Shown piece by piece: positions 1 through 64,000 of a stretch of 64,000 bases of DNA. Numbering within the stretch: the stretch's first letter is position 1; the number at the start of each line of letters is the position of its first letter. The notes beneath the pieces are model-generated. The model saw only the letters and a program-made list of their open reading frames with translations, made no database searches and was not told the origin of the DNA. Position numbers and translations under genes: made by a program. Source of the DNA: Sulfurisphaera ohwakuensis (GTDB taxonomy: Archaea; Thermoproteota; Thermoprotei_A; Sulfolobales; Sulfolobaceae); NCBI RefSeq assembly GCF_009729055.1, contig NZ_CP045484.1:1736001-1800000 (forward strand). The letters run 5' to 3'.

Positions 1-218
1 GCCAATATCTACTATCTCAATGCTGTATTTTAATTCAGTTTGTAATTCTATAGTGCACGAAAATGTCTTTACGTCCAAGACCAGTTACTTATAATAGGCA
101 TATTATCAGTGTTATGAACTTTATAACGGTGAGATTTTTCGAAGAAAAACATTAAGCATCTAGTCGTTAAGTATACTTACGATAAAATTCTTTTACTCAT
201 ATACTTTAGCGTAATAAG

Positions 219-531
219 ATGACTCTAAACCTAATTTATGATCTGATATCGTTCTTTGGATTTCAGTTTAACGACTTTTGGTCAACAGTGCTAGGATTAA
301 GGGTAGGTGCTGTAGAGCAAAATCCATTAGCCCGCTTAGTCTCTAAATCATGGATAACATTAGCGTTATATAAGTTCAGTCTTGCTGGGTTAGCTTTTTC
401 CCCTAATTTTCTTAACAATACCAATTAACACTATAAGGACTTATATTATAATAGCTGCAGATGAACTAGAATGTCTAGTAACGTTAAATAATATTTTAGC
501 AATTAAACAACATAAGAGGAATAAAAAGTGA
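219..531 (+). pseudogene. DUF5658-like small membrane protein, frameshifted
   Basis: The first 60 or so residues contain a hydrophobic start followed by a D-F-W-S-T...G-A-V-E-Q-N-P-L-A-R pattern that I associate with DUF5658-type small membrane proteins. The frame ends early at 426-428. Around 395-415 the neighbouring frame takes over without a break and encodes a further hydrophobic segment, then D-E-L-E-C-L-V-T-L-N-N-I-L-A-I and a basic tail, ending with TGA at 529-531. I read this as one roughly 100-residue protein with two membrane segments broken by a single frameshift. The family call is from memory; the frameshift is seen directly. A sequencing error is possible. Function unknown. Confidence 0.5.
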
Positions 532-637
532 GCGAAGTATTGTAGGGTCTGTTAAACTAGTAATATGTTAAATATCATAAAGATTAGAATGAGATGTTAT
601 TTCTATTACATTTTTTACAAAAAATTGCAGTTAAATA

Positions 638-775
638 GGACTGTTCTCAAACAGTCATGAAATTCGATAAGCATTTGTAATATTATATCAAATTACCATA
701 AATATTTTTAATCATCTTTAAATAAATCTCATTTAAGGTGTTAACTTTCTAGAGAATATTAAGGATAAATAACCT
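638..775 (-). repeat. Truncated IS1-derived MITE end
   Basis: Starts with the terminal sequence GGACTGTTCTCAAACAGTC followed by ATGAAATTCG. It then matches, in reverse orientation, the right half of the MITE at 31942-32258 and the right end of the IS1-type element at 39627-40779, including TTGTAATATTATATCAAATT and ATCATCTTTAAATAAA. Similarity continues to an AAGGATAAATAAC stretch near 775 and then stops at repeat copy A, so the other half is missing. Confidence 0.7.
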
Positions 776-966
776 AACTTAGTAGTTTAAGGAAATTACC
801 TTACCATAAAAAATTATAATATTTGCTCATGAACTAATAAATACTTAGAATTTACTTCCTTACTTTTATAGCTTACTAGAAATAAATTTCCAGTAAATAA
901 ATGGATCTTTCTTATTTTTTAACGTAACGTATAACTGTAACGATTTTCCTAATAAATCAAATGCTA
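774..966 (+). repeat. Non-autonomous repeat family R1, copy A
   Basis: About 190 bases shared with copies at 38756-38941 and 54582-54733. Shared landmarks in order are TTAGTAGTTTAAGGAAATT, ATAATATTTGCTCATGAA, CTAATAAATACTT, ACTTCCTTACTTTT and, at the right end, TAACGATTTTCCTA then AATGCTA. The right end is a slightly decayed form of the terminal repeat seen on the MITE at 54736-54949 and on the IS at 17876-19024. No coding capacity. The remaining spacer from 967 to 1225 holds nothing I recognise. Confidence 0.65.
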
Positions 967-1225
967 TACTCTGTCAGAGCTTATAGGGCAAGATATTATC
1001 CTTAAGGTCTTATATGAACTTAGAGATACTGTTGTACTTTAAGTTATGAACAAATATAATATTATTTATTTCATTGTTAAAACATCTTTAGTTATATTGG
1101 TCTTTCTTTGTTAATTCCAAGTTAAAATCTCTTCATTGAGAATCTAAATATTCATAATTATCTCGGGTAAATTCAATCAATTTTAAAGACAGTAATGCTT
1201 ATATATCCATTTGATTAATTAGATA

Positions 1226-1732
1226 ATGAGTAAAAATGTTGTCCAAAATAGTAAATAAAAACTTAAAAAAATAGCTATTCTAGGTATATTATCAATACTG
1301 ACACTGTTATTAATGTCGCCACTCCTTATTGCACAAACCTATCCAAACTACATAGAGGTTCAGATGAATGTAAAAAACATATTTGGATGGGTGATAGCTT
1401 CGGCGTGATTAACATGACAATTCGCGACTAATGGGCAATACATCACGTCACAAGCTCTAGGTCCTTATGGTGCAGCGTCCTACTGGTTCAGTGTATCTGT
1501 ACAAACAGGAAAAGTGACAGAAACTGGGAGTTTGAATAGTTTAAGTGCAAACTTACCAGTCACTATAAGAAATTGGGCTGGACAAGAAATATCGGGCCAG
1601 CTATATAATGATGTGTATTATTGCGGAGGTAATCAAGTTATCGACTACTACGGATTTAATGGTAACATATGTTATGGTAATTCTAATATACTTCCTATCC
1701 CAATAACTATAACATTCCAGTTCGACGAATAA
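1226..1732 (+). pseudogene. Decayed secreted protein gene
   Basis: One continuous reading frame starting ATG at 1226 is interrupted by three in-frame stops: TAA at 1256-1258, TGA at 1406-1408 and TGA at 1415-1417. No frameshift is needed. The translated stretch after the first stop has a basic start, a hydrophobic core and an L-L-I-A-Q end that resembles a signal peptide. A Tyr, Gly and Asn-rich extracellular-type domain follows and ends I-T-I-T-F-Q-F-D-E. The last 72 residues (from 1514) are open. Small secreted or pilin-like proteins of Sulfolobales look like this, but I do not recognise the family. A T-rich run at 1738-1757 could be its terminator. Confidence 0.55.
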
Positions 1733-1806
1733 AATATTTTGTTTTTTATCTTTTTTATATGAATAACTTTTTTATTATTTTTAAATATATAATCGGTGAT
1801 CGGTAA

Positions 1807-2646
1807 ATGAGAATATCTTTCACAACTATAATTGCATTTGTATTAATATTCTTAGGTATATTCATAAACTTCATGCCAACAATAATTTATTATATTCAAG
1901 TATATCCTAAGATTCCCCTAAATAGAGTCGAACCAGGGGCTTACTTCACTTATGTAGCGCAAGATTTAGTTATTCCACTAAAATCAACTAACGATAGCAA
2001 CTTTTTATTATCCATATCTCATGCACTCATTAACGTAACCGTAATAAATAACAACTCTTATAAGGTAACCATAAATGGGTCTTTGTCGATATATGGCTAC
2101 GATTTCGAAAAGACTTACATTGTTAAAAGTAGCTTTGTACTCAACTCCAGTAATCCGTTCATAAAGATGCTATTCGTCAGTGAAGATAAGCCTGCAGTTT
2201 TAGTGGGCAATAGAACAATACTGTTGAAAATTAATCCTAGCTTGTATACATTCCATACATTCAGTGGATTAGACCCATACTCAGCTGAACTTATTAAGAG
2301 CGGAGAGCAAATATCTTATATCCTCTTTAGCGGAGATAAGTTTGTGCTATCTAATTTATTCATTGGCTATTTGCAGCCTAACGACACTCTTTACGATGCA
2401 ACCCATATAGTTTGGAGTTTACTCCAGCATGTAAACACAATAAGGGAATTGACCAGCAATATGTCTCCCTTATTTAACGAGTCTCTCATATCAATAGGTG
2501 CGGGATCCTCTAATGTCAAGACGATTAATAACATATTTGGCGAGATACTGTGGGACTTCTCGGTAACTTACTTCCCCATAAACATTGTGATAATATTAAT
2601 AGGAGTGATAATTATAATCCTTAAGTTTAGAGGGAAGTTGAGTTGA
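1807..2646 (+). CDS. Membrane-anchored protein of an ABC exporter operon
   Basis: The 279-residue protein has one membrane segment at about residues 5-28 and another at about 252-274. Between them lies a roughly 220-residue domain with many N-x-S/T sites, consistent with exposure on the outer face. A GGTGAT Shine-Dalgarno sits at 1795-1800, six bases before the ATG. The stop overlaps the start of the ATPase gene, and the permease follows, so the three genes form one operon. The topology (N-terminal anchor, large outer domain, C-terminal anchor) suggests a substrate-binding, sensing or accessory subunit. I know no named family for it; the role is inferred from position. Confidence 0.7.
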   Translation: MRISFTTIIAFVLIFLGIFINFMPTIIYYIQVYPKIPLNRVEPGAYFTYVAQDLVIPLKSTNDSNFLLSISHALINVTVINNNSYKVTINGSLSIYGYDFEKTYIVKSSFVLNSSNPFIKMLFVSEDKPAVLVGNRTILLKINPSLYTFHTFSGLDPYSAELIKSGEQISYILFSGDKFVLSNLFIGYLQPNDTLYDATHIVWSLLQHVNTIRELTSNMSPLFNESLISIGAGSSNVKTINNIFGEILWDFSVTYFPINIVIILIGVIIIILKFRGKLS

Positions 2647-3455
2647 TAGTGGAGATCAGTAACGTCTCTAAATCACTGAGTGGTAAGAGGGTTCTTAAGG
2701 GGATAACGTTAAGGGCAGAAACTAAGAGGCTAATCTTACTAGGCCATAATGGCTCAGGAAAAACTACGTTGCTCGCAATTATTTTAGGTCTTCTTAAACC
2801 TGATTCTGGTTCCGTGAGGCTTAACGGCATTAACCCGTTAGAAAGGAGGGACGAGATACTCAAGCTTGTCTCCTTCGCCTTTGAGAAGCCAAAGTTTGAC
2901 GTTAACTTTAAGGTTAGGGATGTATACGAATTTCTCAAGAATTTCGCAGAGAGTGATTGTCTCGAGCTCTTCTGGAACGAAATAGGGCTTTCCAAGATTA
3001 AGGACAGCAAAATCTTGGAACTTTCATCAGGTCAGACTCAGTTACTCCACTTAATGCAAGCCATATGCAGAAGGTCAGAAATCAAGGTCCTTGATGAGCC
3101 CTTCTCCCACCTAGACTATGTTAGGTCTGGCATAATAGGCGATTATTTAGTCAAGAAGGGGTTCCAAGTCATAATGTCTACTCATGTGCCTGAAGAGGCC
3201 GACTGGCTAGCTGATTATGTAGTTATACTTAAGGATGGAGAGCTGGTATGGAGTGGACAATTTGAGAGGCTCAGCGAGGACGGATACTATGAGGTTATGG
3301 TCAGAGGTCTTTATGTGCCTCCTGGAGTATTGGCCAAAGTAGGAAATGTTTATATAGTCAAGTCAACTCAGGAGGACTTAAAGAAACTCATGCAGGAGGG
3401 AAAGATATTAGGTTACAAGAGGGCAGGAGTGAGAAGATACTATGAGGTCTATTAG
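2643..3455 (+). CDS. ABC transporter ATP-binding protein
   Basis: Nucleotide-binding subunit of 270 residues. Walker A is G-H-N-G-S-G-K-T at about residues 34-41. The signature is present as L-S-S-G-Q at about 126-130. Walker B is I-K-V-L-D-E-P at about 147-153, and the switch histidine is in S-T-H-V-P. The C-terminal 60 residues form a small extra domain. The start is TTG at 2643, overlapping the upstream stop; a GTG at 2649 is an alternative that loses two residues. The 3' end overlaps the permease gene by 14 bases, so translation is probably coupled. It would drive transport, most likely export, through the adjacent permease. Substrate unknown. Confidence 0.92.
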   Translation: MIVEISNVSKSLSGKRVLKGITLRAETKRLILLGHNGSGKTTLLAIILGLLKPDSGSVRLNGINPLERRDEILKLVSFAFEKPKFDVNFKVRDVYEFLKNFAESDCLELFWNEIGLSKIKDSKILELSSGQTQLLHLMQAICRRSEIKVLDEPFSHLDYVRSGIIGDYLVKKGFQVIMSTHVPEEADWLADYVVILKDGELVWSGQFERLSEDGYYEVMVRGLYVPPGVLAKVGNVYIVKSTQEDLKKLMQEGKILGYKRAGVRRYYEVY

Positions 3456-4203
3456 GTGGTACTTTAAGGGTCTGTTTCCGTTAAAGTTCATGGCATTAAT
3501 AATTGCAACCTCCCTATTGCTAGAGTCAGCCGTTTATATTACTTCTTCAGACCCAAAAATCGGAATACAAAATCTGGTTATGTTAAGTCTAATGCTGATA
3601 AACCCCTTAGTCCTTATCTCCGCTTTTCTTCATGTTTACAGATCAAAGGAGACCACGCTCTTTGAACTCTCTCTACTGGCAAGCTGGAGAGGAATAGCAA
3701 TAGCCAGAATAGTCTCTGCATTATTATTCGTTTTGATGTTTTGGTCGATACAGTCGTTCTATCTCTTACTTCTAATATTTCTGGCCGAATATAAGGTCAT
3801 AATATTGAACAGTTTCATAATATTGCTAAGTGCTAACACACTCTTGTGGTTGATCCTAACAACTCTGAATTTCTTCGTAAATTACATCAGTATTGGCCTA
3901 TTAATTTCTCTCATGTCAAATAAGACTTCCAGCCTCTTACTTGGAGCACTTGTGTTCTTCTTCATGCCATTCTCTGTGATAATTCTGCTATCTAGCTATC
4001 AAGAAAACGGAATTGAGCTGAGTGGTCCAATGACATACTTCATCTACTTCCTTAATCCTGAGTGGAGTTATATGTTCAATTTGCAGTACCCTAAGTTAAT
4101 TGATCTACACTTAATTCAAGGGTTCACCATAAGTGTTGCGGTTAGTATAATCTTAATCACAATATATTATCTCGCGTTTATCAAGCTCCAGTTTAAGCCG
4201 TAA
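3442..4203 (+). CDS. ABC transporter permease-like membrane protein
   Basis: The 253-residue protein has about six hydrophobic segments (near residues 14-32, 43-62, 88-112, 118-145, 162-182 and 226-247), the layout of an ABC-2-type permease. It overlaps the ATPase gene by 14 bases in a different frame. No family signature beyond topology is visible, so the call rests on membrane segments and operon position. Together with the two upstream genes it makes a compact exporter-like unit. Confidence 0.75.
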   Translation: MRSIRWYFKGLFPLKFMALIIATSLLLESAVYITSSDPKIGIQNLVMLSLMLINPLVLISAFLHVYRSKETTLFELSLLASWRGIAIARIVSALLFVLMFWSIQSFYLLLLIFLAEYKVIILNSFIILLSANTLLWLILTTLNFFVNYISIGLLISLMSNKTSSLLLGALVFFFMPFSVIILLSSYQENGIELSGPMTYFIYFLNPEWSYMFNLQYPKLIDLHLIQGFTISVAVSIILITIYYLAFIKLQFKP

Positions 4204-4469
4204 AGACTTTGCTAATAATCTAAAAGAGCATATAAATTATCCATATAGCGTGATTCTAATAATCTCAAGCTTAATTCTCGAATAGCACTTTACGTAAAAT
4301 CCTACGATTGGAAAGTTTTTAAAGTTACATCTAAGGTAGTGTCAATTGCCTAGTAAATAAAATTATATTTAAACAAACTATCTCAGAATTTAGTATAAAT
4401 ATTATCACGATTATTTATGATAATAACTGAGTATCACGATTTTCCTATAAACGTTACTCGAACTTGAGA
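4204..4469. other. Spacer with a decayed IS end
   Basis: No gene seen. At about 4433-4449 the sequence ATCACGATTTTCCTATAA matches the end of the MITE at 54736-54949 before breaking off, and AATAGCACTT at 4274-4283 resembles the outer tip of the same terminal repeat. These are probably remnants of one inserted element. Confidence 0.3.
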
Positions 4470-5315
4470 TTAATAATCTGAGAGATTTTGTAACCATATT
4501 ACAGAGAGATTCCAGTTACCTACAAAGCTGGATACTCCTTCCGAAGCAGCTAAGGATTTTACAGTATTCCAATATATATCACCAGGATAATTAGCATAGC
4601 CAAGAGCTAGCACTGTTAAGTTATAACTCTTAAGTAGCTTAGTCTCCTGAATAACAAAACTAGAATTCGAAAAGGATATTTGACCAGGTGAAATTACTTG
4701 TGTACCATAATCCTCGAACAAGACGAAATTTATCATCTTTGATATATTCTCTATCAGGGAAAATCCCCTATTAATCCCTATTATTATGTTAGGATAATGA
4801 CTCCTCGTCCAATTAATTATAGATATTATTCCTTGAGTAACAAAGGGATATTGCTCCACCACATCAACGTCATCAAACATAACTCCTTGAAATCCCATAC
4901 TAATTACTGTAGTCACTTGAGATTCTATATATTTTTGCCAACTAGGAGAGGAAATATTGACTATGTACTGATCCCAAAGTTGATCATAGCCTATAGTTAC
5001 GTTCGTATGAGGAGTTAAATTGCCTAAGCTCATATTAGCTAGTTCTCCTAGATCAATATAAGCTATCTTAACTGCCTTTATCTGATTTAACTGCGAGGAG
5101 TTAACTTGAGTGGGATCTATTATTACCCAAGAAAAGTTGTTTAGTACTTGAATTATTGTAGAATTTATACAACCATAATAAACCGTGAATTTTGGTTCTA
5201 TTACTTTAACAGATTGAGTTGGCTTCGTTTCGTTAGAGACTTTAAGATATATGTAAGCTGATATTATGGATACTAAAAACAAGGTAAGGAGTAGTAAGGA
5301 TATTAATTTATTCAT
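4470..5315 (-). CDS. Secreted GH114-like glycosidase-related protein
   Basis: The 281-residue protein starts with a signal peptide or anchor at about residues 3-24. The body resembles the TM1410/GH114 (endo-alpha-1,4-polygalactosaminidase-like) TIM-barrel group: A-Y-I-D-L-G-E near residue 85, S-P-S-W-Q-K-Y-I near 122, G-F-Q-G-V-M-F-D-D-V-D near 141 and F-E-D-Y-G-T near 200. Acidic residues at the ends of predicted strands would be catalytic in this fold. Many N-x-S/T sites fit an extracellular glycoprotein. It may act on surface polysaccharide, but the substrate is unknown. It is isolated, with no operon partner. Confidence 0.72.
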   Translation of the reverse strand: MNKLISLLLLTLFLVSIISAYIYLKVSNETKPTQSVKVIEPKFTVYYGCINSTIIQVLNNFSWVIIDPTQVNSSQLNQIKAVKIAYIDLGELANMSLGNLTPHTNVTIGYDQLWDQYIVNISSPSWQKYIESQVTTVISMGFQGVMFDDVDVVEQYPFVTQGIISIINWTRSHYPNIIIGINRGFSLIENISKMINFVLFEDYGTQVISPGQISFSNSSFVIQETKLLKSYNLTVLALGYANYPGDIYWNTVKSLAASEGVSSFVGNWNLSVIWLQNLSDY

Positions 5316-6258
5316 ACATACATATGATAAGGAAGAGATAATAAGCCTTCATAGATCAGCATAGTATGAGTTATCAGCATTTAAGAATTGCTTTATATAT
5401 TTACACTTATTGTTATTTATCTCTAAGACAGATTCAAGAGTAATGATGTTATAAATATAGAAGGATATTAAGAGCTAACACCTTAATATGATGTAATTGT
5501 TTGCTAACAATAAGATTCAACTAGATTTTAAGCGTAACAGATAGAAGAAATAGTAACTCTAAATAATAAAGTATCCAATTTTTAACATTATAGCCTCATT
5601 TATTTGAATAAATAATATATGTTAATATTCTTTATTTTCTTGTTATATTATGATAACTATTAATAGGATGAGTAGATATTACTACCAGTGCAGATAATAA
5701 GGTTTGATAAAAGGTCAACAAACTCTGCGGTAAGGGAGATTCATGACTCTACTGCAATTTCATTTTATTTTCTCATTTTGAGATTAAATAATTGATTATA
5801 CATTAACAATTGGAGAGACCAAAGAGTTTATACCACAGACTTAATGATAATAATGATATGTAATCAATTATTTCTTCATAGAATTATGCTAGTTATAAGA
5901 GAATATTACAAATTGGCAAAAGAAATCTGAATCACTCTGCTGTAAATCCAGGTGTAATGCTAATATGGTGTGAGATAGTATATTATTTAAATTTTTCCTT
6001 ATCTTTAAATAAAAATCTTATTTTGAATGCTCACTTTTTTATAGAGATTTTCTTTAACTAGAACTTATAAGCAAATAAAGCAATAATTTATACTCTTAAA
6101 TACATAGAATGAAATCCTATCGATTTTAAGTATCATAACATATCAATTTATTTCCTTATTACTGTTGTCTCATCACTTACATGAATTATAGTTCTAAAAT
6201 AGTGGAATATATAACATAAAAAATAAATAAAAAAGATAACTTAATTTTTAAAATATAT
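5316..6258. other. Long AT-rich spacer, nothing recognised
   Basis: More than 900 bases without a convincing reading frame on either strand. I found no clear inverted repeats, IS ends or RNA-gene motifs. Short runs such as TTTAAATTTTT near 5986 could be promoter-like but match no gene. Confidence 0.5.
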
Positions 6259-7071
6259 TTAGGTAAAAGTTATATTTAATTGTGAGCCAGCAGCTTCTTC
6301 AATTACATTCTCTATTATTTGAACTCCTTGCCAGATATAAGGTACTACTTTATTATTGTATAAGTTTTGCATTATGTAAGTTCCGTTAGCGTTCTTTAGC
6401 GGTAATATATTATATAAAGGTCCGTAGGCCATATAAGTTCCGTTAGGACCAGTAATGACAAGGACTGTTACTATATGACCTTTTAGAATTGCTAAAGGTT
6501 CGCTAGTATTCTGGAATATTGCATCTAACTGATAATGCATTACTAGTTGATATAAGGGTGTTGGTAAGAAGTGCTTTAATTCTTCTGCACCAACTGTTAT
6601 TAGCTCTCCCTTAGGTATTGGAGTTCCGTTAGGAGTAGCATTTAACCATTTATTATACATATAAATGAAGTAGAAATGTACTGGTTCATCTGGTTCATAT
6701 GGAGTATAATTTAAGAATATTAAGCCAGTGGTATTAGGGAACGGTCTGTATGGATTAGAGCTTGCATATACATAAGATAAACTTCCGTATGCTGACATTA
6801 TAACATACAATGGCCAAGCATCAGACAATGCTACATGGCATCCTTCCCAACCTATTAAATATACATCAACTTGATGAGGGGGAGCAAAATCTTCTGGTGA
6901 GGCATAAAAGAACTTTCCAACTGGAACAGTTGCATATAGCGGTGGTACAGCGTTATTCTGCACTTGATTTACTTGAGCTCTTAAATATACTGGTATTGCT
7001 GCTGCTATTATAAAGACTAATATTGCAGTTATTACCATTTTCGATTTTAATCCTTCTTTCATATCCATCAA
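6259..7071 (-). CDS. DUF929-like membrane-anchored protein
   Basis: The 270-residue protein has an N-terminal anchor at about residues 10-31. The region V-D-V-Y-L-I-G-W-E-G-C-H-V-A-L-S-D-A-W at about 69-87 corresponds in my recollection to the thioredoxin-like core of the Sulfolobales family DUF929, which usually carries a C-P-Y-C motif. Here only one cysteine remains (G-C-H), so disulfide exchange of the usual kind looks unlikely. Many N-x-S/T sites support an outer location. It is divergently transcribed from the PQQ-type propeller gene across an 87-base spacer, suggesting shared regulation. The family call is from memory. Confidence 0.6.
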   Translation of the reverse strand: MMDMKEGLKSKMVITAILVFIIAAAIPVYLRAQVNQVQNNAVPPLYATVPVGKFFYASPEDFAPPHQVDVYLIGWEGCHVALSDAWPLYVIMSAYGSLSYVYASSNPYRPFPNTTGLIFLNYTPYEPDEPVHFYFIYMYNKWLNATPNGTPIPKGELITVGAEELKHFLPTPLYQLVMHYQLDAIFQNTSEPLAILKGHIVTVLVITGPNGTYMAYGPLYNILPLKNANGTYIMQNLYNNKVVPYIWQGVQIIENVIEEAAGSQLNITFT

Positions 7072-7120
7072 TCTATTATTTTATTAAAACTAAAAAAAGT
7101 TTTTTCTTTGATTAGACATT

Positions 7121-7146
7121 ATAGTTAAATTTATATTTTTAACTAT
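7121..7146 (+). promoter_or_regulatory. Symmetric promoter element of the PQQ-propeller gene
   Basis: ATAGTTAAA at 7121-7129 and TTTAACTAT at 7138-7146 are perfect inverted repeats around an 8-base TTTATATT centre that reads as a TATA box. The TTG start at 7159 lies about 25 bases downstream of the TATA centre, the distance expected for a leaderless archaeal transcript. The symmetric arms could bind a dimeric regulator. Confidence 0.5.
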
Positions 7147-7158
7147 CTTATCGTGTAA

Positions 7159-8691
7159 TTGGGGTTGGAATTGAAAGAAAGTGTAATAGCCATAATTATC
7201 GTTGTTCTTTTAATAATATCTGGAGGAATTGGTTTCTATTTAGGTAAATTATCTTCAAGTAAAATATATGTGACTACGATTACAAAGACTATGACTGCCA
7301 TAAAGCAGAATTACACAGAGTATAATGTATATTTAAATGGGATAGAATTTATTGACATCTTCTATCCTCAAAATTTACCAAATTCAACCATAGGTCCTAA
7401 AAATTATGTAATGTTCGGTCTAACCCCTAACAGAGATCCAGTTATAGATGGAAACTTAAGTGTCAAATGGGAGACTCCGCTAATAGGAAACTTCGAGCAA
7501 AATCTAACACTATGGAATGATATAGTTAATCATGTAGGAAAATCTTTTGGCTCAGCTTATAGGCAAGCTACTGGAATTGCAGTTGGTCCTACAGAGGCCA
7601 ACGGTATAGTTTATGTTGCGAGTGATGCTGGTTGGATATATGGAATTAACGTGTTCAACGGTAAAATAATCTTCGAACTTTATACTCCCGGAACTCTCAG
7701 TATGTGGGAACCTCTAATATGGAACGGGATAGGATTAGTAGGTTTAGGAGGTGCAATGTTTGACTATCAACAAGGTGCGCTTAATGCCTTCGGAGGAGGT
7801 CATAGGGGACAGTATACTGGAATAAACGGACTATTAGCATTTAACGCAACTAATGGAAAACCATTATGGTTAATTTTAACAAGAGCTCAAGCAATGCCGA
7901 CTGGCGTAATAGTTAATGGTGTAGTGTACTGGGATACTGGTGACGGAACAATCTACGCTACTAATATTTCAAATGGCAAGATATTATGGGAATATCACTA
8001 TGACGGCAGTGGAAATATGGCATCACTTGACTACTATGACGGGATAGTAATAGCTGGATTTTCACAATCTTATCCAATGAATATGTCTGCAATTGTTGGA
8101 GTTTATGCTAATAACGGGAGTTTAGCTTATATAATCAAACTGCCTTTTGCAACTACTTCTTCAGCGGGTGATGCAGTAATGGCAGTATGGAACGGGTATC
8201 TTGTTGATGGAATACTTGGATTTCAGAAAGGAAACCTTCCAATTCTCTCTAATATTGATTCTAGAGAAGTATTAATAGTAGCAAATGTTACTACTGGTAA
8301 AATAATTTATATAATGAATATAACTAATATAACTACTCATCCTTCAGATACAAATAATGGTTTTAACCCAGAAATAGTTAATGGGATAATATATCAACCT
8401 ACAATAGCTGGGAAAATTATTGCTATAAACATATCAAACGGGAGAATACTATGGGAATCGCAACAACTTACAAAGGGCTGGTTACAAGCGGAACCTACAT
8501 ATTATAATGGAATGCTCTTCGTTCCAGCTGGAAATACAATTTATGTCCTCAATGCAAGTAATGGCAAAATAATTGCAACCTACACTACTCAATTCATAAT
8601 GAGACAACAGTTAATTATAATTGGAAATACAATAATAGAGACTTCAGGTACCAATTGGGTATTTGCCGTTCCCATTTCTGAGATTTTATAA
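7159..8691 (+). CDS. Extracellular PQQ-type beta-propeller, candidate tetrathionate hydrolase
   Basis: The 510-residue protein has an N-terminal membrane segment or uncleaved signal (residues 8-28). Repeated blade motifs of the PQQ_2 type follow: G-x-I-x-A-x-N-x-x-N-G-K-x-x-W appears near 172, 225, 267, 420 and 460. A distinctive A-F-G-G-G-H-R-G-Q-Y-T-G insert lies near 212-223. In Sulfolobales the best-known extracellular PQQ-fold enzyme of this size is tetrathionate hydrolase (acid sulfur oxidation), so that is my leading guess. An alcohol dehydrogenase-like or other propeller is possible, since I cannot check active-site residues. The start is TTG at 7159, placed by the TATA box; in-frame TTGs at 7165 and 7171 are alternatives. 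Confidence 0.6.
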   Translation: MGLELKESVIAIIIVVLLIISGGIGFYLGKLSSSKIYVTTITKTMTAIKQNYTEYNVYLNGIEFIDIFYPQNLPNSTIGPKNYVMFGLTPNRDPVIDGNLSVKWETPLIGNFEQNLTLWNDIVNHVGKSFGSAYRQATGIAVGPTEANGIVYVASDAGWIYGINVFNGKIIFELYTPGTLSMWEPLIWNGIGLVGLGGAMFDYQQGALNAFGGGHRGQYTGINGLLAFNATNGKPLWLILTRAQAMPTGVIVNGVVYWDTGDGTIYATNISNGKILWEYHYDGSGNMASLDYYDGIVIAGFSQSYPMNMSAIVGVYANNGSLAYIIKLPFATTSSAGDAVMAVWNGYLVDGILGFQKGNLPILSNIDSREVLIVANVTTGKIIYIMNITNITTHPSDTNNGFNPEIVNGIIYQPTIAGKIIAINISNGRILWESQQLTKGWLQAEPTYYNGMLFVPAGNTIYVLNASNGKIIATYTTQFIMRQQLIIIGNTIIETSGTNWVFAVPISEIL

Positions 8692-9064
8692 TTATAAATA
8701 AAAAAGATATCTCCAAAATATTGTCATTATTAATCTATGAAATTTTTATTATAAATAGGGTATGCAAAAATTAAACTATAGCATTTTTGTATATTTGATT
8801 TTTTATTACAATTAACACAAAAAACTTACTTTTAAATCTTGAACTTAACAACTTAGAAAATTGAAGGATTCAATACTCCAAATTCCTTAATAATAAATAC
8901 TCTTTTCTCAGTAAAACTAAAAGGAAAACGACACATAAAGTGTATTTGTTACTTCTGTTAGCTAGATTATTTCTAATTAAGTTACCACAACTCCTTTATT
9001 CCTTCGCAACTATTATGAAAGAGACTATATAATAAAGAGAATGTAGATATCACTTATAGAAAGA
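8692..9064. other. Spacer, nothing recognised
   Basis: An AT-rich gap of about 370 bases between two convergent genes. T-rich stretches near 8790-8805 could serve as a terminator. No repeat or RNA gene seen. Confidence 0.4.
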
Positions 9065-10681
9065 TCATTTTTGACAATGACTACTAATGAACTCTACAGT
9101 TTCTCTTATCGAGTCCACATAATTTTCTATTTTTGCAAATCCGTGTCCCTCATCTTTATATATCTTATACTTAACTTCTTTACCCAACTTTTTAAGTTCT
9201 TCAACTACTTGCAAAGTTTCCTCAGCTGGACACCTTGGGTCGTTTTCACCAGCTAAGAGAAGTAATGGGGTTCTTATTCTGTCTATAAAGAATATAGGTG
9301 ATCTATCCCTTAATAGATTTTCATCATTACCTACCTTTATTTCATCATATTGCTGAAGTACTTCTCTCTCAAACTTCTTCTCGGTAAACCAATTTACAAA
9401 AGGTACTACAGCAACAGCAGAGCACCAAAGATCTGGAAACTTAGTAATGGCCATCATAGTTAAATAACCTCCGTAACTTGCACCAGTTATAGCAACCTTT
9501 TTAACTCCTAAAACTTTCACTGAATTTATAACGTCTAACAGCTCTCCTCCTCCTGGGTCCTTATCATTTAAATGATTAAACTTTCTCCCGTAACCGGTGG
9601 ATCCCCTATAGTTGGGACAGATTACTTTAAACCCCTTCTCCAAAAGGAACTGAATTTCTGGGTTAAAATTGTTCATGCATTCCCAATCTGGACCACCGTG
9701 AATATAGACTACGCCCCTGTCCTCATTACCTTTTTCATATAGCAAAGCATAAATTCTAACCCCATTAGAATCATAAGAGACGACCTTAGGTTTTACAAAA
9801 TCCCCTTTGATGTCAATCATAGAGTCAGTTAACCTCTCTATTTCTTTTCCATATCTGTACAAATCTGCTGATCTGTCGTGTTTAGAGTTTATAAAATAAA
9901 GATAATCACCATCAACCGTCAAGGAGCGTGTAAATCCTTCATTTAAAATCTCCTTCTCATGAACTAGAACAAAATTGCCATGTCTATCTTCAACATAAGC
10001 AATAGAACCCTTATATGGAATAGCCTCAAATATTTCATAATCACTTTCCTTTATTTTTCTGATCTCTCCTTTTAAAATATCAAATTCATACACTTTAAAC
10101 AAATCCTCGTGATTCGAGAGGAAGATGAACGATGAAGGGGAAGTAAAACAATTCTTGTTAGCAAGCTCTTGCTCTGAATTTGGAATATTAATTACATGAA
10201 TTTCATTACCACTGAGATCTGTTACATGAATATTATTATCGTAAATTCCGGTTGAGTAAACTATGTATTTACCGTTAAAACAGTAATTGTTTACGGGTCC
10301 TTCGCCCTTACTTAGCTTTATATATTTTCCTTCATTGTAAAGGTAAAGATGTAATGTCCTTTTATCATAATTTGATATTACCAATATCCCTTCTTTTGTC
10401 TCATGGGGAGAAACATTATCAAACTCATTATCAATAATTTTCTCTATCTTCCCACTTTCATAAAGGTAAATCTTCCTTATTTCACTACCGTTAGGGTCTA
10501 TGATAATAAACATTTTATTTCCGTTTATCCAGTCTACATCCTCAACGTAACCCTCAAGCTGGACTTTTTCCCCATTAACGTAAAGGACCGGTTTTTCATC
10601 TCTTATAATTGTAGCAATTTTTCCATTATATACGTCATAATCTAGTACAGGTTTTATCTTGAATAAATCTTCATATTTCAT
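9065..10681 (-). CDS. S9 family acylaminoacyl/prolyl oligopeptidase-like peptidase
   Basis: Intact 538-residue serine peptidase. Residues 1-310 form a beta-propeller. The alpha/beta-hydrolase domain starts near the oxyanion-region H-G-G-P at about 330. The triad is visible: Ser402 in G-A-S-Y-G-G, Asp481 in G-E-N-D-P-R and His513 in G-H-G-F. R-G-S-T-G-Y-G near 360 is typical of the S9C group. It would act in the cytosol on short peptides, removing N-terminal blocked or free residues. A second S9 gene at 26851-27602 is only a fragment, so this copy may supply the activity alone. Confidence 0.9.
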   Translation of the reverse strand: MKYEDLFKIKPVLDYDVYNGKIATIIRDEKPVLYVNGEKVQLEGYVEDVDWINGNKMFIIIDPNGSEIRKIYLYESGKIEKIIDNEFDNVSPHETKEGILVISNYDKRTLHLYLYNEGKYIKLSKGEGPVNNYCFNGKYIVYSTGIYDNNIHVTDLSGNEIHVINIPNSEQELANKNCFTSPSSFIFLSNHEDLFKVYEFDILKGEIRKIKESDYEIFEAIPYKGSIAYVEDRHGNFVLVHEKEILNEGFTRSLTVDGDYLYFINSKHDRSADLYRYGKEIERLTDSMIDIKGDFVKPKVVSYDSNGVRIYALLYEKGNEDRGVVYIHGGPDWECMNNFNPEIQFLLEKGFKVICPNYRGSTGYGRKFNHLNDKDPGGGELLDVINSVKVLGVKKVAITGASYGGYLTMMAITKFPDLWCSAVAVVPFVNWFTEKKFEREVLQQYDEIKVGNDENLLRDRSPIFFIDRIRTPLLLLAGENDPRCPAEETLQVVEELKKLGKEVKYKIYKDEGHGFAKIENYVDSIRETVEFISSHCQK

Positions 10682-10879
10682 AAATAATAGAAGGAGAGTA
10701 AAAATAAAAAGTTATTCAGAAAGCTGGCCTCATATCACCGATCACTTCCGGTCAAGTTCATCACCATAATAAGCTAATTAAGGAGTTTTATTATAACTTT
10801 AAATTATTTTCCAATTATATGTAGTTTGGATACACGATTTTTAAGTAAGCATTACGAAGTGTTAAAATCGTTCTTTTTT

Positions 10880-11043
10880 CTAGGTATGAGTGTGGACTTA
10901 GTATCGTCATTGAGCTATTTATATTTCTATAATTTTTAGCACATAGTAATATGTTAATTCGATATTTATATTCACTATAAAGTAAAAGTCATTTAATAAA
11001 TTTATATATAAATGACGACACAATCTCCACACTCCTAGGTATA
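10880..11043. repeat. 164-base element with long imperfect terminal inverted repeats
   Basis: The left arm (10880-10911, containing AGTGTGGA and TCGTCATT) pairs with the right arm (11011-11043, containing AATGACGA and TCCACACT), about 24 of 32 positions by eye. The centre is AT-rich with no reading frame. It could be a MITE of a family not otherwise present here, or it could form a large hairpin if transcribed. The rest of the spacer 10682-11132 holds nothing else I recognise. Confidence 0.45.
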
Positions 11044-11132
11044 ATAGAAAAGATTTTATTTGTTTAAATTTATAGAGCTTCTTTAATTTATTTTTTATTT
11101 CTTTTGTGAAAAAGAGTGCTTATTTACACTTA

Positions 11133-11741
11133 TTACATGATACCATATAGGAACAGCGACATACCTATGATTTCTGACAAATATAACGCTACTACGAATC
11201 CAGCAGCTACTAATGTACCTCCAAAACCGAGAATTACTACACCTAGAATTACTGAAATCATCTTCAACTTATTACCCTTAAAGAGTAAAGCTCTTGCTGC
11301 AAAAAATAAAATTATACCGGTTGCAACAATAGTGCCCATTGATGAAGTAGCCATAACTGAGCCTGGAAAGTTTATTGGTAATCCATTTTCTACTACGTTA
11401 AATCTCTGTGTTACAATTGAAATAATCAATAATATTGTAGAGAGGAAGGAATAGCCATAATAAGCGTTAATCCACTTTTTTGGAGCTTGTTGTATCGAAC
11501 CTAGGGAAAGAACTATAACAAGTTCAGCTACCGCAAATACGTAAATTGCACTAAGTAAATATCCACCTATGTTAAATGCGAAAAACTCTTGGCAAATCGA
11601 GGCCACGACAAAGAGAATGAAACCAAGAAACCAAAATAACCACATTACATTTCTTGATTTAAAATATCTCATTCCAGTAAAGTACGTAAGTAATATACTT
11701 AAAACAAGTGTTATAGTCGCCCAAATCATTGCATCATTCAT
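11133..11741 (-). CDS. Polytopic membrane protein, unknown
   Basis: The 202-residue protein has about seven hydrophobic segments (near residues 5-24, 32-52, 56-80, 92-110, 127-149, 158-180 and 183-200) and short loops. No catalytic or binding motif is visible. It stands alone, with long spacers on both sides. Similar orphan membrane proteins are common in Sulfolobales. I do not recognise a family. Confidence 0.65.
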   Translation of the reverse strand: MNDAMIWATITLVLSILLTYFTGMRYFKSRNVMWLFWFLGFILFVVASICQEFFAFNIGGYLLSAIYVFAVAELVIVLSLGSIQQAPKKWINAYYGYSFLSTILLIISIVTQRFNVVENGLPINFPGSVMATSSMGTIVATGIILFFAARALLFKGNKLKMISVILGVVILGFGGTLVAAGFVVALYLSEIIGMSLFLYGIM

Positions 11742-12596
11742 ATGAGTAACCGTTAATGGGATTATATAAAAATCTTTAATCGTAGAGTTCTAGGACTATA
11801 TATGATTAATAATCGTCGAGTTCAAGCTTGATTTACTTTATAAAATTTTTGAACAAAAATTTAAATAAAAAGAAAAGAGATCTGAATCTAAACTAGTTAA
11901 AGACAACAATACAGTAAATAAAATTTTCTAGAGAATATTTTAAAAATCTAACTATACCTATTTAAGAAATATTATCTGGTACGAAAAGACAATAGCCAAA
12001 TTTAAGTGAAAAAGTCATTATTATGACCTTTAAGTATTACTAACAAGGAACATAACACTTTATAATAGTATTAGGTTATGCTGATGAAAGATTATATGCT
12101 TCTTGTTAGATTTGATAAATATTCTTATCCTTAATGTTTAGCTAAACTTTATTTAGAAAATCATTATATATCCTTCAACGTTAAAAATATTTTTAAGAAT
12201 ATGCATCACCCACTAAAAACTGTTAATAAGTAAAACTAGACACTGGACTAAAAACTTCTTATATGTAACGTTATGATAGCTTAAGACATAGTATCTATAC
12301 TCGATCATAATTTAATAGGGAAATAGTAAGCCTTCTAATTTCACGGAAACCTTAATCATATATTTAGAAGAGTGCATTGCTCTTTAAAATCTCAGAAAGT
12401 ATAATGTCTTTAACTAACTTTACCTACTATTTAGGGAAAATATTTAAAATACCATTTCAATTATTAAGATTTTATAGAAGTATTTATATCTTTTAAGACT
12501 TTAAAGAGAAAATTTTATCTTTTTTAAACAAATTATTCATTTAAGATTATAATCAAATATAAAGAAATTCTAAGAAGTATTAAAATTTTTGTTATA
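11742..12596. other. Long AT-rich spacer, nothing recognised
   Basis: About 850 bases with no convincing reading frame on either strand, no IS end and no strong inverted repeat. It may be decayed coding DNA. Confidence 0.45.
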
Positions 12597-12902
12597 TTAA
12601 GCTCCTAACCAGCCGTGAACATAGCCGAAAATTTGATACAAGGGATTTAAACCGAGTATTAAGGCTATTGGAACCCATAGTAGGAAGCCGTAAAGTAAAT
12701 AAAGTGATATTGTAGCTATATCTTTATGTATCTTCCGGAATAATAAATATAGTATTATGGAACCAAAAGGACCTAAAAAGAACATTAATCCTAACCACCT
12801 AGTTGAGTCCTTTCTCGTAACTAATAAATAAAATATTCCGATTATGTAACCTATACCAGCGACTAAGCCTCCTAAAAACCATAACAAGTTTTTACGCCAC
12901 AT
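12597..12902 (-). CDS. Small membrane protein, unknown
   Basis: The 101-residue protein has three hydrophobic segments at about residues 6-27, 37-56 and 66-88. It follows, and overlaps by 11 bases, the gene at 12892-13362, so the two are probably co-transcribed. No family recognised. Confidence 0.55.
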   Translation of the reverse strand: MWRKNLLWFLGGLVAGIGYIIGIFYLLVTRKDSTRWLGLMFFLGPFGSIILYLLFRKIHKDIATISLYLLYGFLLWVPIALILGLNPLYQIFGYVHGWLGA

Positions 12903-13362
12903 ATATTACACCCCTCTTTAAATATTCACTTAAAATCTCAGAAATTATATTGATAACTTTTTCACGTAAGTTAACATTTCTACCATCTTTAATTTCAAGC
13001 TCTTCTAACAAACCGGGATCAATATATTTCCCATTTTTTAAGTTGACTACACATAATAATTTCTTCCCAACTAATATGAATTTTGGCTCAATCTTTATTG
13101 AATTATTTTTATAATCATAAGAATATGAGGCGAGAAGTTTAAAGTTAATTTTATTATCTCTTATTAAATTGAACTCCTGTAACTTTTTAAGCACATAATA
13201 ATAGTAACTTTTACTTATACCTATAAGTTTGAAATCTGAACAAGATAAAACTTTAAGAAGAATATCATTTCTACTTATTTTATTAAATGTATCTATGCTC
13301 AACATAACTATATTGGAGCTACCGTCAAATTCTCTTCTTAACTCGTAACACGAGTTCATCAT
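12892..13362 (-). CDS. Small soluble protein, possible winged helix
   Basis: The 156-residue basic protein contains S-K-S-Y-Y-Y-Y-V-L-K-K-L-Q-E-F-N-L-I-R at about 52-70. This resembles the recognition helix and wing entry of a winged-helix domain. The C-terminal half is mixed alpha/beta and unassigned. It overlaps the small membrane protein gene downstream. A regulator of that gene is possible, but this is inference from layout. Confidence 0.45.
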   Translation of the reverse strand: MMNSCYELRREFDGSSNIVMLSIDTFNKISRNDILLKVLSCSDFKLIGISKSYYYYVLKKLQEFNLIRDNKINFKLLASYSYDYKNNSIKIEPKFILVGKKLLCVVNLKNGKYIDPGLLEELEIKDGRNVNLREKVINIISEILSEYLKRGVIYVA

Positions 13363-13630
13363 TATAAATATTGCTATTCAATATTATATTATTTTCTACC
13401 ATTCAAATGCAGATATAACTACCTTGCATGCATATTCTAATTTGTATTTTTATATATTATATTCTAATTTATTTTCTTACCTTGATACATATGATTTTTT
13501 AAATAAACTAAGTTACTTTTTAAGATTTATTGTAAGACCTAAGGCGTGAAAATATCATAATAGTTCAACGGTTTACCTTAAGAGGGTTTAATAATTATCA
13601 TTTTAATCTTATTTATATAAAGGTGATAAA

Positions 13631-15107
<1,477 letters not shown>

Positions 15108-15115
<8 letters not shown>

Positions 15116-16175
15116 ATACGTCCTATTTTTCTTCATTCCATTAGCATGGTTCGTAACAATGTTCATGATTGAAGCCGGATCAATAGTAATGTATCCTATA
15201 TGTAGAATTAATACTTATAAGGAGAAAATGAAGATTGTTTTAGGATCATTATGGGCTATCATAGCAACATCTCTAGTATGGTTAGTAGTATCTTTGGACT
15301 CAATGTTTGCCCCAGTAATGTTTGCTACTGGTGAAGCTTTATTTGGAGTGCTAATGACATTAATTATAATCCTAGCTTTTCACCACTATCTAATTGGTTC
15401 TGCTGAAGGTGCTGATTCATTAGGCAAAGAATCTACTTCAAAGTTATTATTCATTCTTGCGGCACCTTTAGCATTATTAGTGGCTTTCCTTGGGAATACT
15501 ATATTCACATCAGTATTTAGTGGTTACGGTATTGGACTAAAGCTTCCACTCACTACAGTAGCTACAGTACTAGAAAAACATGAATTACCAGCAGTACTTG
15601 AAGCAACTCACGGAAGTATACAAGTATTTTATCCTAACTTCACTAGCATGATATTTAATCCATTCAATTGGGTATTCTTCATTGGTATAGTAATGTATGT
15701 AGTATACTTTACTGTAGCATTTTACGGTATAAAGGAAAGGGCTATACTAGGTTTTGCGGGACTTACATTGTCAATAATACTAGTATTAATCAGCACACAT
15801 GAATGGTTACCTACAGTATTTAACAACGCGATAGGGAATGCTGGATTCTGGATATACATTATCATTCTGTACTTGCTTCTCTATGCATCAACTTACAAAA
15901 ACTTACCTTGGAAACAAGCATGGGTATTCTTCTTCACATTCTTAGGTTCAGTAATGTTTGGCATATTCACCAATGGAAATATATTAGTTGATGCGGTACC
16001 TCCTACCGGTATACCAGCATCATTATTACTGACTAATTCAGTAACTCTATCAGCTTCCGCGCCTATATTGGCTGGAGCAGGCTTCCTAGTAGTAGGTGGA
16101 GTTACCGCAGTCTCATATAAAATACTTTATAAATCCGCATTAGAAAAAGCAGCAAGAAAAGTAGAAACAAAATAA
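15108..16175 (+). CDS. cydB: Cytochrome bd-type oxidase subunit II (CydB-like)
   Basis: A membrane protein of 355 residues with about nine hydrophobic segments. It starts E-Y-V-L-F-F-F-I-P-L-A-W-F and has the F-M-I-E-A-G pattern near 20, where CydB proteins carry an acidic residue in helix 1. Sequence similarity to bacterial CydB is weak, so the assignment rests on size, topology and the overlapping CydA gene. An archaeal paralogue such as CydA' is less likely because its heme ligands are not visible. A strong GGAGGTGGT Shine-Dalgarno at 15092-15100 lies inside the end of the upstream gene. Confidence 0.75.
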
Positions 16176-16183
16176 AAAAGTAA

Positions 16184-16212
16184 TTTAATTTTTTATTTTG
16201 ATTTTTTATTTA
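16184..16212 (+). terminator. T-rich terminator of the cyd operon
   Basis: Directly after the stop of the subunit II gene, runs of T (TTTTTTATTTTG then ATTTTTTATTT) fit the oligo-T termination signals of Sulfolobales. There is no hairpin. The spacer onward to 16686 shows no gene, IS end or clear structure. Confidence 0.45.
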
Positions 16213-16686
16213 ATCCTCTAATGGCAGTTTAGTAAAATCACTCTGCAGACCTTAAATTCATTTTTACAGAAATAATTTGAAAGACTAAATTCCTTACTAA
16301 TTATAATGTTTTATAAATTATAATCTTTGGTTACAAGCTATGAGATTTAATATAATAATAATAAATAATTACTTAACCTCGTTACTCTTTTTCAATAATT
16401 ATAGCTAAGTATTCCATAGAAATTCTTCTAGGCATGCATTTGTATTTTCTTTTTTCATGTATTTGAAGTTGTTGAGAGGAAAATGCGTGTGAAGTAATAA
16501 ATATAACTGTAATTTTTATAGGCACGCTTAAGTAAATGGTAATATTCACTAATTTACGTACTTTAATAGATTTAACAGAGTTTTTACATGAGAATTCTTA
16601 GAATCTGAGGTAAAAATTACTAAGACTATACATAACTAGACTTTTGGTCTGATAATCATTAGTATAGTGAAAAAGTTTAAAATTGC

Positions 16687-16720
16687 TGGTACCAACATTT
16701 TACTGGTACCAGTAAAATGT
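16687..16720 (+). promoter_or_regulatory. Perfect 26-base palindrome overlapping an ATPase start codon
   Basis: Positions 16695-16720 form a perfect palindrome: ACATTTTACTGGT followed by its exact reverse complement ACCAGTAAAATGT. The ATG start codon at 16717-16719 lies inside the right arm. A further TGGTACCA at 16687-16694 lies just upstream. Such a site could be an operator that blocks transcription or translation start of the gene it overlaps. Confidence 0.6.
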
Positions 16721-17855
16721 GGTTTATATATGGACCTCCAACTCCTAATCCATTTGGCAGAGATCAAGAGATAGATACTTTGATACGATTCATGAAAAAC
16801 GGTCAGCCAGTAAGCTTAATAGGTCCTAGGAGGATCGGAAAAACCTCAATATTATTAGCCTCTCTTAATAAATCTTCTTTACCTTTTGTTTTGATTTCAG
16901 TAGAGGAATTTGTCAGAGGAGAAAAAGGTTTCAACTTGGCGGAATTCGTCTCAGCGTACATAAGTAATGTTACAATCACAGCTTATTCTTTTGCAGGTTT
17001 CAAGTTTCAGTTCGTGGAAAAGACTAAAAGTTATTTAAAGCAGATTAGGGAACTAATAGGTGCGATCGAAGTAACCCTTAACGTACCAGAATTAACTGCT
17101 TTAATTGAAGTTGTGCTAGATAAAGCACAGAGGAATAAGAATTTAAGTGAAGAGCTTTCCAAGGTCTTGGATTTACCTCAAATATTAGCTGAGAAATTAG
17201 GTATTCAAAGGATGGTAATAGCTCTTGATGAGTTTCAATATCTTAAGCTAGCAAAACAAACTTCACCTGAAATATTTCACATAATGAGGAGTAAGTGGCA
17301 GTTTCATAAAAACGTAACCTACGTTATTTCTGGTTCTGCAATTGGAATGCTTAAAGAGATCATAAATACTAAAACCCAACCTTTTTATTAGTTCTTTTAT
17401 TTAATGAGAGTTAATCCTTTTGACAAAGAGAAATCAAAAGAGTTCCTTAGAAAAGGATTTGAAGCAGAGAGAGTTAACGTTAGTGAGAATGAAGTTGAAG
17501 ATATTGTGCCATATGTTGACGGATTTCCAGCATGGCTTAACCTAGTAGGGATAAAAGTCGTCATAGAAAAAAGCCCGTTAATGTAATTCTAAATAGTTTA
17601 CCTTATGATGAGAACGTGACTAATGCAATAGAAGGTGATTTAAGAAAACTCTCTCCTTCAGCTAGATCAGTTCTGAGGAAATTAGCTAGTTTAGGTGGTA
17701 AAGGAAGACCAAAAGATCTAGGGGATAACATATGGACTGTTAATAGGGCTTTAGCACAACTTATGAGGTATGGGTATGTGGAAAAAGAAGAAAGAGGTAT
17801 ATACAAAATATTAGATCCAATGATAGTACATTATTTCGCTAAGAGAGAAGTTTAA
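16717..17855 (+). pseudogene. Archaeal ATPase (ATPase_2 type), inactivated
   Basis: Homologue of the intact ATPase at 30750-31832. It starts with the family pattern F-G-R-D-Q-E-I-D. It has Walker A G-P-R-R-I-G-K-T near residue 40, Walker B M-V-I-A-L-D-E-F-Q near 175, the S-G-S-A-I-G sensor near 210, and a C-terminal winged-helix region. Two lesions are visible. An in-frame TAG at 17389-17391 falls where the intact copy has Asn in P-F-Y-N-Y-F. A frameshift near 17575-17580 follows, after which the frame continues to 17855. Members of this family are chromosomal or plasmid-borne P-loop proteins of uncertain role, often next to nuclease domains or toxin-like genes. Confidence 0.8.
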
Positions 17856-17875
17856 GCCTATCTAAAATAATCGTG

Positions 17876-19024
17876 TAGCATTTATAGGAAAATCCTTGCA
17901 GTTTAAGGGCACCTTGAAAACTTTTTAAAAATTAACTGACAAAAGTATTGGATGAATACAAACTCATTACTCCAAGCGTATTACAATGCACTTCAAGAAG
18001 CACTCCAACAAATATTCATCGCCTTGACTAGCGTGAGAAAAGACACACTAGCAAAACTAGTACTTGGAGGAGTAATGGGTGGAACAGCAACAGAAATAGC
18101 CCAAGCAACGGGCATGGACTACGAGACAGTACTAAAAAACCTTAACAAACTAGCAAACACAAACCTGATCAAAATAGTAAAAGAGATAGTACAAGACCAC
18201 CCAGTACAACTAATAATAGACGACACACATGATCACAAACAACACGCAAGAGCACTACCAGTATCAAGAAACGGAGCACAAGTCTTCTACTGCAGAGAAC
18301 ACAAAAGATACGAACCAACAATACAACTACTCATAATAGCAATAAAAGACTTGAAAACAAACGAGACCTACATAGTAACAATAATACCCTACATACCACA
18401 AAAGGTTGTTGAGATATTAAGGGAGAGGGGAGAGGAGGTTGAGTTCAAGACAAAGATACAAGAATACTTGGAAACATTGCCAATTCTCGAGAAGGAGTTT
18501 AATGTTGTGTGCAAGGTTTTTGATTCTTGGTATGTTAATTCTAGGACTCTTTTATCTAATACCGTCGGGGAACTCAAGTCCAACTCGCGGGTCACCGAGG
18601 GTGGTAGGCTCGTGCCAGTTGGCGAGTTCCCCGAGGGGGAATACCTAGTTGAGTATCTAGGTATTCCCATAAAATTACTTGTAATAGATGATTATAAGGG
18701 TTTTGGAAGGAGGTACTTCTTCTCTACCAACGTTAATGATACTGCGGAGGAAATAATAACTGCGTGGGAGAATCGTTGGGATATTGAGGTTTTGATTAGG
18801 GAGCTTAAAGCCTTGGGATTGGAGAAAGGTTCTTTCCTCACTTGGGTTAGGAATAAGGGGTTTATAACCCTTAAGGCTCTCTCCTTACTCTTGGTACTCT
18901 TGTTTAAGTATTCTCTTGGTTTGTATTTGGGTGCCAAGAGGATAGCAAGGGTGATAAAAAGTATTTATCAATCTTTGGGCGGGATTAAGAAACTTTTTAA
19001 GAGAAGGAAAAAGACGTAAAATGC
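17876..19024 (+). mobile_element. Insertion sequence IS-A, intact copy with target duplication
   Basis: The left end starts TAGCATTTATAGGAAAATCC and the right end, read inward, starts with a matching GCATTTTAC. The 8-base sequence TAATCGTG occurs directly before (17868-17875) and directly after (19025-19032) the element, a target duplication that marks a recent insertion. Length is about 1149 bases with one transposase gene. A decayed second copy lies at 58645-59741 and an end fragment at 36372-36498. The same outer terminal repeat is found on the MITEs at 54736 and 58389. Confidence 0.85.
17952..19019 (+). CDS. IS-A transposase, DDE type (IS4 superfamily, ISH3-like)
   Basis: Complete 355-residue transposase. 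It begins with a helix-turn-helix-like stretch (A-T-E-I-A-Q-A-T-G-M-D-Y-E-T-V near 46-60). The catalytic acids are probably Asp in I-I-D-D-T-H-D near 90, Asp in K-V-F-D-S-W-Y-V near 190, and Glu in W-D-I-E-V-L-I-R-E-L near 285, all characteristic of the IS4-like fold. The subfamily name is from memory. Base use changes sharply inside the gene: the first half is A/C-rich (45 of 60 bases at 18121-18180) and the second half is G/T-rich (38 of 60 at 18781-18840), with the switch near 18400. Confidence 0.85.
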   Translation: MNTNSLLQAYYNALQEALQQIFIALTSVRKDTLAKLVLGGVMGGTATEIAQATGMDYETVLKNLNKLANTNLIKIVKEIVQDHPVQLIIDDTHDHKQHARALPVSRNGAQVFYCREHKRYEPTIQLLIIAIKDLKTNETYIVTIIPYIPQKVVEILRERGEEVEFKTKIQEYLETLPILEKEFNVVCKVFDSWYVNSRTLLSNTVGELKSNSRVTEGGRLVPVGEFPEGEYLVEYLGIPIKLLVIDDYKGFGRRYFFSTNVNDTAEEIITAWENRWDIEVLIRELKALGLEKGSFLTWVRNKGFITLKALSLLLVLLFKYSLGLYLGAKRIARVIKSIYQSLGGIKKLFKRRKKT

Positions 19025-19217
19025 TAATCGTGAATTCTTTACAAGAGCGTATTTTCTGTGTCCAGACTGGCTGTAAGTTAAATATTATCGACTGTAAAAT
19101 TAAGGTAGAAATCTAATAGCTATTTCTATGTTAAATAGATACTAAATATTGGATAAAAAGTCTACATTTCTTACTCTCTAAAAACTGTAAAAATTTCCAA
19201 TAATATTATGAAAACTT

Positions 19218-20510
19218 CTACAGAAATGCATCAATTCCTCCTCTCTTTCTCTTTACTACTTTTTCCACAAACGCTTCTCTAACTGGAAGATAAACTTTCT
19301 CGTAAAACTCTCTTTGATTAATTAATGTTTGCCTAGAGAATGATGAAACATAATCTACTGAAGCCTTCCACGCTTCTTCATAAGGTATTATATGATCTAT
19401 TTTGTCCCTAATCTCCTTATCATAATCCTCAGGCTTTTGAGGTTTATCACCTATTACGAAATAACCAGTTTCTACATCTTGGTAAACTTCCTCACCCGCT
19501 ACATTAACCAGTTTTCTATCACTCTTTGCTTCAATAGGAACTTTATACTTACCTTTTGATGTCTTTGGAACGTAACTTTTTCCGTAGTGTTTAGCCCATG
19601 CGTAAAATATTGCCCTATTTAAGCCAAAGGATTTAGCCTTATCTAAATCGCCGAAGAGGACATAGTATCTTGCAGCTTGTAGAATTCCCATAACCTGAAA
19701 CCTTCCGATCTTTCCCTCTACCTCCTTCTTCTCCTCTATCTTAACGCTTTCATGAGTGGGTTTGTACTCTGCTATAGCTTTTATCAGTAAGTCCTCAGCT
19801 TCATTCTCCTCAAACTGCTCATATAGCCCTTCTTCATGAATAAAGGATTCTGGCTTAGCCCACTCCAGTGAGAATTTACTTAACTTATTTGGAGAAAAAC
19901 AAACTGTAACGTAATCTAGCTCCTTGTGGAATGAAAGCGGAGTAGTAAATATTCTTTTTGCGTCTATCAAATCCTCAACTTTTAAAACACCGCCAGAACT
20001 TTCAGAAAGCTTTTGAAGCTCGTCCTTAGTCTTATTTATAACGTACTGAACTATTGCGTGAGCTGCAGTTAAAGGGTCATAACTCTTACCTATAGCTCTT
20101 TCGTTTATTCTAACATGTATTCCCTCACCGCTCCACAATAGGTAAACTGACTTATTTACACCCTCTTTTTCTAGATATGAAACAATTATCTCAGAAGCTC
20201 TAATTGCATATTCCCACTTGTCAATTTTAGTATCGATGTCAAAGAATGGTGTGTAAGCAATAAGCTTATCGTTACTTACGTTCTCTCTATTTACTACCTC
20301 ATATTTTCCCGCTGTGGCATAGATGGTCCTAGCGTTAAACATAAGGACTTTCTTTGGAACATCATCTTCATTCTCAAACGTTAAGGGATTGTCTTTTTTA
20401 TCGTAACGGTACATTGTGTTTCCATAAAGTGCTATCCATCTTTGCTTGGAGAAGTTATAAATTTCCCTTTTGACCACCTCTTTATTATAGTGAGTAAAGA
20501 GGGATACCAT
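19218..20510 (-). CDS. Archaeo-eukaryotic primase (AEP) superfamily protein
   Basis: The 430-residue protein carries all three AEP motifs in order. Motif I is F-F-D-I-D with Asp91 and Asp93, motif II is S-G-E-G-I-H-V with His132, and motif III is L-I-D-A-K-R-I-F-T-T-P-L-S-F-H with Asp183 and His195. The last resembles the D-x-K-R-h-h-R-x-P-x-S-L-H block of PriS and PrimPol. The C-terminal half (220-430) is unassigned. It could be a primase-polymerase of a plasmid or integrated element, or a host repair or bypass enzyme. No helicase, replication-initiation or second primase subunit lies beside it. It is not the usual chromosomal PriS by sequence, but I cannot exclude a divergent relative. Confidence 0.75.
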   Translation of the reverse strand: MVSLFTHYNKEVVKREIYNFSKQRWIALYGNTMYRYDKKDNPLTFENEDDVPKKVLMFNARTIYATAGKYEVVNRENVSNDKLIAYTPFFDIDTKIDKWEYAIRASEIIVSYLEKEGVNKSVYLLWSGEGIHVRINERAIGKSYDPLTAAHAIVQYVINKTKDELQKLSESSGGVLKVEDLIDAKRIFTTPLSFHKELDYVTVCFSPNKLSKFSLEWAKPESFIHEEGLYEQFEENEAEDLLIKAIAEYKPTHESVKIEEKKEVEGKIGRFQVMGILQAARYYVLFGDLDKAKSFGLNRAIFYAWAKHYGKSYVPKTSKGKYKVPIEAKSDRKLVNVAGEEVYQDVETGYFVIGDKPQKPEDYDKEIRDKIDHIIPYEEAWKASVDYVSSFSRQTLINQREFYEKVYLPVREAFVEKVVKRKRGGIDAFL

Positions 20511-20737
20511 ATATAAAAGATTGTGTAATGGAATTAAATACTGTTTCTCCTATAAGTAGGGGCAGCTAATTAATTGATTTAACCTTTTCAAAAAATACTT
20601 CTATTAACTTCTAATTTTCTACTGGAATATAAAGGTTTGATATTTGGGAAAGAAGAGCGAGCTCTCATTTCAGATAAATTTATTCCATTAATTACGTTTT
20701 AGATAAGTTCATGAAATATCTTATACGTAATTTCTGT
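20511..20737. other. Spacer upstream of the primase-like gene
   Basis: An AT-rich gap between two minus-strand genes. It must hold the primase promoter, but no convincing TATA element stands out. No repeat seen. Confidence 0.3.
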
Positions 20738-21201
20738 TCATAAGCTCTTTTCAGCCTCTTCTAACATCTTCTTTATATCACTCATCATAACTTTAACAGT
20801 GTCCAAGTTTAGTTTTCCTTCACGAAATCCCCAAACATGTAAAATATAGGCTGAGTTCCACCAATTTTGACCTAATCCCCCAGTTTTAGAGAAAGTTTTG
20901 CAACAGCATTAGTTAAACTATAAGTGTACCATCTCCCTTCTCTAATTGCTTGTTGATATTTGGGTAAGTTAAACTTCTCAGCTAGGGCTTTTACTAATTC
21001 TTCAGCCACCTTATAAGCCTTTTCTGAGGACTGGACAATGTCTCCCTTAGAAAGATATTCTTCAGCTTCCGATAGATATTTCTTAGCTAACTCCAACCTA
21101 GTCCTAATTCCAGCTTGAGGATCCGCTTTAGATAATGCTGAAAGTATAAGATCCTCAACATCAATCCTCTTTTCCTCAGTCTTTTTTATTAACTCTTCCA
21201 T
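20738..21201 (-). pseudogene. PaREP1 family protein, frameshifted
   Basis: The first 107 residues match the intact PaREP1 protein at 40936-41400, including G-D-I-V-Q-S-S-E-K-A-Y-K-V-A-E-E and G-R-W-Y-T-Y-S-L. At about 20875-20885, by a run of five C, the frame shifts. The adjacent frame then encodes N-W-W-N-S-A-Y-I-L-H-V-W-G-F-R-E-G-K-L, the expected C-terminal block, ending at TGA 20738-20740. PaREP1 proteins are small helical, HEPN-like proteins expanded in Crenarchaeota. The lesion is one base in a homopolymer, so a sequencing error or phase variation should be considered. Confidence 0.75.
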
Positions 21202-21210
21202 AAGTCATAG

Positions 21211-21245
21211 TTAACGGAAGAACGTTAAAAAACTTTATTAAAGTT
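21211..21245 (-). promoter_or_regulatory. Two inverted repeats upstream of the PaREP1 gene
   Basis: TTAACG and CGTTAA at 21211-21228 flank a 6-base loop ten bases before the start codon. Immediately beyond, AACTTTATTAAAGTT at 21231-21245 is a perfect palindrome around its central base. The second resembles the arms of the 20-base palindrome at 21682-21701, so one regulator might bind both. Confidence 0.4.
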
Positions 21246-21681
21246 ACTATGGAACATACTTCATATTTATATAGCATATAAGTTTTAATTAGCAGAGAAG
21301 TTATCCCTTCCTAAGCTAGTAGTAATTTTAAGTTAGCTATCTTAAATCTTTGTTAAATGTATGCGAGAGTTACCTTTCAGTAATTTAAAATAAGGAGTAA
21401 GTTTTACAGAAGAAAATTAAGCTCTGGCGAGTATTAAGCCCTTATTACTTGCGGAGATGCTCATAAAAGTGTGCCACAATCCACTAAGAATACTTCCTTA
21501 AAAGCTATGTATGAATCCTTTTAATGTTAATATTCTTTTTAGACCTTTCGATTTTCCCAGACTTTAAGTCCATAAGTTTTTGTTAAAATCAAGTGTTAGC
21601 TTAAAAGTAAATTTTCCTTTAACTCTGATAAAAATTCAAGTAGGTACAAGGCACTATGTAAACACAAAAAGTTTAAATATT

Positions 21682-21701
21682 AACTTTACTATAGTAAAGT
21701 T
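21682..21701 (+). promoter_or_regulatory. Perfect 20-base palindrome before a small gene pair
   Basis: AACTTTACTA followed by its exact complement TAGTAAAGTT, ending 12 bases before the ATG at 21714. The position fits an operator overlapping the transcription start. The downstream winged-helix gene at 22188 is an obvious candidate for the protein that binds it. The rest of the spacer 21246-21681 holds nothing recognised. Confidence 0.55.
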
Positions 21702-21713
21702 TAGTGAAGTAAA

Positions 21714-22157
21714 ATGGGTAGAGAAAAACCGTTAGATAAAATTCCACATATACCACTTGATAAAGTAAAAGAAATAATGGATAAAGTAAACCTTGAAAGA
21801 CAAGTGTCCAACGAAATTACTGGAGATAATTGGAAAGTGAAAATTACCGAGATGAAGACTAGAAAAGATAATAATGAATTTGAATATAAACTATACGGCA
21901 TTTATCTTGGAGATAAGTCAGTAGCAGTAAGCATTACTAATGACGGAAAACTCAAGCATGTAATATTGAATGATATTAAACTACTTGATGAGACAGACCA
22001 AACTGTAAGGAAAAGGGCTACAATGTTATTACTAGATTATGAAAAACATAGAGTGGTAGTTGAAGAAAGTGAAATGGAACTATGGAAAGGTAAGACAGGA
22101 TTTGAATCCATAAAGTCTATCAGTATCATAAAGAGCGAGGTAAGGGACTTACAATGA
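21714..22157 (+). CDS. Small soluble protein, unknown, in a regulator pair
   Basis: The 147-residue charged protein has no membrane segment. The middle part (about 40-90) looks like beta strands (K-V-K-I-T-E-M, F-E-Y-K-L-Y-G-I-Y-L-G, V-A-V-S-I-T). I recognise no domain. It is preceded by a 20-base palindrome and followed after 30 bases by a winged-helix gene in the same direction. A small effector plus transcription regulator unit, perhaps toxin-antitoxin-like, is an inference. Confidence 0.55.
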   Translation: MGREKPLDKIPHIPLDKVKEIMDKVNLERQVSNEITGDNWKVKITEMKTRKDNNEFEYKLYGIYLGDKSVAVSITNDGKLKHVILNDIKLLDETDQTVRKRATMLLLDYEKHRVVVEESEMELWKGKTGFESIKSISIIKSEVRDLQ

Positions 22158-22187
22158 TTTATAAGGGGACAGAATAAATCTTATATC

Positions 22188-22547
22188 GTGAAGAGAAATT
22201 TAATACTTGAACACTGTAAAACACCAAGATCATTCACGGAACTGAGAAAGCTGACTGGTATGTCGGATGCAGGTCTATCCAAAGCGTTGAACGATCTTAT
22301 AAAGGAGGGGTATTTGCAGAAGACATCAGATGGGAAATACGTGATAACTGATAAAGTATTACAAAACTATAAAGAGAGAATGATTAATGGGATCTGGTTT
22401 AAATACCATGGAATTTCTGACGAAAAGATTGAGAAAATAGCTGAACTTTTAAAGGATGAAGGAGAATTTTATATAGTAGCTTCTAAAGGTAATATTGACA
22501 CAGACGATTTAACGCTTCTATTACAATATCTATTTTTACTCACATAA
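22188..22547 (+). CDS. Winged-helix transcriptional regulator
   Basis: The 119-residue protein starts GTG at 22188. Residues 3-55 fit a winged helix of the HxlR/ArsR-like kind: L-I-L-E-H-C-K-T-P-R-S-F-T-E-L as the entry, G-M-S-D-A-G-L-S-K-A-L-N-D-L as the recognition helix and G-Y-L-Q-K-T-S-D-G-K-Y as the wing. The C-terminal half is helical and may dimerise. It probably regulates its own operon through the palindrome at 21682-21701. Confidence 0.7.
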   Translation: MKRNLILEHCKTPRSFTELRKLTGMSDAGLSKALNDLIKEGYLQKTSDGKYVITDKVLQNYKERMINGIWFKYHGISDEKIEKIAELLKDEGEFYIVASKGNIDTDDLTLLLQYLFLLT

Positions 22548-22828
22548 TTTTCTTGAGATGCCTTACTTTTGAGCACTCTGTTCAAGTAATGCATTTTCTT
22601 TGTCTTATAAAATTTTAGCTTAAATGAAATACTTCACAATAATTAGTAAAAATCCAAAATCATTTCCCTCAATCATTATCGACAACTTACGAAAGAATCT
22701 AAAACCCCTATATGTTTTTATACGGAAAAATCTACCAATAAAACTAGGTTGTACTTTATATAATATATGAATAGTATAAGGAGGCTTGCAATCATATATG
22801 ATATAGAATATTTATCTTAAATTAGCTA

Positions 22829-22876
22829 TGGAGTACACTCCAAAGATTTATTAGATGCTTTATGGAGTATACTCCA
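22829..22876 (+). promoter_or_regulatory. Paired palindromes, the second overlapping the ATPase start
   Basis: TGGAGTATACTCCA at 22863-22876 is a perfect 14-base palindrome that begins inside the ATG at 22862. TGGAGTACACTCCA at 22829-22842, exactly 34 bases upstream, is the same site with one changed base. The 34-base spacing is about three helical turns, so dimers could bind on one face. The rest of the spacer 22548-22828 holds nothing clear. Confidence 0.6.
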
Positions 22877-24109
22877 ATGAATGTTGAAGAAATCAAAGCG
22901 GTACTCAAAGAGCAGAGGGAAGAAGCTATAGATCTAGCCTCTAACAAGAGGATAATATCCAGAGATGTTCCAGACCTACTTTCCCTTTTATCAATACCTA
23001 ACGTATTGACTATATTGGGTGTGAGAAGATCTGGTAAATCCACTCTATCCCTTCTTTTACTTAAGGGAAAGGATTTCGCGTACGTCAATTTTGATGATGA
23101 AAGATTTAGAGGTTTTAAAGAGCTTTCTAAGCTTGAAGAGGCAATATACTCGCTTTACGGTAACGTAAGATATTTACTCTTTGATGAAATCCAAAACGTT
23201 GAAGGTTGGGAGCCATTTATAAGCAGGCTAAGAAGAGAGGGTAAAAGAGTAGTAATAACTGGTAGTAACTCAAAGCTACTTTCGGGAGAACTTTCAACGT
23301 CACTTACGGGTAGACATGTTGATTACGTTCTCTTCCCTTTTTCGTTCAAAGAATATCTAAGGTTCAACGGAATCAAAGTACAAGATGTTCTTACCACAAA
23401 AGAAAAGGCACTAATCAAGAATCTGTTAGAGAAGTACCTTGAGGAAGGAGGATTTCCGGAAGTTTTAATGCTGAAGAGTAGGATGATGATAAACAGCATT
23501 TATAACGACATATTGTTTAAGGATGTTGTATCCAGGCTTAAGATTAGGAGAGTGGAGAGATTTAAGGACTTCGCATCAGCTGTAATATCCTTATATTCCT
23601 CTGAAGTATCATTAAATAGACTCGCTAATATTGTTAAAGTAGATTATAAGACTGCTGATGAGTGGTTTTCTGGGATTATAGAGAGTTATCTCATTTACAC
23701 TGTGAAGAGGTATTCTGTGAAAGTGAGTTCTTTAGGCGAAAACAAAAAAGTGTATATTGTTGACCCAGGTATAATCCAAGAAGTAGTTGTCAAAAAGGAC
23801 AAAGGAAGGTTAATTGAAAATACAGTCGCAATACACTTATTAAGGAAAAACCAGTTAAAGGGTGTGTACTATGTAAAGGGAGAAGATTATGAGGTTGACT
23901 TCTATGACGAACAAAGCGGTGAGTTAATACAAGTTACTTTAGATGGCGAGATAAAAGATAGAGAAATAAGGGGACTAGTTAAAGCTTCATCCAGTCTTGG
24001 AGTACAAAAACTAAAGATCGTAACCTGGGATAATGAGGAAGAGATAGAAGTTGAAGGGAAAAAGATTAAAATAAAACCTCTCTGGAAATTCTTACTTCAA
24101 ATAGAATAA
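22862..24109 (+). CDS. AAA_14 / DUF4143 family ATPase
   Basis: The 415-residue protein is intact. Walker A is G-V-R-R-S-G-K-S-T near residues 53-61, Walker B is Y-L-L-F-D-E-I-Q near 100, and the sensor block is V-V-I-T-G-S-N-S-K-L-L-S near 135. The C-terminal half carries the DUF4143 pattern, including Y-I-V-D-P-G near 305 and E-V-D-F-Y near 352, a nuclease-like core (E-V-D...L-I-Q-V-T). Members are widespread in archaea and often proposed to act in defence or plasmid biology; the role is unproven. The start overlaps a palindrome. An in-frame ATG at 22877, just past the palindrome, is an alternative start. Confidence 0.85.
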   Translation: MEYTPMNVEEIKAVLKEQREEAIDLASNKRIISRDVPDLLSLLSIPNVLTILGVRRSGKSTLSLLLLKGKDFAYVNFDDERFRGFKELSKLEEAIYSLYGNVRYLLFDEIQNVEGWEPFISRLRREGKRVVITGSNSKLLSGELSTSLTGRHVDYVLFPFSFKEYLRFNGIKVQDVLTTKEKALIKNLLEKYLEEGGFPEVLMLKSRMMINSIYNDILFKDVVSRLKIRRVERFKDFASAVISLYSSEVSLNRLANIVKVDYKTADEWFSGIIESYLIYTVKRYSVKVSSLGENKKVYIVDPGIIQEVVVKKDKGRLIENTVAIHLLRKNQLKGVYYVKGEDYEVDFYDEQSGELIQVTLDGEIKDREIRGLVKASSSLGVQKLKIVTWDNEEEIEVEGKKIKIKPLWKFLLQIE

Positions 24110-24271
24110 ATTAAGGAGTGAAAACTCATTTCATTAACTTTTTACCATTTCACAAGTTGTTCACCATTAGAGATTTTTTATTCTGACAGAGTAAAAACTA
24201 ACTTAAAATAAGAGGCAAGTAAGATTCTTACTAAAAGAAGTAACTGAAATTTGATTTCTTCCTTTTTTCTC

Positions 24272-25614
24272 GTGAGCTACCCCGCCCTGAAGGGCGGAGC
24301 TTCCTGCTTCATAGCCCCACCTTGCCCGTAGCTTTTCGCTACGGGTAGAGGGTGGAGCTCCACAGGCACTAAGGATGGCTCCCACCCCGATCTCTTCAAT
24401 ATGTTTAAGCAAGCGTTATAGTCACGATCAGTAACCCAACCACACTTAGGACAGCTGAACACACGGTCAGTCAAAGTTAACTCTTTCTTTACGTACCCGC
24501 ATTTAGCACACATCTTTGAAGTATATGCTGGATTTATTAACAACAGTTTCTTTCCATATTTTTCCAACTGATATTCTAGTATTCTCTTCAACTCATGGAA
24601 TGCAACATCGTGTAACCTCATCCTCAACTTCCTTTCTGACTCCTCCACCAGTTGTTTAACATCTATGTCCTCCATTACTACAACGTCATAATGTTGTGCG
24701 AACCATTTGCCCAACTTCATATAGAGGTCTTGTCTCAAGTTCTTGAAGTGTTCATAACCCCTAGCTAACTTCACTTTTGCTTTAAACCAATTTTTCGACA
24801 AGAACTCTTTCCTCGAGAGAACCTTGTGGAGTTTCCTTATCTTCTCAAGTGCCTTCTCATAAGGTCTCAAGTTAGGGAAATAGAATCCATCACTCGTGGT
24901 TAGGAGTTTCTCTATCCCAACATCTATTGCAACTACCTTACCAGTCTTTGGGAGTTGAGAGAATCCAACACCTCCAACTATGAAGGAGACATATACTCTC
25001 TCTGAACGTGTTAGCTTAACTACCACCCTCTTTACTTTGTCAAGCGGGAAGTCCCTATGAACAATGACCTTAAACACGCCGAGATTTGATAACCTCAATA
25101 ACACCAGCTTCTTCTTATTCTTCCTACTCTTAGTCCTTATTTCCCTGCTCTCAAGTATTTTCTATCCACTTTGTGGGTAAACAAGAGAGTAGTACTTATG
25201 GGGTTTCTTCTCCTTAGGAAAGTGTGCTAGACCTTTGAAGAACCTATCCCTAGCATCGTAATAACGATCGGCAATTTGCTGTACTACTTGTGAGTAGAGT
25301 TGTTGGTACTCCTTATCTTGCTTTCTTAGATCTAGAGCGAGTTGTCTTAACTCCGTTTGTGTAAGACCCTTTCCGTCCCTTTGGTAGAAATAGATATCTG
25401 CCCAGCGTAGGGTGTTGTACATCTCACATGCTAACCTCAACTGGGCTTTTAACGCCCTAATTGTTTGATCGTCAGCATATGCACGAAAGCGGAACCCTAC
25501 GTTGGGCATTAATAAAATGTTCGAGAGTGGATTAAAAAATATTTCTACAAAGGGGGCTATCCATCCCCACTGGCGAGGTTTTTCGCCCCCTTTGAACCCC
25601 TAAACTTTATAAAT
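24272..25614 (-). mobile_element. IS200/IS605-group element with tnpB only, copy 1
   Basis: Near-identical to the element at 44413-45765. Shared sequence runs from GTGAGCTACCCCG on the left to CTAAACTTTATAAAT on the right, with different DNA outside. No tnpA transposase is present, so movement would need a partner elsewhere. GC-rich hairpins lie at both ends, for example CCGCCC with GGGCGG near 24285. In this copy a hairpin near 25575 that is GCCTTAAAAGGC in copy 2 has been deleted. Confidence 0.8.
24277..25509 (-). pseudogene. tnpB: TnpB RNA-guided nuclease gene with one nonsense mutation
   Basis: Compared with the intact copy at 44423-45655, the only serious lesion is a TGG to TAG change of codon 116 (plus-strand CTA at 25162-25164). 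This splits the gene into a 115-residue N-terminal piece and a 275-residue C-terminal piece. The C-terminal piece keeps the RuvC-like acids and the Cys4 zinc ribbon. The hairpins that would belong to the guide RNA at the 3' end are intact. The truncated product might still be made from an internal start, but nuclease activity is doubtful. Confidence 0.85.
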
Positions 25615-25740
25615 AGGATTTAAAGGAAAATAAGGTTGATGTCGTAATAAATAATAAAGACGTTAACATAGGAGAGCTTCCGGTATAAAAACCTTTCCAT
25701 GAAAAATCGAGCATAGTCTACACTACTTATGGAAAAGTAA
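25615..25740 (+). pseudogene. Possible relic of the interrupted S9 peptidase
   Basis: Between the tnpB element and the IS110 element a short plus-strand frame reads N-K-V-D-V-V-I-N-N-K-D-V-N-I-G-E-L-P-V, then a stop, then K-P-F-H-E-K-S-S-I-V-Y-T-T-Y-G-K-V. This looks like real coding DNA with beta-strand character and could be propeller sequence from the N-terminal half of the peptidase whose C-terminal half follows at 26851. The link is inference. An inverted repeat (GGAGAGC and GCTCTCC, with TTTCCAT and ATGGAAA inside) also lies here. Confidence 0.25.
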
Positions 25741-25751
25741 GGCTCTCCTTA

Positions 25752-26702
25752 TCACTCGCTAGCATCAAATGGTTTATTATAATACAGCACAGCCCAAGTA
25801 ATAACAGCTAATTTCCTTGCACAGGCAATAATCAACTTCTTACCCTTCAACTTTCCCTTATGCTCTTCATAAAAACGCTTGATAACAGGATTAACCCTAA
25901 TAGCAGTTAAAGCTGCAAGATAGAAAGCTCTCCTCAAAACAGCATCACCCCTCTTAGAAATACCCTTAGAAACAACACTCTTACCACTAGACTCAATAAC
26001 TGGGTCAAGACCGCAATAAGCAACAAACCTCTTCTTATCACTAAAGCGCCTAATATCACCAACCCTAGCCAAAATTATACAACCCAAGGTTTTACCAATA
26101 CCAGGAATGGTGAAAATCAAACTATCCTTGGGAACAAGATCCTCAAGTTTCTCCTCAATCTCCCTCTTCCTAACCTCAAGTCTCTCCAACTCCTCCAAAA
26201 GAAACCTAACCTCAGCCAAGACAATACTATCCCCACCCCTCAAAACCTCCTCTAAGTTCTTCTTGGACAAACTATCCTTATAGCCCAAAAGTGTCAAATC
26301 CCTCCTCAACCTATTCTTAACCCTAGCAATACTCCTAGTAACAAAATCCCATTGGCTAGTTAACTCCCTAGCATCACTTGTTGTAAACTCACTACCCATA
26401 CTTACAACTATTTCTGCAAGCTTTTTAGCATCATTCTTATCACTCTTCTTACCCCTAAAGTCCTTGAACTTCTTGAGTATGAAGGGATTAATAATCCTAA
26501 CGTCATACTCTCCCATCAAGTACTTTGCTAGGTTAATGTGGTAAATTCCAGTACTTTCAATACCCACTTTACAACCCTTAGGCAAGATCTTAATTATCTC
26601 CTCATAACCTTGCCTATCATTAGGAAACTCGTAGTATTTGCCTTGGAAATATACTACTAATTTATCTTTTGATACGTCTATTCCTGCGACTGGGGCCTCC
26701 AT
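25752..26702 (-). CDS. IS110-family transposase (DEDD recombinase)
   Basis: The 316-residue protein looks complete. The N-terminal RuvC-like domain has Asp9 (G-I-D-V-S-K), Glu49 (G-I-E-S-T-G), and Asp88 and Asp91 (K-K-S-D-K-N-D-A-K-K-L). The C-terminal Transposase_20 domain begins I-P-G-I-G-K-T near 205. It carries S-K-R-G-D-A-V-L-R-R near 258-267, whose serine is the expected catalytic residue. It inserts and excises the element through a bridge-RNA-guided mechanism in characterised relatives. No lesions seen. Confidence 0.9.
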   Translation of the reverse strand: MEAPVAGIDVSKDKLVVYFQGKYYEFPNDRQGYEEIIKILPKGCKVGIESTGIYHINLAKYLMGEYDVRIINPFILKKFKDFRGKKSDKNDAKKLAEIVVSMGSEFTTSDARELTSQWDFVTRSIARVKNRLRRDLTLLGYKDSLSKKNLEEVLRGGDSIVLAEVRFLLEELERLEVRKREIEEKLEDLVPKDSLIFTIPGIGKTLGCIILARVGDIRRFSDKKRFVAYCGLDPVIESSGKSVVSKGISKRGDAVLRRAFYLAALTAIRVNPVIKRFYEEHKGKLKGKKLIIACARKLAVITWAVLYYNKPFDASE

Positions 26703-26850
26703 GTATACTCACCCTTATGTTTTATTCGGGCTTTTTGCCCAACTTCCGGTCCGAATTGGAGGCGGGCCAAGCTCCCCGACGGGCTTCAAGCCCAAGGAAG
26801 TCAACGGCCTACACCCCAGTCAGATCTGTATTACACAGATCTGACTAATA
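26703..26850 (-). ncRNA. Candidate bridge RNA region of the IS110 element
   Basis: This non-coding stretch upstream of the transposase is far more GC-rich than its surroundings and full of inverted repeats. AGTCAGATCTGT and ACAGATCTGACT form a 12-base perfect stem with a 5-base loop (26817-26845). GGGCTT and AAGCCC form another near 26780-26793. In the IS110 group the bridge RNA is encoded in this 5' end, so the position fits. The boundaries and the guide loops cannot be fixed by eye. Confidence 0.45.
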
Positions 26851-27602
26851 TGTTTTATATAAGGTAGAATATGTCAAAATAAAAAATGGGAATATTGAAG
26901 TCCCTACATGGATTATAAAGTCTAGAAAACCTAATAAGGTAGGAATGGTTTACGTTCATGGAGGTCCATGGGCTGAAGTAGATAATAGATTCACTGATAT
27001 CACCATTAGTCTTACTAGGGTATAATGTTATTGCACCTAATTTTAGAGGTTCTACAGGCTACGGGAGTAAATTTAACTTGATGGATATTGGAGATCCAGC
27101 TGGTGGAGATTTAAGCGATGTAATAGCTGCCAGAGATTACGCGATTGAAAAGGGAATTGCTGAGAAAATAGGAATTATAGGGTATAGTTATGGAGGATAT
27201 ATGACTCTATTAGCTGTGGGTAAGGTACCGGATAAATGGGACTTCAGTATTGCCGGTGTCTCAGTAGCTGATTGGGTAGAAATGTATGATTTATCTGATT
27301 CCTTCTTTAAGGGATTTATGGAGACCTTATTTATGGGCAAGAATTTAGAACTCATGAAAGATAGATCACCAATTACCTATGTTAATAATGTAAAATGCCC
27401 CCTATGTATAATACACTCTCAGAACGATACAAGAACACCCTTAACGCCCGTGTTAAAATACGTTCAGAAACTCCAAGAGAATAATAAAACCTACTACTTA
27501 CACGTAATTCCTAATTTGGGACATGCAATATATAAGATAGACGATGCTATAGACTTTCTGTTACCTGCTCTAATCTTCTTGAAGAAGATGTTTGGTAATT
27601 AA
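26851..27602 (+). pseudogene. C-terminal fragment of an S9 acylaminoacyl peptidase
   Basis: The frame first reads Y-K-V-E-Y-V-K-I-K-N-G-N-I-E-V-P-T-W-I-I and reaches the H-G-G-P oxyanion block, then shifts near 26995-27005. After the shift it continues N-V-I-A-P-N-F-R-G-S-T-G-Y-G and contains the nucleophile motif G-Y-S-Y-G-G, the Asp in S-Q-N-D-T-R and His in L-G-H-A. The whole N-terminal propeller is absent next to it, replaced by the IS110 element. The last 174 residues (from 27078) are open but cannot form an active enzyme of the usual architecture. Confidence 0.8.
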
Positions 27603-27743
27603 AGTTAAATGTCTACTTTATTTTAGAAGTTCTCTTATCGAATATTTGAAATTCTTAATGCATACTTAATCTTTCTTTAATAAAATCTATGTTTGATTAA
27701 CTTTTCATATAAGAAATAAATTATCTAATTAACAAAAATTACT

Positions 27744-30104
27744 TCATAGATCTAAATTCTTTACTCTATTGTATACCTTTATATACTCCTTTGCGATTTC
27801 TACAGATCTAGCTATTTCTTTAGTCTTTATCCTATCAAGAAATTCAATAGTCTCCTCAGGCTTATTAACACCACACATAATCATAGGCCCTCTTATAATG
27901 TAAAATAACCCCCACATCCCAGCAACAGTCATTACAAACTGCTTTATCATGTCGAAATTACCTTGTAAAAAGTTACATAACTCCTCTCTAACATACGGGT
28001 TGTTTGAAAGCGAATTTATAACATGTGGTGCCTCTTGATACTTTATAGTCCTATTAAGTACTAACATTGCAAGTTTCTCCACAATTGACTTATCCCTAAT
28101 ATTAGTTATAGCGTCTATCATTCTTAGCTTCTCTTCATCAGAATTAAAAGACTTATATTTATCCAACAACCCGTTAAAATCGGACGTGGAAATAGCATAA
28201 GCTATTGCAACAGCCCCCTTTATATTACTGTCTAGCTGTTCATAGTACTGGAATAGGTTAGAGAGACCTAACGCAAAATCATAATCTATAATAGCCAGAG
28301 ACCTAATTATACTGGAATAAGCCATTTTACTCAGATCGTCTTTTGTATTCCTATATATCTTTAGCTGGTTTAACAGAAAGTCCCTAGCTATCGAATAATA
28401 TTTATCCTTATTTATATAATATAGTGTCGTAAGCTCGAAAGCAATCTCTCTAGATAAGAAAGAGTTTCGCGTATTATTGAATCTCTTAATGAGAGTTAAA
28501 TAAGTCTTTATTGATTCCAATCCAGCCAATAGGAAGTTCCAGTAATCATTAACTAACCCCAACTCTTCATAACTGTCAAGTGTAGATGAAAATGAGAGTT
28601 CAAAGGGTTTGTATAAGACCCTATAAAATCCGGTTCTATTCAAATTAACCTTAATTGAGTTCACGGCATTATCAAAATTCAACTTAGCACTTTCTTTGTC
28701 AAGTAACAAAGTCTGTCTTTTTCCGTTAACCTCAAAGGTTAAAGGCACTTTATAAATAGTACTATCATTGAAGTTCAATAACGTGAATCTATGTTGAAAG
28801 AACTCCACAGAATTACCTTCAACATTGACCGTAATTACAGGATATCCGGGTTTCGTTATCCATTCAGCCATTATTGGCGAAATGTCCGAGCCATATGCTT
28901 CTGAAATAGAATTCCACAGATCACTTCCAGAAGCATTTGAGAACTTAAACTTATTTAGATAATTAACTACACCCCTTCTGAAAACTTCCTCACCTACATA
29001 AGCTTCGATCATCCTCAAAATACTCGCACCTTTACCGTAACTGATGTTATCGAACATTTCCTCAATCTCATGCGGATCTTTAACATGTGCCTCAATTGGA
29101 TGAGTATTAAATAGAGAATCTTCAGTTAATGCGCTCAAGGTTTCTTCATATATAAAATGCCCTTCGCTTTCCCATTGAGGAAATATCTCCTTTAAACTCT
29201 TATAAGCCATTAATGTGGCAAAACTTTCGTTAAGCCATAGGTCGTCCCACCACTTTAGTGTAACCAGATCGCCAAACCATTGGTGGGCTAATTCATGAGC
29301 TATGACAGCGCTAACACTTAACTTCTGAGAAACAGATGAAGACTCATCAGCCAGTAAAGCACTCTCCCTAAAAGTAATAGCACCCCAGTTCTCCATAGCA
29401 CCTGCAGCAAATTCTGGGATTTCTATTAGGTGCAGCTTTGGTAACTGGTAAGGAATTTCGAAATATTTTTCGTAGTAATCAATAACCTTCCTAGCAACTT
29501 CAATTGCAAAAATTCCCCGTTTAGATTTTCCAGGTGTTGATGCCACTATTATTTTAGGCCTTTTATTCTCATCACTGATCTCTTCAAAATCCCCAATACC
29601 TAAGTATAGTAAATATGTTGACATCCTGGGAGTCTCATCAAATTCATAAACTATCTTTTCACCATCATCTCTAATGCTGATAATTGGCATGTTAGAAATG
29701 ACCTTTTGACCCCTATTAACCCTAACAGATAACTTAAAAACAGCTTTCATATCTGGAGAGTCAAAACATGGGATGAACTTTCTAGCGTATATTGGTTCAA
29801 ACTGAGTAGTTATTAAGTATTTTCCGTTATATGGAGCAACATATATGCCTAATATTGATTTATCGTCCGCCTTTCCACTAAACCTTATCTCCAGCTCTTC
29901 ATTAACTTTAGAGTAGACTATAAGCTTCTCGTTTTTGGTTTCGTACTTTACTTGCCTACCATCGGCTTTTACTTCTTTTATTTCAAGTCCAACACTGTCT
30001 AATTCGACTATTTCACCATCACTATTCATTTTTATTTTTTCTATTCCATCGTAACTGTACTCATTAAAATCTAAGAATATCTCATATCTTTCAACATTTA
30101 CCAT
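27744..30104 (-). CDS. M1 family zinc aminopeptidase (tricorn-interacting factor F2/F3-like)
   Basis: Intact 786-residue metallopeptidase. The substrate N-terminus anchor is G-A-M-E-N at 235-239. The zinc site is H-E-L-A-H with His270, Glu271 and His274, plus Glu293 in N-E-S-F-A. Domain order is the usual one: beta saddle (1-170), thermolysin-like domain (170-390), short beta domain (400-480) and helical C-terminal domain. The cytosolic enzyme trims N-terminal residues from peptides released by the proteasome or other proteases. Its start at 30104 leaves a short leader. It lies next to a broken acylaminoacyl peptidase, another peptide-degrading gene. Confidence 0.93.
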   Translation of the reverse strand: MVNVERYEIFLDFNEYSYDGIEKIKMNSDGEIVELDSVGLEIKEVKADGRQVKYETKNEKLIVYSKVNEELEIRFSGKADDKSILGIYVAPYNGKYLITTQFEPIYARKFIPCFDSPDMKAVFKLSVRVNRGQKVISNMPIISIRDDGEKIVYEFDETPRMSTYLLYLGIGDFEEISDENKRPKIIVASTPGKSKRGIFAIEVARKVIDYYEKYFEIPYQLPKLHLIEIPEFAAGAMENWGAITFRESALLADESSSVSQKLSVSAVIAHELAHQWFGDLVTLKWWDDLWLNESFATLMAYKSLKEIFPQWESEGHFIYEETLSALTEDSLFNTHPIEAHVKDPHEIEEMFDNISYGKGASILRMIEAYVGEEVFRRGVVNYLNKFKFSNASGSDLWNSISEAYGSDISPIMAEWITKPGYPVITVNVEGNSVEFFQHRFTLLNFNDSTIYKVPLTFEVNGKRQTLLLDKESAKLNFDNAVNSIKVNLNRTGFYRVLYKPFELSFSSTLDSYEELGLVNDYWNFLLAGLESIKTYLTLIKRFNNTRNSFLSREIAFELTTLYYINKDKYYSIARDFLLNQLKIYRNTKDDLSKMAYSSIIRSLAIIDYDFALGLSNLFQYYEQLDSNIKGAVAIAYAISTSDFNGLLDKYKSFNSDEEKLRMIDAITNIRDKSIVEKLAMLVLNRTIKYQEAPHVINSLSNNPYVREELCNFLQGNFDMIKQFVMTVAGMWGLFYIIRGPMIMCGVNKPEETIEFLDRIKTKEIARSVEIAKEYIKVYNRVKNLDL

Positions 30105-30221
30105 ATAGATAAAGTTAAGTAATAAAATAAAAAATTATCCTATGAAATGCTTCGTAGATTTTCCCTGGATTTATCCATGGCATAACTTTTTAATTCCTCT
30201 CATGGTTGCAAACCAAGAATC

Positions 30222-30603
30222 GGAAACTGTTCTTAAACAGTCATCAATCTCAAAAAATTTGTGAAAATATTGTAGTAGAATAAAAATTATATTTCCTAGT
30301 GCAAGTACTGAAAAAATAGAAAGATGAAGGCTAAATATTATTTTAGAAAACACTTATGTGTGAAGATTACAGTGTTTTTCTACGGTTACCTAACAATCAA
30401 AGGTCCTTTACCCAGACTGTGAAGTCTTTATATATAAATAACCTTATAACCTTTGCGTACACCTAGGTTATTAATTCTCAAAAATTCTCCAGAGTGATGA
30501 CATCTTTAAATTAGCTTATTTAAAGATTACCAAACACATTAGTGTTACCTAGTATAATATTACAAGAAGTCCCTTGAACTTCATAACCGTTTAAGAATAC
30601 CCA
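30222..30603 (+). repeat. MITE derived from the IS1-type element, diverged copy
   Basis: The left end GGAAACTGTTCTTAAACAGTC and the right end (CTTCATAACCGTTTAAG) are diverged forms of the IS1-type terminal repeat found at 39627 and 40779. Inside, the left part retains GAAAACACTTATGTGTG and the right part retains AGTATAATATTACAAG, as in the full element. The transposase is absent. Length is about 380 bases, no coding capacity. Confidence 0.6.
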
Positions 30604-30749
30604 ATCTGGGAAAATTGAAGGACCCAGTAAAACAACTCTTCCTTAGAGCTATCGTCTTTAGTTCTATTATTGATGGTAAGTTGATAACGAAATTAAAGAG
30701 AAAATAATTCCTTTTGAAGGCCATAATATATTACACTAATTTCAGTATA

Positions 30750-31832
30750 TTATTTTCTTAAATAAAAAGATAAAATAGGATCTATTATCTTATATTCGTC
30801 ATTTACCTTATCTACAAGCCCTCTATTTTTTAATGCCTTTAACACTCTATATATATTTGATACTTTGATTTCACTTAACTTATTACCCTTTGCCAAACCC
30901 TTCAATACCTTAATTTCATTCTTTGTAAGACCTTCCAGATCTTTTTTCAATTCTATCTCTACATTAGGATCTTCTAGGATAGCTTCAATGCTGCATTCTC
31001 TCTCAAATACTAATCCGGCTAAGTTTAACCATGCAGGAATGCCTTCAGTTATTTCATATACTTTCTCATAATATTCTTTACATTTTCCCTTTAGTCCTTC
31101 ATTTAAAAATCTTATTGATGTTTCTTTATCAAAAGGCTTAAGTCTTTCTATTTTGAAATAGTTATAAAACGGCTCTTTAGTCTCAGTTATCATTTCCTCT
31201 ATTAAGCCAGTTTCCGACCCAGAAACTATTATCTCCACGTTTCTACTCTCCTGTAATCTTTTCCTAGTTATCTCCAGGATTTTTGGAAAAGGTTGTTTTA
31301 AAGCCCTAATCTTTTGAAACTCATCTATCATAAGCACAACATTCTTACCGGTATCTTCGGCTATTCTTTGAGGTAAGAGTAACACATCATCTAAGATTTC
31401 ACTAGGTTTTAATTTATTTTCTTTAAATAGGGAATAGCGCTCAATATACAACTCTAAGTTAGGCATTCTAACGCTTAAACTTTTTATTGAACCCAGAAAC
31501 TGATTTAACGACGCGACTAGAGATGATATAGTATTTTTAGTCCTCATTTTAAGTGACTTAGATAATGCGTCCAACACTAACTTGCTGGTAAGCTCGTCAG
31601 CAAACTCTTCTATTGTTGTTATTCCTTCCAAGCTTATCTTTGCTACTATATACTCATTGCCTAATTTAATTTTGATGTAATTTAGGAGTGAAGATTTACC
31701 CATCCTCCTAGGTGCTAATATTGCTACGGGCTGTCTTCTATTTATATAACTAAGTAAAATATTAATATAGTCTTCCCTATCAAAGAACTCATCCTCTTCT
31801 GTTAACTCTCTACCAAATATAAACTTAACCAT
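30750..31832 (-). CDS. Archaeal ATPase (ATPase_2 type) with C-terminal winged helix
   Basis: Intact 360-residue protein. It starts with I-F-G-R-E-L-T and then F-F-D-R-E-D-Y. Walker A is A-P-R-R-M-G-K-S-S near 40-48. Walker B is V-V-L-M-I-D-E-F-Q near 165-173 and the sensor is V-S-G-S-E-T-G near 203. The lid domain contains L-K-P-F-D-K-E-T near 230. The last 80 residues form a winged helix ending with the usual I-D-P-I-L-S-F-Y-L. The role is uncertain: these STAND-like P-loop proteins are common in archaeal accessory DNA. The gene starts inside a large inverted repeat, suggesting autoregulation by its own winged helix. Confidence 0.88.
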   Translation of the reverse strand: MVKFIFGRELTEEDEFFDREDYINILLSYINRRQPVAILAPRRMGKSSLLNYIKIKLGNEYIVAKISLEGITTIEEFADELTSKLVLDALSKSLKMRTKNTISSLVASLNQFLGSIKSLSVRMPNLELYIERYSLFKENKLKPSEILDDVLLLPQRIAEDTGKNVVLMIDEFQKIRALKQPFPKILEITRKRLQESRNVEIIVSGSETGLIEEMITETKEPFYNYFKIERLKPFDKETSIRFLNEGLKGKCKEYYEKVYEITEGIPAWLNLAGLVFERECSIEAILEDPNVEIELKKDLEGLTKNEIKVLKGLAKGNKLSEIKVSNIYRVLKALKNRGLVDKVNDEYKIIDPILSFYLRK

Positions 31833-31860
31833 ACGGTACCGATATTATATCGGTACCGTA
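31832..31860 (-). promoter_or_regulatory. 29-base inverted repeat touching the ATPase start codon
   Basis: TACGGTACCGATA at 31832-31844 and its exact complement TATCGGTACCGTA at 31848-31860 are separated by three bases. The first base belongs to the ATG of the ATPase gene. Each arm is itself centred on GGTACC, the core of the palindrome at 16695-16720 before the related dead ATPase gene. Confidence 0.6.
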
Positions 31861-31941
31861 GTTTAAATTATTTACTACCTTTAGTACATATCTTACTTAG
31901 GTCTCTCACTTTTCCTGAATCTTTTAAAATTTTCCTTATAA

Positions 31942-32258
31942 GGACTGTTCTTAAACAGTCGTCAAATTCAATGCTGTTTGTAAAAAATGGTATTTATAAA
32001 AATAGTTCTTCCTAATGTGATTCACTGAAAAGAGCTAAAAGTGTAAAGAGCAAAAATTGTTTTTTAAACATTTGTGTGTAAAGACTGTGATGTCCTTGTA
32101 AGTAGCCCAACAAATACAAGTTATTTATCCTTGCATCTTCTCGAGAAAGATAACATCATTAAGTGGGGTTTATTTAAAGATGATTAGACATATTAGTAAT
32201 AATTTGATATAATATTACAAATGTTTTGGAAATTTCATGACTATATGAGAACAGTTAT
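31942..32258 (+). repeat. MITE derived from the IS1-type element
   Basis: About 317 bases. Starts GGACTGTTCTTAAACAGTC. The first 130 bases follow the left end of the IS1-type element at 39627 (for example GAGCAAAAATTGTTTT near 32049) and the last 60 follow its right end (TGATATAATATTACAAAT, then AAATTTCATGACT). The transposase has been deleted, leaving a non-autonomous element that the full IS could have moved. Confidence 0.7.
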
Positions 32259-32289
32259 ATCTCCCTTCTCTAAAAGCTGCTCAGCCTCT

Positions 32290-32655
32290 TTAATCCAATC
32301 TCTTAATTACTGAGGCTAGGTTGACAATGTCTCTCACGTATTTTACAACGTCTTTTATTGAATTAGGGCTTAAATTTGTAGTTGTTAAGCTTACAGAGGC
32401 TGACCAATCAATGATAATCCTTTCACCGTATATTTTTGCCAACTCGTTTACAGCTTTATTTAGTGTTTCCAAATCCCAACCACCTTTAGCCTTAGCCTCA
32501 TTTAAAGTACTAATCTTATTTTCTACAGCCAGAATCTTTATTGCCTCCTCTACTGCTTTATAGTATTTTTCTGAAGCTTGCACAATATCTCCTTTCTCTA
32601 AAAGCTCATCAGCCTCTTGTAGATAAGTCTCAGCAGATGTTAATGATCTTAACAT
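32290..32655 (-). CDS. PaREP1 family protein
   Basis: The 121-residue all-helical protein carries the family pattern L-Q-E-A-D-E-L-L-E-K-G-D-I-V-Q-A-S-E-K-Y near 12-31, and E-A-I-K-I-L-A near 37. The G-G-W-D...L-N-K-A-V-N-E-L block near 57-71 corresponds to the W-Y-T-Y block in the other copies. It is shorter than the 154-residue copy because the N-terminal extension is missing. PaREP1 proteins are predicted HEPN-like; no R-x4-6-H RNase motif is visible here. Partner unknown. Confidence 0.75.
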   Translation of the reverse strand: MLRSLTSAETYLQEADELLEKGDIVQASEKYYKAVEEAIKILAVENKISTLNEAKAKGGWDLETLNKAVNELAKIYGERIIIDWSASVSLTTTNLSPNSIKDVVKYVRDIVNLASVIKRLD

Positions 32656-32914
32656 ATATTACTCTTTCATAAGGTACTATAAAAATATTTTATACTATAC
32701 GATATTGAAAATCTGAAAAAATGGGAAAATGAGATAAAACTCTTTGATAGCATATTATTAGTATCAATTTATTAAATGATTTTTCTATTAAAGAGTAAAG
32801 TATTAAAAAGTAATATATAAAAAACACAGAAATAACTTAATGAAAGCAGTATGATTACATAGATATTAATCAAGATGAAATAAAGAGAAAAAAGTAAAAA
32901 GTATTAAGCTTCAT
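32656..32914. other. Spacer, nothing recognised
   Basis: AT-rich gap of about 260 bases that must contain the PaREP1 promoter on its left side. No repeat seen. Confidence 0.3.
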
Positions 32915-34195
32915 TCATCTTTTCCTAACTAAAACTGCTGATAACCCAACTACAACCACTATTACTACCGCACCTATTATGATATATGTAATAGGTAGGT
33001 TTGTAGATATTTCAGTAGAATTATTCATTGAAGTTTGTGTCATTTGTGTAGATATAACTGGTTTAGTACTAATAATACTGATAGACCCAGATAAAGAATT
33101 CGTTACGTATATATATCCGTTAGAGGGATCATAAACAATACCTGACGGACAATCTCCAACTGTTATATTCGCTATTACTTGATTTCTTGAAGGGTTAATA
33201 ACTGAGACCATGTTAGATTTAGTATCTGTAACGTATATGTATCCATTACTAGGATCATAAACAATATCTGACGGGCCTTGTCCAATGGATATATTAGCTA
33301 TTACGGTGTTGCTACTAGAGTTAATTACAGAAATTGTATTAGACTTAAAATCTGTAACGTATATGTATCCGTTAGAAGGATCATAAACCATACTCAATGG
33401 ATCTTGTCCTACAGATATATTAGCTATTACTTTGTTCGTAGAGGTATTAATGACAAAAACTGAGTTAGACCTAGGGTTTGCAACGTATATATATCCATTA
33501 CTAGGATCATATAAAATACCTGATGGAATTACAATATCATGAGGGATTCTTCCGAGTTTTATTCCATGAATTATTTCGTTTGTAGAGGAATTAATAACAA
33601 ATACTGGAAATAAGATAGAACTACTTGTGATATATATATATCCGTTAGAAGGATCATAAACCATATTATCCGGTACTGTTAAGGGAGAAAGTAATGCATT
33701 AGTTATATTCATTATTACTTGGTTAGTAGAAGGGTTAATAACAAATAGGCTTACTAGACTTCTGACGTATATGTATCCGTTAGAAGGATCATATAATAGA
33801 CTCCATGGATGCCCTTTAATTGTTATATTAGCTATAACATGATTTGTAGTAGAATTAATTACAGATACTGTATCAGACCCAGAATCTGCAACATATATGT
33901 ATCCGTTACTAGGATCATAAATAATACCAAGTGGGCCAAGATCACTCTTAGGGCTTATTACATTACCTTGTAGTAGTGTGTTATTGTACAATATTAAAGT
34001 GTATTTCACATAACCTACGTTGGTATTTGTATTAACATATGCAACTATTATTGAGCTTAGGTTAGGTAAAATTGTTAAAAACATTAGTATTAGCAATATC
34101 TCAATTATTACCCTCCTTACATTACTATTGACCATAACAAAAAATGAATGAAACTCTCTAATATTTTTTTCCATAATAAAAAAGTCATAGAACAT
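32915..34195 (-). CDS. Surface-anchored YVTN-type beta-propeller protein
   Basis: The 426-residue protein contains about seven repeats of 40-45 residues with the core Y-D-P-S-N-G-Y-I-Y-V-T followed by V-S-V-I-N and V-I-A-N-I. This is the YVTN/LVIVP propeller pattern known from archaeal surface-layer-type proteins. A signal peptide lies near residues 27-48 and a C-terminal membrane anchor near 400-422 ends in R-K-R. Met21 (codon at 34135) gives a more typical signal peptide than Met1, so the true start may be there. It is probably displayed on the cell surface, with a binding or adhesion role. The repeats are near-identical at DNA level, so length variation by recombination is possible. Confidence 0.85.
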   Translation of the reverse strand: MFYDFFIMEKNIREFHSFFVMVNSNVRRVIIEILLILMFLTILPNLSSIIVAYVNTNTNVGYVKYTLILYNNTLLQGNVISPKSDLGPLGIIYDPSNGYIYVADSGSDTVSVINSTTNHVIANITIKGHPWSLLYDPSNGYIYVRSLVSLFVINPSTNQVIMNITNALLSPLTVPDNMVYDPSNGYIYITSSSILFPVFVINSSTNEIIHGIKLGRIPHDIVIPSGILYDPSNGYIYVANPRSNSVFVINTSTNKVIANISVGQDPLSMVYDPSNGYIYVTDFKSNTISVINSSSNTVIANISIGQGPSDIVYDPSNGYIYVTDTKSNMVSVINPSRNQVIANITVGDCPSGIVYDPSNGYIYVTNSLSGSISIISTKPVISTQMTQTSMNNSTEISTNLPITYIIIGAVVIVVVVGLSAVLVRKR

Positions 34196-34626
34196 TTTGA
34201 CATTATTTTATCTTAGATTTTGAAGTGCAAAATCCTCTCCTTATTATGTTATATAATTTCAAGATCTAGTTTTAAGTCCTATTATTACACTTTACAGACA
34301 TTTTAAAGGTAGGATTTTCCATGGAAAAGGTTTTTATATAATTTGAAAAAACGTTTTTCCCTCTAAGGTGTAACAATAAGTATAGCCTTTTCGAAATAAT
34401 TTTGAAGAGTAAAAAGCTTACTTAAGATGTTGGATAGTAGGAGCAACTGTATATTCCCTATAAACACAATTTCGCATTTGCATCAATACGAATATATAGT
34501 TAATATGGGTAAAAATCTTCTCTGAGTTGTTTATATTCTTTAGAACGAATCTATGATCAGAGCTGATTTACTCAAGTCCTATTATATAAAAATTTAATAT
34601 ATTTAATTTTCTTAATAAATGATTAT
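34196..34626. other. Divergent intergenic region, nothing specific
   Basis: About 430 bases between divergently oriented genes. A TATA-like TTTTTATATAATTTG lies at 34330-34345 and another, ATATAAAAATTTAATATA, near 34584-34600. The second is close to the start at 34627 and is the better promoter candidate for that gene. No repeats. Confidence 0.35.
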
Positions 34627-35494
34627 ATGAAAAGAATAGTATTAGTGATTCTAATAACATCTATAGTGGTTATCGGAATTGTAACAGTCCTAATGATCCA
34701 TATATTCGGTTATGTAACAGTAAATAAAAAGTATGTGATGCCGTTAAAACTACATTTACATAATATTATGATAAATAATGATGTAGGAAATGTTGTAATT
34801 ACTCAGAGTCAGAATCCTAAGCTCATAATCCATATAATTGCAGAGGGATTTTTCTTATCTGGTAATATTTGTACCTTATTATATGGAGAGGTAAACGGTA
34901 CGTTATTAGTAGCACTAAGATTAAATCAACCATATTTAGGCCTGGACACTCTTTATAATTTCACTATATATGTTGGTCTTCCAAGCGTTGTGCTTCACGA
35001 CGTCAATGTTACGATAGATAACGGTAATATAAAGATAGAAAAATATAAACTTCAAGAACGCTGATATTACAGTAAAGAATGGAAATGCCGAAATAGAAAA
35101 TATAAATTCCACGAATATTCACATAAATGGTATAAACGGAAACGTGAGGTTAATAAATACTACTATATCTGTAATTAAACTTAATAATGTAAACGGAAAT
35201 ATTAGAGCTGAAGACGTTTACTTCTTCCACGGTTTAATTGAGACTCTAATCGGAAATATAGAGCTAAAAAATGCCATAGGGAATTACCTTAAAGCCTCTA
35301 CCACAAACGGTAATATTTTCGTGATAGTTAACAAATACTTCAATTTGACTTATTACCTTACTACAAGGAACGGAGATATTGAAATAACAGCCCTACCCTC
35401 TATACGCATAGTTACATATTCTGGTGTGACATATCCTCCACCGGTAATATATGCTTATACAACTAATGGAAATGTAGATGTGAATACGATCTGA
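34627..35494 (+). pseudogene. DUF4097-like adhesin/beta-solenoid protein, frameshifted
   Basis: An N-terminal membrane anchor (residues 3-27) is followed by many short G-N-I/N-G-N-I/D-G-N repeats. These are typical of DUF4097-type beta-solenoid proteins displayed outside the membrane. The frame stops at 35062-35064. One base off, the next frame picks up at once (N-I-N-F-K-N-A-D-I-T-V-K-N-G-N-A-E-I) and runs to 35494. The shift lies at a run of five A near 35038-35042. One lesion in a homopolymer could be real, a sequencing slip or slippage during expression. Confidence 0.65.
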
Positions 35495-36200
35495 ACTGTT
35501 ATGTTATTAGTTTACACGTTGTACCGTTAAAGAGATAGGGTATTCTGTAACCTTAGGTTTTTTATACTTAAAATTTTAAGGAAAACAGAAACCTTATAAA
35601 TTACACATACATGCAAGTAGAATAACTTGTCCTTTAACACATATTCATTAACTAGGGCACGTAAGTATTGATTATGTTACTCTTCACATTTCAACGGCTC
35701 TTGTTTGTATATCTTAATAAGTCCACATTTCTACTACTATAATCACTAATTATTCTAAATTTATTTTCGTAAAATGCTAATTTTTATACTAGAAAATACT
35801 AAAAGTATTAGACTAGATTATACCTTTCTTATTCGCTTAATTTAAAAATCATAGAATTTATTCGCTAGCACAATCTAAGTTATAACTATATTCTTCTACT
35901 TCCTATACTAAACGGACATTCATTAAAGGAGTGTGAACATCAGTTAACCTAAACGGCAGTGGCAGCTACCGCATAAAGATCTTTAGGGATTTGTTCTCTG
36001 ATTCAGTGAACTCACGTTATTTGGATCTCTAAATGTTAATAGGATTAGATAAATTAAAAAATGACTCCTCTCCTTATAGCTGCTAAGATAACTTCAACAA
36101 TTGTGCTAAACATGATTAGAGAACCTTTAAGTTCTTAAAAAGGGTAATTCCCCACTCATCTTAAGAGATAACTTTAATTACCTTAAAGTATACCAACATA

Positions 36201-36273
36201 TTGGAGGGACTCCAACCCCGCAAGGTGGCGAGGGTGCCACCATATTGGGGGCAATGGGGGTTCCTCCTTACTT
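36201..36273. other. GC-rich multi-hairpin stretch
   Basis: In an otherwise AT-rich 1.2 kb spacer, about 73 bases are strongly GC-rich and self-complementary. TTGGAG-GGA-CTCCAA is at 36201-36215, and GGTGGC with GCCACC around a 6-base loop is at 36225-36242. AACCCC near 36214-36219 can pair with GGGGTT near 36257-36262 to enclose them. This could be a small RNA or the folded end of a lost tnpB-type element. The rest of 35495-36371 shows no gene. Confidence 0.4.
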
Positions 36274-36371
36274 TTTCTGCAATCCTCCTTATAAATAATA
36301 TTTATTAATATAATAAGATTCTATTGAATCCAATCTTCACTTAATAATTAACCTGAAATGATCTTTGAATG

Positions 36372-36586
36372 GCATTTATAGGAAAATCCTTGCAGCTTAA
36401 GGGGACCTTGAAAACTTTTTAAAAATTAACCAAACAAAATATCGGATGAATACAAACTCATTACTCCAAGCGTATTATAAAGCACTTCGAGAAGCATTAC
36501 AATTAATCAATTATGTGGCAAATTAAAAACTTTATCGGTAGTACTGAAAGTCTTGTATTACCAAGGAAAAGTAGAATAACTGCTAT
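36372..36586 (+). repeat. Chimeric relic: IS-A left end joined to an IS-B end
   Basis: 36372-36498 follows the left end of IS-A (17877 onward), including the transposase start region, then stops. From about 36503 the sequence switches to the end of IS-B (AATCAATTATGTGG onward, matching 56168-56251) and ends with the IS-B terminal GTAGAATAACTGCTAT. Two different elements are thus fused end to end, probably by insertion of one into the other followed by deletion. Confidence 0.7.
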
Positions 36587-36688
36587 ACTGTATTTTTCTA
36601 CAATTTTATTAAACCACTAATCTTAATTAGCTTGTTTATAGCAAATTATGAAATGGCAACCAACACATTTATGCCGTTGCAAACAGTT

Positions 36689-37558
36689 TCACTTCTTAAC
36701 ACCTTTTACCATAACCTCTCCGAATCCTATTGCCCTAGATTTACCCACTCCTATATAATTAGAATAAGCTAACAACTTCCTAATCCCTTCTCTTAAAGAG
36801 CTGTTCCTCCTAGCTTCTAAAGTAAAGAGTGTCCATCCCACAAACCCCCTTACCTTACTTTTATCATAAATTACCGTAACGGGCTTTAAGTTGTAATCGA
36901 CCTCCTTAAAATAGTAAAGTGCCCTACTGTAACTTATTATTATCTTCTTTTCTTGGTATTTATTCCAATGCCTCTGTATTGAAACCAGAAAGTAAGGTGA
37001 AAAAGGGAATAATAAATACCTATTCTTCTTCCTCTTAAAGTTAGGTCTAGGAGGTTGGATTAGGGTAGGGGTCTTAAACTCAATCTTATAAGCCTTAGAA
37101 TCTTCTATCTCCACCTCTTCAAACACTTTAGTCTCTCCAACTTCAACAGAAGCCTCAGCACTGTAAACCTTAGTATTAAAATAAGGGTTAGATACAATTT
37201 CTTCAAAGAGGTTAATGTCGAGACTAGTCAAATCAAAAAAGTAGTTGATTTGGGGCTTAAGCCTTAATACATTTCTGTCCATCCCCTTAAATATCGATCT
37301 CCCTTCTTCGTCTTTAATAACAGTAACCCTAACTGGCTTCAAAGGCTCACTACTCTCCGAAATTTTCACATAAGAAGGGTAATTGTTCATCACAATCCTG
37401 GAAACTTTAGAGGTAAAAGGCTGTACAATTACTTCATCCTTAAACTTAAGCGAGAACCTAATCCAAAATATCAATTTAATATAAATTAGGTAAAGAGTTA
37501 TATAGCCTTTTTCATAACCACAGCTTAAATTAAACTTTTCAAACTCGTAAACTCGCAT
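36689..37558 (-). CDS. cas6: Orphan Cas6-like CRISPR RNA endoribonuclease
   Basis: The 289-residue protein ends with the glycine-rich loop I-G-V-G-K-S-R-A-I-G-F-G-E-V near residues 268-281. This is the defining C-terminal Cas6 motif (G-x-G-x-x-R-x-x-G-F-G). The layout fits two RAMP/ferredoxin-like halves, and R-G-F-V-G-W-T-L-F near 237-245 fits the strand before the loop. Cas6 cuts precursor CRISPR RNA in the repeats. No other cas gene or CRISPR array is in this window, so it either works in trans on arrays elsewhere or has another role. The catalytic histidine is not obvious; His198 in Q-R-H-W-N-K-Y is one candidate. Confidence 0.75.
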   Translation of the reverse strand: MRVYEFEKFNLSCGYEKGYITLYLIYIKLIFWIRFSLKFKDEVIVQPFTSKVSRIVMNNYPSYVKISESSEPLKPVRVTVIKDEEGRSIFKGMDRNVLRLKPQINYFFDLTSLDINLFEEIVSNPYFNTKVYSAEASVEVGETKVFEEVEIEDSKAYKIEFKTPTLIQPPRPNFKRKKNRYLLFPFSPYFLVSIQRHWNKYQEKKIIISYSRALYYFKEVDYNLKPVTVIYDKSKVRGFVGWTLFTLEARRNSSLREGIRKLLAYSNYIGVGKSRAIGFGEVMVKGVKK

Positions 37559-37723
37559 ATGAAGCTCTTAAAACTCTCAGAGTGCGAAGGTCATTTGATG
37601 AAAAACAATGCTTATCACTTTACTTTTCATAAAATAAAACTACATATAAAAAAGCATAGGTGATTGTGTTCTAGTTTAAGGAAAATGTTAAAGCTTTTAT
37701 TACTCCATTATTAAGTTTCATTT

Positions 37724-38743
37724 ATGACTGAAGAATTTAAAAAGTGGTTTGCTGAATTCCTCAATAAGATTGCCGAGAAGATTAAGAAGGGGGAACAGTT
37801 AAGTGATATGGAAATAGAAATAGTGGTAAATTACGTTTCTAATTTACAATTATATGAGCACGTAGATAGGAGGATTAGTGATATTGAGAGGAGTTTGAGA
37901 GATGAGATAAGGAAGACAAGAGAAGACTTACTAGCTAATGATGAGAAAGTAAAGCAGGAATTAATAAAAGAAATCAATACTGCGAAAGGAGATTTAGAAA
38001 AGAAAATAAAAGATACTAGGACGGACCTTGAGAAGAAGATTGAAACAACACGAACAGAACTCAAAGCAGATATGTCTACGATAAAGGGAGATTTGGAGAA
38101 AAAGATTGAAGGAACTAGAGCGGATCTAGATAAAAATATCGAAGACACGAGAATAGACCTTGAGAAGAAGATTGAGGACACACGAAAAGATTTAGATAAA
38201 AAGATTGAGGACACAAGGGTAGAGCTTAAGAGTGAAATAAATACTGTAAGACAAGATTTGGAGAAGAAGATTGATGATACACGAAAAGATTTGGAGAAGA
38301 AGATTGAGGACACAAAAACAGAACTTAAGGGTGAGATATCTACAGTTAAAGGAGAGCTGGAGAAGAAAATAGAAGATACCAGAGCAGATTTAGAGAAGAA
38401 GATCGAGGCTACCAGAAGTGATTTGGGTTTAATTGCTGAGGAGGTTTATATTAAGAATTTTGTTGATTATTTAGATAAGGCAGGAGAGAAGGTTATTAGT
38501 GTTTATAGGCATTATGAAGTTGGTGATGGAGAGGTTGATGCTCTTGTTGAAACTCAGGCTAAGGTTTATGTTGTTGAGGTTAAGATGAAGGCTGAGTTTA
38601 AGGATGTTGATAGTTTACTAGTTAAGGTTAAGGCAATTAGTGAGGAGTATAAGGGAAAGGACATTATCCCAGTCTTAACTGGGTCAAGGATTAGTAAGAC
38701 CGTTAGAGGTTATGCAAAAGGCCATAATGTAATGGTAGTGTAA
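37724..38743 (+). CDS. Hendecad coiled-coil protein with C-terminal PD-(D/E)XK nuclease-like domain
   Basis: Residues 70-230 are an almost perfect run of 11-residue repeats of the form D-L-E-K-K-I-E-D-T-R-x, predicting a long right-handed coiled coil. The C-terminal 100 residues carry E-V-D-A-L-V near 272-277 and V-Y-V-V-E-V-K near 284-290, the D...E-x-K core of a PD-(D/E)XK nuclease. This is the DUF3782-like arrangement known from Sulfolobales. DNA-level repeats in the coil could expand or contract. The function is unknown; the nuclease residues are intact. Confidence 0.78.
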   Translation: MTEEFKKWFAEFLNKIAEKIKKGEQLSDMEIEIVVNYVSNLQLYEHVDRRISDIERSLRDEIRKTREDLLANDEKVKQELIKEINTAKGDLEKKIKDTRTDLEKKIETTRTELKADMSTIKGDLEKKIEGTRADLDKNIEDTRIDLEKKIEDTRKDLDKKIEDTRVELKSEINTVRQDLEKKIDDTRKDLEKKIEDTKTELKGEISTVKGELEKKIEDTRADLEKKIEATRSDLGLIAEEVYIKNFVDYLDKAGEKVISVYRHYEVGDGEVDALVETQAKVYVVEVKMKAEFKDVDSLLVKVKAISEEYKGKDIIPVLTGSRISKTVRGYAKGHNVMVV

Positions 38744-38755
38744 TTTATAAAAACT

Positions 38756-38941
38756 AACTTAGTATAGTAGTTTAAGGAATTCCTTACTAAACTATATTAT
38801 AATATTTGCTCATGAAATAACAAATACCTTGAAACTACTCCCTTACTCTATTTGGTTTATCACAAGGAATTTTTCAGCTAATAAAACAATACCTCTACAT
38901 CTGTTTAACGTAAAAATGTAACGATTTTCCTATAAGTGCTA
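38756..38941 (+). repeat. Non-autonomous repeat family R1, copy B
   Basis: Best-preserved right end of the R1 family: ATGTAACGATTTTCCTATAAGTGCTA at 38916-38941, written here in two halves ATGTAACGATTTT and CCTATAAGTGCTA. It is nearly the right end of the MITE at 54736-54949. The body shares TAGTTTAAGGAATT, ATAATATTTGCTCATGAA and ACTCCCTTACT with copies A and C. The left end has no visible terminal repeat. Confidence 0.65.
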
Positions 38942-39079
38942 TTCATAGCGTTAAAGAATACATTCAGTTTCAACAAGCTTAAATTATTTTACCTTACTTC
39001 ATTCAGAAAAATCGTTGCTAACAGTTACCAATAAACCATGAAATTTATATACTTTATACACAAAGTATTTTTAAGAAAG

Positions 39080-39283
39080 CTTGCTATCAGTTGTGGATGG
39101 ATTTTCCGAAAAGTAGCAAGTTGTCATATAAGATGTGCGGGTTTCCATAGATCCGTGAACGGGTATGGGTTTGGTGTTACTCCGCTAAAGGGACTGAGAA
39201 GGATGAGCAAGACGAAGCCCCGTGACGTTGATTAAGCAGAAGGGCTAAGAATCGGATATAAATTCAATGAAAGCCCGAACCCC
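39080..39283 (+). pseudogene. Probable tnpB C-terminal relic
   Basis: A frame reading C-A-G-F-H-R-S-V-N-G-Y-G-F-G-V-T-P-L-K-G-L-R-R-M continues past a stop into A-E-G-L-R-I-G-Y-K-F-N-E-S-P-N-P. This resembles the tail that follows the last zinc-ribbon strand in some Sulfolobales TnpB proteins. It is not related in sequence to the two tnpB copies in this window. Low confidence, because the catalytic regions are absent. Confidence 0.35.
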
Positions 39284-39302
39284 TAACAGATTCAGCCAAT
39301 TC

Positions 39303-39626
39303 TTATTTTTGGACCACAGGTTTGTTCTTAAACTCATTAAAATCATCAACTACTGTAACGTTAGGTGAAGAAAGCGCGTTTCTCACAATCCAATAATCCT
39401 TATTCTCGTAACAGATTACTTGATAGTCCAATTTAATCCCGTTTAGTTCTTCAGTGAAGGAATAAGGTATCTCTAACCCTTTTCTTCCTAAACAATTCTC
39501 AGTTATTATTAAAACATCTAAATCGCTAGCAGGATAATAATTACCTTTAATCCTACTGCCATGTAAAATGATAGCTACTTTACCAAATATCGGTCTCAAT
39601 TTCTCAGCTAACTGACTGAAGAAGCG
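39303..39626 (-). pseudogene. MNT-type nucleotidyltransferase, 5' end cut by an IS
   Basis: The open frame carries the minimal nucleotidyltransferase signature H-G-S-R-I-K-G-N-Y-Y-P-A-S-D-L-D-V-L near residues 13-30. In the same frame coding continues upstream (F-F-S-Q-L-A-E-K-L) to the edge of the IS1-type element at 39627, so the true N-terminus is separated by the insertion. Across the IS, on the same strand, ATG at 40793-40795 followed by N-K-N-R could be the lost start. MNT proteins act as antitoxins that modify HEPN toxins; no HEPN gene is adjacent. Confidence 0.65.
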
Positions 39627-40779
39627 GGACTGTTCTCAAACAGTCATGAAATTCGAAAAATATTTGTAAAAATATTAGTGTACTCATAAAAAGTCTTTTT
39701 TCTAATATAGTTCGCTGAAAAGAACTAGAAGTACAAAGAGCAAAAATTGTTTTAGGAAAAACTTATGTGCAAGGGTTACGAGATTTTATGGGGGTTGCGA
39801 GATGAACCTCGTAACCCTTGCACAATTAATATTTTTGATTTTGAGGAATTTAAATTTTAAGCCAAGAAAACACGAGCTAGAAGACCTTGCTTATGCAATA
39901 GCAGCATACTTACTAGGAGTACAAGTCACTAAGTTGGGAATACCACCATCAACACTACACTAAAAAACTTGGGGTAAGGAGGAGAAGAGAAGAGAAACCG
40001 CCATGCCCCTCATGCAAATCAAATAAAGTAGTAAAGAATGGATCATCTAGAGGAAAATCAAAATACAAGTGCAAAACTTGCGGAAGAACATTCTACCAAA
40101 CAACTAACCACAAGATGAGTAAAGAACAGAAGGAGAGAGTATTGAAGGACTACACGAATAGAATGAGCATGAGAGCAATAGCAAGGGTTGAAGGAAAACC
40201 GTTAACAACAATATAAGGAGAAAAGGAGTAGAAGCCTATGCTCACCTACTAATCTTACGAGAACAATTAAAGAATCTTACAGCAAAAGTCACGGTAATTG
40301 ATGAAAGTTGGACTTACGTGAGGGTTAGACATGGACAAAAGAGGGAGAACTTGTGGATATGGAATTCATTACAAGATGGTGTACCCTTCTTCATTACGGG
40401 TGATAGGGATTATAGGACTTTTAGTTACCTCTTGAATACCCTACCCAAAAGCGAAGTATATTACACTGATGATTACTCAGTCTACCAAGTACTCAACAAT
40501 CACGTTGTAGGTAAGAAGTATACATATACTGTGGAGAGTTATAATTCTTACTGTAGGGCTCATTTAGCTAGGTTAGCAAGGGATACGAGGGCTTTTAGTA
40601 GGAGTGGAGTCATGGTTGAGTATAGTCTTGCCTTATTAGATGTCATGCACCCAGTAGTTTATTCAAGGGAAAAAACATTCTTGAATCAAGCTTACTTGAA
40701 GGGGATACAGTATATTAGAAGTAAACTGATATAATATTACAAATACTTATCGAATTTCATGACTGTTTGAGAACAGTCC
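39627..40779 (+). mobile_element. IS1-family-type insertion sequence, decayed
   Basis: The ends GGACTGTTCTCAAACAGTC (39627) and its complement GACTGTTTGAGAACAGTCC (40761-40779) are exact inverted repeats, and the similarity extends inward as ATGAAATTCG. The terminal repeat is itself a small hairpin (GACTGTT and AACAGTC). It contains one transposase gene with several stops. Three MITE-like derivatives lie at 638, 30222 and 31942. Confidence 0.8.
39802..40734 (+). pseudogene. IS1-type transposase, interrupted
   Basis: Reading frames in order: a helix-turn-helix-like N-terminus from ATG 39802 ending P-P-S-T-L-H; a zinc ribbon C-P-S-C...C-K-T-C-G-R-T-F; an InsA-like helix-turn-helix (M-S-M-R-A-I-A-R-V-E-G); then the catalytic part V-I-D-E-S-W-T-Y-V, Y-T-D-D-Y-S-V-Y and S-Y-N-S-Y-C-R-A-H-L-A-R-L. 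Stops or shifts lie near 39959 and 40213. From 40318 to the end it is open. Like the IS-A gene, the 5' half is A/C-rich (40 of 60 at 40081-40140) and the 3' half G/T-rich (39 of 60 at 40561-40620). Confidence 0.75.
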
Positions 40780-40935
40780 CCCTATTTTTATTCATTATGT
40801 ATTAAATAATTGGAGAGATTTCTATGTTAGTTAGACTTTATAACACAAATATTATTCTATTTTTGAACATAGAAAGATTATTGCATCACAAACTAGGAGT
40901 ATATATATTTTCGGTTTAACTTTAGCAAAACCCAA

Positions 40936-41400
40936 CTAGATAATCTTTCTTGCTTCTTCATACATTTTTATAACTTTGCTCACATATGACGTTATGTCAT
41001 CAATTGAAAGTTTAGCCTCATGGAAACCCCATATGTGTAAGAAGTAAGCACTGTTCCACCCGTCTAATATCCATTCACCTACTTTTTTAGCTAAGTTGTT
41101 TACTGTTTTCCCTAAAGTATATGTGTACCATCTCCCTTCTTTCATTGCTTGCTGATATTCCGGAGTTTTTAATTTCTCAGCTAGGGCTTTTACTATTTCT
41201 TCAGCAACCTTATAAGCCTTTTCAGAAGCTTGTACAGCATCACCTTTATTTATATAATCTTCCAGCTCTTTCATATATTTTTCAGCTAACTGAACTCTTA
41301 GTCTTATGCTTTCCTCAGGGTCTACTTTTGATAATGCTGTTAAGAGTACATCTTCCACATTAATTCCCTTCTCTTCGACCTTCTTTACCAATTCTTCCAT
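40936..41400 (-). CDS. PaREP1 family protein, full length
   Basis: The 154-residue helical protein is the best copy in this window: E-D-Y-I-N-K-G-D-A-V-Q-A-S-E-K-A-Y near 51-67, G-R-W-Y-T-Y-T-L-G near 92-100, and W-N-S-A-Y-F-L-H-I-W-G-F-H-E near 119-132. The C-terminal H-I-W-G-F-H-E block is where an RNase-like histidine would sit in a HEPN fold, but an R-x4-6-H pair is not clear. No antitoxin-like partner is adjacent. Close relatives are the frameshifted gene at 20738-21201 and the shorter one at 32290. Confidence 0.8.
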   Translation of the reverse strand: MEELVKKVEEKGINVEDVLLTALSKVDPEESIRLRVQLAEKYMKELEDYINKGDAVQASEKAYKVAEEIVKALAEKLKTPEYQQAMKEGRWYTYTLGKTVNNLAKKVGEWILDGWNSAYFLHIWGFHEAKLSIDDITSYVSKVIKMYEEARKII

Positions 41401-41692
41401 ATGTTATATTAATAAAAGATGAAAATAAATGTGTAATCGAAGCGATAGTATCATCACTCGGGTACTTATATTTCTATATCTAAATTAAGATATACAGAAC
41501 CTTATCTTGACATATACTCTTTATAAAGATTTTAATTAATTTGTGCTCTAATGGCAACATTATAAATCGAAGTTATCAGTTTTTCATTGCGGTTTCCTTT
41601 TGTCTCAATTTAATTATTAACACTAAATTAATGTGGAGAACGAGTAATGACATATAATAAGTGGACTATATAATAAAGAATAATTTAATTCT

Positions 41693-41859
41693 TTGTATTA
41701 TTTATTCATTGAATTATATTAATTTAAAGGAGAATATTATAATTCGAAACAGAACAGCGTATCACAATGCAAAAACGTATAGTAATGAAATTATAATCTA
41801 AATTACATAGAATATTTTAACCATGTTGTATTATTTATTCACTGAATTATACTAATTTA
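41693..41859. repeat. Direct repeat pair upstream of the amino-acid permease gene
   Basis: TTGTATTATTTATTCATTGA onward (34 bases, 41693-41726) recurs at 41826-41859 with two changes, 133 bases apart. A shorter related piece, AGAATATTACAATTC, follows at about 41938. They lie in the 620-base spacer before the permease. They may be regulator sites or a decayed tandem unit. The rest of that spacer shows no gene. Confidence 0.5.
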
Positions 41860-42023
41860 TAGATAAAATTACAATTCACGATAAGCCCGTGAATCAGTTA
41901 ACCCAATTATTTCGTCACAGAGTTAATACTGTCTGAGAGAATATTACAATTCAAAGATCCTTGAATCCCCCCATCTACTGATATAACGTAAATTTTTTAA
42001 CAAAGAGTATTCTTATATATTTT

Positions 42024-43547
42024 ATGGAGAAAAAAACAAATTACTTAAGAAAGGAACTTAGCCTATTAAATTTAGTAATAATTGGTATTGCAGGTGCTGT
42101 AGGGACCGGAGTACTATTTAGCTCTGCTGGAATGGCAGCAGTAGCTGGTCCGGTAATAGTAATATCTTGGCTCCTTGGAGGTATATTTTATTTATTTATA
42201 GGCCTTACTTATGTTCAACTAGCGTCCTATTATCCAGAAGCTGGAGGACCTTCTAGGTACCCATTATATTCTCACGGAAGAATCACTAATTTAATAAATG
42301 CCTTTTCTGATCTGATTTGGTATTTGTTTATTCCCCCTATCGAGGCTTTAGCAGTAGTAGAAGGGTTAAATTATTTCACCAGTAATTACAAGATTGTTTT
42401 GATTAACAGTAATGGTTTTCCTACACCATTAGGAGCTGTAATAGGAGTTTTAATTATGCTACTCTTTATACCGTTTAATTATTATAGCGTGAGATTTTTT
42501 GGTATGTCCACAACCTGGTTCGGAAGCATAAAGCTCTTGCTATACTTGGCTGTACTTTTAGGTTTTTTAATTTATTTCTTTCATTTCAGTAATTTTACAG
42601 CATATGGAGGATTTGCTCCCTTCGGTTTTGCGGGAATATTCAGTGCGATTCCATTAGCGATGTTTGCATTCGGCGGAATAAGGGTAATACCAGATTATGC
42701 AGAAGAAACTAAGGACCATAGTGTATTAGGAAAAGCCATAATTTATACTGTACTAGGACAAACTGCGATTTATGTTGCATTTGCTATTGCATTTATAGCC
42801 GCATTAGATTGGAAAGGTTTAGGAATTTCTCCAGGAAATTGGGCGGCTTTGAGTAATCTCCCGGGAAATCCGTTTATTGACATTGCTGGTACCAGAGAAG
42901 TAATTCTCTTGCTAGTATTAACCGGAATTATAGGAATCATTGGTCCTTTTGTCACTGGCTATATTTATCAAGGTGGGGGTATGAGAGTTCTATTTGCTAT
43001 TAGTAGATCTAGGTATGTTTCTGAAAAAATCCAGGAATTAAATAAATATTCCATCCCACTCTGGGCATTAATAGTATTTGTTATAGTAGGAGCAGTTGTT
43101 GCCTATATTGCAGCACCTCTTCCAACAATATACGGTTTAATAAGCGATTCCGTAGTAGCAGGTTATATAGGTTTCTCTGCAAATCCAGTTGCAATGCAAG
43201 CGCTAATATCTAAAGGTAAAATGAAGCCAATGATAGCTGGGTCTAATATAGTCTCTGCACTGGCATTTATTTTCGCATCTTTAATAATATATTGGAGCGG
43301 TTGGCCATCAGTACCTTATGCAGTTCTATTGCTACTTATAGCTTGCATAGTCTTCTCGGTAATTTATAAGGTAAAAGAAGACTTATGGAACTCCATATGG
43401 TATATTGCTTATATAGGCTTCTTGACTTTAATGACCTTCATAGGTGATAATGGAGCTTTAGCAATACTAAACTTTTATGAGGCTTCTGCAGTGACAGCGA
43501 TAGCTTCATTAGTTTTCTATTATTGGGGTATAAAGTCTTCAAAATGA
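42024..43547 (+). CDS. APC superfamily amino-acid permease
   Basis: Intact 507-residue integral membrane protein with about 12 to 14 hydrophobic segments. The first helix has the hallmark G-I-A-G-A-V-G-T-G-V-L near 21-31, and P-E-A-G-G-P-S-R-Y-P near 70-79 matches the conserved helix-2 loop of the family. It would import amino acids driven by the proton gradient. A TATA-like CTTATATATTTT ends just before the ATG, so the promoter and start are close. It stands alone between long spacers. Confidence 0.9.
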   Translation: MEKKTNYLRKELSLLNLVIIGIAGAVGTGVLFSSAGMAAVAGPVIVISWLLGGIFYLFIGLTYVQLASYYPEAGGPSRYPLYSHGRITNLINAFSDLIWYLFIPPIEALAVVEGLNYFTSNYKIVLINSNGFPTPLGAVIGVLIMLLFIPFNYYSVRFFGMSTTWFGSIKLLLYLAVLLGFLIYFFHFSNFTAYGGFAPFGFAGIFSAIPLAMFAFGGIRVIPDYAEETKDHSVLGKAIIYTVLGQTAIYVAFAIAFIAALDWKGLGISPGNWAALSNLPGNPFIDIAGTREVILLLVLTGIIGIIGPFVTGYIYQGGGMRVLFAISRSRYVSEKIQELNKYSIPLWALIVFVIVGAVVAYIAAPLPTIYGLISDSVVAGYIGFSANPVAMQALISKGKMKPMIAGSNIVSALAFIFASLIIYWSGWPSVPYAVLLLLIACIVFSVIYKVKEDLWNSIWYIAYIGFLTLMTFIGDNGALAILNFYEASAVTAIASLVFYYWGIKSSK

Positions 43548-43843
43548 GTATTTTAGAATATAAATATGATGTATAGCTTTTAATCTTGATAATCTTTATG
43601 AGAGAAAACTAAACTAAAATTTACTTTTGGCTATTTTCTTCAAATTAGTGTGTATAATTTTAAGATTAGCTTTCTCTCATAAGACTAGTACTATGGAGTA
43701 TTTCAAAAGAAGGAAGCTCTCATCCATTTAGCCCCTTAAGAGAAAAATGGGTGTTATTCCTATAACAGTATCCTTAAGCTCCCATAATAGATCTGAGAAA
43801 GAGTGTCATTAATATCATTACACGTTATCCCAATTTTTGTAAT

Positions 43844-44266
43844 GTCAGTATGGGAATCTCTTTTTTCTGAGATAAATAATAACATTAGTCAAAATTGAAT
43901 AAAAGCAGTATCATTCAAATAAGACCACATATATTTTATGATAACAAGTATAATTAAATCAATTTTTATTATAAAAACAGGAAATATTGAATTAATTTCA
44001 CGCGATTAAAAAGGAGTACATAGAGTTAAGCTGAAGTTTGCAAAAATCAACTCCCCAACTTGAGGTAAACCTTGTGCAACAACTCCCCTCATCTCCTTGA
44101 GGACTAGAAAATCAACAATAGCTTGAGAAAACTCCCACAACCTCACCCTCCTCCAAGAACGAACCAAAACATTCAAGAGAAAATAGGAAAGAAGAACGAG
44201 AACCAACTCCTTCCCAACATCACAAGTCCTAGTCCTAACCCTAAACTCCTCCAAAGAACGACTTGA
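43844..44266 (-). mobile_element. IS-C 3' fragment
   Basis: The end GTCAGTATGGGAATCTC at 43844-43860 matches the right end of IS-C at 63562-63578. On the minus strand, 44254 down to about 44130 encodes S-L-E-E-F-R-V-R-T-R-T-C-D-V-G-K-E-L and W-R-R-V-R-L-W-E-F, the C-terminal part of the IS-C transposase. Similarity ends abruptly near 44266, so the 5' two thirds of the element are gone. Confidence 0.7.
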
Positions 44267-44317
44267 AAATCCAACATGAAAAGTAATTTATAACCTATTT
44301 GCTGAATATTATTTTGG

Positions 44318-44376
44318 TGAGGGAGACCGAGTATTACCATCTTGCTCTCTCACGTGGTAATACAAGATCTCCCTCA
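44318..44376. repeat. 59-base imperfect hairpin
   Basis: TGAGGGAGA with TCTCCCTCA at the outside and TATTACCA with TGGTAATA inside can pair around a 15-base loop. It lies between an IS-C fragment and a tnpB element. A hairpin of the same size, also containing a TATTACC/GGTAATA-like inner stem, occurs at 62007-62066. Confidence 0.4.
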
Positions 44377-44412
44377 TCTTAAACCTTTCTCCAATTTATT
44401 AAACCATTTATA

Positions 44413-45765
44413 TTGTTGTGAGCTACCCCGCCCTGAAGGGCGGAGCTTCCTGCTTCATAGCCCCACCTTGCCCGTAGCTTTTCGCTACGGGTAGAGGGTA
44501 GAGCTCCACAGGCACTAAGGATGGCTCCCACCCCGATCTCTTCAATATGTTTAAGGAAGCATTATAGTCACGATCAGTAACCCAACCGCACTTAGGACAG
44601 CTGAACACACGGTCAGTCAAAGTTAACTCTTTCTTTACGTACCCGCATTTGGCACACATCTTTGAAGTATATGCTGGATTTATTAACAACAGTTTCTTTC
44701 CATATTTTTCCAACTGATATTCTAGTATTCTCTTCAACTCATGGAATGCAACATCGTGTAACCTCATCCTCAACTTCCTTTCTGACTCCTCCACCAGTTG
44801 TTTAACATCTATATCCTCCATTACTACAACGTCATAATGTTGTGCGAACCACTTACCCAACTTCATATAGAGGTCTTGTCTCAAGTTCTTCAAGTGTTCA
44901 TAACCCCTAGCTAACTTCACTTTTGCTTTAAACCAATTTTTCGACAAGAACTCTTTCCTCGAGAGAACCTTGTGGAGTTTCCTTATCTTCTCAAGTGCCT
45001 TCTCATAAGGTCTCAAGTTAGGGAAATAGAATCCATCACTCGTGGTTAGGAGTTTCTCTACCCCAACATCTATTGCAACTACCTTACCAGTCTTTGGGAG
45101 TTGAGAGAATCCAACACCTTCAACCATGAAGGAGATGTACACTCTCTCTGAACGTGTTAGTTTAACTACCACCCTCTTTACTTTATCAAGCGGGAAGTCC
45201 CTATGAACAATGACCTTAAACACGCCGAGATTTGATAACCTCAATAACACCAGCTTCTTCTTATTCTTCCTACTCTTAGTCCTTATTTCCCTGCTCTCAA
45301 GTATTTTCCATCCACTTTGTGGGTAAACAAGAGAGTAGTACTTATGGGGTTTCTTCTCCTTAGGAAAGTGTGCTAGACCTTTGAAGAACCTATCCCTAGC
45401 ATCGTAATAACGATCGGCAATTTGCTGTACTACTTGTGAGTAGAGTTGTTGGTACTCCTTATCTTGCTTTCTTAGATCTAGAGCGAGTTGTCTTAACTCC
45501 GTTTGTGTAAGACCCTTTCCGTCCCTTTGGTAGAAATAGATATCTGCCCAGCGTAGGGTGTTGTACATCTCACATGCTAACCTCAACTGGGCTTTTAACG
45601 CCCTAATTGTTTGATCGTCAGCATATGCACGAAAGCGGAACCCTACGTTGGGCATTAATAAAATGTTCGAGAGTGGATTAAAAAATATTTCTACAAAGGG
45701 GGCTATCCATCCCCGCCTTAAAAGGCGAGGTTTTTCGCCCCCTTTGAACCCCTAAACTTTATAAA
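44413..45765 (-). mobile_element. IS200/IS605-group element with tnpB only, copy 2
   Basis: Intact counterpart of the element at 24272-25614. The left boundary is at GTGAGCTACCCCG and the right at CTAAACTTTATAAAT. It contains only tnpB. At the right end CGCCTTAAAAGGCG (45716-45729) is a perfect small hairpin. The stop codon of tnpB lies almost at the element end, so any guide RNA would be read from the 3' end of the gene into the flanking DNA. Confidence 0.82.
44423..45655 (-). CDS. tnpB: TnpB RNA-guided nuclease, intact
   Basis: The 410-residue protein has an N-terminal helical and beta-barrel region (1-185) and a split RuvC-like domain: Asp196 (V-V-A-I-D-V-G), Glu280 (V-V-M-E-D-I-D) and Asp363 (T-D-R-D-Y-N-A). 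The Cys4 zinc ribbon is C-A-K-C-G at 334-338 and C-P-K-C-G at 353-357. All catalytic residues are present. Characterised relatives cut DNA guided by an RNA from the element's 3' end and need a short target-adjacent motif. The last residues are encoded by a CCGCCC/GGGCGG hairpin, part of the expected guide RNA scaffold. Confidence 0.9.
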
Positions 45766-45880
45766 TTCCCTTATATTCATTATTCTAATATCATCTTATA
45801 AGGATTATTTTTTGTAAAGTGATTTTGGGTCTACCGAGTAGCAAGGTTTTTTATTCTATTAATTTGAGATATACTTAGGT

Positions 45881-46627
45881 ATGTCATTAGCTAATGAGAT
45901 TAAAAAGGTCCTTATGGAGAACCCCTCTATCTTAGCAGATGTACTGGCATCTAGGCCTGAAATTCTTTATCAAGTCTTGGCAAAGCTTATGCCTTGGCAG
46001 AATTTAGCCACAAAGCAAGATTTAGAGGAAGTAAAAACTACGTTAAGACAGGAAATAGAAGAAATTAGGAAAAACATGGCAACAAAAGAGGATATAAGAA
46101 ATATGGCAACAAAGGACGATTTAAAGAACCTAGCTACTAGACAAGAGTTGGAGGAAATAAAGAAAGTAATGGCAACAAAGGACGATATTAAGGACATGGC
46201 CACTAAGAAGGATATTAAGAGGTTAGAGGTATGGATTAGTGCCTTAGGTGCTAGATGGGGTATTACTGCTGAAGATGTTTTTAGGCAAGGTATTGTAGAA
46301 TTATTGTCTGATGCCGGTTGGAAAGTCGATAGAGAGATTATTTTCGATAAAGATGGTTTTGTTTACGGTTATCCCTCTGAGGTCGAGATTGATGTTGTTG
46401 TGAGTGATGGCAAGGTTATTTTAGTTGAGTTGACCGCCTCATTAAAGAGGGGCGAGTTAGTTCAGATAAGTAGGAAGAGGGAGTTGTATGAGAAGTTAAA
46501 GGGTAAAAAGGTATCTGAGGTTATTGTAGTTACTCCTTTTATAGATGACAAAAATGAGGAAAGGGTTATAGCCATAGCTAACTCCTTAGGTATTAAGATA
46601 ATTAAGCCCAGTGAGATAAATAGTTAA
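45881..46627 (+). CDS. DUF3782-like coiled-coil protein with nuclease-like C-terminus
   Basis: The 248-residue protein has a repetitive middle part in which M-A-T-K-x-D-I/L-x-x recurs about seven times at residues 45-115, predicting a helical stalk. The C-terminal 110 residues hold E-V-E-I-D-V-V-V near 170 and V-I-L-V-E-L-T near 183-189. This is the PD-(D/E)XK core, but the usual lysine is replaced by threonine (E-L-T); a lysine six positions later might substitute. It is related in layout to the protein at 37724-38743. The gene follows a tnpB element; no operon partner. Confidence 0.7.
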   Translation: MSLANEIKKVLMENPSILADVLASRPEILYQVLAKLMPWQNLATKQDLEEVKTTLRQEIEEIRKNMATKEDIRNMATKDDLKNLATRQELEEIKKVMATKDDIKDMATKKDIKRLEVWISALGARWGITAEDVFRQGIVELLSDAGWKVDREIIFDKDGFVYGYPSEVEIDVVVSDGKVILVELTASLKRGELVQISRKRELYEKLKGKKVSEVIVVTPFIDDKNEERVIAIANSLGIKIIKPSEINS

Positions 46628-47114
46628 GATAAACTTCATGACCTTAACAATTTGGACATAAATCTAGATGTATAATTATTTAAGTATGATGAATTTTACT
46701 ACTTTGTTAAATTTTCTCCTTCGATACATAGATTTTTACCTTTGTAATTCTATTGAAACCTAAAACTTTATGATAAAGTTTTATGTTATCTTAGCTGTAG
46801 TATTTTACTTTAATTATAATCCGCAAATTGATAGTCGAAAATTCAAATGTTAAAGCCAAAAGTTATAACGTAAGTTAAGGGAGTGAGAAAGTTAAATCAA
46901 GGGAGTTGATATTCCTGAATTATTTTCAAATATAATTAGCTAACATAATTAGATTTCTATATTTTCTAATATATTAAGCCTTTATTTTCTATGAAACAAA
47001 TTATTCTATTACTGCTTCGTTTACTAACTTATTCACTCCTTTCCGTTTTCTGCGAAGTCTTTGTAATTTTTTATTTAGTATAGCTTAAAGATGGGATCCA
47101 AATTATTATTAAGT
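46628..47114. other. Spacer, nothing recognised
   Basis: About 490 AT-rich bases before the ATPase remnant. I see no frame, repeat or IS end. Confidence 0.4.
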
Positions 47115-47507
47115 ATGGTACCACTTTTTGTAGATAAGAAAGGAAAGCTCAAGTTTTTAGAGGAGAAGTAAGAAAAAGATAGGGCATGACTAATAATTAT
47201 GGAGGAGAAGGATAAAGAAGACAGAAATAATTAAATAGCTCGTTGGGAGAAAAGAGCTATTTACCATTTATGTACTTCAGACGGACTGACAAGTAATATT
47301 AACAGGCTTAAAGAGGAATTTGCAGTATTCATGGGATATTTTAAGTCCATAAACGAAAGTTTAGACGAGCTTTTAATGTACTTTGCTGTTGAAGTTAGGA
47401 AAAAGGTAATTTTGACAATAGATGAATTTCAGTATTTGATATAGAGCAAATAAATATGATTTCGATATTCCAAAGAGCATGGGATGAGAAATTAAAAGAT
47501 AACTGGT
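47115..47507 (+). pseudogene. Archaeal ATPase remnant
   Basis: Three pieces of an ATPase_2-type protein remain in order: the start M-V-P-L-F-V-D-K-K-G-K-L at 47115, the Walker B strand V-I-L-T-I-D-E-F-Q-Y-L near 47408-47440, and S-I-F-Q-R-A-W-D-E-K-L-K-D near 47465-47500. Walker A and the C-terminal half are missing, and stops occur between the pieces. The start codon overlaps TGGTACCA (47116-47123), the same core as at the two other ATPase starts. The remnant ends where the convergent ATPase-nuclease gene ends. Confidence 0.65.
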
Positions 47508-48884
47508 CTAGCTCTGAATTCCCGCATTTTGGTTCAGAGACTCTGAAGACTTTAGTATAACCCTTAATTCCTCTACCACTCTTTCTCTCAAATCTGTGGT
47601 ACATGTATTCTTCCTTAAAGCTCTTTTAACCGTTCTGTTTGGCAACTTAATTACCTTTCCGGGAAAGTCCTTAACTTCTCCGTTGGTGATAATAAATACT
47701 CCACCTACCGAGTATATAGATCCGTCTAATTCCTGCTCTCTTTCGCTAATGACATCCAATACGTTTTCGATTACGGAATTCTTTAAAAATTCCTCGTTTG
47801 TCAGTTTTACATCTCCTAAAAACACCTTGCCGTGGGATATTAAAACAATATCAATTTGCCTTTGCTTTGATGAACCTTTAACCCTTTTCCCAGTATCGTA
47901 AACTTTCTCTATTTCTAAGACCTCTTTAGACCCTTTAATACATTCTCTGATAATTGCTTCCAGGCTTTTTGAGGCATCTTGAATATTCTTTATTTCTCCA
48001 ATATCTTTAGCAGTTGACTTAACACATTCAAGGTCATGTTTACACTCATACAATAATTCTTGATAAACTTCTTTAGCCTCTATTATTAATTGAGCGATTG
48101 TCATGTTTGGGTCAAAGACTTCCTTAGCTAAATTTTCACCTATGTCTTTACACATTTGGGAAAGTATTTCTACTGCATCTTCTTTTGTTAAGGGCTCCAG
48201 AATTACGGAGTTCTCCCTAATTCTCCTTATTGTTGCCTCATCCTTTATTGAATTTAAGACAGATGTAGGAGAGGCTACAGCTAAATAAGTTACGCCGGAA
48301 TTAATTATTTTGTGTATGTAAGGATAGTAATGTTCTGCTCTTGCTTCATCTATAAGAAGGACTGTATTAAGTTGAATACTTCTTAAATCATCAAGGAACT
48401 TTATTAACCCGTCTAATCCTTCATATACGTTACATTCAGGAAAATTTATGGAGTAAATTCTCACGAAAGGGTTATCTATACCCTTCTTACACTGGGACTT
48501 CATCCATGCTATAAAGTCCTTTTTCAGTTTGGTAAACCCCTTATAGCCGAATTCCTCTTTTCTGTTAACGATCTCAGTATTAAGCTTTTCTTGTATACCA
48601 GATGTCTTCACAAAAGACCAGAACTCATCTACGAAGGGTTTATCTGAAGACATGTCAACGAATATTGGAAAGTAGCCCATAGCCTTTAAATCCACACTTA
48701 AGTTTAACAAAATCGTGGTTTTCCCCATTCCTGGATCTCCGAAGATGAAAGTTTTCTTATTTTGTAAAAGTCTTTCCTTTATCATTTTATAGTAGTTCTT
48801 GTATTTGCTACCGTATATTTCCCTATAGTTAGTGCTCCATAAACTTACTGTATCTGGAGGGAAATTGCATGACGTTTTCTTCAC
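47508..48884 (-). CDS. P-loop ATPase fused to a PD-(D/E)XK-like nuclease domain
   Basis: The 458-residue protein has Walker A G-D-P-G-M-G-K-T at 49-56 and Walker B N-T-V-L-L-I-D-E-A-R near 173-182. A sensor-like Y-L-A-V-A-S-P-T-S follows near 205. After a helical linker, residues 355-378 read R-Q-I-D-I-V-L-I then G-K-V-F-L-G-D-V-K, a D...D-x-K core typical of PD-(D/E)XK nucleases. Its start overlaps the upstream winged-helix gene by 4 bases, so the two are co-translated. The architecture resembles NTP-driven defence effectors, but I know no named system with this pair. A DNA repair or plasmid function is the alternative. Confidence 0.72.
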   Translation of the reverse strand: MKKTSCNFPPDTVSLWSTNYREIYGSKYKNYYKMIKERLLQNKKTFIFGDPGMGKTTILLNLSVDLKAMGYFPIFVDMSSDKPFVDEFWSFVKTSGIQEKLNTEIVNRKEEFGYKGFTKLKKDFIAWMKSQCKKGIDNPFVRIYSINFPECNVYEGLDGLIKFLDDLRSIQLNTVLLIDEARAEHYYPYIHKIINSGVTYLAVASPTSVLNSIKDEATIRRIRENSVILEPLTKEDAVEILSQMCKDIGENLAKEVFDPNMTIAQLIIEAKEVYQELLYECKHDLECVKSTAKDIGEIKNIQDASKSLEAIIRECIKGSKEVLEIEKVYDTGKRVKGSSKQRQIDIVLISHGKVFLGDVKLTNEEFLKNSVIENVLDVISEREQELDGSIYSVGGVFIITNGEVKDFPGKVIKLPNRTVKRALRKNTCTTDLRERVVEELRVILKSSESLNQNAGIQS

Positions 48885-49393
48885 CTCTTGATTAAACCGA
48901 AAATTACACCGTTCTTTACAATTCCCTCTTCTCCTCCACGAAATAATTTATAGTGGGACTGAATGTAATTAGAGTAACGTGAGTAAAACTCTTCTTTACT
49001 TAGCCCCATCCTTTCCCGTATATCCTTTAAAGAAGCGATGCCCATAGGATTTTTAACTTCTTCAAATATTTTATCGAAATCCATCTGCTGAGTATAACCA
49101 AGCCTTTGAAGAATGATATCTAACTTTCTGTTTATCTCGTTTAAAAGTCTCGTGATATCTTTATTCTCGTCTCTTCTTTTTTCTTCTTTCTTTTCTTCTT
49201 CTTTTTTCATTTGCTCGTTCAATATTATTCTTGAACGACCATCCTTCCATCTTTTTATAGTTATTATTCCCTCTTTTTCCAATTCCTCCAATAACTTATC
49301 GCTAGCAAACTTCACTTTAGACCTAGCAATACTTCCTCCATTATTTCGTAAAGCTTCAAGGAGTCTATCTCTGACATCATTATAATCTTTCAT
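48881..49393 (-). CDS. Winged-helix and coiled-coil protein, partner of the ATPase-nuclease
   Basis: The 170-residue protein has an N-terminal DNA-binding domain (1-52) with I-A-R-S-K-V-K-F-A-S-D-K-L-L-E-E-L near 22-38. A charged coil rich in K and E follows (60-95), then a helical C-terminal domain with I-R-E-R-M-G-L-S-K-E-E-F-Y near 125. It is the first gene of a two-gene operon and overlaps the ATPase-nuclease gene. It may recognise DNA or repress the operon while the coil binds the partner. TATA-like TTTTTATATC lies just upstream of the ATG. Confidence 0.65.
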   Translation of the reverse strand: MKDYNDVRDRLLEALRNNGGSIARSKVKFASDKLLEELEKEGIITIKRWKDGRSRIILNEQMKKEEEKKEEKRRDENKDITRLLNEINRKLDIILQRLGYTQQMDFDKIFEEVKNPMGIASLKDIRERMGLSKEEFYSRYSNYIQSHYKLFRGGEEGIVKNGVIFGLIKR

Positions 49394-49529
49394 AATATTA
49401 GATATAAAAAATGGGTTTTTATTTTATTATTACGTGTTTTATACTTTCCGTTCAATTTATCATGGTAAAGTCATCGTTATGTAGATTGTTGTAGCAAAAT
49501 TTTTTGCTATATAATATTAAGTAATTAAT

Positions 49530-49755
49530 ATGACAGAATGGGTTACAATCTCAACTAAGGTCAGAAAGGAAATAGCTGAAAAAGCAAGAAAGTATGGTAT
49601 TAATATATCTGAAGTGTTAAGAAAAGCTTTAGAGGATAAAAATAGCGAAGAAGGAAGAAGAAGAGGCTAGAAAATCTTCTAGGAGGATAGCCGAGGAATT
49701 AAATCTATCTGTAAAAGATGTTGTGAAACTTATTAGGGAGGATAAAGAAAAGTGA
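49530..49755 (+). pseudogene. vapB: VapB-type antitoxin, frameshifted
   Basis: ATG at 49530 starts M-T-E-W-V-T-I-S-T-K-V-R-K-E-I-A-E-K-A-R-K-Y-G, the typical ribbon-helix-helix start of Sulfolobales VapB proteins, with the rest in short form I-S-E-V-L-R-K-A-L-E. At the five-A run near 49639-49643 the frame slips. The next frame continues I-A-K-K-E-E-E-E-A-R-K-S-S-R-R and ends L-I-R-E-D-K-E-K with TGA at 49753-49755. One lost or gained A explains it. The stop overlaps the PIN gene start, as is normal for vapBC pairs. The promoter TATATAATATT lies at 49510-49520. Confidence 0.75.
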
Positions 49756-49969
49756 AATACGTTTTAGATATGTCAGCAATTATCAGTTTAATCCAAAGGC
49801 TTAAGGATAGATCGATAGATCTCTTTAAGGAGTGCATAATGGTTGACTTAGTATATTATGAAATCGGGAATTTCCTTTGGAAGATTAAAAGACCTGACTT
49901 ATTATCTGACTTCTTTAACGTTGATTTTGTAAAATCCCTAGCTTTCTCTTAAAATCAATCGGAGTTATA
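49752..49969 (+). pseudogene. vapC: VapC-type PIN-domain toxin, truncated
   Basis: GTG at 49752, overlapping the vapB stop, starts K-Y-V-L-D-M-S-A-I-I-S-L, the first PIN motif with its catalytic Asp. D-L-V-Y-Y-E-I-G-N-F-L-W-K near 31-43 holds the second acid. The frame ends at 49949-49951; one base over it can be extended to S-I-G-V-I-E-I-F. The C-terminal half with the Y-D-A-x-Y motif and remaining acids is not found before the next gene. The RNase is therefore almost certainly inactive. Confidence 0.75.
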
Positions 49970-50097
49970 GAAATATTTTAGCAATTATGCAAAACTCGTT
50001 ATCTTAGAATTTTCCGAGAGAGGCAATCACTAAGTTCAATGAGGTCTAACCATACGTTATAATAAAGTATAAAATACTCTAGGTCTAAAGCATAAGT

Positions 50098-51207
50098 GTG
50101 GCATTAGCAATTTTTAACATGATTCTTGAAGGAGAAGTAAACGTTAAAAATTTTCAAAAATTTTTCAGTAACATATTAGCAGCCGCGGAAATACTGTCTC
50201 AAGCACCTACTGAAGAACCTTTAAAATCTCTATATGAGAAATACGCAGAAGAAGTAAAGGGACTAGAAGAGTTGAAAAGTAAAGACGATATTTTCTATTT
50301 CTCTTATTTGGCACACAGATTATTTGATGACTATCTTAATAACGGCAAGCTGAAGAGCTTACTTGAAGAAGTTGATAAGTTAAAAATTGATAAAACTCAG
50401 TTATCAAAGAAGGAGGAAAAAGAGGTTAAAGACGATAAAAAACTAGAGTCACCAGTATATTGGATTTTCAAGACACATGATTTACTTGGTCTGCTGAGGA
50501 AGTTTAACTCGGTTAGGGATAAAGAGTTTGAGTCCGAATATTTAGGAGTGAAAGTATATGTTACTATTAAGCCTAATGAAGAAGAGATAGACCTTTACGA
50601 CCCTTTAATCTTCTTCACTAAGAATAAACCTAGGTTGGGGATAAAATTCGGTGAAATTGCTGTAGATCCTTACGAGATTAAGGTACTTCAGATATATGAG
50701 AGCAGGGAGTACTTCATATTATCTATGATGGAAAAAATCTGCGGAAAATTAACCTTAAAAACAAAAATTGTACCAGAGATTACTAACGTCTTTACATTTA
50801 AACATACTGCATTTTTGACCAGAGCGTTGAGATATACCCATTGGGCATTAAGAACTTCAAAGCTGACCCTAAGTGAGGTCGTTAATCATTTGCCGTTCCT
50901 TCTGGGTTCCATTAATAAGCCCAAACAGTTCGTTAATGAGGTATTGAAGGACTGCAACAGAATGCAGACAGAGGGGATAGATTGGGACTATATAAAAAAA
51001 GAAATTGAAAATTTGGGTTGGTATAACATAAAGTTGCCCAATAAACCTAGTAGAAAGGAGGACAGAAGTCTAAATAGGCTGAAAGACTTTTATGATTTAT
51101 CTGAAAAGCTAGGAAATCCTATAATGTTAATAGCATATCTACTTACATCTATAATATTTGTTTACGAAGTTAATGGCTATGATTATAAACAATTGTTTGA
51201 GATCTAG
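50098..51207 (+). CDS. Unknown protein of the accessory island
   Basis: The 369-residue soluble protein has a GTG start at 50098. Residues 1-95 are helical, 96-120 are charged and probably unstructured (K-K-E-E-K-E-V-K-D-D-K-K), and 125-240 have alternating strands (Y-L-G-V-K-V-Y-V-T-I-K-P near 148). The C-terminal third is helical. No motif that I recognise. It is convergent with the helical protein gene at 51360-52544. The GTG start is preceded by a TATA-like TATAATAAAGTATAAA near 50057. Confidence 0.6.
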   Translation: MALAIFNMILEGEVNVKNFQKFFSNILAAAEILSQAPTEEPLKSLYEKYAEEVKGLEELKSKDDIFYFSYLAHRLFDDYLNNGKLKSLLEEVDKLKIDKTQLSKKEEKEVKDDKKLESPVYWIFKTHDLLGLLRKFNSVRDKEFESEYLGVKVYVTIKPNEEEIDLYDPLIFFTKNKPRLGIKFGEIAVDPYEIKVLQIYESREYFILSMMEKICGKLTLKTKIVPEITNVFTFKHTAFLTRALRYTHWALRTSKLTLSEVVNHLPFLLGSINKPKQFVNEVLKDCNRMQTEGIDWDYIKKEIENLGWYNIKLPNKPSRKEDRSLNRLKDFYDLSEKLGNPIMLIAYLLTSIIFVYEVNGYDYKQLFEI

Positions 51208-51359
51208 AATCCTCGGGGAGCCTTCATTCAACTCTGGGTATATTATTCATTTCTAAATTCATATTTTTCTCTATATCATATTTAGAAAAATCTTTCTAAA
51301 AACTATTTTGAGACCGCACATAGTGGTTAAATTTAGTCTCGATTGCTTCATTTGGAAAA

Positions 51360-52544
51360 TTATATGAAAAGTATAAGTGATGCAGCAAACTTATTTTTAT
51401 TTTCCTTAGCATTAATTTCATTAAATATTTTATTTGATACGAACATTGGTATCCCTCTTATTTCGTTCTCTAAATATTCGTCCATTTTCCATATCTTTGT
51501 TTTCTCTCCTTTTAAGTAGAAGTATGCTTTAAGTACTGGTATCAAATGGTGAATAGGAACTAATTTCTCTAATGTATATTCTAGATTTTCTATTATGGGT
51601 TTTCTTCCTATTTGAATAGCCTCTACTTCCTTGAAGAACTCCTTCTTTTCCTCTTCACCACCTATCAATGCTAAGGCTGCCTTGTAAAGAATCGCTTCAT
51701 CTAACTTTGGTATTGTTTTCTCAACTTCCTTATATAATATCAGCTTTGATATGAGATAAGCTAATCGTATCCTTTCTTCTAATTCCTTATCCTTAATGTT
51801 TTTAGCCTTAGAGTAAAACTCTATAATATCCTGCAATGTGGACTTATATTCATACCTCGAAGCCAAGAGTGCGCGAGCTAACTTTACTTTATAGATTTCA
51901 AACAATACTTTTACGTCTAAATCGCTTAGCTCCTTTTCTTTAACTAAAGTCTTATAGTTTGGTTCAACAAGTGAGTCTATGAGCTCTAAAGCTTCTTCAA
52001 ATTCACTTTCCGAGTCATAATCATTAAACATCATAATGCCAGCACCGAACCTATATGTTTTCACGTTTTCATCTATGAAGTGCAATATATAGTCCCTATC
52101 GCTCATCGGTAAATCAAATATGATATCGAATATAATAGATAAGGTCTTATTATCTATATTTTTAACATACTTGACAAATTTTTCGTATAAAGGGTCAATA
52201 TAAGAGTAATATTTAACTGCGGCATATGGTACTTGATGCTCAACCTCAAATTTCCCTAAATAAATAAATGAAAGCAATGTGGCATAGATCTCCACTGGAT
52301 CTTTTATATTATTTATCGTTATTTCTTCAGCAAATATTTTTTCTGGCATAAGAACCGGTGAAATGGCTAATTTGGCGTAATCTGAAATTTCTGCAATCTC
52401 TTCCAGGTGCTCTTTGTTAAGAGCCATGTTATGGTAAGAAAAGTATATAAAGTTCATTTTTGCATAATCACGTATTAGCTCCTTATCTTTTGTCTTCATT
52501 ATAACGTTATATAGCTTATCTTCAAACTTAGAAAGTATATTCAC
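51360..52544 (-). CDS. Helical repeat-like protein, partner of the tandem P-loop ATPase
   Basis: The 394-residue protein is almost entirely helical, with paired helices suggestive of a TPR- or HEAT-like scaffold. No catalytic motif is seen. It starts GTG at 52544, 74 bases after the stop of the upstream ATPase gene on the same strand. Its promoter and start region are tandemly duplicated. It may be a scaffold or regulator acting with that ATPase; this is inference from position. Confidence 0.6.
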   Translation of the reverse strand: MNILSKFEDKLYNVIMKTKDKELIRDYAKMNFIYFSYHNMALNKEHLEEIAEISDYAKLAISPVLMPEKIFAEEITINNIKDPVEIYATLLSFIYLGKFEVEHQVPYAAVKYYSYIDPLYEKFVKYVKNIDNKTLSIIFDIIFDLPMSDRDYILHFIDENVKTYRFGAGIMMFNDYDSESEFEEALELIDSLVEPNYKTLVKEKELSDLDVKVLFEIYKVKLARALLASRYEYKSTLQDIIEFYSKAKNIKDKELEERIRLAYLISKLILYKEVEKTIPKLDEAILYKAALALIGGEEEKKEFFKEVEAIQIGRKPIIENLEYTLEKLVPIHHLIPVLKAYFYLKGEKTKIWKMDEYLENEIRGIPMFVSNKIFNEINAKENKNKFAASLILFI

Positions 52545-52610
52545 TTCTTGATTAATTATATAAAAACTTAGAAAGTATATTCACTTCTTCTTCATTAATT
52601 ATATAAAAAT
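52545..52610 (-). repeat. Tandem duplication of a promoter and start region
   Basis: About 38 bases ending in TTAATTATATAAAAA occur twice in tandem (around 52526-52564 and 52565-52611). Read on the minus strand, each copy has a TATA box (TTTTTATATAATT) followed by GAAGTGAATATACTTTC. The second copy begins the real gene; the first makes a decoy GTG frame of about ten codons that ends in TAA. Confidence 0.6.
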
Positions 52611-52618
52611 GTAATATT

Positions 52619-54526
52619 CTAAATGCTTTTTCTCAAACATTCTATATTAACACTCTCTGAAGAGAGAATTCTATAAATAGCTGCGTAGTAATCTACTCTG
52701 GAGTAATAAAGTTCTAAAAGTTTTTTCTTTAATTGACTCTGTATTTTACCTTGAAGGAGTTCCTTAGAGTTGATTTTATCTTTTTCCCCATAAATTACGT
52801 CTTCAACATTCCTTAATGAGTTACACACAGTACTCAAGCTCTCTCCTAATTCCAAATCTAACTCCTCTATAATATCTGGGTCATAGAGTAGTTTTTCTGT
52901 TATGAGAGAATAATAGCCTTCCGCATCCCTCACAAAATCACTTATTTTAACATCTGGAAAAATTTCAGGATAAATTAGATAGTCAAAAAACACTTTTAGT
53001 AAATCATCTTCAAGTTTTTTCTCCTTAACTTCTTTAACGAGCTCTTCCCTTACTTTTTGAATAACCTCTTTCTCCTTAGCCTTTATCTCCTTATTTTCCT
53101 CTATTTCATAATCTTGGAAATCAAACGCTGAAAACCATTTTACAAATGTATCGTCTATTTGCTTATTAAAGTACTTGAGGATAATCTTACTTACCCTTGT
53201 GGGAAAAGGTAAATATTCTTTACCTAAAATTAAAAGAGGGAGATAATTATCGATTAACTCTTTATTGTTTCCGAAGATCGTGCTTGTAATATAATTAGTC
53301 ATATCAGACCTATACTGCTCTTCGATCCATCTATCACTCTTATTATATTTCAGTTTATAAAGGTAATAATAGTGGCGGGGAATGCTAATATTATACTTCC
53401 TCCTGCGTAGTTTATTACTCTTCAAATATAAATAATCAATGAAGTCTTTAATATAATCGTTCGACTTTATTACTTTACAAGTTAGGGGTAAGGAGAGGTA
53501 AATATCATTTGTTAGAACAGCAATAAACCTTTTGTCTTCCGACGTTAATTTGTTCTTCAGTTCAAGTAAATCGTAGCTGTTATAGTCTACAACCTCACCT
53601 AAATTAGTCATAGAGCGTATATAGTTTGCCAAAGTAGACTTACCAGAATGTATAGGACCAACAATACAAAGATTATCACCGTTTAAAAGTATGGAGGCAC
53701 CTTCTTCAGCCAATCCAACAAAAAACGGGTCTACATAAACTAAGTTAGCTCTCTCACCCGCGGGTCTTATCTCCTTTCGACTAATTATTTTCTCAGCAGT
53801 ACCGGGCAAAAGCTTGAGAGCAGAGTCAAGCCTATAGTATACCAACTCTTTCCAAGTATCACTTAACTCTTTCCAAGCTTTCTTAAAGTCAACATTCCTA
53901 GGTATAACTTGCTGTAAAGCATATACCACACTATCCTCACCGCTTATATCCCCCTTAGGGAAAGAGTAATATAATCTCTTTAGTCCTAATACAAGTTCAA
54001 GGGTTTCATCGAGTCTACCTTGCTTATATAGTTCAATTCCCTCATCAACCAATTTAGGTATAACAGTATAGTAATTAGGCATGGCAATAGTTGAGTACAT
54101 TAGAATTCTTGAAACAACCTTATCATCTTTTATACCGCTATTATATACCCTCTTAATAGCATCTAAAGCCTTCATACTAACCAAATTTCCTCTTAAATCC
54201 AGATATAAGGACTTAAGGGAAGGTTTATCAGCTACTGACACTTTACCTAACAAAAGATCTATTATGTAATTCCTTCCCTCTATAATAGTATTTTGCACTC
54301 CTTTAACCCTTTCCCTCCATTGGTTTAACTCGTCTACACTATTAAACTTCTTGGGTAGTTCAATAAATTGTATCCCTCTTTTCTCACAATAATCTTCACA
54401 AGCCTCCCTAATGAGAGTAGTCTTCCCGCTAAAAGGTAAACCTCCTATTAATGCCTTGCCTCTCCTAATCAACCTTCTGATCTCACTAACCTTAAAAATT
54501 TCCCTCATGTTATATTTATGTCTCAA
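52619..54526 (-). CDS. Tandem P-loop ATPase, unknown role
   Basis: The 635-residue protein has two Walker A motifs: G-L-P-F-S-G-K-T at 29-36 and G-P-I-H-S-G-K-S near 290-297. Each is at the start of its own region. The Walker B strand of the first is not clear; in the second, F-I-A-V-L-T-N-D near 332 could serve. The rest is largely helical, with a highly charged stretch near 465-500. I know no family with this pattern. It may be a STAND-like or NACHT-like regulator. Upstream TATA-like CATAAATATAAC precedes the ATG closely. Confidence 0.65.
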   Translation of the reverse strand: MRHKYNMREIFKVSEIRRLIRRGKALIGGLPFSGKTTLIREACEDYCEKRGIQFIELPKKFNSVDELNQWRERVKGVQNTIIEGRNYIIDLLLGKVSVADKPSLKSLYLDLRGNLVSMKALDAIKRVYNSGIKDDKVVSRILMYSTIAMPNYYTVIPKLVDEGIELYKQGRLDETLELVLGLKRLYYSFPKGDISGEDSVVYALQQVIPRNVDFKKAWKELSDTWKELVYYRLDSALKLLPGTAEKIISRKEIRPAGERANLVYVDPFFVGLAEEGASILLNGDNLCIVGPIHSGKSTLANYIRSMTNLGEVVDYNSYDLLELKNKLTSEDKRFIAVLTNDIYLSLPLTCKVIKSNDYIKDFIDYLYLKSNKLRRRKYNISIPRHYYYLYKLKYNKSDRWIEEQYRSDMTNYITSTIFGNNKELIDNYLPLLILGKEYLPFPTRVSKIILKYFNKQIDDTFVKWFSAFDFQDYEIEENKEIKAKEKEVIQKVREELVKEVKEKKLEDDLLKVFFDYLIYPEIFPDVKISDFVRDAEGYYSLITEKLLYDPDIIEELDLELGESLSTVCNSLRNVEDVIYGEKDKINSKELLQGKIQSQLKKKLLELYYSRVDYYAAIYRILSSESVNIECLRKSI

Positions 54527-54581
54527 AAGCAGAATTTAACTATAGATGTTTTAGACCTCTGTTGATTCGTCGTTTAATACT

Positions 54582-54733
54582 GATTAGTAGTTTGAGGAAA
54601 TTCCCTTACAATAAAAAGTTATGATATTTTCTCATGAGCTAATAAATATTTTTAATTTACTCCCTTACTTTTTATCCCTTAGTGAAAAGAAAATTTTAGT
54701 TAATAAGAGGATCTTTCTTGTAAATTTTTAACG
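54582..54733 (+). repeat. Non-autonomous repeat family R1, copy C
   Basis: Shares TTAGTAGTTTGAGGAAATTC, TCATGAGCTAATAAATA, ACTCCCTTACTTTTTA and GGATCTTTCTT with copy A. Its right end is replaced by the start of the MITE at 54736, which appears to have inserted into or next to it. Confidence 0.6.
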
Positions 54734-54735
54734 TA

Positions 54736-54949
54736 TAGCATTTATTGGAAAATCGTTGCATAAGATAATTCTTACAAAGAATTTTCTAATACTTATATCT
54801 AATTTCAGTAAATAGGATAAGTTATATCGTTTTTATAGTAACAGTACTCATTACTTAAGCTGGTGTATTTAAAAATTATCTTATCGTTAGGATTTTACGT
54901 AAACTGCTAAACGTAATGTAAAAATGTCACGATTTTCCTATAAGTGCTA
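54736..54949 (+). repeat. MITE of the IS-A type, complete
   Basis: Length 214 bases, no coding capacity. The left terminal repeat TAGCATTTATTGGAAAATCG and the right one, read inward, TAGCACTTATAGGAAAATCG differ at two positions. Both resemble the IS-A left end TAGCATTTATAGGAAAATCC. A partial second copy lies at 58389-58472. Probably mobilised by the IS-A transposase. Confidence 0.75.
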
Positions 54950-55046
54950 TACTATGTTAAAAACATTGATAAAAATAGGTGTTTATCCGTGGCATAACTT
55001 ATCCTTACTTTTAATTCTACAACAGATCTTCTAAATATGTATAATA

Positions 55047-56251
55047 ATAGCAGTTATTCTACTTTAACGTAACTTAAAAGTTTTCATCAAACCTAGAGCA
55101 CCCCCTAAACGAATTTCAACGAACCGGAGAAACTCCTCCACACTCCTCAAGTTAAGGGAGCTAATCAAATCTCTAACCGTGTTAACCACCATCACGAAGA
55201 GAAGCAAGTAACCTTGAAGCCTCTTCCTCTTTAAGAAAGAGGAATCTTGCATACCAAGAGCCTTAATATCCCTATGAAACTTCTCTATCTCCCACCTAAT
55301 CCTCCAAGTAGCCTCTATCTCCCCATCACTCAAGCTAAGATCAGTAGAGTACAAATTCAGCCTATTAGATTTATATTCCAGTACTAACAACTTTATAGTA
55401 ATAACTCGACTCTCAAGGGTTAGGTCAGCCAAGTAAGAGCCTGGAGGGAGATCTCGGACGTGGATGTGCCCCTCCACATCCAACGTCCCCCCTCCCTCCA
55501 AACACCTAACCCTTAAGAGCCTCCTATTAGACCTCAACTCAGAAACAACACAACCCCTCACCAACTTCTCAGACCAATACCAAGAATCAAACACAACCCT
55601 AGCTATAGTGAATTTACTCTTGAGTATCTCAATTATTTCTGCAGCCATCTCTATCTTTGTCTTGAATTCGCTCACCATCCCGCTTTCCCACATTTTTCTT
55701 GTTGCGTATGGGAACGCGCCGACCAAGTAGTTTTTTCCCGTGGCTAAGTCGATAAGGCTATTGTGAGTATTTGTATTCCTGGTTCGAATTTCTTGTGTGT
55801 GGAGCAGTAGAAGATGTAGTTCCATATCTGCTTGCTATTTCTTCTATTCTTGAGTATGGTTTGTGGTCGAATGTGTCGTCTATTATAATCACTACGGGTC
55901 CTACTATTGTTTTGCTTAGTGTATCAAGGTAGTGTTTCCATGCTTCTTCAAGGCGTTCTAGTGCTTCTAATAGGTTTGCGTAGTTTAGTCCGAATGTTAT
56001 TGCTGTGTTTCTTATGCTTGCTCTTCCTCCTATTAGTGTCATGAGTGTTAGGCCTAGTGCTACTTTTCTTTTGAGTCCCTTCATTCTAAGTATTCCAACT
56101 AGGTGGTTGAATGCCTTGATGAATTCGCTCCTTGCAACTTCTAGTTCTTTCTCGTTCTTCATACTTTTTAATCAATTATGTGGTAAATTAAAAACTTTAT
56201 CGGTAGTACTGAAAGTCTTGTATTACCAAGGCAAAGTAGAATAACTGCTAT
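55047..56251 (-). mobile_element. Insertion sequence IS-B, decayed
   Basis: The terminal repeats ATAGCAGTTATTCTACTT (55047) and AAGTAGAATAACTGCTAT (ending 56251) are exact complements except for the flanks, and ATAATA occurs on both sides as a likely target duplication (55041-55046 and 56252-56257). Length is 1205 bases. A second end fragment is at 36503-36586. Confidence 0.8.
55064..56162 (-). pseudogene. IS-B transposase (IS4-like DDE), frameshifted
   Basis: The N-terminal part (from ATG 56162) contains I-I-I-D-D-T-F-D-H-K-P-Y-S-R, clearly related to I-I-D-D-T-H-D-H-K-Q-H-A-R in the IS-A transposase. Near 55760-55830 the frame shifts twice. The C-terminal part (to 55064) has R-V-V-F-D-S-W-Y-W-S and W-E-I-E-K-F-H-R-D-I-K-A-L-G, with the remaining catalytic Asp and Glu. 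It is a distant relative of IS-A. The compositional switch from A/C-rich to G/T-rich also occurs here, near 55630, the element midpoint being 55649. Confidence 0.78.
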
Positions 56252-56349
56252 ATAATAAGAAGACTATTGTTTTCTTTAAACTGTGCACAGTATAAAATTA
56301 TGAAGGAATCTATTATGCACAAATTGAGGAATGAGTAATAAAAAAGAGA

Positions 56350-56688
56350 TTAAATTATACTACTAACAATCCCAGCAAAAGTCCCATTTAAAACGTTAGC
56401 CGCTATTATTAATCCTATATAAGTCTGTATATAAGGTACTCTGAAAGCTGCTGGTAAAAGTGAAAACACTAAATAACCCACAGCTACAATTATAGCTAAT
56501 TTTCTTACAACCATTAGTGAGTTGCCCTCAATTTTGGTTCTAACGGGGTATGCAAAAGCTACCATTAATCCTAATAATATTAACTGAATAACGCCCAGTG
56601 CTGGAGATTCTATCAATGAGACTATAGGTATGATACTGAATGAAGTCGGTGGATAGAAAACCTTTACTATAAGATATGCAATCCCCAT
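56350..56688 (-). CDS. Small polytopic membrane protein of the SPFH operon
   Basis: 112 residues from ATG 56688, with about three membrane segments. The same frame continues open upstream to 56759 and encodes another hydrophobic stretch (A-A-G-I-G-Y-S-F-I-L-T-I-L), directly after the stop of the SPFH gene. No ATG, GTG or TTG occurs in that extension, so either a rare start is used or the protein begins at 56688 and lacks the first segment. Likely a membrane partner of the SPFH protein. Confidence 0.6.
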   Translation of the reverse strand: MGIAYLIVKVFYPPTSFSIIPIVSLIESPALGVIQLILLGLMVAFAYPVRTKIEGNSLMVVRKLAIIVAVGYLVFSLLPAAFRVPYIQTYIGLIIAANVLNGTFAGIVSSII

Positions 56689-56756
56689 TAAGATCGTTAA
56701 AATAAAGGAATAACCTATTCCTGCCGCTATATTCCAGCTTAATTCCCTACTGTTTA

Positions 56757-57698
56757 TTACCTACCACCCCCAAATACAGCCTTAAGCGCAGATTGAATTG
56801 ATTGTATTTGAGGTTGGGCTGGAGTTCCAGTTGGTGTCCCTGGAGCTTCAGTACGAGTAGGTGGACTTGCATGTGTTGGTGGGGTTCCGAACGGAATATA
56901 ATACCCGCCTATTACTATTGTAGACAATTGAGGGAAATATGGGGTACCTAATGCCATATTAACGCTTGAAGGGTCACTTCTCTCTGCCAAAATCCTTGCT
57001 AAGCCTAACCTAATTGCATCATTTATTTCTATTCCTAAATCCCTTAACTGTAATATTCTCCTCAATTCAGGATCTTGAGGTATTAGCTTTGTCACTCTTA
57101 CAGAAATTAAGTCTATCCCTATCTCATTAAGGAAAGTCTTTAGCCCCGCAGTTACTGCTGTAGATATATCAGAAAATTTCTTATAAACATCTACGAGCTT
57201 TACGTTATTCAGAACTTGACTTACTTCTTGATCTATTATTGGATTAATATAACCGGCTAAATCAGCGTCTTTAAAATACTGCGAACTGAATTGTACATTT
57301 GTTACCAGAAGGGAAGGGTTCTGCACTCTAAAATACACTGCTACTTCATACTCCAAGGGGACTAAATCATCAGTCTGGCTTATCCCAGCAACTCTAACTT
57401 CATGCCTCGTCATGGATACGAAATAGACTACTGTATCGTAAGGTAAAGATGAGTACCTAAACTTTGAAAGAAATGCCGAAAGTGGATTTGCTGGAGATTG
57501 AATATTATGAGTTCCTGGAGGAAGGTCTGCGGCAATTTGTCCCTGAATTACAACTATACACCTTTCAGTAGGTTGAACAATAAATAATGATTTTGAGGTT
57601 ATATTCTCTTTTGGAAATCGATAAATTATCGTGTCTTGAGTCATTAAAGAGGTTCCATTTTCTAATTCAGTACTTATAACTTGAGCTCTGAGTGACAT
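56757..57698 (-). CDS. SPFH/band-7 domain protein (virion-core-like)
   Basis: The open frame runs from 57770, but Met25 at 57698 is the better start: a TATA box (TATAAATATAAAAA) at 57722-57735 lies about 25 bases upstream, giving a leaderless transcript. From this start the protein has 313 residues. Residues 20-230 match the SPFH fold, including T-E-R-C-I-V-V-I-Q-G and L-P-P-G-T-H near 45-65. There is no N-terminal membrane helix. The C-terminal tail (about 270-310) is rich in P, T and G and likely flexible. SPFH proteins form cages or rings on membranes. Confidence 0.8.
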   Translation of the reverse strand: MSLRAQVISTELENGTSLMTQDTIIYRFPKENITSKSLFIVQPTERCIVVIQGQIAADLPPGTHNIQSPANPLSAFLSKFRYSSLPYDTVVYFVSMTRHEVRVAGISQTDDLVPLEYEVAVYFRVQNPSLLVTNVQFSSQYFKDADLAGYINPIIDQEVSQVLNNVKLVDVYKKFSDISTAVTAGLKTFLNEIGIDLISVRVTKLIPQDPELRRILQLRDLGIEINDAIRLGLARILAERSDPSSVNMALGTPYFPQLSTIVIGGYYIPFGTPPTHASPPTRTEAPGTPTGTPAQPQIQSIQSALKAVFGGGR

Positions 57699-57843
57699 TT
57701 CAAATCTAATAACTATTAGATGTATAAATATAAAAAGATTTTGTGTATGAGAGAAAAGAGAAGAGCTCATCTACACATTCTATATAGGCACCACATCTAA
57801 TGCATCTAACAAACTTTTGAAACCATAGGAGGTGTTAAAGTAT

Positions 57844-58320
57844 TTATCTCGCCTCATGTGGGAAGAGTAGTTTATTCCTATTTATTATAACTTCCCTCAA
57901 CTTACTTATCATAGAAAGTATAACATCAACATTCTCTGCAGAGGTTGATAGGTTTAATATATCATTAGCAATACTAACCATTTGTAAGTCATTACTCACT
58001 ATCTCATCAAGTTGTTCAGTCTGTATCTTATACCTAGCATAAACATCTGCTCCACCACCTTGTTGAGACCCTATTAGCCCAATTATTGATCTCAACTGAG
58101 ATTGTAAATACTCCATTTTCTTTAAAAGAGGAGAGAAAGGTTCTATAGAGGCTATTTGAGACTCTTGTTGAGCAATATTATTGATTGCATTCTCCAACTT
58201 AGATATCGTAGATTGCCTGATTAGAAAATCATCTTGCCTTACTAAGTCCTTAACTTTATATCCTCTGTAGCCAGGAACGAGTAACTGTAACTTTTCTAAG
58301 GGAGTCAACTCTTTGGGCAT
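57844..58320 (-). CDS. Coiled-coil protein upstream of the SPFH gene
   Basis: The 158-residue all-helical protein has heptad-like stretches at 35-85 and 100-150. It starts E-L-T-P-L-E-K-L-Q-L-L-V-P-G-Y-R-G-Y after two residues. It is in the same direction as the SPFH gene, which has its own promoter, so co-transcription is possible but not required. No family recognised. Confidence 0.6.
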   Translation of the reverse strand: MPKELTPLEKLQLLVPGYRGYKVKDLVRQDDFLIRQSTISKLENAINNIAQQESQIASIEPFSPLLKKMEYLQSQLRSIIGLIGSQQGGGADVYARYKIQTEQLDEIVSNDLQMVSIANDILNLSTSAENVDVILSMISKLREVIINRNKLLFPHEAR

Positions 58321-58388
58321 AATTTAATTTTTAATGTGGAGATTAAAAATATTTTTAGGAGAACTTAGTTAAAAAGTAGATGAGTGAG

Positions 58389-58472
58389 TAGCATTTATTG
58401 GAAAATCGTTGCACAAGATAATTCTTACAAAGAATTTTCTAATACTTATATCTAATTTTAGTAAATAGGATA
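58389..58472 (+). repeat. Truncated copy of the IS-A type MITE
   Basis: 84 bases matching 54736-54819, beginning TAGCATTTATTGGAAAATCG and ending AAATAGGATA. It then breaks off where repeat unit D starts. Confidence 0.7.
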
Positions 58473-58644
58473 CCCTAGACCCCAATTTCATCACCCCGAA
58501 AATAATTCAAGAGAGTTAAAAAATAGATAAAATAATTTAGCTAAATATTCTTGCAAAATAGTAATATTATCTTGCAAGAGCAAGATGGTTAGGAGTAAGC
58601 GGAAGTCTTCCTTGCTCGTTGTCCCCTTGAGGAGCAAGTATAGT
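58473..58644 (+). repeat. Repeat unit D, copy 1
   Basis: 172 bases nearly identical to 61748-61919. Starts CCCTAGACC and ends GAGGAGCAAGTATAGT. The right half can fold in alternative ways because GAGCAAG, CTTGCTC and GAGCAAG occur in series. It directly abuts the end of an IS-A copy at 58645, and copy 2 is preceded by TAGCATTTTA, the IS-A tip, so it may be an IS-A-linked MITE. Confidence 0.65.
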
Positions 58645-59741
58645 TAGCATTTTACGTCTTTTTCCTTCTCTTAAAAAGTTTCTTAATCCCGCCCAAAGAT
58701 TGATAAATACTTTTTATCACCCTTGCTATCCTCTTGGCACCCAAATACAAACCAAGGGAATACTTAAACAAGAGTACCAAGAGTAAGGAGAGGGCCTTAA
58801 GGGTTATAAACCCCTTATTCCTAACCCAAGTGAGGAAAGAACCTTTCTCCAATCCCAAGGCTTTAAGCTCCCTAATCAAAACCTCAATATCCCAACGATT
58901 CTCCCACGCAGTTATGATATCCTCAGCAGTATCATTAACGTTGGTAGAGAAGACCTCCTTCCAAAACCCTTATAATCATCTATTACAAGTAATTTTATGG
59001 GAATACCTAAATACTCAACTAGGTATTCCCCCTCGGGGAACTCGCCAACTGGCACAAGCCTACCACCCTCGGCGACTCGCGAGTTGGACTTAAGTTCCCC
59101 GACGGTATTAGATAAAAGAGTCCTAGAATTAACATACCAAGAGTCAAACGATTTCAATACAATGTTAAATTCTTTCTCTAGAAGTGATAGTAACTCCAAG
59201 TTGGATTTTCGTTTTAAACTCTGCTTCTTCTTGAGTATTTTTGCAACTTTTTGTGGTATGTAGGGTATTGTTACTATGTAGGTTTCGTTTGTTTTTAAGT
59301 CTTTTATTGCTATTATGAGTAGTTGTATTGTTGGTTCGTATCTTTTGTGTTCTCTGCAGTAGAAGACTTGTGCTCCGTTTCTTGATACTGGTAGTGCGTG
59401 TTGTTTGTGATCATGTGTGTCGTCTATTATTAGTTGTACTGGGTGGTCTTGTACTATCTCTTTTACTATTTTGATCAGTTTGCTAGTTTGTTAAGGTACT
59501 GTGTCGTAGTCCATGCGCGTTGCTATTTCTGTTGCTGTTCCACCCATTACTCCTCCAAGTACTAGTTTTGCTAGTGTGTCTTTTCTCAAGCTAGGTTGTG
59601 AATATTTGTTGTAATGCTTCTTGAAGTGCTTTGTAATACGCTTGGATTAGTGAGTTTGTATTCATCCGATATTTTTGTTAGTTAATTTTTAAAAAGTTTT
59701 CAAGGTCTCCTTAAACTGCAAGGATTTTCCGACAAATGCTA
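58645..59741 (-). mobile_element. Insertion sequence IS-A, decayed copy
   Basis: The ends TAGCATTTTACGTC (58645) and GGATTTTCCGACAAATGCTA (ending 59741) match the ends of the intact copy in reverse orientation. It is about 50 bases shorter than the intact copy. Confidence 0.78.
58652..59665 (-). pseudogene. IS-A transposase, decayed copy
   Basis: Same protein as at 17952-19019, read from about 59665 down to 58652. Frames are broken near 59580, 59490, 59200 and 58900-58915. Conserved pieces include the start M-N-T-N-S-L, D-D-T-H-D-H-K-Q-H, K-S-F-D-S-W-Y-V-N-S and the C-terminal K-K-L-F-K-R-R-K-K-T. Not functional. Confidence 0.8.
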
Positions 59742-59893
59742 TTTAGAAACAAACCAACAAATATTTACTATCTTAACAAACCTTAGAAGAGCTACATTGA
59801 CTACTTGTATAAAATAAGATCTAGCATATAAATTTAATTATGATATCATACAGAGTATCTAATATACTTCTAATTGTTTATCGTCAACTTGAT

Positions 59894-60250
59894 CTAATCT
59901 ATTTCTATGACCTTAGAGTATTTTAAATATTCTTTAAACCCCTCTTTGTCAGTAACGTGCAATTCTACCGGGACATCAAAAGGAAGACCATAAACGTCTA
60001 AAGCTCTCTTAAATACTTCTAACTTAAACTTAAACCTCTCCTTGACTTCAGAAACAATCAGAATATCAATATCACTTAAAACCGTAATTCTGTCCTCTGC
60101 AACTCCTCCAAATACATAAACTTTAGAATTAGGGTCAATGTCCTTTGAAGCCTTAGCAATAATCTCAGCATATTCTCTCCACTTCCTTAGATGCTCAAAT
60201 TTTCTTTTAACCCAGCTTGACACTTTTAACAACCTCTTCCAAGAGATCAA
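59894..60250 (-). CDS. MNT-type nucleotidyltransferase antitoxin
   Basis: 118 residues. The signature is V-Y-V-F-G-G-V-A-E-D-R-I-T-V-L-S-D-I-D-I-L near residues 43-63, with the second acidic pair in the S-D-I-D part. The first glycine pair is G-G rather than the usual G-S. It overlaps the HEPN gene by 44 bases. In this class the antitoxin adds nucleotides (AMP in characterised cases) to a tyrosine of the HEPN RNase toxin and neutralises it. Confidence 0.82.
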   Translation of the reverse strand: MISWKRLLKVSSWVKRKFEHLRKWREYAEIIAKASKDIDPNSKVYVFGGVAEDRITVLSDIDILIVSEVKERFKFKLEVFKRALDVYGLPFDVPVELHVTDKEGFKEYLKYSKVIEID

Positions 60251-60623
60251 TTAAATCAATGGCTACTTTAATAGCGTCACCTACAAACCTATCTTCAAAA
60301 TCCTCCTCACCATATCTGCTATCAATATAACTTTCCTCTAGGAAAAATAAAACATCACGATTTCTAACCACAAAATCTCTAAGTTTCTTAGCCTCTTCCA
60401 AAAATCCGTTCTTTTCAAGTTCTAATGCTAACTGACCTATTAAACCTCTTATCTCATGTCCTCTCAGTCTATCCCCAATTAACTCGTAATAAACAGCCTT
60501 AATATAAAGCTGTGCAGCTTGTTCTGCAAGAAATACTTTCCAGTTAGAGTAATTAGTGCTTTTCGCTATATTAAGTGCACTCATTGCCCTTTCCTTAAGC
60601 TTTTTTACGTAATTTCCGCTCAT
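60207..60623 (-). CDS. HEPN-domain toxin
   Basis: The 138-residue all-helical protein is the first gene of an overlapping HEPN/MNT pair. Helix 2 carries A-E-Q-A-A-Q-L-Y-I-K-A near 33-43 and the L-R-G-H-E-I-R-G-L block near 53-61 contains the histidine of the HEPN loop. S-R-Y-G near 102-105 is where the modified tyrosine of such toxins tends to lie. An exact R-x4-6-H spacing is not present, so RNase activity is likely but not assured. Confidence 0.8.
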   Translation of the reverse strand: MSGNYVKKLKERAMSALNIAKSTNYSNWKVFLAEQAAQLYIKAVYYELIGDRLRGHEIRGLIGQLALELEKNGFLEEAKKLRDFVVRNRDVLFFLEESYIDSRYGEEDFEDRFVGDAIKVAIDLIDLLEEVVKSVKLG

Positions 60624-60813
60624 AAATTATAGTAAACTGAAGGGCTATTAAACTTACATTCGTTTCACCAATTTGCATAATACGTAATATAAAATTTTGT
60701 GGAAACAATAAAAATATCTCATTTTCATAAAATAGGAAGTAACAAAGCGAATACCCAACACTTATTTGAGGAGATAAACGAAGCTTTTATGCTCATTCCC
60801 TAATATCATATAG
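60624..60813. promoter_or_regulatory. Divergent promoter region between two HEPN/MNT operons
   Basis: 190 bases between HEPN genes that point away from each other. A TATA-like ATATAAAATTTT at 60688-60699 and AACGAAGCTTTTATGC upstream of 60814 are candidate promoter elements. No clear palindrome. Confidence 0.35.
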
Positions 60814-61227
60814 ATGGGTTCATACGAAAAAGCATCTTTGCTTTGTAGGAGGGCATTAAGTTACTTAAAAGTTGCTAAAGATGCTTTCCATGAAGGGCTT
60901 TATGATGTTTCGGCAACTAACTGTCAAATTTCAGCTGAACTATTAATAAAATCCACTTATCTATTTCTCGGTTTTGTATATCCAGAAACCCATAACATTA
61001 GGAAGCTTTTAAGTGAATTGGCTAACTTAACTAAACTAGAAGAGATAGGTAGATTAGTTAAGGAAAAGAGAAAGGAACTCAACTTAGTAGAACTTAGTAG
61101 ATTTGAAGGCCAATATTCACCAGTTGATGTTGATTCTGAGTTAGCCTCGGATTGTTTAGATACAGTAGAAAACATAATTTTACCTCTAATGAAGAAAATA
61201 TGGGGGGAGAAGTTGTGTGGGGACTAG
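60814..61227 (+). CDS. HEPN-domain toxin, second pair
   Basis: The 137-residue helical protein has A-T-N-C-Q-I-S-A-E-L-L-I-K-S near 33-46 and P-E-T-H-N-I-R-K-L-L near 58-67, the histidine-containing HEPN block, then S-R-F-E-G-Q-Y near 93-99 as the usual end-of-domain motif. It overlaps the nucleotidyltransferase gene that follows. Sequence similarity to the first pair's HEPN is low, so this is an independent acquisition rather than a recent duplication. Confidence 0.8.
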   Translation: MGSYEKASLLCRRALSYLKVAKDAFHEGLYDVSATNCQISAELLIKSTYLFLGFVYPETHNIRKLLSELANLTKLEEIGRLVKEKRKELNLVELSRFEGQYSPVDVDSELASDCLDTVENIILPLMKKIWGEKLCGD

Positions 61228-61538
61228 ATTACATAAAATACCTAGAAAGTAACTGGAGGAAAATTGCTGAAGGAGTAAAGTTAGCTGCTGAAAAACTGGG
61301 AAGAGTTGATAAAGTAATAGTATTTGGATCGGTAATTAAGGGCAAAATCACGGGTAGTAGCGATTTGGATATAGCAGTATTTTATGACGAGGAGCTAACA
61401 GATAAGGAAAAGATAAGGAGAGCTTTGGAAATACTTAATGGAGTAGACGAGGAAATAGCTGTAATAAATATTCAAGTACTTATGAAGAAGGAAGAGGATT
61501 TCTTTTTAAAGTTGGTCAAAGAGTATGTAGAAGTATGA
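61200..61538 (+). CDS. MNT-type nucleotidyltransferase antitoxin, second pair
   Basis: 112 residues from ATG 61200, which overlaps the HEPN gene by 28 bases; an ATG at 61152 in the same frame would add 16 residues with no family similarity. The signature is V-I-V-F-G-S-V-I-K-G-K-I-T-G-S-S-D-L-D-I near 36-55, intact with both acids. It is expected to neutralise the HEPN partner. Confidence 0.82.
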   Translation: MGGEVVWGLDYIKYLESNWRKIAEGVKLAAEKLGRVDKVIVFGSVIKGKITGSSDLDIAVFYDEELTDKEKIRRALEILNGVDEEIAVINIQVLMKKEEDFFLKLVKEYVEV

Positions 61539-61747
61539 TACAGCCATTCTTACGACATTACAAAAATTGGGATAAAGTGTATAAATATTAATGACACTTT
61601 TTCTCAGCTCTATTAGGGAGTTTAAGGAGACTGTGATAAACAGTCATTTTTTCTTAATGGGCTAACCGTTATGGATGAGAGTTTCTTTTTTCGAGATGCT
61701 TCATAGTTCAGTCTCATCAGAGAAAGCTAATCTCAAATAGCATTTTA

Positions 61748-61919
61748 CCCTAGACCTCAATTTCATCACCCCGAAAATAATTCAAGAGAGTTAAAAAATA
61801 GATAAAATAATTTAGCTAAATATTCTTGGAAAATAGTAATATTATCTTGTAAGAGCAAGATGGTTAGGAGTAAGCGGAAGTCTTCCTTGCTCGTTGTCCC
61901 CTTGAGGAGCAAGTATAGT
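61748..61919 (+). repeat. Repeat unit D, copy 2
   Basis: 172 bases nearly identical to 58473-58644. Immediately after it CCCTAGACCCC occurs again (61925), starting a diverged third unit that fades out by about 61990. It is preceded by TAGCATTTTA (61738-61747), the tip of IS-A. The stretch 61539-61737 otherwise holds nothing clear; GACTGTGATAAACAGTC at 61629 is a weak IS1-end lookalike. Confidence 0.65.
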
Positions 61920-62006
61920 GTATTCCCTAGACCCCAAATTCATTTTACAAAAATAATTACAAGGAATAATTATCTATTATCTTGAAAATTTTGTAATAAA
62001 AGTTAA

Positions 62007-62066
62007 GGTGGACGGAGTGGTATTACCTTAGGGGAACCAACTTGATAATACCAGACTCCATCCACC
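62007..62066. repeat. 60-base imperfect hairpin at an IS fragment end
   Basis: GGTGGACGGAGTGGTATTA can pair with TAATACCAGACTCCATCCACC (two interruptions) around a 20-base loop. It overlaps the start of the transposase fragment at 62042. A hairpin with a similar inner stem lies at 44318-44376. Confidence 0.45.
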
Positions 62067-62233
62067 CAAAAACACTTACACAAATCAAGGAAAAATTATT
62101 TTCCATCATAAACTTCAAGGGAAGAAAGGCAGAAGAAGTCAAGAAAACACTTGTAACAGCAGCACTAACAAAAGATTCAGCAGAAAACAAGGCAAAAGAA
62201 TTTGGCATCTCACCACAAACAGTAAGAAACTAC
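62042..62233 (+). pseudogene. N-terminal transposase fragment
   Basis: Codons for L-F-S-I-I-N-F-K-G-R-K-A-E-E-V and A-K-E-F-G-I-S-P-Q-T-V-R-N-Y-V encode a helix-turn-helix start like those of several Sulfolobales transposases. The frame is cut at 62234 where IS-C begins. The remainder is not found after IS-C. An element was therefore broken by another. Confidence 0.55.
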
Positions 62234-63578
62234 GTCAGTATGGGAACCTTTTTTTTCGCGTAAAAAACGAGATGAATAAAATTCAGAAAAAATCTAATTT
62301 ATGCTAACTTTTGTAGAAAAGTTTGTATAAGCGAGGGCGGACCTAACTATATGGCTAGGACAAAAGGGGTCAAGCAAATCAATAGAGACTTTATTAGGTC
62401 CGCCCTCAAATTAATTTACACAATACTAGCTCAAATATTTTTCCCTTATGAACTTAAACAACTACTGAGAACCCTACTCAAGGCTAGAGGAACCTACTTG
62501 AGCAGACTAGGAAACGAGGGAAGAAGAACCTTGAGGATCTTGAACCACATCAATGTTGAAGACATAAGAAAAGCAATCAAAGAATCGGGAAAGAAAACAT
62601 TAAGAGAAACAAGAGATAAAAGAGTAGCAATAGACTTTCATACAATACCACAAGGATAAAACACTATTAAGCAGGCCAACCAAAGGGACCAGTTGGGGAC
62701 TAGCCCAAGCAACAATCTTCCTACTAGGAAGAAAAAAAGCCTTCTTAGACGTTCTACCAATAACAATAAAAAGAATAGCCGAAGACTTCAAGAAGGTAAT
62801 CCAAGTTCTTAAGGAAGAGTTAGACAACGAGAGACTTAAGCTCGTCATGGTCTTTGCAGATAGGGAGTTTGCAGTAAACGATGCGATCAAGTATCTCTTG
62901 GTGTGGACTTTGTCATAGCTGCTAAGGCTCAGATGTATAGGAAGTATGAGAAGAGGCTTAAGCAAGTTGATTATGCTGGGGTGAGGTATGTTGGTTTCTT
63001 GTGTGTAAGGCATGATTCTGGTGCTTATCTAGTTATACTAAAGAGGGAGGATGGTAAGGTTATAGGGTTTTTAGTTAGGTGAGGTTGATGTTAGGACTGC
63101 TGTTGTTTTGGCTGAGATGTATAGGGAGAGGTGGGGTGTTGAGAATGCTTTTCGTTCTCTTGAGGAGTTTAGGGTTAGGACTAGGACTTGTGATGTTGGG
63201 AAGGAGTTGATTCTCGTTCTTCTATCCTATTTTCTCTTGAATGTTTGGTTTTTGGTTCGTTCTTGGAGGAGGGTGAGGTTGTGGGAGTTTTGTGAGTCTC
63301 TCTTGGAGGGGCTTGAGGTATCGTGTAACTCAAGGGGTAAAAGGGTTAGGGCAAGGGTGTTATCACGGAAGGCGTTTTCCCTCAAGTCCAGCTGATTCTA
63401 TGCTTCCTCTTCTGTCAACGTTAAATAAATTGTATATCTCTCGTATATTCAAGAAAAGTATTATTTATTAGTTGCAATAGGTCGAAATATATGATATTTT
63501 ATCGTAAATTAATTGAATTCAATTCAATTTATTCTAAGTTTTAATTTATCTTGCAATAAACGAGATTCCCATACTGAC
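62234..63578 (+). mobile_element. Insertion sequence IS-C, decayed
   Basis: The ends GTCAGTATGGGAACC (62234) and GGGATTCCCATACTGAC-like CGAGATTCCCATACTGAC (ending 63578) are inverted repeats. The length is 1345 bases. It carries one broken transposase gene. A 3' fragment of another copy is at 43844-44266. Confidence 0.75.
62351..63395 (+). pseudogene. IS-C transposase (DDE type), frameshifted
   Basis: Starts ATG 62351. Conserved blocks are V-A-I-D-F-H-T-I-P near 62625, M-V-F-A-D-R-E-F near 62850 and W-G-V-E-N-A-F-R-S-L-E-E-F near 63133, supplying the likely D, D and E. Shifts or stops lie near 62657, 62903 and 63080. The first half is A/C-rich (39 of 60 at 62641-62700) and the second half G/T-rich (44 of 60 at 63121-63180), with the change near 62870. 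Family uncertain, IS4/IS5-like. Confidence 0.7.
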
Positions 63579-63648
63579 TTTCAGCTCAGTTGTCGGAATT
63601 TATCTATCTTGGTAAGTATCAAAGCTCACGGCAATAGTTAGAAGGTAC

Positions 63649-64000
63649 TTAACTTTTTTGTTTTCTTTTCATTTTCTCGTCATAAGTAAGTATTTTAAGC
63701 CCCAGTCTTTTAGCTAGAGAAATTATCATATAATCGTTAAAATCATCATAAGATTTAGGCGAATTTTTTATTGTGAAATATACGTCCTCCAAAGTATTTT
63801 CGACTACTTCTATCTTCGGATCAGATAAAACATTTTCTAAAACATCATCTAAATTAAATCTATTTTTTATTAAGAAGTATGCAAGTTCAGAAACAGCAAT
63901 TATAGGCAAATAAGCTTTGTGTATTTTTCCCCAATCATCTATTGCTAATTTATGAAAAATATGATCCTCAAAAATTACAGCAATCACAAAATTGGTATCA
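63649..64000 (-). CDS. vapC: PIN-domain (VapC-type) toxin, 5' end beyond the window
   Basis: The frame is open to the right edge. Up to the edge it reads D-T-N-F-V-I-A-V-I-F-E-D-H, the first PIN motif with its catalytic Asp. The second acid is in A-V-S-E-L-A-Y-F and the third region is K-S-Y-D-D-F-N-D-Y-M-I-I-S-L-A near the end, with further acids. The C-terminus is intact, so the gene looks functional except for the few N-terminal residues I cannot see. An antitoxin gene should lie just outside the window. Confidence 0.78.
   Translation of the reverse strand, partial: DTNFVIAVIFEDHIFHKLAIDDWGKIHKAYLPIIAVSELAYFLIKNRFNLDDVLENVLSDPKIEVVENTLEDVYFTIKNSPKSYDDFNDYMIISLAKRLGLKILTYDEKMKRKQKS

Follow-up and report, generated by a model that had tools for sequence, protein, structure and literature searches.

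The window, a stretch of 64,000 nucleotides from the Sulfurisphaera ohwakuensis genome (NZ_CP045484.1, positions 1,736,001 to 1,800,000), contains several insertion sequences (ISs). IS-A (17876..19024, plus strand) is a complete ISC1217-type insertion sequence of ~1149 bp, whose ends are common to other copies in the source genome (G000) and which matches PF04693 (E=1.8e-166). A decayed second copy of the same type (58644..59741, minus strand) forms inverted repeats with it. IS-B (55064..56162, minus strand) is an ISC1217-type transposase gene in two frames, a disrupted copy of the L059/L007 subfamily, and IS-C (62351..63395, plus strand) is a disrupted transposase gene of the ISH3 family. The IS1-type element (39623..40783, plus strand) has 53-nt terminal inverted repeats. 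Also present are an IS110-type transposase (25752..26702, minus strand) and a TnpB of the IS605 type (44423..45655, minus strand), the latter used as a control. The TnpB element exists in two copies, 98% identical (24267-24566 / 44413-44712 and 25572-25614 / 45724-45766), and the TnpB ORF at 24277-25104 is without its 5' part. Other repeats lie within ORFs: the one at 37724-38743 contains many 33-nt (11-codon) coiled-coil-like units of the DLEKKIEDTR type, with a shorter relative at 45881-46627, and a minus-strand ORF at 32915-34195 contains 126-nt repeats, with copies at 33101-33926.

The sense strand of IS-A changes abruptly from amino-rich (A/C) to keto-rich (G/T). Windows of 60 bases contain 40-45 A+C up to ~18415, and then G+T amounts to 41, 42 and 40 of 60 at 18476, 18776 and 18896. 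Third-position A+C of the transposase ORF (17952-19019) falls from 0.79 to 0.34 (a difference, d, of +0.449), and the maximum-likelihood step at codon 150 divides an amino-rich part (17952..18402, plus strand; third positions A.60, C.25, G.08, T.07) from a keto-rich part (18402..19019, plus strand; A.19, C.16, G.33, T.33). The decayed copy retains this profile (.89.77.92 1.0.56.37.41). IS-B and IS-C show the same change in 60-base windows of their sense strands, near 55600 and 62850, with d over all codon positions of +0.25 and +0.28, respectively; the intact relative of IS-B (L007/L059) reaches +0.50 at third positions. The IS1-type element switches more weakly, near 40310, where its second ORF begins. 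Nearly the whole IS110-type ORF is keto-rich, with a step at 8% of its length, and the TnpB control has no clear switch (third-position d=+0.08). The remaining ORFs of the window have d within about ±0.17, bar one short ORF at -0.23. The phenomenon itself is secure. A sequence-only reading of this DNA had reported the change in four elements of different families; 60-base windows confirm it in all four, the IS1-type element more weakly, and the effect is considerably larger than that reading was able to demonstrate. The families are fewer than stated, as IS-A and IS-B both belong to PF04693/ISC1217 (subfamilies with ~34% amino acid identity), while IS-C is ISH3 and the fourth is IS1.

The keto-rich segment of IS-A is interrupted by a very stable, conserved coding hairpin (18540..18689, plus strand), which locally breaks the skew. 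The same hairpin occurs at 0.62-0.66 of the ORF in the ISC1217-type genes L007/L059, L203, L079, L306, L056 and L251, with about -62 to -69 kcal/mol per 120-150 nt (z -5 to -6 versus synonymous shuffles). It is present in both subfamilies, although they share only ~34% of residues, and in four IS-B-type sequences 10 of the 42 pairs are changed on both sides. No Rfam match to it was found.

The switch is a property of mobile elements. A scan of 864 kb from the source and related genomes, based on unrepeated ORFs of at least 150 aa, gives d=0.000 at third positions for 442 such ORFs (SD 0.071, range -0.32 to +0.28), so ordinary genes do not switch as the ISs do, and the multi-copy clusters among the outliers are transposases. 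The top positive outlier among the unrepeated ORFs is an ordinary-looking RmlD-type reductase gene (L066:14229-15050), with third-position A+C of 0.69 and 0.42. Carriers of the switch are transposases of named IS families: PF04693/ISC1217, NF033541/ISH3, PF03400/IS1, NF033545/IS630, NF033559/IS1634, NF033551/IS1182, NF033540/IS701 and NF033590/IS4. Within the Sulfolobaceae they comprise ISC1217, ISH3, IS4-like, IS5-like, IS630, IS1 and PF00872-like elements. The two-fold, strand-antisymmetric polarity proposed from the sequence, specific to elements and recurring across unrelated families, is thus supported. IS630 elements with two ORFs have an A/C-rich first ORF and a G/T-rich second one; the switch falls between them, and hence the unit is the element rather than a single protein. 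A weak gradient spans both genes of the IS607 tnpA-tnpB pairs of Sulfolobaceae, and the change in skew is slight in elements with TnpB alone and in IS607 of other families. All ISs sampled (L079, L225, L227, L095, L230, L239 and others) have GC3 of 0.40-0.87, above that of host genes in Sulfolobaceae that encode the mismatch endonuclease NucS (0.28-0.35). In the high-GC3 ones a slight opposite gradient is seen, with G3 early and C3 later.

In nearly all strong cases a step fits the profile better than a line. Alignment of two-fold codons at the step shows a drop in C/(C+T) from.84 to.38 and in A/(A+G) from.61 to.19 over no more than 20 codons, bordered by plateaus, although aligning on the fitted step somewhat overstates its sharpness. 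Both boundaries could be found for 25 element families (several copies with common ends per genome). At both element ends the skew fades over ~100-250 bp, and over the last 20-40 codons at either end; the UTRs are nearly unskewed, flanking DNA is near 0.5 and neighbouring ORFs average 0. The profile is the same in copies of either orientation. The suggestion that the switch marks the element midpoint holds in part: most steps lie at 37-57% of the ORF, but the full range is 8-90%, including the IS110 element at 8%, one ISH3 element at 29% and an ISC1217 copy of a sister species at ~90%. The step may follow the centre of the element or that of the ORF, two points that lie close together. Step positions also differ between species. 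In the sister species, ISC1217 copies (L203:5422-6483, and L351 of G030) are A/C-rich up to ~80-90% of the ORF, and ISH3 copies of the same genome are G/T-rich from 29% on. A fixed protein-domain boundary is ruled out as the origin of the switch, as homologues step at 42% and ~90% of the ORF and IS630 elements step between ORFs. Also ruled out is a gradient of resection or deamination from the ends, given that the profile is a step and is weakest at the ends.

The bases involved are best described by comparison with host genes, in which C/(C+T) is.33 and A/(A+G) is.59. The corresponding values in the switch elements of Sulfolobaceae are.81/.64 on the left and.32/.23 on the right, and in high-GC3 elements without a switch ~.78/.19 throughout. 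Elements of Candidatus Bathycorpusculum have.75/.90 on the left and.12/.29 on the right, versus.45/.64 in a small sample of other ORFs. On a logit scale, these codon data resolve into two components, a GC shift (g) and an amino/keto shift that is antisymmetric (s). The values of g and s are ~0.9 and ~1.0 for Sulfolobaceae switch elements, 1.9 and ~0 for high-GC3 elements, and about -0.2 and ~1.5 for Bathycorpusculum elements. At four-fold sites of the Sulfolobaceae elements, pyrimidines make up.35 on the left (Y/R.35/.65 versus.50/.50 in host genes) and.64 on the right; host frequencies multiplied by an amino/keto factor of four predict.35/.65, whereas a transition-only process predicts.50. 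Transversions thus contribute, as an amino/keto preference predicts. The Y/R pools at four-fold sites are unchanged in Bathycorpusculum, which agrees with transitions alone; there the shift proceeds via both C/T and A/G. An 'A>G only' process, suggested by the two-fold codons of Sulfolobaceae, is contradicted by Bathycorpusculum, and the combination of GC and amino/keto shifts fits better. Avoidance of UpA is ruled out, since ATA, CTA and GTA are still common in the left segment.

The force behind the skew reaches the protein. Although 84% of residues are common to IS-A and L203:5422-6483, its homologue in the sister species, the two switch at 42% and ~90% of the ORF, respectively. Between these positions, 52 of 60 synonymous amino/keto differences have G or T in IS-A and A or C in L203, and non-synonymous changes polarised by outgroups track the local skew (21:0 towards A/C in L203, 8:3 towards G/T in IS-A), indicating a force sufficient to alter the protein sequence. 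In certain archaea, DDE insertion sequences thus have the 5' half of each strand kept amino-rich and the 3' half keto-rich, at synonymous and in part at amino acid-changing sites.

The strongest cases are found in Candidatus Bathycorpusculum, which we take to be a termite-gut archaeon and not a hot-spring genus. Its IS1634 element L176 goes from 95% to 25% A+C, more than any Sulfolobaceae case, and its IS701, IS1182, IS4 and ISH3 elements show the same switch; heat and acid are therefore not needed, and thermal or acid chemistry is ruled out as a requirement. No switch is seen in E. coli IS1, IS5 and IS30 or in the ISs of Halobacterium, Methanomethylovorans, Nostoc and Acetobacter. Deinococcus ISs are weakly positive (d up to +0.18), and IS701/IS1634 elements of Actinobacteria slightly negative (d -0.01 to -0.18). 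A moderate opposite switch, keto-rich then amino-rich (d -0.18 to -0.27), occurs in IS5-like elements of other Thermoproteota families (L163, L165, L167, L199, L200). The sequence-only reading knew of no description of the switch, and we found none in the open-access literature; as the search covered open-licence papers only, an older account elsewhere is possible. The amino/keto switch of several IS families thus appears to be an undescribed signal in much-studied organisms.

Its distribution among hosts follows that of EndoMS/NucS to some extent. EndoMS of S. islandicus cleaves G/T, G/G and T/T mismatches (PMC7736090), whereas A-C is hardly a substrate of NucS, which also interferes with homeologous recombination (PMC8228993). 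The prediction that hosts of the switch need NucS was fixed ahead of the genome test. NucS is absent from five Sulfolobaceae genomes (G007, G008, G009, G011 and G027) and present in all ten others tested, including every one with the switch, as well as in all Bathycorpusculum genomes; MutS is absent from all 30 genomes searched. All tested hosts of native switch elements therefore have NucS. Transposase clusters found only in NucS+ Sulfolobaceae have a mean d of +0.32, with 13 of 17 above 0.2, so that in these hosts the switch is the rule among ISs. Clusters found only in NucS- Sulfolobaceae have a mean of -0.10 (0 of 7 above 0.2), and those shared by both groups +0.06. The first two sets differ with p=5.5e-5, although clusters are not independent. 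Exceptions are partly explained by transfer between the two host groups: the skewed L028 elements of NucS- G011 are 97-99% identical to copies in NucS+ G013 and look imported, and the unskewed L079:16430-17368 of NucS+ G015 is 94-96% identical to copies in G007. One cluster common to G011, G013 and G015 is skewed.

The NucS contrast within the Sulfolobaceae is confounded with GC, since GC3 is.50-.62 in the NucS- genomes sampled versus.28-.35 in NucS+ ones, and no low-GC3 cluster exists in NucS- hosts. It may reflect one or two losses in few lineages. Outside this family NucS+ hosts do not generally show the switch: IS5-like elements in NucS+ genomes of four other families (f11, f16, f18 and f30) have no skew or the opposite one (d -0.07 to -0.27). 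The Actinobacteria strains with IS701/IS1634 that were sampled presumably have NucS as well, yet as a positive control they failed, with no positive switch. As there are NucS+ lineages without the switch, NucS looks necessary at most, and not sufficient.

Recent changes were compared with composition in copies at least 88% identical, with polarity assigned by majority. In both halves of switch elements these changes have host-like spectra. The left half shows 29.6 T>C and 42.4 C>T per 1000 sites, implying C/(C+T) of.41 versus.81 observed, and the right half 27.1 A>G and 39.9 G>A, implying A/(A+G) of.60 versus.23. Composition held by mutation alone would need ~73 and 59 events, against an actual 12 and 12. 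Per site, A:T>G:C changes towards the skew exceed opposite ones by a factor of only 1.34 (49/2386 versus 55/3578, p=0.085), and non-singleton sites have no excess. The counts are modest, many copies are young or dead, fossil copies are included, and any mutations that accompany transposition, a rare event, may escape such a comparison. Recent polymorphisms, if continued, would erase the skew. Composition at equilibrium is thus shifted although mutation is not, as biased gene conversion requires, and it looks to be maintained by selection or biased conversion rather than by current mutation. Of the two interpretations first attached to the switch, a mutational process acting from both ends is not supported in its simple form, as the ends have the weakest skew, the bias it needs is not seen in recent polymorphisms, and transversions contribute. 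The other, in which the two halves of the transposase mRNA base-pair with each other, is scarcely plausible. Composition alone does lift cross-switch pairs ~1.7-fold over whole-gene shuffles, but synonymous shuffles kept within halves do as well as the real sequence of all eight elements in best centre-symmetric pairing and longest stem, so there is no complementarity beyond composition, and among the minimum-energy folds of six elements only that of L185 has significantly more pairs across the switch. The initial interpretation is thereby only partly supported.

Selection may act instead on the transcript or on single-stranded DNA, an account that we consider rather unlikely. Segments with mainly amino or mainly keto bases cannot self-pair, and an IS would benefit if its mRNA or ssDNA stayed unpaired locally, with 5' to 3' polarity; in two-codon families, the amino/keto choice is the sole synonymous route to such segments. 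The composition behaves as if selected and the UTRs are almost free of skew; Sulfolobus mRNAs being mostly leaderless, a skew limited to the ORF would also be one limited to the transcript. The antisense RNAs of S. solfataricus, which mostly lie opposite transposase genes (PMC3674436), also fit this account. Yet the folding energy of whole mRNAs is no weaker than after gene-wide codon shuffles, and the high-GC3 relatives are strongly structured and evidently viable. Moreover, an all-A/C gene would serve better, leaving the switch itself unexplained, as is the dependence on host lineage. A mutation bias tied to transposition itself is likewise on the unlikely side. It would stem either from deamination of an exposed strand (the 3' halves) or from inward synthesis from both ends, in which amino-amino mispairs escape NucS and the new strand gains A and C. 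The sign of the skew fits both versions; the C/T and A/G shifts of Bathycorpusculum ISs resemble strand-specific deamination, and the version with the NucS blind spot leads one to expect transversions and an association with host as well. However, the 1.34-fold excess among recent changes falls far short of what the composition needs, heat-driven deamination is not required in a genus that we take not to be of hot springs, and transition-only deamination fails at the four-fold sites of Sulfolobaceae.

Archaeal RadA prefers GT-rich ssDNA, as does RecA. G/T-rich 3' tails might therefore be better repaired or spread, so that selection keeps both 3' halves keto-rich, and the 3' half of each strand is indeed the G/T-rich one; still, this is improbable, because RecA has the same preference and E. 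coli ISs have no switch, and because the NucS/host association is left unexplained. Least credible of all is that the switch is an artefact, caused by chimaerism, host codon usage or the composition of the protein. The same genomes do contain high-GC3 relatives that lack a switch, but synonymous sites carry the switch, the same proteins exist with and without it (IS-A versus L079, 68% identity), and at least nine families are affected while ordinary genes are not.

The reading that we prefer, with clearly limited confidence, is that strand-polarised biased gene conversion via NucS produces the switch. Its strand polarity, direction of conversion and use of NucS are what we infer from the patterns above. 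Ends made by the transposase would be resected 5' to 3', so the strands pairing with other copies would always be the 3' halves, on the left the bottom strand and on the right the top one. EndoMS/NucS would cut keto-keto mismatches (G/T, G/G, T/T) in the heteroduplex and hardly touch amino-amino ones (A/C, A/A, C/C). Where a recipient carries a keto base on the top strand of the left half, it would be cut and converted to the amino allele, while an amino base would be spared; the right half would be the mirror image. If 5'-resected ends pair with other copies, and a nuclease destroys keto-keto heteroduplexes but spares amino-amino ones, strand-antisymmetric biased gene conversion would result, and many rounds over many copies would yield the antisymmetric composition, with the switch where the two tracts meet. 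Somewhat more doubtful is the broader proposal that such NucS-dependent conversion in MutS-less archaea drives the amino-rich 5' and keto-rich 3' halves, with the composition as a record of how far, and with what polarity, transposon ends recombine. The conversion model does not predict in detail the sharp step, its lineage-specific position or the fade at the ends, and the near absence of skew from UTRs also counts against it.

Several known systems resemble the switch in part. Replication-associated strand asymmetry (GC or keto skew at bacterial origins, and the heavy and light strands of mitochondria) is also an antisymmetric skew that changes sign at a point, and the sign in ISs is that of a diverging 'origin' at the element centre. 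However, the IS switch spans a single gene of 1-1.5 kb, goes with the element wherever and in whichever orientation it lies, leaves neighbours unskewed, and is without a matching bias in the recent mutation spectrum; it neither continues into the flanks nor follows the direction of chromosome replication. GC-biased gene conversion, known in bacteria (PMC4450053), shares the selection-like behaviour, the action on recombining sequence and the origin in mismatch repair, and these ISs also have GC3 above that of their hosts. The switch differs in being strand-specific and antisymmetric, in opposing amino to keto rather than GC to AT, and in that the proposed enzyme is NucS and not MutS. For EndoMS/NucS mismatch repair (PMC5290159, PMC7736090, PMC8228993), the division of substrates into G/T, G/G, T/T versus A/C corresponds to the keto and amino sides of the skew, transversions included; we found no published role for it in transposon evolution or gene conversion, and the association described here is comparative only. 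Transcription-associated asymmetry, a G+T excess on the coding strand, likewise enriches one strand of a transcribed unit in keto bases, but the sense strand of the ISs is keto-poor in its first part and ordinary genes of these genomes have no such asymmetry.

Whatever its cause, the switch constrains how archaeal transposons are copied or repaired, and it can be used as a marker of element boundaries and host history. It is directly testable in a genetic model with an existing endoMS deletion. If the link to NucS is true, the substrate preference of a mismatch-repair enzyme can write a strand-specific composition into mobile DNA, and if NucS-dependent conversion is indeed at work, a repair system shapes mobile elements down to their amino acids.
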